Below are positions 1 through 24,444 of a DNA stretch of 24,444 nt, piece by piece; the stretch's first letter is position 1; every line of letters starts with the position of its first letter. The DNA comes from a virus. Made by a program: the position numbers and the translations under genes. Below the pieces are notes generated by a model, which was given only the letters and a program-made list of their open reading frames with translations, was not told the DNA's origin and ran no database searches. The DNA lies in IMG/VR virus record IMGVR_UViG_3300035670_001202, positions 1 to 24,444 of that record, one strand, 5' to 3'.

Positions 1-1932
1 GGCGGAGGCGGTGGTCAGGTCTCTAACCTCTTTGGTGCCGTGGCAGGAATGGCTCGTCAAAGTGTACAGCCCCTTGTAGATTTAAATAACTACGCTAACC
101 AGCGTATTGGTCAAGGTGCTGAGTATTCACTACAAGCAGACCGTATGTCCGTACAACTACAGCAGATGTATGGAATGTCTAATGCACAGGTTCGTAATCA
201 GTTGCGTATGCCATTGACAAGCCACTATTTGTTGGGTGGTGGTAATGCAATTAACGAACTTCTCCAGATGCAGGCTAATACAGGATTGACAGCAGGTAAG
301 CAGGCTTCAACCGTTGAAGCACTTCGTACTGTGTCTGGATTTTCATATGGTGCTGGCGATGTCACCAAGATGCTTTCATCTATGGCATCACCTGATGTTG
401 CCAACCGTATGTTTATGATGGGTGGCACGGGTATGTATGGAGTTGGTGGTAAAGAACGCACTGGCATGCAGACCATTCAAGACATTGTGCGCCGTACTGG
501 TCTGACAAACCCAGAGGCTTTAAAAGGTGCCCTTCAACAAGGTTCTAACACTCGTCAGCGATTGACTGCTATGGGTGTTCCACAGGACATGCAAGACATG
601 GTTATTCAATATGCCATGCAGAACTCCGAATATCAAAAGAAGACTGGTGGAAAGGGGATGTATGACCCTTCCATGGAAGAGAACCGTAGAACCATGGGCA
701 TTGAAGGTTCTTACGCTGTACAGCATGAAAAGACCACTGGTGAGCGTATTAAGCGTGAAGAGCGGTTCTATGGTCGCCAAGTTGACAACTTTGCAGACTT
801 TGAAAGAAACCTAAGGACAGCAACTAAAGTTCTTGCCGCTTTTGAAGACAAGTTGTCAGGAATTGTTGGTCTTAAAATTAGTACCAAAGGGCATCCCGTA
901 ACCAACTCTATCATGTATGGTGCACAACATGGTATGAACATGTCCATGGCTGGAATGAATGTTCTAGGTGCGGCTGGTGACCTAGCCGTTACAGCCGCTT
1001 CAGCCGCCGCTGGTGGAGACCCTATTGATGGATTGCAGGCAACGCCACGCTATGCAACTGGTGGAGATGCGTCTACTGATGATGGGGCAAAACTAAGTGC
1101 CAACAATGAGCAAAAGTTAGCAACACTAGACCCACGACTTGCTGGTCCTCTACGCAAGATGCTCTCTGATATGCCAGCAATTCAGATTGGTGATGCACGC
1201 CGTAGCACTGCACAGCAAGAGCGTTCTTTTAAAGCACGCTATACACGGCGACCAGACCTTAAAGAAAAGACACAGGACGCTGACCGTATCTGGAATGGTG
1301 AGGTGTGGGTATATGACCAACACGCTCAAGAAGGTCCTCCGATGGCTCCTCCAGGACAGTCTATGCATGAAGTTGGTCTTGCGGCTGACCTTAGTCAAAG
1401 CCATAACGAATGGATTCGTGCAAATGCCGCACGGTATGGATTGTCCCATGGTGGCACCACTAAAGGTGCAAAGACGGACGAGCCATTCCATGTTCAGCCT
1501 GCTGGAGTGCAAGGTGGTCCTAGCGGAAACAAAGGTAAAAAGAGTGGTGCAGGAGCAAGTGTTAAGTCATCTAGCACACGATTAAATAGTCGCTCATCAC
1601 CTGCTAGTCGTAACTCTGCCCCTGTACAGACTGTTGCATCACCAAATGCTGGTGCAATGGCGGCTCAGTACGCAAAAGAAATGTCTGCAAGTAATGCGGC
1701 TATTTTGGCAGTTCCAAAGTCATCCTTTGGTTCAGCACAACTTGCTATGGGTGGAGACCCTGTTGACAACATGACTGGAGCATCAGGTGTAGCAGGTGCA
1801 TCCATTGTTGTGTCTCCTACTATCTACCTAACTGGTGGTCAAAACATGTCTGGAGATATGCGTAGAATTGCTAAAGAAGTAGGCGACCTTCTTGAAAATG
1901 AAGTGAAGTTAAGACTTATGAGGAGGTCATAA
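1..1932 (+). CDS. Tape-measure-like tail protein with C-terminal M15 peptidase domain (5' partial)
   Basis: The frame is open from base 1, so the true start lies upstream; the first visible Met is at 40. The front is helical and rich in Gln, Met and Gly, as in the C-terminal part of tape measure proteins, with an Ala/Gly-rich hydrophobic stretch near 950-1010. At about 1360-1500 it has the signature of M15/VanY D,D- or L,D-peptidases: a SMHEVGLAAD block with putative zinc ligands His (1366-1368) and Asp (1387-1389), then EPFHVQ with the catalytic Glu (1480-1482) and third ligand His (1489-1491). This suggests a virion-borne peptidoglycan peptidase acting during DNA entry. A Ser-rich linker (1540-1620) and a C-terminal tail follow. 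GGDP(I/V)D occurs twice, near 1016 and 1752. It precedes the baseplate genes, the usual position for a tape measure. The domain call is firm; the tape-measure role is inferred from place and composition. Confidence 0.72.
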   Translation, partial: GGGGGQVSNLFGAVAGMARQSVQPLVDLNNYANQRIGQGAEYSLQADRMSVQLQQMYGMSNAQVRNQLRMPLTSHYLLGGGNAINELLQMQANTGLTAGKQASTVEALRTVSGFSYGAGDVTKMLSSMASPDVANRMFMMGGTGMYGVGGKERTGMQTIQDIVRRTGLTNPEALKGALQQGSNTRQRLTAMGVPQDMQDMVIQYAMQNSEYQKKTGGKGMYDPSMEENRRTMGIEGSYAVQHEKTTGERIKREERFYGRQVDNFADFERNLRTATKVLAAFEDKLSGIVGLKISTKGHPVTNSIMYGAQHGMNMSMAGMNVLGAAGDLAVTAASAAAGGDPIDGLQATPRYATGGDASTDDGAKLSANNEQKLATLDPRLAGPLRKMLSDMPAIQIGDARRSTAQQERSFKARYTRRPDLKEKTQDADRIWNGEVWVYDQHAQEGPPMAPPGQSMHEVGLAADLSQSHNEWIRANAARYGLSHGGTTKGAKTDEPFHVQPAGVQGGPSGNKGKKSGAGASVKSSSTRLNSRSSPASRNSAPVQTVASPNAGAMAAQYAKEMSASNAAILAVPKSSFGSAQLAMGGDPVDNMTGASGVAGASIVVSPTIYLTGGQNMSGDMRRIAKEVGDLLENEVKLRLMRRS

Positions 1933-3560
1933 TGGGTGTTGAACCCACTAATTCAAACACACCATACAGTGATGAAGCCCTCCGCCGTATTGGAGAGGCA
2001 TACCCTGGTTTTGGTATCTCTGGCTACAGTGATAATCAGTGGTTTGGGCTAACTACAGCAGAACCATACCCTATTGAACGAAACGCATTTGACAACCCAC
2101 CGTTTTTATTTCCTGGAAAAACGGCACCAAACATTGTCACAGGTAAAACTGACACCATCCAGCGTGGGTACATGCGTAGTCTTTTAAGTGACCCTGAAGT
2201 AAACGCTAAAATGAAAAACCGTAGATTGTTTTTCCAATTTAACCCACAAGTATTAGTTCGCTCAGTCCAACAATCCGTTGGAACTATGATGCCACTATTA
2301 CAAGACCCAGCACAGTTGATGCAGCCAGTGCCTGGTACTGCGTCTTTTGGCTTTGAGTTAATGTTCAACCGTGAACATGAGGTTAATGCTGGTTATAACG
2401 ACCCTGATACTGATTGGTTGACATTACCCAATGGTACACAAGCCCTTGTTTCTGAAATTGGTGTTTTGGCTGATTTGATGGTTCTAGACACCATTACTGG
2501 ACAAGGTTTGTCTGAAGACATGATTAACTCTTTGGTCAAGACAACTGAAAGACAATACGCCAACCGAAACACACTAATAGAAAACGAAAAGAAAGAGTTG
2601 GAAGAAAGTGGTCAAGAAGATGAGGCAAAGAAATTAATTCCTATTGATACCCCTTCTACAACAGACATGTCGGATGTATTTAATGCCAACATTGGTAACA
2701 CTGCCTTTCTTAATCCTTTACCATTCCGTGTTTTGTTTTCCTCATTGTTTATGGTTGAAGGTGTTGCAACAAGCGTAGATGTTGTATTTCAAAAATTTAG
2801 TCGCAAGATGGTACCAACACAGTGCAAAGTGACTATAAATATGTATGCGCTGTACATTGGATTTGCCAAGAAAAAGACATTTATTTATGACAACTTAGTA
2901 CAGGCCGCTCAAACTGGTAATGAGACAGACACCACGGATGACCAAAATAAACAGGTTGTTAGAGGCGGTTTTAGAAGTGCTAGTGCCTCTACTCAGGTAA
3001 CTTCAAGTCCTGACACAGTCACTGCGGAAAGTATTAAATTTAAAGTTTTTGATATTAAGATAACTGATGCTTTAAAACGGTCAAAGGAAAATGGAACATT
3101 TACAGAAGGTAACTTTTCATTTTATGTAGAGTATTACTTTTCAAGTGTTCAAACATACAAACCTTCTGAAGCAGAGTTATCTGCTAACCGTGTCCTTTTA
3201 TTGCAAGACGGTAAAAAAGATTCATTCAATGTATATGGTACAAAAAATGTCGGTAATTTAGTACCAATATTTAACGAAGGTACTATATTTACAGAACAAC
3301 TTAATGACCTTCCAACAGGAGACCGAGTTCAGACACCTTACATTTCTTTCCGAATTATCGCTGTTATTTCTGGAAAAACACAGTCTGGTACGGCGGTAAA
3401 AGAGGAGTTCCCATTTACTACAGTGCATGGATACCAATGGAGTACGGTAGACGGAACTGCCTCTAGCGTCACTTCTGGGGTCTCTGCATTCCAAGGTTCC
3501 CTCTCTGTTGACGCTAACGGTAACCCACTAAGCCCCACTAGAGCAGGAAGTGAATTATGA
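1932..3560 (+). CDS. CIS-tube-like tail/baseplate adaptor protein
   Basis: A 542-residue protein whose ATG overlaps the preceding stop (TAATG), with an AGGAGG site at 1921-1926. No catalytic motif is visible. The middle follows the pattern of contractile-injection-system tube or LysM-type tail adaptor proteins: RLFFQFNPQ at about residue 98, then SFGFELMFNRE, then LADLMVLD, then PLPFRVLFSSLFMVEGVA and a strand-rich stretch ending VTINMYALYIGFA. In that family this order forms a tube-like beta fold linking the tail tube to the baseplate. A charged helical insert (about residues 208-245, rich in Glu and Lys) interrupts it. The C-terminal third is beta-rich and unrecognised. The following gene encodes a LysM domain that is often fused to this type of protein, which supports the call. 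It could also be another structural tail protein. Confidence 0.55.
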   Translation: MGVEPTNSNTPYSDEALRRIGEAYPGFGISGYSDNQWFGLTTAEPYPIERNAFDNPPFLFPGKTAPNIVTGKTDTIQRGYMRSLLSDPEVNAKMKNRRLFFQFNPQVLVRSVQQSVGTMMPLLQDPAQLMQPVPGTASFGFELMFNREHEVNAGYNDPDTDWLTLPNGTQALVSEIGVLADLMVLDTITGQGLSEDMINSLVKTTERQYANRNTLIENEKKELEESGQEDEAKKLIPIDTPSTTDMSDVFNANIGNTAFLNPLPFRVLFSSLFMVEGVATSVDVVFQKFSRKMVPTQCKVTINMYALYIGFAKKKTFIYDNLVQAAQTGNETDTTDDQNKQVVRGGFRSASASTQVTSSPDTVTAESIKFKVFDIKITDALKRSKENGTFTEGNFSFYVEYYFSSVQTYKPSEAELSANRVLLLQDGKKDSFNVYGTKNVGNLVPIFNEGTIFTEQLNDLPTGDRVQTPYISFRIIAVISGKTQSGTAVKEEFPFTTVHGYQWSTVDGTASSVTSGVSAFQGSLSVDANGNPLSPTRAGSEL

Positions 3561-3811
3561 TTCAGATACATTCTCGCTATAGAGCAACACAAGAAGTTAG
3601 AAACAACAATTTAAATGTTGTAGCAACATATACAAAAGCACCTACAACACAATATATGGCAATCATAACTCGTGATGGTGATTCATTTGAAAAACTTGCG
3701 GCTAAACATCTTGGTGGACCAATCTTTTATTGGAGAATTGCTGAATTAAATCCGCATGTTCCCTTCCCTGACCAAATCCCTATTGGTACACGAATCAGAA
3801 TTCCACGATGA
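3557..3811 (+). CDS. LysM-domain tail protein (gpX / gp53-like)
   Basis: An 84-residue protein that overlaps its upstream neighbour by ATGA and is itself overlapped by the next gene. Residues about 32-84 form one LysM-like domain: an aromatic/Ile strand, DGDSFEKLAAKHLG, a helix around YWRIAELNP, and the closing PIGTRIRIPR. Small LysM proteins sit between tail tube and baseplate in P2-like (gpX) and T4-like (gp53) phages, where they act structurally, not as cell-wall hydrolases. Position between the adaptor and the hub gene fits that role exactly. The short N-terminus is basic and has no signal peptide. Confidence 0.75.
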   Translation: MIQIHSRYRATQEVRNNNLNVVATYTKAPTTQYMAIITRDGDSFEKLAAKHLGGPIFYWRIAELNPHVPFPDQIPIGTRIRIPR

Positions 3812-4968
3812 TTACATCTAGCGAGTCGCAACTTGAATTAAAATTTGAAGTATTAATCCATGACGGATTGTTGGATTTTACTTCTATTCAGCGTGTCAAT
3901 ATTGAATTATGCGAAAACATGCATGATTTGGCAACATTAGATATTGCAGGCATTCCACCAGAATATTTAACTACTTATATTGACCTACCTATTGCTATCA
4001 AGGTAATTGTCGGAAAAACACGCTCCCGAATATTTAATGGGTACATCACATATTTGGAGCCAGAATCTGTAAACGCAAATGGATTAATAAATGGAAGCCC
4101 TTTCCAAGTTACTCGCATGTATTGCCTCGGAACTTCATACACAATGCGTAATCGTAGGACAGCCGTTTGGAACGAAAAAACATTGCCACAGATTGCTAAG
4201 ACAATATCTGAGCGATACAACTTCACAGTGTCTGTCCCTAATGACCCTTATGTTTTCCCACGACTTGTGCAGTCAGGTGAGTCGGATTGGTCCCTACTAA
4301 AGAAAGCCTGTAACTACCTTGGGTACAGACTATCTATGCGTAGCACCCACATTGACATCTGGGACCCCTTTACATCTTTGACTAGGTATGGTTCCTCACC
4401 TCTCTATGCTATGTATGGAAACCGTGGAGTGATGAATGTAGAGCCAGGTCAGGTAATTAAATTTACTGCCTTGGTGGGGGCGGTTACCCCTGAATCGGCA
4501 AAAATTCCCGACACCATCCATGCCCTTGTTAACAGTGAGGTGGTGTCTTTATCTAAGAATGTGTCTACTGGATATGGAACCCCTGTTGAGTCAATTTTTC
4601 AAGATGAGGTGCCTGAGAACGCTATGTCTATAAATATGGCCAATGCGGTTCTACAAGGTCGTAGTCGTATGAAGTTCCCTTACACGGCTCAAGTGGACGC
4701 CGTTGGAGACCCCGTAATACAGCCTGGGATGGTGGTAAGACTTACCCAATACAACTCATCTGTAGATGGTCTTTGGATTGTAAAGTCGGCTCGTCATGAG
4801 TTTTTCCGTGGTTCTGCCATGTCTTATCTGACCATTGAGAAAGACTCTGATTTCTCTAGTACCATTGACCCATTAGAAAAAGTATTCCCCGCCGTATCAA
4901 TTCCTGAATCAGTAATTAAAGATTATAGATGGATTTCAACAAAGGAACTCGTTAATGTTTACACATAA
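3808..4968 (+). CDS. Baseplate hub protein, gpD / gp27-like
   Basis: A 386-residue protein in ATGA overlap with the LysM gene. The N-terminal third is beta-rich with a tube-like pattern (KVIVGKTRSRIFNGYITYLE). The centre carries the typical gpD stretch: TLPQIAKTISERYNFT, then SGESDWSLLKKACNYLGYRL, i.e. the helix in which a 'D/W..L..A...G' motif precedes a strand. The end has GLWIVKSARHEFFRG, the common closing motif of phage late-control gpD hub proteins. Hub proteins form a trimeric ring that caps the tube and holds the spike. The next gene is the gp25 wedge; no separate spike (gpV/gp5) gene lies between them. Confidence 0.7.
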   Translation: MITSSESQLELKFEVLIHDGLLDFTSIQRVNIELCENMHDLATLDIAGIPPEYLTTYIDLPIAIKVIVGKTRSRIFNGYITYLEPESVNANGLINGSPFQVTRMYCLGTSYTMRNRRTAVWNEKTLPQIAKTISERYNFTVSVPNDPYVFPRLVQSGESDWSLLKKACNYLGYRLSMRSTHIDIWDPFTSLTRYGSSPLYAMYGNRGVMNVEPGQVIKFTALVGAVTPESAKIPDTIHALVNSEVVSLSKNVSTGYGTPVESIFQDEVPENAMSINMANAVLQGRSRMKFPYTAQVDAVGDPVIQPGMVVRLTQYNSSVDGLWIVKSARHEFFRGSAMSYLTIEKDSDFSSTIDPLEKVFPAVSIPESVIKDYRWISTKELVNVYT

Positions 4969-4980
4969 GGAAATTTGGTA

Positions 4981-5391
4981 ATGGCATCTATTTCTATTCC
5001 CTTCCGATTTGAGAACGGCAAAGTTGCTGAAACAAATAACAATGCTGTTATTGCAAAGCAACGAATCATTGATGTTCTCACTACGGACAAGTACGAGCGA
5101 GTAAATAGACCTGATTATGGTATTGCTATTCGTTCACTATTGTTTGAACCTCTTGACCCATTGGTTTTTGCAGATTACCGAATTGATGCAATTCGTGACC
5201 TAAACGATTATGTAAGTAATGCAAAAATTACAGACTTGCAGGTAAAGAACGGTAACGCTGTAAATTTTGGTAACTCAGAGGAAGCAAACCTCGCTGTCCG
5301 TGTTGTATACAAAACAGCGGACGGTGGTCAGGCTACTTTTGTTGCTAATTTTAATTCTGACACTTTTATCACTGAGGAAAGCACTTTTTAA
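4981..5391 (+). CDS. Baseplate wedge protein, gp25 / gpW-like
   Basis: A 136-residue protein. I chose ATG 4981 because an AAGGAA site lies about 8 nt upstream, and the in-frame TTG at 4975 sits too close to it. The order of motifs is that of the gp25/gpW family: FRFENGKV, then AKQRIIDVLTTDKYERVNRPDYG, then LLFEPLDP, followed by a final strand pair. In T4 and P2 this small protein joins the sheath to the wedge ring formed by gp6/gpJ. It is followed at once by the gpJ homologue, the standard W-J-I order of contractile tails. Confidence 0.85.
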   Translation: MASISIPFRFENGKVAETNNNAVIAKQRIIDVLTTDKYERVNRPDYGIAIRSLLFEPLDPLVFADYRIDAIRDLNDYVSNAKITDLQVKNGNAVNFGNSEEANLAVRVVYKTADGGQATFVANFNSDTFITEESTF

Positions 5392-5393
5392 TT

Positions 5394-7484
5394 ATGGCTA
5401 CTTTTGACTACACCAGCCGAGACTACCTTTCTATCCGACAGGACCTCATCAACCGTGCGGCTATTACTATCCCTGAATGGGATGGTGCTGATGCCTCTGA
5501 ATTTGCAAATGTTTTTGTAGACCTATGGGCTTACATGGGAGATGTTTTGCATTTCTACATTGACCGAGCCGCCGCTGAAACATTTCTAAGTACAGCAACA
5601 CAGCGTGAGTCAGTAATGGCTATTGCTAATCTTATGGATTACATCCCTGCATCATCTCGTGCTTCTCGTGGCACGGCAGTAGTAAAACTAAACTCATTTC
5701 CTGAATCATCTGTTCAAACACGGGTAATTAGTTCTGCCGTAATTTCTACTGTAAGTATTGGTGGAGTTAACACGGACATTGTCACATTTACCACAACAAC
5801 AAACCACGATTTAACTGCTAACCAACTTGTTTCCATTTCTGAAATGTCACCATCAGGATTTAATCAAGCAAATGTGATTATCTATAGTGCTCCTACTGCA
5901 ACCACTTTTGTTTTATTAAGAAGTCAATTTACAAATGTAATTTCTGGTAACAGCACTACTGGCGGAACTCTTTCGTACAACATTGCGTATACGCTTCCTC
6001 AATACACTACTTTTTCAGGATATAACGCTGACAACACTGAAATATCTTTTTACGCCCCATCATCTACTACTTTCACAACTGTTGGAGCAAAGTCAACAAT
6101 TTCTTTGGTGCAAGGAACCATTATTTCTAATGAAGCACTTGGTTTGAGTACAGGTAAGCCTAATCAGGTGTACACATTAATGAAAAAGAATGTGGACAAT
6201 GACAGCATCACTATCCAGGTTTACGAAGGCTCCTTATTAGGCGGTGTGCCCACACCAATTACTTATCAGTATGTTTCTCAACTGTCTACATCTAACTTTG
6301 TAGATAAAGTATTTACAACAAAAGTTACTTCGGATGGGTACACTCAAATTCTATTTGGTAACTCATTTAATGGTTTTGTACCAACTACAAACGCATCAAT
6401 GACTGCGTCATACAGAACAACAATTGGGTCAGTTGGTAATCTCCCATCTGGAAGCATTAAGTTTGTCAATGGTACTCCATCTTCTTATGTATCAATTGAT
6501 TCTTCTGGAGCAATGTATGGTGGTGCTGACCAAGAATCCATTGAATCTATTCGTACTAATGTTTCCAAGTTATACCGAACACAAGACCGTGCAGTATCTT
6601 TACAGGATTACAAGGACCTGTTGCTACAGACCCCTGGTGTAAGTAGGTCTACAGCACAGTATGGAAAAGGTGACGCATTAACTGTAAGCGGTACAGTTAG
6701 TGGCACTACAGTAACTTTTACTTCTTCTACAAACCATGGTTTTGTTGCTGGTCAATATGTAAATATTGATGGTGGTAGCGGTTCTTCCTATGTGTTAGAT
6801 GGTGGTGTAATTGAATCAGTTCCAACAGGAACAACATTTACTGTTAATACGGCTTCTTACAACATTTCTCCCACAGGGACAACTACAGGAGCCACTGCAT
6901 CAACAATCAACACAGTGGTGCTGTATCCTGTTCCTCATCAATCTTCATATCCTCCCGCACCAATTACCGCAGGCTCACAAAAAGTAGTTATTGAAATACC
7001 AACACCAATGGTTGAATATGTAGAAAATTATTTCTCTACACGCTCAATTCTTGGAGTTACTTCTTTGGTTACTAATCAAGTAGACCATGGAACAATTGAT
7101 AGGTACATTGAGTGCACCCCTATTTATGTAGGAATGCAGGTATATGTAAAGAGCACTTATGTACAAAGTTGGGTTAAAGATGATGTTGTTGAAGCAGTAA
7201 AGAATCTGCTGTCTTTTGAAAACATTTACTTTGGTCAAACTCTAACAATTGGTGAGGTGTACCGAGCGGCTTTAAATGTCACTGGTGTGGATTATGTGGT
7301 ACTTACGAACCTGTCTACTACTTATGACCCTACCCCCGACAGTGTAGGAACTGTTAGTAATGTAACAGTAGACGCAACGAAGATTCCTTGCTTTACAGAC
7401 TTGATGGATTACTCAGCACTATCAGTCACTGATGCTCCTGCTGTCAACCTTGTAATGTACGGTGGAATTACGGGAAGTAACTAA
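5394..7484 (+). CDS. Baseplate J-like wedge protein (gpJ / gp6) with two inserted beta repeats
   Basis: A 696-residue protein. The N-terminus shows the helical gpJ pattern (FVDLWAYMGDVLHFYIDRAAAETFL). Around residues 375-425 is the diagnostic block GGADQESIESIR, then RAVSLQDYKDLLLQTPGV. gpJ proteins form the ring of baseplate wedges that triggers sheath contraction. Two regions look inserted: about residues 115-190 and 428-505. Each starts with a TFT(T/S)(T/S)TNH(D/G) strand, then AxQxVxI, and ends in a TTF strand. This is the short beta repeat often found in phage fibres and decorating domains. The gene ends in TAATG overlap with the gpI homologue. The family call is strong; the repeat assignment is by eye. 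Confidence 0.85.
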   Translation: MATFDYTSRDYLSIRQDLINRAAITIPEWDGADASEFANVFVDLWAYMGDVLHFYIDRAAAETFLSTATQRESVMAIANLMDYIPASSRASRGTAVVKLNSFPESSVQTRVISSAVISTVSIGGVNTDIVTFTTTTNHDLTANQLVSISEMSPSGFNQANVIIYSAPTATTFVLLRSQFTNVISGNSTTGGTLSYNIAYTLPQYTTFSGYNADNTEISFYAPSSTTFTTVGAKSTISLVQGTIISNEALGLSTGKPNQVYTLMKKNVDNDSITIQVYEGSLLGGVPTPITYQYVSQLSTSNFVDKVFTTKVTSDGYTQILFGNSFNGFVPTTNASMTASYRTTIGSVGNLPSGSIKFVNGTPSSYVSIDSSGAMYGGADQESIESIRTNVSKLYRTQDRAVSLQDYKDLLLQTPGVSRSTAQYGKGDALTVSGTVSGTTVTFTSSTNHGFVAGQYVNIDGGSGSSYVLDGGVIESVPTGTTFTVNTASYNISPTGTTTGATASTINTVVLYPVPHQSSYPPAPITAGSQKVVIEIPTPMVEYVENYFSTRSILGVTSLVTNQVDHGTIDRYIECTPIYVGMQVYVKSTYVQSWVKDDVVEAVKNLLSFENIYFGQTLTIGEVYRAALNVTGVDYVVLTNLSTTYDPTPDSVGTVSNVTVDATKIPCFTDLMDYSALSVTDAPAVNLVMYGGITGSN

Positions 7485-9265
7485 TGGCTTTTACATCATT
7501 CACAGTACGACAAACTATCTCTGATGGAGGTTCCGCCCTACGCCGTACTAATGTAACGCAAGACTCATCTACACCTAATGGTTCTGGTGACGCTGTTAGT
7601 GATAGTGGTCTTCGTGCTGATGGTTTCTTTCTTCCTATACCAGAGTCATTTTTACAATCAACATTTGAAGCACAAGTATACAATCGTACCTCAATTGAAT
7701 TAAATTGGGAATTTGGATTTACCCTTGTGTCTGTTCCAACAGGGACTGAGCCTGTTGAAGTAATAATCCGTGCGTCAAACTATGGTGAACCTGTAACAGC
7801 AGGCGATGGGTTTTCTACCTTAAGCGTTACAGCAGACAATTTTAGGTCTTCATATACAGACGAAAATTATCTGTACATAAAAGAAGGTAGTTGGGTTTAC
7901 TACTCAATGTTTGTCCGCTACCAAGATTCAGCGGGGGACGGTTTTACAGAAAGAGTAGCGACCTTATCTATTCAGATACCCCGAAATTTTAACTCAACGG
8001 AAGACCTGTGGAGAAGAATCCCGTCCTATTACCGTGAACTTGATGGAGACTATGTAGTAAATACGGTAGATTACCCATACGAAAACGGTCCTCTTTATCG
8101 CTATATTGAATTGTTTGGTTGGGAATTAGACAGAATCAGGACAATTATCTATGACACGATGCGTATTAATGACCCTGATGTAATTCATAGTTCTGCTATT
8201 GATGCTTTGGCAAATCAAACTGGTGTTGAGTTTACAAAAGATGCACTTGGTACTGGAAAGTTGCGCTCAGTTTTAAACAATATTGGTTACCTACGCCGTA
8301 CTAAAGGAACTACAAACAGTGTTGAATCGTATATTTCGGCTTTATCTGGTTGTGGAGTAACTACTACTATTGAAACATCTGGTGGAAATACCACTACGGT
8401 ATTTAATATTCACCCCATGCGTGCAAATCTTTTTAGTGACCCATTTCTTGAACAAGAAGCAAATAGTCCGATAGCACCAGATACTGGTGTTACACAGCGT
8501 GTATGGACTGACCTTAATGCCTCAGGTAGAGAGTACGGTTGGGGCGTTTACTCGGTGTTTAGCAGTGACCCAGCAACCGATTTGACAGTGTCTACTATAG
8601 GAAATAAGTTAACCGTAACTCTTCCTGCATTGTCTGGTACTGCCACATTGTTAATTTACTCTCGTGGAGATTTTCAATACAACAACAGTTTAACTTACTA
8701 TTACTCTGCAATAACTTCGCATGACTTTAGTCCAAGATTTATCTATGCGTATGACTTGGCAGGTCTTGAGTCAATGTCTCCACCACCAAGTGTTTCGTAT
8801 TTTGACTCTTGGAATGATTCCGTCACTGATTTTCCAGAATTTCAGGACTCGTTGACTAATGGTTCACGCACTATTATGGCAACTATTCCAAGTTCTTCTA
8901 CAGTTCTACCTTACAATGTTGTTCCTATTTATAAGTTCAGTATAACTTTGTCAGAAAGCGAGCCTACTGTGCTTACTTTTGAAAAACCATTGATTGAATA
9001 TAAGAACTCTAGCGGTGATTTTTTTACAGGAAATGAACCATCGGGTGGGTTTATCCCAGACCCTACTGGCTCTACAGGGGAAGGTCTATATGACTATCAC
9101 TGGGGACAGAATGCTGGTAGTTCTCAGCACACCGATTTCTCTTATTACACAATTGATTTTGCTCGTGTTAAAGCAGTAGTTGATAATATTGTTGAAAATT
9201 ATATTGTTCCCGTTACATTTGTTAAGAACACGGATTACGAGATTAGGTGGGATGTTTTAGAATGA
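7484..9265 (+). CDS. Tail protein gpI-like baseplate/fibre adaptor
   Basis: A 593-residue protein in TAATG overlap with gpJ. Residues about 165-305 match the P2 gpI pattern: RIPSYYRELD, YIELFGWELDRIRTIIYDTMRINDPDVIH, SAIDALANQTGVEF, LRSVLNNIGYLRRTKGT and VESYISALSG. gpI normally links the baseplate wedge to tail fibres. The family core is only about 200 residues, so this version is extended: an N-terminal beta domain (about 1-160) and a beta-rich C-terminal half (about 310-593) that is Ser/Thr/Tyr-rich and may act as a receptor-facing or carbohydrate-binding domain. No separate fibre gene follows in the window, so the extension may take over part of that job (inference). Confidence 0.75.
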   Translation: MAFTSFTVRQTISDGGSALRRTNVTQDSSTPNGSGDAVSDSGLRADGFFLPIPESFLQSTFEAQVYNRTSIELNWEFGFTLVSVPTGTEPVEVIIRASNYGEPVTAGDGFSTLSVTADNFRSSYTDENYLYIKEGSWVYYSMFVRYQDSAGDGFTERVATLSIQIPRNFNSTEDLWRRIPSYYRELDGDYVVNTVDYPYENGPLYRYIELFGWELDRIRTIIYDTMRINDPDVIHSSAIDALANQTGVEFTKDALGTGKLRSVLNNIGYLRRTKGTTNSVESYISALSGCGVTTTIETSGGNTTTVFNIHPMRANLFSDPFLEQEANSPIAPDTGVTQRVWTDLNASGREYGWGVYSVFSSDPATDLTVSTIGNKLTVTLPALSGTATLLIYSRGDFQYNNSLTYYYSAITSHDFSPRFIYAYDLAGLESMSPPPSVSYFDSWNDSVTDFPEFQDSLTNGSRTIMATIPSSSTVLPYNVVPIYKFSITLSESEPTVLTFEKPLIEYKNSSGDFFTGNEPSGGFIPDPTGSTGEGLYDYHWGQNAGSSQHTDFSYYTIDFARVKAVVDNIVENYIVPVTFVKNTDYEIRWDVLE

Positions 9266-9516
9266 GTTATTTACTAGCGGGTCTTGCCGTCTACAAACTG
9301 TTGCAGTTGCTTAATGCTCTTACCCCTAAAGAAGCAATGCCATGGGTAAAGATTATTGCTGGTATTGCTTTCGGTTATGGAACATCTTTCATCGTAAACC
9401 TTCCTGACAAGTGGACAAGTGGGCTGGTGGTTGCTACAATCGCATCTGCCTGTCACGGTCTCTTGCGACTCATTACATTGCATGGAGACTTGGCGGCTCG
9501 TAAGACCTACAAGTAA
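9262..9516 (+). CDS. Small membrane protein, holin candidate
   Basis: An 84-residue protein starting at ATG 9262 in ATGA overlap with the gpI gene; the in-frame GTG at 9247 is less likely because of that coupling. The hydrophobic stretches are SYLLAGLAVYKLLQLL (residues 2-17), IIAGIAFGYGTSFIVNL (about 31-47) and GLVVATIASACHGLLRLI (about 53-70), with a charged tail ending RKTYK. Two or three membrane segments, small size and a basic C-terminus are the hallmarks of holins, and the end of a tail operon is a usual site. No endolysin gene lies next to it, so another membrane role remains possible. Confidence 0.45.
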   Translation: MSYLLAGLAVYKLLQLLNALTPKEAMPWVKIIAGIAFGYGTSFIVNLPDKWTSGLVVATIASACHGLLRLITLHGDLAARKTYK

Positions 9517-9530
9517 CTAGGAGCAACAAC

Positions 9531-10292
9531 ATGAAGTATGGGATTATCGGCAGTGGTTCTGCCAACCCCAAGGTAGTACAAGACGGTTTGCTGGACATCG
9601 TTGATGGCGATGGCGAAGCGACATTTGTTATCCACGCACGCCGTGCTCCACAGGGAGCCGTTAGTGATGTCTATGACTTCTTGGTAGATAATGAAGTTCC
9701 CTTTGATGCTGTGCATCGCATTGATGACAATGCACCAAAAGCGTTGTTGAACTGTGCTATCAATGTCACCAAGACAGAAGACCCTGTAAAGTCCATTCTG
9801 GAAATGTGCGACAAGATTCTCCTTCTGTGGGATGAATCTAACGAGGAATCATCTGAGAAGTTGGCAATCATGTGTGCAGACGCTGGTAAAGCCATTCTGG
9901 ACTTGACTATGGCACTGACGCCTATTGTTATTGAGGGTTCGCCAGAACCTGAGAAAGTTGTACAAGAACCTGTACAAGTTGAAGAGACAGTTGATGTCTC
10001 ACCATTTAGCCGTGATGAGTTGATAAACATGAACATTGGAGTGCTTCGCCGTCAGGCTAAAGCAATGGGTGTTGAGAATGTTGGTAAGACCAAGGAAGAA
10101 ATTGTTGATGCAATCCTTGGATGTACACCAGAGGTAACAACTACTGCACCAGTGGTCTCTAGTGACTTCCATGTTCCACCCGTACAACTACCTAGCGAGT
10201 TCGCTGTTATTTCTTGGTACGAGAATGGGATTATGCAGGTGGCTCAAGCACCTGTTGAAAAGATTAAGCGACTACTTGGTGGAGGCAGTTAA
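9531..10292 (+). CDS. SLOG/Rossmann-like protein with SAP/Rho-N-like C-terminal motif, function unknown
   Basis: A 253-residue protein with a clear AGGAG site at 9519-9523. The N-terminus starts YGIIGSGSAN, a Gly-rich strand-loop, and a later strand-helix pair reads KILLLWDESNEESSEKLAIM, then GKAILDL. This order is typical of nucleotide-binding SLOG/DprA-like Rossmann folds. A Pro/Glu/Val linker (about 137-160) leads to SRDELINMNIGVLRRQAKAMGV followed by KTKEEIVDAIL (about 161-200), which resembles a SAP or Rho N-terminal nucleic-acid-binding helix pair. The last 30 residues are unrecognised. The gene is the last of the plus-strand late block and ends 21 nt inside the convergent Dps gene. Ligand and role are unknown. 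Confidence 0.5.
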   Translation: MKYGIIGSGSANPKVVQDGLLDIVDGDGEATFVIHARRAPQGAVSDVYDFLVDNEVPFDAVHRIDDNAPKALLNCAINVTKTEDPVKSILEMCDKILLLWDESNEESSEKLAIMCADAGKAILDLTMALTPIVIEGSPEPEKVVQEPVQVEETVDVSPFSRDELINMNIGVLRRQAKAMGVENVGKTKEEIVDAILGCTPEVTTTAPVVSSDFHVPPVQLPSEFAVISWYENGIMQVAQAPVEKIKRLLGGGS

Positions 10293-10706
10293 CTGCCAGC
10301 GCCACTTCTTATGCATGTCATCACGACCTGCTAAGAAATCCATAATGCCCTGCTCGCCAGCCTTCTCTGCTTCTTTGAACGCCTTGTTAACCGATTCAAT
10401 CAGACCTTCGTTGATGCGGAGGAGTTCCTTTGCCATTGCCTTTGGTTCGGGCTTCACATCCTTTGGCTCAATGGTGCGTAGACTCGTGAACTTACTGAGT
10501 GTGTACGGAGCGTACTCTCCCAACTTGCGTACATCTTCCGCAAGTGGGTCAATGGCTGAATAGACATCTTCATAAATCTCTGCGAATAAACCGTGGTACT
10601 GACTGAAGTCTTGTCCCTCAACATTCCAGTGAAATCCCTGTGCAACGAAATACATCGTTACCGAATCAGATAACACGGTCTTAAGAGAATCAGTAAGTGC
10701 GCTCAC
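10272..10706 (-). CDS. dps: Dps-like mini-ferritin (DNA-protection / iron-storage protein)
   Basis: A 144-residue protein. Two GTG codons are adjacent (10709 and 10706). I prefer 10706 because it gives GTGA overlap with the upstream stop and 7 nt spacing to AAGG. It shows the Dps ferroxidase pattern: FHWNVEG with His26, YHG with His38, then Asp53 and Glu57 in AIDPLAEDVRKLG. The spacings of 12, 15 and 19 match those of known Dps proteins. The position four after His38, Asp in Listeria Dps, is Ala here, with Glu next to it. The closing DFLAGRDDMHKKWRWQL matches the last Dps helix. Dps 12-mers oxidise iron with peroxide and can coat DNA. No Lys-rich N-terminal tail is present, so DNA binding is not assured. 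It is the distal gene of the minus-strand cassette. Confidence 0.85.
   Translation of the reverse strand: MSALTDSLKTVLSDSVTMYFVAQGFHWNVEGQDFSQYHGLFAEIYEDVYSAIDPLAEDVRKLGEYAPYTLSKFTSLRTIEPKDVKPEPKAMAKELLRINEGLIESVNKAFKEAEKAGEQGIMDFLAGRDDMHKKWRWQLTASTK
10277..10304. terminator. Hairpin at the convergent gene junction, possible two-way terminator
   Basis: The 14-bp perfect palindrome GGCAGTTAACTGCC (10284-10297) is flanked, after a 2x2 mismatch, by a second short stem TGGTG/CGCCA (10277-10281 with 10300-10304, one G-U pair). It lies exactly where the plus-strand and minus-strand genes overlap, and the plus-strand stop TAA (10290-10292) forms part of the loop. There is no clear T-run on either side, so a classical intrinsic terminator is uncertain. 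Confidence 0.45.
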
Positions 10707-10972
10707 CACTTCACCTTGTCAGCCCAATATGCGGCGCTCAACTTGCCCTTCTTAATGTTCTTTGCATGACGAGCCTTAAATGAATCGTTGCGTGCAGAAC
10801 CATCAGGAGAACCCTTTACACCCTGCTGACCAAAACGAATTGTCTTGATTGTGTCGCCATCTTTAGCAACAACAATGTGAGACTTTGTAGGGTGGTCTGG
10901 TGTTGCCTTAGGCTTGTTGTAACCAGACACACCTGCACGCTCAAGGCGTGGGTCTTTCTTGCTCTCAGCCAT
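10703..10972 (-). CDS. Small basic protein of unknown function (KVKW C-terminus)
   Basis: An 89-residue basic protein with no transmembrane segment or known catalytic motif. Visible blocks are GYNKPKATPDHPTKSHIVVAK (about 17-37), a central DGDTIKTIRFGQQGVKG, and the C-terminal SFKARHAKNIKKGKLSAAYW ending KVKW. I recall similar short proteins from other aquatic phage genomes but cannot name the family with certainty. Its start overlaps the stop of the Cys-rich gene (TAATG), and its stop overlaps the Dps start (GTGA), so it is translated as part of one unit. A nucleic-acid-binding role is only a guess from the charge. Confidence 0.7.
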   Translation of the reverse strand: MAESKKDPRLERAGVSGYNKPKATPDHPTKSHIVVAKDGDTIKTIRFGQQGVKGSPDGSARNDSFKARHAKNIKKGKLSAAYWADKVKW

Positions 10973-11076
10973 TACTTCTTTACCTTGCTACGAGCACCCT
11001 TACAGGTCTTGCAATCACACTTGCAACCTTTGTCAGGCTTTCCTGCTTTGCATCCGCATCCACATTTTGCGCACAT
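10972..11076 (-). CDS. 34-residue Cys-rich, metallothionein-like peptide
   Basis: A tiny gene that fills the gap between two minus-strand genes. Its ATG (11076-11074) overlaps the upstream stop and its TAA (10974-10972) overlaps the downstream ATG, both as TAATG. This fit on both sides is good evidence that it is real. The peptide has 8 Cys in 34 residues (positions 2, 5, 7, 9, 18, 20, 22, 25), arranged as CxxCxCxC and CxCxCxxC, plus many Lys and no aromatic residues. That composition is typical of metallothioneins, which bind Zn, Cu or Cd in thiolate clusters. It could instead be a small structural zinc-binding peptide. The neighbouring Dps gene makes a metal-handling role plausible. Confidence 0.72.
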   Translation of the reverse strand: MCAKCGCGCKAGKPDKGCKCDCKTCKGARSKVKK

Positions 11077-11333
11077 TATTTACTTCTCGCTTTCTTAGAG
11101 GCTTCTTCAGCCTTCTTAGTGTTGGGCACAAACTGCTTTCCTTTTTTTGTGCCTTCTTTTTTCTTTTTGCTGGTAGCCGCATACTCTTCATCACTTAGTG
11201 ATTCAATTGCTTTCTTAGGAAGATATCTCTCCCCAGTTGCATTCTTACCTTGAGTAGAAGGCTTACCAGATTTTGTTCCCCACTCTTCTTTGGTCCACTT
11301 GTCCAAAGATTTTTGAGACTTCGCTTTAGCCAT
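11076..11333 (-). CDS. Small Lys-rich protein of unknown function
   Basis: An 85-residue, very Lys-rich soluble protein. Visible blocks are QKSLDKWTKEEWGTKSGKP (7-25), TGERYLPKKAIESLSDEEYA (33-52) and a C-terminal half made largely of Lys, Ala, Glu and Ser. The stretch from WTKEEW to LPKKAI recurs, as far as I recall, in short proteins of phages and environmental bacteria without known function. Start and stop both overlap the neighbouring genes (TGATG and TAATG). The charge suggests contact with nucleic acid, but no named fold can be seen. Confidence 0.7.
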   Translation of the reverse strand: MAKAKSQKSLDKWTKEEWGTKSGKPSTQGKNATGERYLPKKAIESLSDEEYAATSKKKKEGTKKGKQFVPNTKKAEEASKKARSK

Positions 11334-11533
11334 CAGTCTTTATACCCTCCGCCTTGTGCTTTGTATTCCTTAGCAAGCATCTGGGCTTTTCGTGCAGACC
11401 ACTCACCTGGGTCTCCACCTTTGCTTCCAGCCTTAATCTGATTAAACAGTTTCTTCCTAAGTGCAGGTTTGGTGTAGTTACCCGCCTCGTTTACCTTGGA
11501 CTCTTTTTTATCGCTTTGTTTCTTTGTAGCCAT
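11333..11533 (-). CDS. Small Lys-rich protein, first gene of the minus-strand cassette
   Basis: A 66-residue basic protein with the blocks VNEAGNYTKPALRKKLFNQIK (14-34), GGDPGEWSARKAQMLAKEYK and a GGGY end. I recall this pattern from short uncharacterised phage and bacterial proteins. No Shine-Dalgarno sequence precedes the ATG, and a TAAAAT box lies only 6 nt upstream, so the mRNA may be leaderless. It opens the five-gene operon that ends with Dps and is coupled to the next gene by TGATG. Confidence 0.68.
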   Translation of the reverse strand: MATKKQSDKKESKVNEAGNYTKPALRKKLFNQIKAGSKGGDPGEWSARKAQMLAKEYKAQGGGYKD

Positions 11534-11539
11534 TGGACT

Positions 11540-11545
11540 ATTTTA
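11540..11545 (-). promoter_or_regulatory. Putative -10 box TAAAAT for the minus-strand cassette
   Basis: On the minus strand TAAAAT is followed by AGTCCA and then the ATG of the 66-residue gene. Transcription would start at or next to the ATG, which fits the absence of a ribosome binding site. The best -35 candidate, TTGCCC, is 21 nt away, too far for a standard promoter. Confidence 0.35.
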
Positions 11546-11561
11546 GCCCACAAATGAATGA

Positions 11562-11582
11562 TGCAGGGGCAAAACCCCTGCA
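11562..11582. repeat. Perfect 8-bp inverted repeat in the divergent region
   Basis: TGCAGGGG and CCCCTGCA are separated by CAAAA. The GC-rich stem has no T-run in either direction, so an operator or an mRNA structure is as likely as a terminator. It lies just upstream of the minus-strand -10 box. Confidence 0.5.
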
Positions 11583-11674
11583 CCACTCTGAGCAACCAAC
11601 ACAGGGTACAACCAAGTGTTGGGGAAAGAGTGTATCATCAGTACCCCACAGTAATCAACAGACGGAGCAACTAA

Positions 11675-12166
11675 ATGTCAACCAAATTTGGCGGTCCTTT
11701 CCTAGCCTTTCCCCGATGGGTTTTACCCTATTTGCAAGGGGATTCAACCGCCAAAGCAGTGCTCTTGGAACTACTGGTGTACATGCGCCCTGAGACCCAG
11801 ACAACCACGACCTCATACAAGTACATTGCCGAGCAGGTAGGTGTAGACAGGCGCACAGTTATCCGTGCCATTCAGCGTCTGGAATCGGCTGGTGTCATCA
11901 TCAGAAAGCACCGTGGGACCAAGGGGCATAACCTGTCCAATGCCTTTCTCATCAACTTCAACAACCCCCAAGCCATGGAGGGGGTAGTGTCACCCATGAC
12001 ACTAGGTGGTGACACTGGTGACACTAGGGGTGGTGACACCCATGACACTACCCTAGTGTCACCCATGACACCCAATAAAGAGTATAAGAATAAGAGTAAA
12101 AATAAGAGTACCCATATCAAGAGGCAGACTGAGGGGTATGACGATGTGGAGGTCAGTCGTGTCTGA
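11675..12166 (+). CDS. Winged-helix replication initiator, lambda O-like in layout
   Basis: A 163-residue protein with GGAG at 11664-11667. Residues about 1-95 contain a winged-helix domain: an N-terminal helix rich in Leu and Tyr, then SYKYIAEQVGVDRRTVIRAI as helix-turn-helix and RLESAGVIIRKHRGTKGHNL as wing. This is the kind of DNA-binding domain seen in phage replication initiators. Residues about 103-145 are a low-complexity linker of repeated GDT, SPMT and KNK units, encoded by the DNA repeat cluster at 11985-12110. The protein ends in YDDVEVSRV. The following genes are a partner protein, a helicase loader and DnaB. Together this resembles lambda O, whose gene also contains the origin. 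A plain transcription regulator is the alternative. Confidence 0.7.
   Translation: MSTKFGGPFLAFPRWVLPYLQGDSTAKAVLLELLVYMRPETQTTTTSYKYIAEQVGVDRRTVIRAIQRLESAGVIIRKHRGTKGHNLSNAFLINFNNPQAMEGVVSPMTLGGDTGDTRGGDTHDTTLVSPMTPNKEYKNKSKNKSTHIKRQTEGYDDVEVSRV
11985..12071. repeat. Iteron-like TGACAC repeat cluster with two palindromic units
   Basis: Plus-strand TGACAC starts at 11997, 12010, 12019, 12034, 12043 and 12066. The reverse form GTGTCA starts at 11987 and 12056. The first palindrome, TAGTGTCACCCATGACACTA (11985-12004), has perfect 8-bp arms around CCCA. A second copy, TAGTGTCACCCATGACAC, sits at 12054-12071. The two inverted units frame the four direct copies, making the whole array roughly symmetrical. 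Confidence 0.85.
12074..12110 (+). repeat. AT-rich direct repeats, possible DNA-unwinding element
   Basis: AATAAGAGTA occurs at 12089-12098 and 12101-12110, with a close variant AATAAAGAGTA at 12074-12084. The stretch from 12074 to 12110 is almost all A, T and G on the plus strand and abuts the TGACAC array. It encodes the Asn/Lys/Ser-rich end of the linker in the initiator protein. Confidence 0.6.
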
Positions 12167-12548
12167 TGATTGGGGACCAGCCTTCGGAGAAGACCCAGAG
12201 GCAAAAAAAGAAACGCCGAAAAAGACACCGAGAAAAGACACCTTGTTTGGGATGACCACCTACTTCTCGGAACTGTTGCCGAGAGACGCTTGGGGCAAGT
12301 TGAACTCCCCCGTGAACTTTCCAGCGATGTCAAAAGGATTAAAGAAACTTCGTGATGCTGGTTACACCTCAGACCAGATTCGTAGCATGATGGAACTGTT
12401 CATCGTGGACATCAAGAGAAAGCCACTGACAGAAGGTGTTGCTCCGTGGCGTGCCTTCCTTGCTAATCTTGACGCTCTCGCCACACGAGCAACCAACCAG
12501 CAGAAACCAGAGAGTTATGACGATGTTGAAACTGACCGAAGGCTTTAA
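12159..12548 (+). CDS. Replication partner protein, possible second half of the initiator
   Basis: I chose GTG 12159 because GGAGG (12148-12152) lies 6 nt upstream, giving 129 residues and an 8-nt overlap with the initiator gene. In-frame ATGs at 12138 and 12144 are possible but have poor spacing. The N-terminus is charged and Lys/Pro-rich. Residues about 32-110 form a helical domain (TYFSELLPRDAWG, then SKGLKKLRDAGYTSDQIRSM, then PWRAFLANLDAL), reminiscent of the C-terminal helical parts of phage replication proteins. It ends PESYDDVETDRRL, which repeats the YDDVE motif at the end of the upstream initiator. It likely works between initiator and helicase loader, but no family is certain. Confidence 0.55.
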   Translation: MSDDWGPAFGEDPEAKKETPKKTPRKDTLFGMTTYFSELLPRDAWGKLNSPVNFPAMSKGLKKLRDAGYTSDQIRSMMELFIVDIKRKPLTEGVAPWRAFLANLDALATRATNQQKPESYDDVETDRRL

Positions 12549-12550
12549 TC

Positions 12551-13207
12551 ATGGGTGAACTTCGTAGTCAAAAATACTGGCGCAACAGACCAGCAGAAGA
12601 GCGTGTCCGTAACACTGCAATCCCTAAGAGATTCCGCACACAAACCTTGGACACATTCAAGCCACTAGAGAAAGACAGGGAGTCCTTAGACCTCATCCAC
12701 AAGTGGGTTGATAAAGCACCAGACATGGTGGAAGACGGTCAAGGTTTGTACATCTGCGGAGGAACGGGTTCAGGAAAGACACACCTGGCTCAAGCATTGT
12801 TGAAGAGAGTTGTTTATACGAACAACCTCTGTGGCATGTTCATTACTTCTGAGAAGTACATCCAGATGTCATACAACGAAATCAAGTTTGGTGATGAACT
12901 TCCAGAAGGCTATGAAGACCCAAACACAATGAAGTATCTGCAAGAAGTTTTTGACATCGTTGTTATTGACTCTCTTGGCTCAGAGAGGCCGACAGACTTT
13001 ACGAAGCGCACAATTGTTTCGTTGATTGAATCTCGTTACCATAACCAGTTGACAACAATCATCACAAGTACATACAAGCCAGCAATGCTTGACCAGTTGT
13101 ACGGAACCAGTCTTCAATCAATTATCAAATCCAGTTGTTACATTGCGCCATTGAGGGGCGATGACTATCGCATGTCAGAATGGTTGGAAAAGGGAACGAC
13201 TAGATAA
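12551..13207 (+). CDS. DnaC/IstB-like AAA+ helicase loader
   Basis: A 218-residue protein. The N-terminus (about 1-60) is basic and helical, with PKRFRTQTLDTFKP, a usual lead-in of DnaC/IstB proteins. Walker A is GGTGSGKT (70-77). Walker B is FDIVVIDSLG with Asp140; the second acidic residue of the family's DD/DE is Ser here. A C-terminal part with TIITSTYKPAMLD (sensor 1 region) and SIIKSSCYIAPLRGDDYR follows. These ATPases load DnaB onto origin DNA. The place between the initiator genes and DnaB matches lambda P or DnaC function. The stop overlaps the next start (TAATG). Confidence 0.82.
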   Translation: MGELRSQKYWRNRPAEERVRNTAIPKRFRTQTLDTFKPLEKDRESLDLIHKWVDKAPDMVEDGQGLYICGGTGSGKTHLAQALLKRVVYTNNLCGMFITSEKYIQMSYNEIKFGDELPEGYEDPNTMKYLQEVFDIVVIDSLGSERPTDFTKRTIVSLIESRYHNQLTTIITSTYKPAMLDQLYGTSLQSIIKSSCYIAPLRGDDYRMSEWLEKGTTR

Positions 13208-13647
13208 TGCAGGGCAATGACATCATTGATTACGCACCACTGGCACAAGGGGTTGTGTTTGATGGACTTCTTGCGTCACCACCTGCTGGTTCAAAATCTT
13301 TTCTAGAAACAATTCAACGCAGGCGTGATAACTGGGATGCTGTTATGCGTTTGTGGGAACCACACGAGTTACCAATCAAAGCATTGTCCGACAGTGTCAA
13401 TCGTTTAGGTCTTGGAACAGATGTGTACACATTCATCCATGAAGATGCAGTAGATGCAATTGACCACTGGTTGTTACGCAAAGGGATTAGTTGCCCTGTG
13501 TACTACTACGAATCTCCAGAACTTTTGGAATACGACTTGCGCTTTAGTCGTGCAGTGCGTATCATCTACACCTCTAACGAAGAGGTCGCTCAAATCATTG
13601 GTCCACGAGCCACGGTTGTGAGCGCAGAAAAGGCATGGGCACCATAA
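13207..13647 (+). CDS. Unknown protein between helicase loader and helicase
   Basis: A 146-residue soluble protein, TAATG-coupled on both sides. No known motif is evident. The middle alternates strands and helices: TDVYTFIHEDAVDAIDHWLL, then GISCPVYYYESPELLEYDL, then AVRIIYTSNEEVAQIIG, then ATVVSAEKAW. This could be a small alpha/beta (Rossmann- or HAD-like) fold with no visible active site. The tight placement between loader and DnaB suggests a replication-associated role, but the sequence does not show which. Confidence 0.6.
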   Translation: MQGNDIIDYAPLAQGVVFDGLLASPPAGSKSFLETIQRRRDNWDAVMRLWEPHELPIKALSDSVNRLGLGTDVYTFIHEDAVDAIDHWLLRKGISCPVYYYESPELLEYDLRFSRAVRIIYTSNEEVAQIIGPRATVVSAEKAWAP

Positions 13648-14906
13648 TGGCTAGTAGCGAACATCTGCTAATCAGCAAAATCATCCAGAGTGCAAGCGTT
13701 ACCGAAGTCGTAGATGCAGGTGTCCGACCTGACCACTTCACCTCTGAGTTGTCAACGGTGTACATGTGGATTCTTAGTTACTGGCGTGAGTACAGCGCAG
13801 TACCAACACCACGAGTTGTTAAACAACAGTTTGCTGACCTGCAATTAGTCAACGCAGAAGCAGAACCTTTTCCACGACTCATTGATGAGTTGTACATGGC
13901 GTACAAACACAAACACCTTGTGCTTGCTGTTACAGCCGCAACTCCATCACTCAATAACCATGACACAGACGAAGCGACAAAGATTCTCTCTGAGGGTTTG
14001 CAAAAAGCGGCGCTAGAGGTTGCACACCTTCGTGATGTTGACATCATCCAATCTTGGGAACAGCGTATTGAGCGTTACCGAGAAATGCGTGACACGCCAA
14101 ACTTCTTGCGTGGTATTCCAACAGGTTTCAATGGTCTTGACAAAATCACCGCAGGCTTTCGCCCACAGCAGTTGATTACCTTCGTAGGTGAAGCCAAGAA
14201 AGGTAAGTCATTGATGACACTCATCATGGCTCAAGCGGCTCACGCACATGGCATCACACCAATGTATGTTTCGTTTGAAATGAGTATTGAAGAGCAAGAG
14301 GCTCGCTATGACGCATTGGTTGCAGGAGTGTCACACAACAAAATCATGCGTGGCGATTTGAATCTCGCAGAACTAGAGAAGATTGAACAGTCCATCAAGA
14401 TTCGTAAGAACATGCACCCATTCATCATGACAGAAGATGCTTCATCATTGACTACTGTTAGCGCCATCGCTGGAAAGATTCAGCAGTACAGGCCAGGTCT
14501 TGTCATCGTTGACGGTGTATACCTGATGGATGATGAGAACGGTGAACCTAAGGGAAGTCCACAAGCATTGACTAACATCACCCGTGCGTTGAAAAGACTT
14601 GCACAACGGTTTGATGTTCCTTTGATTGGTACCACACAGGTTCTTGCGTGGAAACTTGGTAACAAGAAATCACGACAAATTACATCGGACTCAATTGGTT
14701 ACACCTCGTCATTCGCACAGGACTCAGACCTAATCCTCGGTGTTGAATCAGACCCTGATATTGACAACCAAGCAATTATCCGAGTTGTTCTTGCTCGTAC
14801 AGCACCAAAGGGTGAAGTGCGAATCAAGTGGGATTGGGACAACATGAACTTCACCGAAGTAGGAGAAGACGGAGAGGAGGCGGACAATGATGGCTGGTAC
14901 TACTGA
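13647..14906 (+). CDS. dnaB: DnaB-like replicative DNA helicase
   Basis: A 419-residue protein starting at the TAATG ATG (13647); the in-frame ATG at 13635 would add four residues. The N-terminal domain (about 1-150) is helical, as in DnaB (EHLLISKIIQSA, then FTSELSTVYMWILSYW). The C-terminal RecA-like domain opens with RGIPTGFNGLDKITAGF, has Walker A GEAKKGKS (181-188), MYVSFEMS with the motif-1a Glu, and Walker B GLVIVDGVYLM. The motif-H3 region reads GTTQVLAWKLGNKKS, and the end has DLILGVE and VVLARTAPKGEVRIKWDWD. It unwinds the fork as a hexamer and partners the primase just downstream. The C-terminus is acidic. Confidence 0.9.
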   Translation: MASSEHLLISKIIQSASVTEVVDAGVRPDHFTSELSTVYMWILSYWREYSAVPTPRVVKQQFADLQLVNAEAEPFPRLIDELYMAYKHKHLVLAVTAATPSLNNHDTDEATKILSEGLQKAALEVAHLRDVDIIQSWEQRIERYREMRDTPNFLRGIPTGFNGLDKITAGFRPQQLITFVGEAKKGKSLMTLIMAQAAHAHGITPMYVSFEMSIEEQEARYDALVAGVSHNKIMRGDLNLAELEKIEQSIKIRKNMHPFIMTEDASSLTTVSAIAGKIQQYRPGLVIVDGVYLMDDENGEPKGSPQALTNITRALKRLAQRFDVPLIGTTQVLAWKLGNKKSRQITSDSIGYTSSFAQDSDLILGVESDPDIDNQAIIRVVLARTAPKGEVRIKWDWDNMNFTEVGEDGEEADNDGWYY

Positions 14907-15780
14907 CCTTGCAGACTTCTTAATGTCAATTGGCGTAGATGTACGCCGAGCAGGACAAGAAATTTCAGGACGATGCCCAGTGCACCTGTCTCGTACAGGT
15001 AAAGAAGACAACTCCCCATCATGGTCTATGAACGCAGACTCTGGTCTGTGGTTGTGTTACTCCTGTGGTGCTCGTGGAACACTGCCACAGTTGATTATGG
15101 AGTTGACAGGTAAAGATGACTTCTCTGTCACACAGATGTTGATGAATAACAGTGTTGAGCGCCTACAGATGCCTAAGTGGGAAAAGGTGCCTGAGGTAGA
15201 CCACCACATGTATTTACACTACGGTGATGTCCCTAGTCAGTACCTAAAGTCAAGAAACATCAGTGAAGAGTCAGCACGGGCATATGGAATCCGTTGGAAC
15301 GAAAAGAATTACTCATGGATTATTCCGATAATTAGTCCAGAGGGTGTTCTAGTTGGTTGGCAAGAAAAGGCAAAGGACTTTGTACGCAACCATCCTCGTG
15401 GTCTAAAGATGCGTAACACCTTGTTCGGTATTGAGAAAGCCGTACACAAGACGATAATCCTCGTAGAGTCCCCACTAGATGTCGTCCGTTTTGCATCATC
15501 GTTTGATGGCATGAACTGTCTAGCAACTTTTGGTGCATCAATCACCAAAGAGCAATTACAACTTGCCTACACAGTTGCCGACAAATTAATTGTGGCAATG
15601 GATAACGACAAGGCTGGAATTGACAGCGCAAAAAATATATTTAAAGATATGCCACTTCTCAAAGGAGGCGTGTACTGGTTGAAATACAAGCACACCAGTG
15701 CAAAGGACATTGGAGAAATGTCTGACGCTGAACTTGAAGAAGCGGTGGTTAACTCTTCCGTTATCCCTTGGTGGTTGTGA
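14887..15780 (+). CDS. dnaG: DNA primase with CHC2 zinc finger and TOPRIM domain
   Basis: A 297-residue protein. ATG 14887 has AGGAGG 6 nt upstream and overlaps the helicase gene by 20 nt. The zinc finger has Cys30, His33, Cys57 and Cys60 (CPVH, then CYSC). The TOPRIM domain has Glu194 in ILVESPLDVVR and Asp239/Asp241 in AMDNDKAG. At 297 residues it is short compared with the roughly 600-residue bacterial DnaG, lacking most of the helicase-binding C-terminal domain, as is common for phage primases. Together with DnaB it would make lagging-strand primers. Confidence 0.88.
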   Translation: MMAGTTDLADFLMSIGVDVRRAGQEISGRCPVHLSRTGKEDNSPSWSMNADSGLWLCYSCGARGTLPQLIMELTGKDDFSVTQMLMNNSVERLQMPKWEKVPEVDHHMYLHYGDVPSQYLKSRNISEESARAYGIRWNEKNYSWIIPIISPEGVLVGWQEKAKDFVRNHPRGLKMRNTLFGIEKAVHKTIILVESPLDVVRFASSFDGMNCLATFGASITKEQLQLAYTVADKLIVAMDNDKAGIDSAKNIFKDMPLLKGGVYWLKYKHTSAKDIGEMSDAELEEAVVNSSVIPWWL

Positions 15781-17324
15781 TGTTTACAGGAACTCTTTAT
15801 CCCTTTCAAGAAGAAGCAAGTCAGAGGATGGCAGACACAGGTCAAATGCTTCTTGCCATGGTCATGGGTGCAGGTAAGACAGTTACCACCATCTCTGCCT
15901 TAGAAGAACTAATTGGAAACAATGAAGTAGACCGTGTTCTTATTGTTGTTCCATCATCACTCAAATACCAGTGGCTTCGTGAGATTAAGAAGTTCACTGA
16001 CTCCACCGCAGTAGTCATTGATGGCTCACCAAAACAGCGAGAGGTTTTATGGCGCACAGCAATCAGATGCAGGTATGTCATTGTTAATCCAGAGGTGCTA
16101 CTCAACGACCAGACCTACTTAACTCACCTCGGTGCTAACGCCATGGTCATTGATGAAGCAACCATCATTAAATCTCCTCGTGCCAAGCGTTCAAAGATGT
16201 TAAAGAAACTTGGTAAAAGATTTCAGTATCGCTTTGCATTGACAGGTCAACCCATTGAGAACAAGCCAGAAGAATTGTTTTCAATCATGGAGTTTGTAGA
16301 CCCAAATGTTCTTGGTCGCTTTGACATCTTTGACAGAACCTTTATCGTCCGCAATCACTTTGGTGCCCCAGTTCGCTACAGAAACTTAAAACAACTAAAT
16401 GAATCTTTGTCAGAGGTCATGATTAGAAAAACTCGTGATGACATTGCTGACCAACTTCCTAAAGTCATCACACAAGTTGTCCCTGTTCCGTTTGACAGTG
16501 CAGGTGCATCAGCGTATGAGAAGATAAGTAAAGACCTACAAAACGAAATCAGTAAGGCAATCACAACAAGTGGTCGTGGATTTGATTTGTGGGCACATTA
16601 CAACGGAGGAAATGGAAATGACGCTCAAGGTCAAATTATGGCTCGCCTTACTGTGCTCCGCATGCTCTGCGATAACCCTCAGTTGGTTCTGGACTCAGCA
16701 CAAGCGTTTGACGACCCCACTCAAAGTACAGAGGGCAGTCAGTATGCTTCAGCAATCGTCAAAGCAAACTGGGTCTCCCCGTCCGCTAAAACACCCAAAC
16801 TAGATGCTGTCATCTCCTACATTACGGATGTTCTCAATGAAGACTCAAATAACAAAGTGGTTCTATTCTCGTTCTTTAAGAAGAACCTACGGCTTATCCA
16901 AGAAGCAACTAGCGGACTTACTGACAGCGTATTGTTCATGGGTGGTATGGATGCGAACGCAAGAGATGATGCCAAGCAAAGGTTTCAGACCGATAGTAAT
17001 GTTCGGCTCTTTTTATCCTCTGATGCGGGAGGCTATGGGGTGGACTTACCACAAGCCAATTACCTCATCTCTTACGACCTCCCTTGGTCGGCTGGCAAGT
17101 TGGACCAGCGAGACGCCAGAATTATCCGTTTATCTTCGGTACACCCCCATGTCACAATTACATCGTTCGTAATGAAAGGCTCTATTGAAGAGCGACAGTA
17201 TGAAATGTTGATGCAGAAGCGTGGAATTAATTCAGCGTTCCTTGACAAGCAGTATGACCAGCAAGGTAAGTTTGAGTTAAACCTTGGCACATTATCCGAC
17301 TTCCTAAAAAACACAGAGGTATAA
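15780..17324 (+). CDS. SNF2-type superfamily 2 helicase / ATPase
   Basis: A 514-residue protein. ATG 15780 overlaps the primase stop (TGATG). Motifs in order: a Q-like start LYPFQEEAS, motif I MVMGAGKT (27-34), motif Ia VLIVVPSSLKYQW, motif II VIDEAT with Asp125 and Glu126, motif III ALTGQPIEN, motif IV region KVVLFSFFKKNL, motif V LLSSDAGGYGVDLPQANYLI and motif VI QRDARIIR. This is the SNF2/RapA layout in a compact form. Such phage enzymes remodel branched DNA or strip proteins, similar in role to T4 UvsW, but the substrate is not shown here. Confidence 0.83.
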   Translation: MFTGTLYPFQEEASQRMADTGQMLLAMVMGAGKTVTTISALEELIGNNEVDRVLIVVPSSLKYQWLREIKKFTDSTAVVIDGSPKQREVLWRTAIRCRYVIVNPEVLLNDQTYLTHLGANAMVIDEATIIKSPRAKRSKMLKKLGKRFQYRFALTGQPIENKPEELFSIMEFVDPNVLGRFDIFDRTFIVRNHFGAPVRYRNLKQLNESLSEVMIRKTRDDIADQLPKVITQVVPVPFDSAGASAYEKISKDLQNEISKAITTSGRGFDLWAHYNGGNGNDAQGQIMARLTVLRMLCDNPQLVLDSAQAFDDPTQSTEGSQYASAIVKANWVSPSAKTPKLDAVISYITDVLNEDSNNKVVLFSFFKKNLRLIQEATSGLTDSVLFMGGMDANARDDAKQRFQTDSNVRLFLSSDAGGYGVDLPQANYLISYDLPWSAGKLDQRDARIIRLSSVHPHVTITSFVMKGSIEERQYEMLMQKRGINSAFLDKQYDQQGKFELNLGTLSDFLKNTEV

Positions 17325-17325
17325 A

Positions 17326-17733
17326 ATGAGAGTTGTAAAACGAGAAGAACCAGATACCGCTTACCTAGAGCGCCTTGCAGAAGAATACAAAAACTCTAAA
17401 GAGGCTCTTGCGTTAATTGAAAAACGCACCAACGACATGAAGAAAGAATTATCTTCTGCGGTAGAAAAGTTTGGTACTCCAGACGACAAAGGTCATCTGT
17501 GGTTGTCTATCGGAGAACTCAGCCTTAAGCGTGAAAAGCGTGTGTCACGCTCATTTGATTCTGCATCAGCAGAACAATGGGCAAAGAACAATGGTTATTG
17601 GGATGAAGTCAAAGAAGTTATAGAAGTTCTCAGCGAAGACAAGATTCTTGGATTGGCATGGTCTGACAAGTCTTTGGAAGAAACCATCATGATGTTTTAT
17701 ATTGAAAAAGAATCTTGGGCTTTCAAAGCATGA
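17326..17733 (+). CDS. Unknown protein with N-terminal coiled coil
   Basis: A 135-residue protein that starts one base after the helicase stop. Residues about 8-50 are highly charged and likely a coiled coil (YLERLAEEYKNSKEALALIE, then KRTNDMKKELSSAVEKF). A beta strand pair (GHLWLSIGELSLKREKRV) and a helical domain follow (EQWAKNNGYWDEVKEVIEVL). No known motif is present. It is ATGA-coupled to the following HTH gene, and its place among the replication genes suggests a supporting role only. Confidence 0.6.
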   Translation: MRVVKREEPDTAYLERLAEEYKNSKEALALIEKRTNDMKKELSSAVEKFGTPDDKGHLWLSIGELSLKREKRVSRSFDSASAEQWAKNNGYWDEVKEVIEVLSEDKILGLAWSDKSLEETIMMFYIEKESWAFKA

Positions 17734-18182
17734 GGGACCCGTTAGAACTTTTTGGTGACCTTCCTGATTTTCCAGGAAAAAAGAAACCAAAAAACAGACC
17801 GCTTACGAAAGAAGAAAAGTCATCAGTTGATGACCCCTTCCGTGGAGTAACCAAGAAGGTTGCAATGATTAACGGAGTTCAGCGAGAGTTGTACACCGTT
17901 GGTGCAGTAGCCAGAATACTTGGGCGCTCTGCGGTTACTCTTCGTAAGTGGGAAAGAAAGGGCTGGATTCCAGCACCAACATTTAGGACATCAAAAGCCA
18001 GTGGTGCGGAGTTGTTAAATGCTGACCGCAAGGGGTATCGTCTCTACTCCCGTGAGCAGGTTGAAGTGTTGCTAACAGCCCTTGAACAAAATAACCTCAT
18101 GGGAGATAGAAATAGTGCTTGGCAAGACGCCAATAACTGGCTATCTTTCATCCACTACATACAAGCCAATTGGCCAAAGTAA
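17730..18182 (+). CDS. MerR-like helix-turn-helix DNA-binding protein
   Basis: A 150-residue protein starting at ATG 17730, in ATGA overlap with the upstream gene; the in-frame TTG at 17715 is less likely. The N-terminal 45 residues are Pro/Lys-rich. Residues about 55-82 are a MerR-type HTH: YTVGAVARILGRSAVTLRKW followed by the wing ERKGWIPAP. The end of the domain, KGYRLYSREQVEVLLTALEQ, is also the MerR pattern. No C-terminal effector domain or metal-binding Cys follows. It could regulate phage genes or serve in replication or excision; no target is evident. Confidence 0.68.
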   Translation: MRDPLELFGDLPDFPGKKKPKNRPLTKEEKSSVDDPFRGVTKKVAMINGVQRELYTVGAVARILGRSAVTLRKWERKGWIPAPTFRTSKASGAELLNADRKGYRLYSREQVEVLLTALEQNNLMGDRNSAWQDANNWLSFIHYIQANWPK

Positions 18183-18194
18183 GGAGCAAACAAC

Positions 18195-18905
18195 ATGGGT
18201 AGATGGGACAGCGACTTTGAGGACGATGAACAAGAGTTCACGGAACCTTCAAAGGCATCCAACGATTCAGGGCTTACACGCAAGCCACGAACCGAATCAA
18301 CAGAACCAGTGCGTAAAGTAGTTCGCAGTGGTTGGGGTAGCACCGAGCGCACAACCACCAGTGGTGAAGGCGATTACGCCAAGCGTCTCAAGGTCACCGA
18401 ATCAATTCAAATCATCAAGTTCATTGAAGATGCCCCATACGCTCGCTATCGCCAGCACTGGGTAGAGCGTAAGGGACAGATGTCATTCACATGCATCGCA
18501 GACGCTGACACCAGCACAACCTGCCCATTGTGTGAAGCAGGTAATCGTCCATCATGGCGCTTCAACTTCAATGTTGTTTTGATGACTCCAGGTGAAGAGC
18601 CAGTCCTTCGTTCCTACGAAGTCGGTGCTCGTGTCATTGACTCTCTGAAGAACTTCAATGACCACCCAGCGATGGGACCATTGTCCAAGCACTACTGGAC
18701 GGTGTCACGCTCAGGTAAGGGTGCAACAACATCAACTAACCACCAGATGGTTCGTGAAGGTGACCTTGCAGACTGGGGTCTTGAGGCTCTCTCAAAGGAC
18801 GACCTCAACCACTTCAGTGGCAATGCGTATACAGACGAAATCATTCGCACGCCATCTCGTAAGACGCTGGCAGAAGTCGCACTTGAGATTCAGACTGACG
18901 ACTGA
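18195..18905 (+). CDS. ssb: Single-stranded DNA-binding protein, gp32-like
   Basis: A 236-residue protein with AAGGAG at 18181-18186. The first 60 residues are acidic, then Ser/Thr/Arg-rich and probably disordered. The core (about 65-170) has HWVERKGQMSFTC and TTCPLCEAG. His88, Cys100, Cys110 and Cys113 reproduce the zinc-binding spacing of T4 gp32 (His64, Cys77, Cys87, Cys90) almost exactly. Beta strands around it (IQIIKFIEDAPYARYRQHWV, then WRFNFNVVLM) fit an OB fold. It ends in a short acidic tail. gp32-type proteins coat ssDNA and contact polymerase, helicase and recombinase. The next gene, the DNA polymerase, is TGATG-coupled. Confidence 0.8.
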   Translation: MGRWDSDFEDDEQEFTEPSKASNDSGLTRKPRTESTEPVRKVVRSGWGSTERTTTSGEGDYAKRLKVTESIQIIKFIEDAPYARYRQHWVERKGQMSFTCIADADTSTTCPLCEAGNRPSWRFNFNVVLMTPGEEPVLRSYEVGARVIDSLKNFNDHPAMGPLSKHYWTVSRSGKGATTSTNHQMVREGDLADWGLEALSKDDLNHFSGNAYTDEIIRTPSRKTLAEVALEIQTDD

Positions 18906-20953
18906 TGTCTTACGGCGTTGTCAAAACGCTTGATGAGGTACGGGAAGCCGTTTCCATAATCCAACAGCACGGAGCCTTTGCATTTGATGTGGAGACCCGT
19001 GGGAACTTGGAACGGCACCCCAACCTCATTGAAGTCGTTGAGCAGGAGTGGAAAGCACACCTTTCCAAGTTAAAGGCTCCTACGCCTGAGATTGCTCGTA
19101 AGGCTCGTGAGAACATTGAGGGCAAGTACCGTGGTGAGTTAGCACTTGACCCACTTCGTAATGAAATATTTTGGATTGCATTAGCAACGCACGGTCACTC
19201 ATGGGCTATCCCTATGGGTCATCGTGTCGGTGTCATTTTGATACCAGAGGAGGTTGGAGATGGTTCTACGGTTCCGCCAGAGGGTTACCGAAGGGTGCTC
19301 AAGAATGGTCAAGAGTCAATGGCAAAGGCTCGCTATCACATACCTGCGGTGCACGCAGAGGTACCCGTTCAACTAGACCGTTCAGAAGTTCTAGAGGTGT
19401 TAAAGCCACTGTTCTTTAGTGACCTTGTAAAGATTGGTCACAATGTCAAGTTTGATGCTCGCTCTATAGGTAAGTATTACGGCGAGATTCCAGAGGGTCC
19501 ATTCTTTGACACCATCTTGATGCAACACATCCTTGATGAGAACTTGATGTCATACTCAATGGAGCAGGTTGTACTTAACAACTACCGCACCAGTTCACAT
19601 GGTCGTGAAGGAAAACTTGGCGCAATCATTGACACAGTTCCATTTGATAAAGCCACACGCTATGTTCACCTTGATGCTCGCTGGACATGGTTGATGTACA
19701 CACGGATGTGGCGACAGATTGTCAACAACGAAGAACTACAAAAAGCATTTATGTTAGATGTGGAAGTTCTTCGTGTTTTGATGGAGATGGAAAACAACGG
19801 AATCCTTGTTGACTCTCGTGCCTTGAAGAATCTTGGTAAAGAGTTGGACGGCAAACTTCGTGACATCATCCTTGCTATCAGTGAGCACGCATTTGTTGGA
19901 TTCAACCCAGACTCCAACCCACACAAACAAGCACTCTTGTTCAACAAGAAGCGTGAGGGTGGTCTAGCACTAAAGCCAGTAAAGAAGACCGCTAAGGGTG
20001 CTCCGTCTGTAGATGAAGAGTCGCTACAGAAACTCAAGGGAGAACATCCAGTTGTTCCAATGCTTCTGGAATATTCTGAAATGCAGAAACTTAAATCAAC
20101 TTATGTTGATGGTTTGATTCCTAAGTTGAACAACAGTCGTCTTCATCCGTCATTCCACTTGCACCGCACTGCAACTGGTCGCCTTTCCTCCAGCAATCCG
20201 AACCTCCAGAACATTCCACGCTCATCATCGGTGCGTAGTTTGTTCGTTGCTCCTGACGGTCACAAACTCCTTGTGGCTGACTATGACCAGATTGAACTCC
20301 GTGTCATGGCAATGTTCTCACAGGATAAGCAACTAATTAGAATCTTTAAAAACGAAGAGGACATTCACGCTGGAGCCGCCGCTTTGCTGTACAAGAAGCC
20401 TATTGAGGAAGTAACCAGCGAAGAGCGCCAGATTGGTAAGGGCGTTAACTTCCTCACTGCCTACGGTGGCGGACCACATAAGTTGTCTAACACGACTGGC
20501 ATCTCCGTTGAAGAGGCTCGTCACATGATTGACCAGTATTACAAACAGTTTGCTGGTCTGACCGAGTGGAAGCGACAGGTCATTGAGTCTGGTAGAAAGA
20601 AGGGGTATGTATCTACCCTCTATGGTCGCCGTAGGCGTCTCCCAGACCTCAACTCCGATGACGAGTTCACACGCTCTCGTGCCGAGAGACAGGCTGTGAA
20701 CGCCGTTGTGCAGGGTTCTGCGGCTGACCTGTGTAAAGAGGCTATGGTAAGCATCTCAGGGCTTCTGAGAGGCATTGACGCCCAACTGCTGGTACAGGTG
20801 CATGACGAACTGGTGGTGTCGGTAAACGAGGACATCATTGAGGACTTGACCCCCAAGTTCATGGAGACCATGGGTCATGGTCGGGTCATTGACGCCGTTC
20901 CCCTAGTTGTCTCATGCGACTCGGCATATAGTTGGGCGGAGGCAAAAGGATGA
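18905..20953 (+). CDS. polA: DNA polymerase I-type (family A) with 3'-5' exonuclease
   Basis: A 682-residue protein without a 5' nuclease domain, as in many phage enzymes. The exonuclease motifs are FDVETRG (Asp28, Glu30), IGHNVKFD (to Asp184) and YVHLDARW. The polymerase has TGRLSSSNPNLQNIP, motif A DYDQIELR (Asp459), the O-helix RQIGKGVNFLTAYG (Arg508, Lys512, Phe516, Tyr520) and motif C VHDE (Asp634). Phe at the position equal to E. coli Phe762 has been linked to lytic phages. About 60 residues after exonuclease motif I (about 40-75) are charged and helical, an insert of unknown use. It is TGATG-coupled to SSB. Confidence 0.92.
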   Translation: MSYGVVKTLDEVREAVSIIQQHGAFAFDVETRGNLERHPNLIEVVEQEWKAHLSKLKAPTPEIARKARENIEGKYRGELALDPLRNEIFWIALATHGHSWAIPMGHRVGVILIPEEVGDGSTVPPEGYRRVLKNGQESMAKARYHIPAVHAEVPVQLDRSEVLEVLKPLFFSDLVKIGHNVKFDARSIGKYYGEIPEGPFFDTILMQHILDENLMSYSMEQVVLNNYRTSSHGREGKLGAIIDTVPFDKATRYVHLDARWTWLMYTRMWRQIVNNEELQKAFMLDVEVLRVLMEMENNGILVDSRALKNLGKELDGKLRDIILAISEHAFVGFNPDSNPHKQALLFNKKREGGLALKPVKKTAKGAPSVDEESLQKLKGEHPVVPMLLEYSEMQKLKSTYVDGLIPKLNNSRLHPSFHLHRTATGRLSSSNPNLQNIPRSSSVRSLFVAPDGHKLLVADYDQIELRVMAMFSQDKQLIRIFKNEEDIHAGAAALLYKKPIEEVTSEERQIGKGVNFLTAYGGGPHKLSNTTGISVEEARHMIDQYYKQFAGLTEWKRQVIESGRKKGYVSTLYGRRRRLPDLNSDDEFTRSRAERQAVNAVVQGSAADLCKEAMVSISGLLRGIDAQLLVQVHDELVVSVNEDIIEDLTPKFMETMGHGRVIDAVPLVVSCDSAYSWAEAKG

Positions 20954-21306
20954 GCGCAGTAGACAAAAGAATGTATTATCTAATGCTCTCTCCGTCATTG
21001 GGACAGGAGTTTGCCAACGATGCTGGGTTCTCTATGCCATCAGAAGAAGTACAAGAGATTGAAACTTATGATGTCATTGCACGATGGGCTTTGATAACTG
21101 CAACTGGGTTACTTAGCGAAGTGCTGGAGTGTTCTGACTGGTTTTGTGAATTGGAAAGTATCCGAGAACTAGACGAAGATGAGAGAGACGAGTTCCATAA
21201 AACACTCGTGTCTCACAGCGTGGCGCTTATAAACCGAATACTGGATTCAGAGAAAGTAATTCTTATGGTTGAGCAAGAATCATTAGAGGAGTATGACGAT
21301 GAGTGA
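20950..21306 (+). CDS. Acidic helical protein of unknown function
   Basis: A 118-residue protein starting at ATG 20950, in ATGA overlap with the polymerase stop; an in-frame TTG at 20932 would add six residues. It is strongly acidic, with long predicted helices (VIARWALITATGLLSEVLE, then ESIRELDEDERDEFHKTLV, then SVALINRILDSEKVILMVE). No catalytic motif is seen. It ends EEYDDE, similar to the YDDVE ends of the two initiator-region proteins. Place and charge suggest a protein partner of the replication complex, but this is inference. Confidence 0.6.
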   Translation: MSAVDKRMYYLMLSPSLGQEFANDAGFSMPSEEVQEIETYDVIARWALITATGLLSEVLECSDWFCELESIRELDEDERDEFHKTLVSHSVALINRILDSEKVILMVEQESLEEYDDE

Positions 21307-21697
21307 CTGGTGGTCAAAGAAACTTGCGGGAGAAAATCCAACACCGCAACGCACATACACAACGCCCCCTACGACACCACCGATACAGATGCCTATGCAG
21401 TCACCTGCACAGACGCAACCTATGCAACCTCCACAGCAACAAGGTGGGCGACAAGAGTTGCTAGACCCTAGCCGTGGAGCCAATGAACAAATTGATATGA
21501 GCACTGCAATTCGTCTGTGGAAAGGTGGAGAAGCAATGCGTAAAGAAGGTAACATGACCTGCCCTGACTGCGGAAGCATTTATGTTTTCAGTAGAACAGG
21601 TCGTGGTCATAACACCATGATTAACGGTGCCAGTCCTGCACCACGCTGTTACGAGTGTGGTTGGAATGGCATGTACGACCAAGCACAACCGAGGTAA
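21299..21697 (+). CDS. Zinc-ribbon protein with Pro/Gln-rich N-terminus
   Basis: A 132-residue protein. ATG 21299 is preferred to ATG 21293 because it gives 7 nt spacing to the GAGGAG site. The N-terminus (about 10-55) is a Pro/Gln/Thr-rich, probably disordered arm. The C-terminus is a zinc ribbon with CPDC (Cys88, Cys91) and CYEC (Cys117, Cys120). Zinc ribbons of this size usually bind nucleic acid or protein. Direct location before recA suggests work in DNA metabolism; the exact role is not shown. Confidence 0.65.
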   Translation: MSDWWSKKLAGENPTPQRTYTTPPTTPPIQMPMQSPAQTQPMQPPQQQGGRQELLDPSRGANEQIDMSTAIRLWKGGEAMRKEGNMTCPDCGSIYVFSRTGRGHNTMINGASPAPRCYECGWNGMYDQAQPR

Positions 21698-21700
21698 CAA

Positions 21701-22720
21701 ATGTCAGAGTACGAATCACTACAGTCCATTATTAACTCCGTACAGAAAAAGTATGGGGCAGGAAGCATTGTCAAAGGCTCTGACATCAGAGAAATGATTC
21801 CACGAATCACAACTGGTGTGTTGTCGTATGACCTCATGCTCGGTGGTGGTTGGCCTGTCAACCAGTGGAGTGAAATCATTGGTGAAGAGTCATCAGGTAA
21901 GACTGCTATGGCATTCAAGACAATTGCGGCTAACCAAGCACTTGACCCAGAGTTCTGCGCTATGTGGATTGCGGCTGAGGACTTCGTACCTGAATACGCA
22001 AAGGCAATCGGTGTAGACCTTGACCGTCTATGGATTGTTGAGAACAACATCATGGAGCAGGTATACGACCTTGCTATTCGTGCACTGGACAACCGTGCAG
22101 TTGACATGATTGTTATTGACTCATTGCCTGCACTCGTACCAGATGACGAAGCAGAAAAGATGATGGAAGAGTTCACCGTTGGTCTTGGTGCTCGCTTGAC
22201 AGGAAAGTTCTTCCGCAAGTCTTCCAAGTCACAAAAGCGTTCACTTATTGAAGAAGACCGTGGTTGCACTGGTCTCATCATCAACCAGTGGCGTGAAAAG
22301 ATTGGCGTCATGTGGGGAGACAACCGCACGACCCCAGGTGGTAAGGCAAAGAACTTCCACTACTTCTGCCGTGTTGAAGTCAAGCGTGATGAGTGGCTCA
22401 AGGAAAAGGACGAGACTGTTGGTCAGTCCATTAAGGGTCGTACTATCAAGAACAAGACACACCGACCACAACAGACGGCTGTCGTTGACTTCTACTTTAC
22501 TGATTCAAACAACTTTGACTTTGGCGATTTTGATGTCATCAAGGACATGGTCAACATCGGTATTGCATCAGGAATCATTGAGCGAGCAGGTGCGTTCTAT
22601 TCCTATGGTGGACAACGCTGGCAGGGCAAGGAAAAGGTTCTGGACGGTATCCGTGAAGACCTAGACCTTCGTGCACAGTTGCGTACAGATGTCTTCACCA
22701 AATACGGGATTGAACAGTGA
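21701..22720 (+). CDS. recA: RecA-family recombinase
   Basis: A 339-residue protein with GAGG upstream. It has the full RecA motif set: IVKGSDIREMIPRITTGVLSYD at the start, Walker A GEESSGKT (61-68), Walker B DMIVIDSLPALVP, the loop-2 region NQWREKIGVMWGD followed by TTPGGKA, and a C-terminal domain with TVGQSIKGRTIKNKTHRPQQ shaped like the RecA/UvsX end. It forms filaments on ssDNA and catalyses strand exchange, here probably for recombination-primed replication and repair. It overlaps the next gene by GTGA. A 45-residue region (about 145-180) rich in Lys and Glu is larger than in E. coli RecA. Confidence 0.9.
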   Translation: MSEYESLQSIINSVQKKYGAGSIVKGSDIREMIPRITTGVLSYDLMLGGGWPVNQWSEIIGEESSGKTAMAFKTIAANQALDPEFCAMWIAAEDFVPEYAKAIGVDLDRLWIVENNIMEQVYDLAIRALDNRAVDMIVIDSLPALVPDDEAEKMMEEFTVGLGARLTGKFFRKSSKSQKRSLIEEDRGCTGLIINQWREKIGVMWGDNRTTPGGKAKNFHYFCRVEVKRDEWLKEKDETVGQSIKGRTIKNKTHRPQQTAVVDFYFTDSNNFDFGDFDVIKDMVNIGIASGIIERAGAFYSYGGQRWQGKEKVLDGIREDLDLRAQLRTDVFTKYGIEQ

Positions 22721-23040
22721 ACCTTGAGGACAAGCGCAACATCATCAAGACTTCCAGAAAACAAGAGAAGCGCACAGCAGATACCTACAAAGGAAGTCGT
22801 AACGCTGGCTCAGGCTCAGGGTGGATGCGAAAGAACGATGTTCGTTCCGTAGAGTTTTTATTTGAAAACAAGTTCACAACAAACAAGAAGTCAATCACAT
22901 TGAAAGAAGTAGACCTTCGGGAACTTGTAGAGCGTGCCATCTTAGAAGACCGCACACCAGTTCTTCAGTTTGATTTGGCTAACCGCCGATATGTTGTCTT
23001 GGTTGAAGACGACTTTGTGGAGATGATTGGTAATGATTAA
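22717..23040 (+). CDS. Putative Hjc-like Holliday-junction resolvase (PD-(D/E)XK fold)
   Basis: A 107-residue protein with GTG start in GTGA overlap with recA. The order of residues suggests a small PD-(D/E)XK nuclease like archaeal Hjc: a Glu near the N-terminus (QEKR, Glu17), a GSGSGW loop, Asp41 in KNDVRS, and Glu50-x-Lys52 in LFENK, followed by Thr/Lys-rich KFTTNKK and a last helix. In this fold the Asp, Glu and Lys bind metal at the active site. Size, and its place between RecA and another nuclease of the same fold, fit a junction-cleaving role. The spacing was judged by eye and other small nucleases are possible. Confidence 0.5.
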   Translation: MNLEDKRNIIKTSRKQEKRTADTYKGSRNAGSGSGWMRKNDVRSVEFLFENKFTTNKKSITLKEVDLRELVERAILEDRTPVLQFDLANRRYVVLVEDDFVEMIGND

Positions 23041-23962
23041 ACCAGAAGACATGAAGAGAATCCTCAACAGTCCCTACCGATTGTTGGCACCTGTAGAGCG
23101 CCATCTCCTAGAACAGAACATGAAGAACACTGAAGAGCGAGACAGTCTCCATCTTCACCCTTCAGAGATTTGTAAGCGTGACTGGTGTCCTCGCTCATCG
23201 TGGTACAAGATTAAGGGATACCCATCTCCAGCAGAATCATTTACTCTTCAACGATTAAACATTTTTGCTGAAGGACATCTCATTCACCAAAAGTGGCAGA
23301 ACTGGTTAAAGGACGCAGGTGTACTTGTACAGGCAGAAGTACCCATCAAAGATGAAGACCACCACATCATCGGACATGCGGACGGTGTCATCAGCGACAA
23401 GCACGGTAACGCTGTCATTGAAATCAAGAGCATTGGTCTTGGCACCATCCGTATGGAGAACTATGGATTGTTTGCTCCGTATGGTCGCAAAGAGATTACC
23501 GCTGATGAATTGTGGAACAGTATTAAAGAACCGTTTCCATCACACATTCGTCAAACACAGTTGTACATGTATTGTCTTGGTATTCATGATGCAATCATTC
23601 TTTATGAATGGAAAGCAAACCAAGATGTAAAAGAGTTTGCAGTTTCGTATCAGCCCGATATTGTTGAACCAATCTTGGCGTCATGTCATACAGTCGTTCG
23701 TGCACTAGAAGACAATGTCGCTCCAGTACGACCTTCATGGTTGACAAAGGAACACAAGACATGCAGAATGTGCCCCTACAAGAAAGAGTGCTATAGCAAT
23801 GAGGACAGTAGTGACTCAGGACAAGGTCCGAACAGTAATCAGGTCATCGGATGGTCAGTCCCCAGAGGGAATGAGCAAGTTTTTGAACAAGTTCCACCTG
23901 CCCGAACAACCAGAGAATCAGATTCCGATTCTGCCAGAGAGCCTAGACGAGTTATCAGATAA
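23033..23962 (+). CDS. Cas4-like Fe-S PD-(D/E)XK exonuclease
   Basis: A 309-residue protein starting at ATG 23033 (GGAG about 10 nt upstream), with an 8-nt overlap with the previous gene. It has the RecB-like nuclease motifs GHADG (Asp117) and EIKS (Glu130, Lys132), and a QTQLYMYCLG helix with Gln and Tyr as in motif QxxxY. Four Cys for an Fe-S cluster follow the Cas4 pattern: one N-terminal (Cys47 or Cys52) and three C-terminal in CRMCPYKKEC (244, 247, 253). Such enzymes process DNA ends for recombination. The last 50 residues after the cluster are low-complexity and Ser/Arg-rich, and overlap the next gene in another frame. It is not a CRISPR component here. Confidence 0.78.
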   Translation: MIKPEDMKRILNSPYRLLAPVERHLLEQNMKNTEERDSLHLHPSEICKRDWCPRSSWYKIKGYPSPAESFTLQRLNIFAEGHLIHQKWQNWLKDAGVLVQAEVPIKDEDHHIIGHADGVISDKHGNAVIEIKSIGLGTIRMENYGLFAPYGRKEITADELWNSIKEPFPSHIRQTQLYMYCLGIHDAIILYEWKANQDVKEFAVSYQPDIVEPILASCHTVVRALEDNVAPVRPSWLTKEHKTCRMCPYKKECYSNEDSSDSGQGPNSNQVIGWSVPRGNEQVFEQVPPARTTRESDSDSAREPRRVIR

Positions 23963-24329
23963 CGCTCTGATGAATCTCTATGCCGAGTTCATGGCATGGG
24001 TGTCGTACACACACGCTGAACTTATAAAGGCTGAGATTGATGAAGACCGAAAGGCTCACATATTAAAAGTCACCGAGGCTAAAGCAATCATTGACCAGAC
24101 GGTTGAGAAGGTAAAGGGGGACACTGTCACTCTTGCAAAGGCTCGCCGTGACATTGACGAGAATGTCTTGGAAGCACAGGACATGTACCTAGAGGCTCGT
24201 GCATACCGCAAGTTAACCGACACTGTATTTCAACGCTGTGAGCGTGGTGCACAAGTCCTTAGTCGTGAGTTGAGTCGCCGTATCGGTCTTGCGCCAAAGG
24301 AATATAAGAACGCACGGTACAACCCATGA
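23871..24329 (+). CDS. Helical protein of unknown function, possible recombination mediator
   Basis: I chose ATG 23871 (AGAGGG just upstream), giving 152 residues; an ATG at 23799 is in frame and would add 24 residues and lengthen the overlap to 164 nt. The protein is nearly all helix: LDELSDNALMNLYAEFMAW, then AELIKAEIDEDRKAHILKV, then ARRDIDENVLEAQDMYLEA, then a last helix with SRELSRRIG. Its length, helical nature and position after the recombination nuclease recall UvsY-type mediators, but no motif proves this. Its start lies inside the Cas4-like gene in a different frame, an unusually long overlap for this window. Confidence 0.55.
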   Translation: MSKFLNKFHLPEQPENQIPILPESLDELSDNALMNLYAEFMAWVSYTHAELIKAEIDEDRKAHILKVTEAKAIIDQTVEKVKGDTVTLAKARRDIDENVLEAQDMYLEARAYRKLTDTVFQRCERGAQVLSRELSRRIGLAPKEYKNARYNP

Positions 24330-24444
24330 GCCGAATTAAGTACGGTGGTGCAACGCACTGCGCTTTGAAATACGCCAAGATGAAGAACAAACCCATTGGT
24401 ATGGAAGACCTCATGGAGTTCTTTCCCACACGGTTTGAAAAGCC
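24326..24444 (+). CDS. Unknown protein (3' partial)
   Basis: A frame opening at ATG 24326, in ATGA overlap with the preceding stop, and running off the window end after 39 codons. It begins MSRIKYGGATHCALKYAKMK and includes GMEDLMEFF. The coupling matches the other genes, so it is likely real. Too little is visible to assign a function. Confidence 0.6.
   Translation, partial: MSRIKYGGATHCALKYAKMKNKPIGMEDLMEFFPTRFEK

Follow-up and report, generated by a model that had tools for sequence, protein, structure and literature searches.

The window analysed here is a virus record of 24,444 bases, with plus-strand tail genes on its left side and replication and recombination genes on its right. Between these two blocks lie five minus-strand genes (10272-11533), opposite to every other credible gene of the window and each joined to its neighbour by an overlap of 1-4 nt (Table 1). 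From the promoter-proximal to the distal end, the order is lys1, lys2, an 8-Cys 34-mer, gK and Dps, and the successive junctions are TGATG, TAATG, TAATG and GTGA. An earlier reading, made from the sequence only, had described this layout and a content of three basic or Lys-rich proteins, an 8-Cys peptide and a Dps. Both descriptions are confirmed, the first by coordinates and junctions and the second by the Pfam Ferritin and PHROG matches, the isoelectric points and the selection acting on the genes.

Table 1. Features of the minus-strand cassette and its flanks (positions in the window).
Feature	Position	Strand	Support
Dps mini-ferritin, probably 144 aa, promoter-distal	10272..10706 (alternative GTG start 10709)	-	Pfam Ferritin 4e-15, phrog_3636 8e-27
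gK, 89-aa basic protein	10703..10972	-	phrog_7595 4e-36; model pLDDT 84.5
8-Cys 34-aa peptide MCAKCGCGCKAGKPDKGCKCDCKTCKGARSKVKK, MCxxCGC family	10972..11076	-	dN/dS about 0.02; eight invariant Cys
lys2, 85-aa Lys-rich, second half of DUF5872-like protein	11076..11333	-	phrog_14910 2e-27
lys1, 66-aa Lys-rich, first half of DUF5872-like protein	11333..11533	-	phrog_17747 1e-35
Candidate -10 element TAAAAT, 6 nt before lys1 ATG	11540..11545	-	TANNNT enrichment
c12, tail-side flank gene, convergent; 3' end overlaps Dps by 21 nt	9531..10292	+	
c14, replication-initiation-like flank gene, divergent	11675..12166	+	phrog_270 8e-16

Of the PHROG families matched by Dps, gK, lys2 and lys1, only that of Dps carries a function label. 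In each cassette gene, synonymous change far exceeds non-synonymous change between the window and its relatives; against the relative L010, dN/dS is 0.07 for Dps, 0.14 for gK and 0.03 for lys2. With pI values of 9.4-10.1 the partners are strongly basic, whereas that of the acidic Dps is 5.2. No tRNA or Rfam elements were found in the window. Among cultured phages, no match was obtained for the window by megablast or for Dps and the 34-mer by tblastn, so that no close cultured relative could be used.

The Dps protein matches PF00210 over its whole length with 56.4 bits (cut-off 24.5), and the Dps family profile retrieves Dps chains from the PDB with E-values down to 1e-30. Its start is probably the GTG at 10706, which is favoured because the relatives begin with MSALT. 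Residues H27, H39, D54 and E58 (145-aa numbering) are found at Dps spacing and are invariant in 32 sequences; we take them to be the ferroxidase ligands, as in Dps in general. A Lys-rich DNA-binding tail is missing. The likeness to P. aeruginosa PA0962 Dps (8ff9) and H. pylori NAP (1ji4) consists of the full-length match, the ferroxidase spacing and the lack of a Lys-rich N-terminal tail. The former is the closest solved relative (E 2e-20), and it oxidises Fe2+ with H2O2 and guards cells against H2O2 (PMC10002758). Compared with bacterial Dps, the viral protein differs in its operon partners and, in relatives, in its linkage to the portal gene. Identity of the viral lineage to bacterial Dps does not exceed 38% in a sample of about 600 genomes, whereas viral sequences share 40-93% with one another; a recent acquisition from a host was therefore not supported. 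Dps is the most conserved of the compared genes, above the helicase of the clade, and its distances follow those of the backbone genes, which points to a mostly vertical inheritance in the clade.

The query used to retrieve relatives was a small tail-end gene (9262-9513) that is not part of the cassette. The interval is spanned by 33 loci, near duplicates included; 17 are distinct at a 95% Dps identity cut, which is the fairer count. Dps is on the opposite strand in all of them (33/33; 17/17 distinct), and each of 11 longer relatives encodes exactly one Dps. A gK gene is present in 20 loci and a DUF6321 protein (PF19846), which substitutes for it, in 11, together 31 and never both. The other members are the Lys-rich c30 (26/33), the Cys peptide (13/33), the small membrane-type c82 (8/33), c72 (5/33) and lys1 with lys2 (3/33). 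The fixed core is Dps with gK or DUF6321, and the five-gene set is one version of the island, because all members vary except Dps and the gK/DUF6321 slot. The sequence-only reading had proposed to look for the same gene set in related genomes; co-occurrence was indeed found, in nearly all loci for this core and in a part of them for lys1/lys2 and the Cys peptide. Adjacent gene pairs in relatives retrieved independently of the cassette overlap by exactly 1 nt in 40 of 92 cases. Small hydrophobic proteins, c82 and c122, recur in the Dps island (L012:3517-3741, L010:3786-4007), and c122 matches phrog_2421 and, weakly, a PnuC-like family.

The 34-mer contains eight Cys in CxxC/CxC spacing, without a single aromatic residue or His. 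Between the window and L010, about 12.5 synonymous and 2.5 non-synonymous changes were counted. When viral contigs were scanned for the peptide start, 38 stretches were obtained, which were pooled with the other loci into a set of distinct peptides. In the 17 distinct 8-Cys peptides, none of the eight Cys varies, and this holds also for the last four, on which the search pattern placed no constraint. Judged by this pattern of change, the 34-mer is a real gene under strong protein-level selection, which bears out the translation on which the earlier proposal had relied. With its small size, Cys spacing and lack of aromatic residues it resembles metallothioneins, but it is strongly basic, its metal binding is only putative, and no match was found among Pfam, PHROG and NCBIfam models up to an E-value of 1. 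It is not filed as a metallothionein, as no described metallothionein family was matched. The MCxxCGC start resembles the N-terminal motif of HypB, in which CXXCGC is a high-affinity nickel site (PMC7055735). A second type of MCxxCGC peptide shares only this start, and many of its members continue with KKAPAKKTAAKK-type tails. At L393:8416-9124 and similar loci, lys1, lys2 and two tandem MCxxCGC peptides are located between tail-fibre-type and tail-sheath genes; no Dps is found near these genes in such phages.

The lys1 and lys2 genes co-occur in 88 of 88 viral loci, and in 29 of 80 bacterial loci one ORF holds both halves. Neither half from the window gives a Pfam match to DUF5872 (PF19197). 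The bacterial fusion L298 aligns to it across both halves with 26.3 bits, just under the cut-off of 27.5. By this sequence comparison, lys1 and lys2 are the split halves of one bacterial protein, probably DUF5872-like, to which they correspond jointly, the phage version being two genes with sub-cut-off members in the window. Two of the basic or Lys-rich proteins of the earlier description are thus halves of a single protein in bacteria. In 5 of 6 SAR11 fusion loci, the neighbours are CFA synthase, DUF1365, SDR, TspO and FAD oxidoreductase genes, and DUF3833 is present in most cases. Gene sets of this type occur in photo-oxidative stress regulons. Other SAR11-binned contigs carry a split lys1/lys2 pair directly after the terminase gene. 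In the SAR11 loci L296, L311, L315, L318, L319 and L321, the lys2 half comes first, opposite to the order in other bacteria.

No Pfam match to DUF5754 (PF19058) was obtained for the gK of the window, and 9 of 34 members of its family match this domain below the cut-off. From these matches, gK is probably a distant DUF5754 relative. Homology between gK and the DUF6321 proteins that replace it was considered as well, and nothing beyond a 16-residue motif was found. The predicted gK fold recurs within larger phage proteins, among them ICP1 ORF125, a predicted capsid-maturation protease (PMC7567579, PMC9040626). Both DUF5754 and DUF5872 are carried by a giant algal virus (PMC12085832). Solved structures searched with the gK, lys1 and lys2 profiles gave chance matches only. 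For the models of gK and of a bacterial lys1-lys2 fusion, Foldseek and VIA-align returned no convincing PDB match, which is not evidence for a new fold.

Outside the clade, 57 further viral Dps loci were compared, and in 46 of these a portal gene is the immediate neighbour of Dps, on the upstream side in 40 and on the downstream side in 6. Portal genes were called by phrog_776 and phrog_156; one member of each sequence cluster was scanned, and its label was given to the whole cluster. Moreover, a dps-gK pair is close to a phrog_64 portal gene in L029 and L031, the latter also with c72-lys1-lys2. In 17 of the 57 loci, Dps is encoded within a longer ORF (375-690 aa). A segment with 9-10 Cys in 40 residues is present in 11 of 12 distinct fused ORFs, and both full-length fused proteins that were inspected end in a Lys/Arg-rich region. 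The combination of Dps with Cys-rich and basic parts recurs across lineages despite the lack of detectable homology of these extra parts. A search for homology of the basic C-terminus of fused Dps to lys1, lys2 or gK found none. In L033:3959-6031, L052:3962-6016 and about 15 more, the segment fused to Dps is of the CPLCGxxGCVCPGC type and the gene comes directly after the portal gene. Fused ORFs of the L033 and L052 type also hold further Cys-containing parts and a basic C-terminus.

The hosts of the clade are probably actinobacterial, as indicated by WhiB genes in 8 of 11 relatives; among 14 control genomes only Corynebacterium was positive. WhiB genes are considered to mark actinophages (PMC10202952), and the DNA polymerase is nearest to that of Streptomyces phages (33%). 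Two WhiB-like genes, on opposite strands, are present in each of the relatives G600-G606 and G608. Of 15 distinct upstream regions, which are related by descent, 9 have a TANNNT element 4-8 nt ahead of the first ATG, compared with a mean of 1.5 after shuffling; this suggests a leaderless transcript with a putative promoter and later genes translated by coupling. Promoter- and terminator-like sites in a consensus scan of the window stayed within chance.

We favour a reading in which the cassette would be a co-transcribed and co-translated protection module, a core part of this probable-actinophage clade. A promoter divergent from the replication block would give a probably leaderless message, with the later genes read by stop-start coupling. 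Dps would assemble as a mini-ferritin, oxidising and storing Fe2+ with the use of H2O2, by which Fenton damage to the phage DNA would be prevented. Because this Dps is without a Lys-rich tail, it is proposed to rely on its basic partners, which would probably mediate its contact with the DNA or head. Soft metals, e.g., Zn, Cu or Ni, may be chelated by the 8-Cys peptide. As Dps adjoins the portal gene in other lineages, a linkage that favours a late or head-associated role, the module would probably operate at a late stage, at about the time of packaging or inside the virion, in addition to its action within the cell. We hold the full scheme, late role included, with moderate confidence. It is weakened by the rarity of lys1/lys2 in the clade, by the position of the clade's Dps, which is not beside the portal gene, and by the fused proteins, whose Cys-rich and basic parts lack detectable homology to the partners in the window. 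In cultured phages with other Dps, the genes are located among nucleotide-metabolism or other genes and not among head genes. The metal/oxidative-stress or DNA-protection module of the sequence-only reading thus survives as a likely theme, with ferroxidase residues intact and parts conserved, but not with the five-gene set as a conserved unit.

A more specific version is put forward tentatively. Dps, basic partners and Cys-rich metal site might form one head- or packaging-linked nucleoprotein module that travels with the phage DNA and guards the genome from iron and peroxide outside the cell or on entry. Some lineages would encode it as one fused protein next to the portal, and the clade of the window as an operon of separate genes on the opposite strand. 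Literature searches for phages that encode these small proteins gave no usable virion proteomics.

Alternatively, Dps and the peptide might serve auxiliary defence against reactive oxygen only, so that the infected host survives light, peroxide or protist grazing up to lysis; a packaging or virion link would be absent, and the basic proteins would have other jobs. Published thinking on such defence and the stress-type SAR11 cluster favour host protection: ferritin and other ROS-defence genes occur in more than 10% of one freshwater phage set and were read in this way (PMC6802176), and the SAR11 chromosomal lys2-lys1 fusion clusters with CFA synthase, TspO and oxidoreductase genes. The portal-adjacent viral Dps genes and the placement of lys1-lys2 in late or head regions, for instance immediately behind the terminase gene, argue against it, and we consider this restriction to host defence rather doubtful.

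The frequent exchange of members outside the Dps and gK/DUF6321 positions, and the small membrane-type genes c82 and c122 that occur there too, would also fit a loose accessory (moron) island, a transcriptionally insulated slot collecting unrelated small genes with shared transcription and no joint function. This is unlikely, given that gK and DUF6321 replace each other, that the same partners recur beside Dps or Cys peptides in other phages and that Dps, Cys-rich and basic parts form a single polypeptide elsewhere. It is highly improbable that the peptide and Dps keep Fe, Zn or Ni available to metalloproteins of the phage or host instead of detoxifying them; the HypB-like start (PMC7055735) and eight invariant cysteines would suit such trafficking, but the island has no metal transporter or known metal-dependent partner, and many MCxxCGC peptides have Lys-rich tails that are more suggestive of binding to nucleic acids.

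The freshwater phage genes (PMC6802176) resemble the protection module favoured here in that a ferritin is encoded by the phage, for which protection from reactive oxygen is proposed. They are scattered accessory genes there, whereas here the island is fixed, universal, on the opposite strand and equipped with defined small partners. Among the papers that could be searched, which does not prove absence, none was found to describe this island, the MCxxCGC family, the split DUF5872 relation or a portal-adjacent Dps. The fixed island, the peptide family and the portal link appear to be new, whereas ferritins and ROS defence of phages had been described before and the domains had entries without function. 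The combination, which the earlier reading did not know as a described system, appears to be new as an island, but four of its five families were PHROGs already and ferritin/ROS genes of freshwater phages had been published.

If the protection module is real, a widespread aquatic virus type would protect its own DNA chemically, and small “hypothetical” proteins common to marine phages, giant algal viruses and bacteria would gain a testable role. The portal-adjacent Dps fusions pose the direct question of whether Dps is in the virion. The MCxxCGC family offers easily synthesised candidate metal-binding peptides of 33-70 aa. At the end of some MCxxCGC peptides (L383, L384, L397, L400, L405 and L409), an EF-hand-like loop is seen, e.g., DMNKNGKLDGADF.

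Follow-up and report, generated by a model that had tools for sequence, protein, structure and literature searches.

A candidate lambda-type replication origin within the initiator gene of a group of uncultured environmental phages

In the window, i.e. the whole 24,444-bp virus record analysed here (IMGVR_UViG_3300035670_001202, positions 1 to 24,444), ORF1, the initiator gene, carries in its 3' part a tandem array of four 18-bp dyad iterons next to an AT-rich tract, which together, with a probability that we put at roughly 0.88, form a replication origin of the lambda type. This reading is based on the anatomy of the array, its conservation at the DNA level, the joint change of half-sites and recognition helix, and the surrounding replication genes, all of which can be read directly from the sequences compared. 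The features concerned are the following.

11675 to 12166, + strand: ORF1, initiator of 163 aa, with a winged helix-turn-helix (wHTH) at about residues 14-98 and then a disordered, origin-encoded tail (HTH_36, PHROG, AlphaFold2)
11986 to 12003, + strand: iteron 1, AGTGTCACCCATGACACT (dyad pattern)
12008 to 12025, + strand: iteron 2, GGTGACACTGGTGACACT (dyad pattern)
12032 to 12049, + strand: iteron 3, GGTGACACCCATGACACT (dyad pattern)
12055 to 12072, + strand: iteron 4, AGTGTCACCCATGACACC (dyad pattern; read in the other codon frame by many relatives)
12073 to 12117, + strand: AT-rich tract (A-rich strand) containing three AATA(A)AGAGTA repeats; presumably the DNA unwinding element (low GC, repeats kept in relatives)
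12138 to 12548, + strand: ORF2, small helical protein of 136 aa, presumed initiator-loader adaptor (position; tail like that of ORF1)
12551 to 13207, + strand: DnaC-like helicase loader, AAA+ (phrog_50, E 5e-33)
13635 to 14906, + strand: DnaB-like replicative helicase (Pfam DnaB_C, E 2e-29; phrog_19, E 7e-62)
14887 to 15780, + strand: DnaG-type primase with zinc ribbon and Toprim (Pfam and PHROG scans)

With respect to the repeats themselves, the eight TGACAC/GTGTCA hexamers listed in a preliminary description of this DNA are all present within 85 bp (starts at 11987, 11997, 12010, 12019, 12034, 12043, 12056 and 12066). They resolve into four dyads of 18 bp, RGTGWC-N6-GWCACY, which make up an 87-bp array (11986-12072) and start 22, 24 and 23 bp apart. 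Since distant relatives retain GTGTC-N6-GACAC but not the full hexamers, the dyad is the natural unit and has replaced the hexamer as the repeat unit. Of the two palindromic units with 8-bp arms that had been proposed, one is indeed perfect (TAGTGTCA-CCCA-TGACACTA, 11985-12004), whereas the perfect arms of the fourth unit comprise only 6 bp. A pattern scan allowing for one mismatch found RGTGWC-N6-GWCACY in the window at these four places only. The array begins more than 300 bp into ORF1, and iterons 1 and 4 are translated as VSPMT, iteron 2 as GDTGDT and iteron 3 as GDTHDT. As in lambda-type origins, a tandem dyad array thus lies within the coding region of the initiator, both in the window and in nearly all relatives.

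Directly after the hexamers follow, as described before, three copies of AATA(A)AGAGTA (12074-12084, 12089-12098 and 12101-12110). The 44 bp starting at 12073 have a G + C content of about 25%, and only 0.55% of all 44-mers in the window are equally AT-rich; the coding strand of the tract is A-rich. In the relatives, repeats of the type (T/C)AAGARTA are kept in register, and the AT-rich tract adjoins the array there, too. Such a tract next to the iterons, presumably the unwinding element, is a further property of lambda-type origins. DnaA boxes (TTWTNCACA), which would be expected of a DnaA-dependent origin, are absent from the entire window, no Rfam family matched, and a search for a sigma-70 promoter upstream gave no match above chance.

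Scans of a viral collection with ORF1 queries, and one scan with an ORF2 query, yielded a set of 66 distinct ORF1-plus-array sequences, the window included. These relatives are metagenomic contigs, and because many of them are near copies the following array counts are not independent. Four dyads were found in 47 sequences, five in 14, three in 3 and one in 2, so that 64 of the 66 have three to five; iteron spacing is 22-24 bp with few exceptions (32 arrays, 128 iterons). In ten of eleven relatives of 43-95 kb, exact matches to the GTGWC pattern are confined to the array, the other one having a single stray match. One sequence with a single iteron (L035:3001-3450, on a contig shared with L062) has an ORF1 that stops right after it, with the AT-rich tract and ORF2 intact; either three iterons were really lost or the assembly collapsed the repeat.

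Whether relatives retain the repeats to a degree that codon constraint does not account for had been set beforehand as a test of the origin, and the array passed it. Iteron 4 and the AT-rich tract are read in one codon frame in the window, L008, L020, L022, L081 and L082, and in a second one in the close relatives L001, L002, L003, L005, L016 and L018. Between the two frames, this segment shows 77-85% nucleotide identity and 38-52% amino acid identity; in the same comparison the DNA-binding domain shows 71-77% and 82-91%, respectively. Synonymous recodings of the same peptide contain on average 1.9 half-sites and 0.24 dyads, as opposed to the 8 and 4 observed, and none out of 20,000 reached either number. 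Moreover, one half-site is inverted between L007 and L005, where the peptide changes from D to V and the site is preserved. Judged by these comparisons, the array is conserved at the DNA level and selected as DNA.

ORF1 matches Pfam HTH_36 (E 4e-11) and PHROG families of replication initiation and O-like proteins (E down to 8e-16), and in line with an O-like DNA-binding domain the O-like families 391, 678, 345 and 8540 match all 27 relatives scanned. The AlphaFold2 model is a wHTH, with residues 99-163 at a pLDDT below 50 and hence predicted to be disordered; its fold matches are mostly transcription regulators, and the RepA structures 4pt7 and 5kbj are among the weak ones. No profile match was obtained between ORF1 and lambda O itself, and no named phage turned out to have a close counterpart of ORF1 or ORF2, the only matches being weak and O-like. 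The C-terminal domain of lambda O recruits the helicase loader. Whereas lambda O comprises 299 aa, with its C-terminal half after the origin, ORF1 with its 163 aa ends about 30 residues past the array and has no such domain.

The half-sites do not have the same sequence in all relatives. In L025, three of the four iterons read GTATC-N6-GATAC and the first GTATC-N6-GACAC, while the iterons of the L083 group are made of GTAGC or GTAGT half-sites. Both arms changed in a compensatory manner, namely pair 4/15 from G:C to A:T in L025 and pair 5/14 from T:A to G:C in L083 and L084. The half-site class tracks residue 60 of the recognition helix (window numbering) in all 66 sequences: it is R or S in 55/55 GTGWC arrays, T in 10/10 GTAGY arrays, where position 58 is H, and I in the single GTATC array. 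According to a tree of the DNA-binding domain, there were two separate changes of the half-site (to GTATC and to GTAGY), each with a new residue 60. Because half-sites and residue 60 changed together in these two events, the ORF1 protein is likely to be the reader of the array, although two events are no proof of a code. In addition, the arrays upstream of ORF2 in L074 (2250-2420), L227 and L255 contain some asymmetric iterons, with one half GTAGC or GTAGC-like and the other GTGTC; their ORF1 proteins are related S/S proteins with S at helix position 60, and the mixed iterons are possibly intermediates between half-site classes.

The genes downstream bear out the earlier statement that the wHTH gene is followed by a helicase loader and DnaB, the arrangement known from lambda-type origins, except that ORF2 additionally intervenes before the loader. 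A 146-aa gene sits between the DnaC-like loader and DnaB, and the primase is followed by genes for a helicase, an SSB-like protein, a DNA polymerase, a UvsX-like recombinase and a Cas4-like exonuclease. Just before the replication module, a few small genes form a short block that runs leftward; it includes, on the minus strand at 10272-10709, a gene for a Dps-like DNA-binding protein (phrog_3636, E 8e-27). A host search through prokaryote genomes found none; DnaB is distantly similar to that of Streptomyces phages (about 35%), which is a hint that the host may be an actinobacterium.

ORF2 matched neither Pfam nor PHROG, its fold search returned nothing significant, and no profile match to lambda O was found. 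It lies downstream of ORF1 in the relatives, in most of them with a 4-nt overlap of ORF1, and it is related to gp115 of Streptomyces phage BRock (L043:2706-3167), located just upstream of the DnaC-like gene of BRock; near this gene no array was found, just the ORF2 relative. ORF2 is thus an uncharacterised protein family that occurs just upstream of DnaC-like loaders in this phage family and in BRock. In the window, the C-termini of ORF1 (YDDVEVSRV, 12136-12166) and ORF2 (YDDVETDRRL, 12516-12548) are alike, and tail pairs that resemble one another within a lineage were seen in many relatives, e.g., GYEDLRVDERI and SYEDLEVDHRI in L008, KIDPRLMS and KIDPRLMSNNE in L083, and GIDPRLKRKK and KIDPRLKK in L034; in the L024-L053 clade, the motif is missing from most ORF2 proteins. 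From their sequences, the similar tails are possibly a shared docking motif or the trace of a duplication, and a common partner, most simply the loader or DnaB, would be a guess.

Among the closest known systems is lambda. There, the origin lies inside the initiator gene O, as is proposed here for ORF1, also in the related Stx phages; O dimers bind inverted-repeat iterons, and an AT-rich tract is required for unwinding (PMC7466680). Like the window, lambda ori has four 18-bp inverted-repeat iterons, whose starts are 20, 24 and 23 bp apart (22, 24 and 23 bp in the window), an A-rich AT tract directly after iteron 4 and a helicase-loader function encoded downstream. However, the lambda iteron ATCCCTCAAAACGAGGGA is unrelated in sequence to those of the window, and unlike in lambda the loader is a DnaC-like AAA+ protein and the phage carries its own DnaB and primase. 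In SPP1, gp38 acts on repeats within gene 38, with gp39 as loader and gp40 as helicase; as in the window, oriL consists of direct repeats inside the gene of the origin-binding protein together with an AT-rich unwinding element, and the loader and the DnaB-family helicase are phage-encoded (PMC6316719). SPP1 has two origins, oriL and oriR (PMC6316719), whereas only one array was seen in the relatives studied here; the likeness described is one of layout. The RepA_N plasmid pSK41 likewise has its origin inside rep: the N-terminal wHTH domain of the initiator binds four Rep boxes in the centre of its own gene, and the origin-encoded part of the protein is a linker, which is followed by a five-helix DnaD-like C-terminal domain (PMC5703833); ORF1 has no such domain. 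Finally, gp71 of the Streptomyces phage TurkishDelight contains a wHTH related to ORF1 (profile match, hhalign 92%, E 6.5e-7), and both gp71 and O of the Shigella phage SfII, which are O-like HTH proteins from phage isolates, have in-gene arrays made of other repeat sequences than the window. With its 429 aa, gp71 has a long C-terminal part without resemblance to ORF2. Its gene (L106:3324-3456) holds its own dyad array, GTCACG...GTGAC, which is probably the origin of TurkishDelight; the features shown for this phage mark no origin there.

As the array lies inside a coding region and the encoded peptide is repetitive, it might be argued that selection acted on a repeated peptide (DTxDT), or that codon bias was at work, and that the DNA itself was not selected. 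This is hardly credible, as one and the same DNA sequence is translated as VSPMT and as GDTGDT within one protein, half-site classes change on both strands, and the tail is predicted to be disordered. Selection for a repeat at the protein level was rejected, since nucleotide identity stays high across the frame change while that of the peptide does not, and since no recoding restored the observed numbers.

That the array is nothing but an autoregulatory operator, through which ORF1 would repress or attenuate transcription of the replication operon while replication starts elsewhere, would fit with wHTH proteins often being repressors and with the prevalence of transcription regulators among the fold matches of the model, and a match between ORF1 and the array would look identical. 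We nevertheless consider it improbable, given that the array is located more than 300 bp into the gene and the presumed promoter region has no dyad nearby, that it adjoins a conserved AT-rich tract with repeats of its own, which is expected of an origin but unneeded by an operator, and that the sequence families matched by ORF1 are those of replication initiators. Still less probable is that ORF1 binds the array as a centromere-like partition site or as a structural site of another kind: centromeres are likewise iterated sites, and the weak fold matches of the model include TubR and the pNOB8 centromere-binding protein, but these match no better than many other wHTH proteins. Moreover, no partition ATPase or TubZ was seen adjacent, the neighbours examined being the loader, DnaB and the primase, and the AT-rich tract suits an unwinding element.

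If the array is a lambda-type origin, dimers of ORF1 would bind the four iterons, each GTGWC half-site being contacted by one recognition helix, and would fold the array of 87 bp into a complex like the O-some; the resulting strain would open the A-rich element next to it. The DnaC-like loader would then put DnaB on the exposed strand, perhaps after recruitment by ORF2, by the C-terminal tails of the two proteins ORF1 and ORF2, or by both, and the primase and DNA polymerase of the phage would act next. All steps from the binding of ORF1 through unwinding and the loading of the helicase to the start of replication at the array are inferred by analogy with lambda and SPP1; the cumulative GC skew of four relatives of 92-95 kb has no extremum at the array and was uninformative. 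More tentatively, the initiator might be split into a minimal DNA-binding ORF1, with a tail made up of the translated origin and a short acidic peptide, and the new-family adaptor ORF2 with a similar tail, both tails docking on the DnaC-like loader or on DnaB, and the pairs of iterons and recognition helices (R or S with GTGWC, I with GTATC, T with GTAGY) might form a natural specificity code; this combination appears to us possible but rather doubtful.

Taken together, conservation in relatives, copy number, unit length, spacing and the A-rich tract support the view of the preliminary description that an origin laid out like lambda ori is embedded in the initiator gene. Its suggestion of a new origin type goes too far, because the array is of the same kind as lambda ori, SPP1 oriL and the pSK41 ori, from which it differs by the iteron sequence and the shorter initiator. 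New features are the iteron family, the lack of a C-terminal domain in the initiator beyond the origin, and an uncharacterised partner protein whose C-terminal tail is similar. The phage family in which this very probable origin occurs is an undescribed one of uncultured environmental phages. So far, origins have been located in few uncultured phages, and this candidate is recognisable from the sequence by itself, since its conservation runs counter to the reading frame in which it lies. The relatives form a natural set of initiators paired with their sites, with at least two changes of the half-site, so that a recognition code is directly testable, and the ORF2 family, encoded between the genes for the initiator and the loader, is a candidate for an adaptor in helicase loading.
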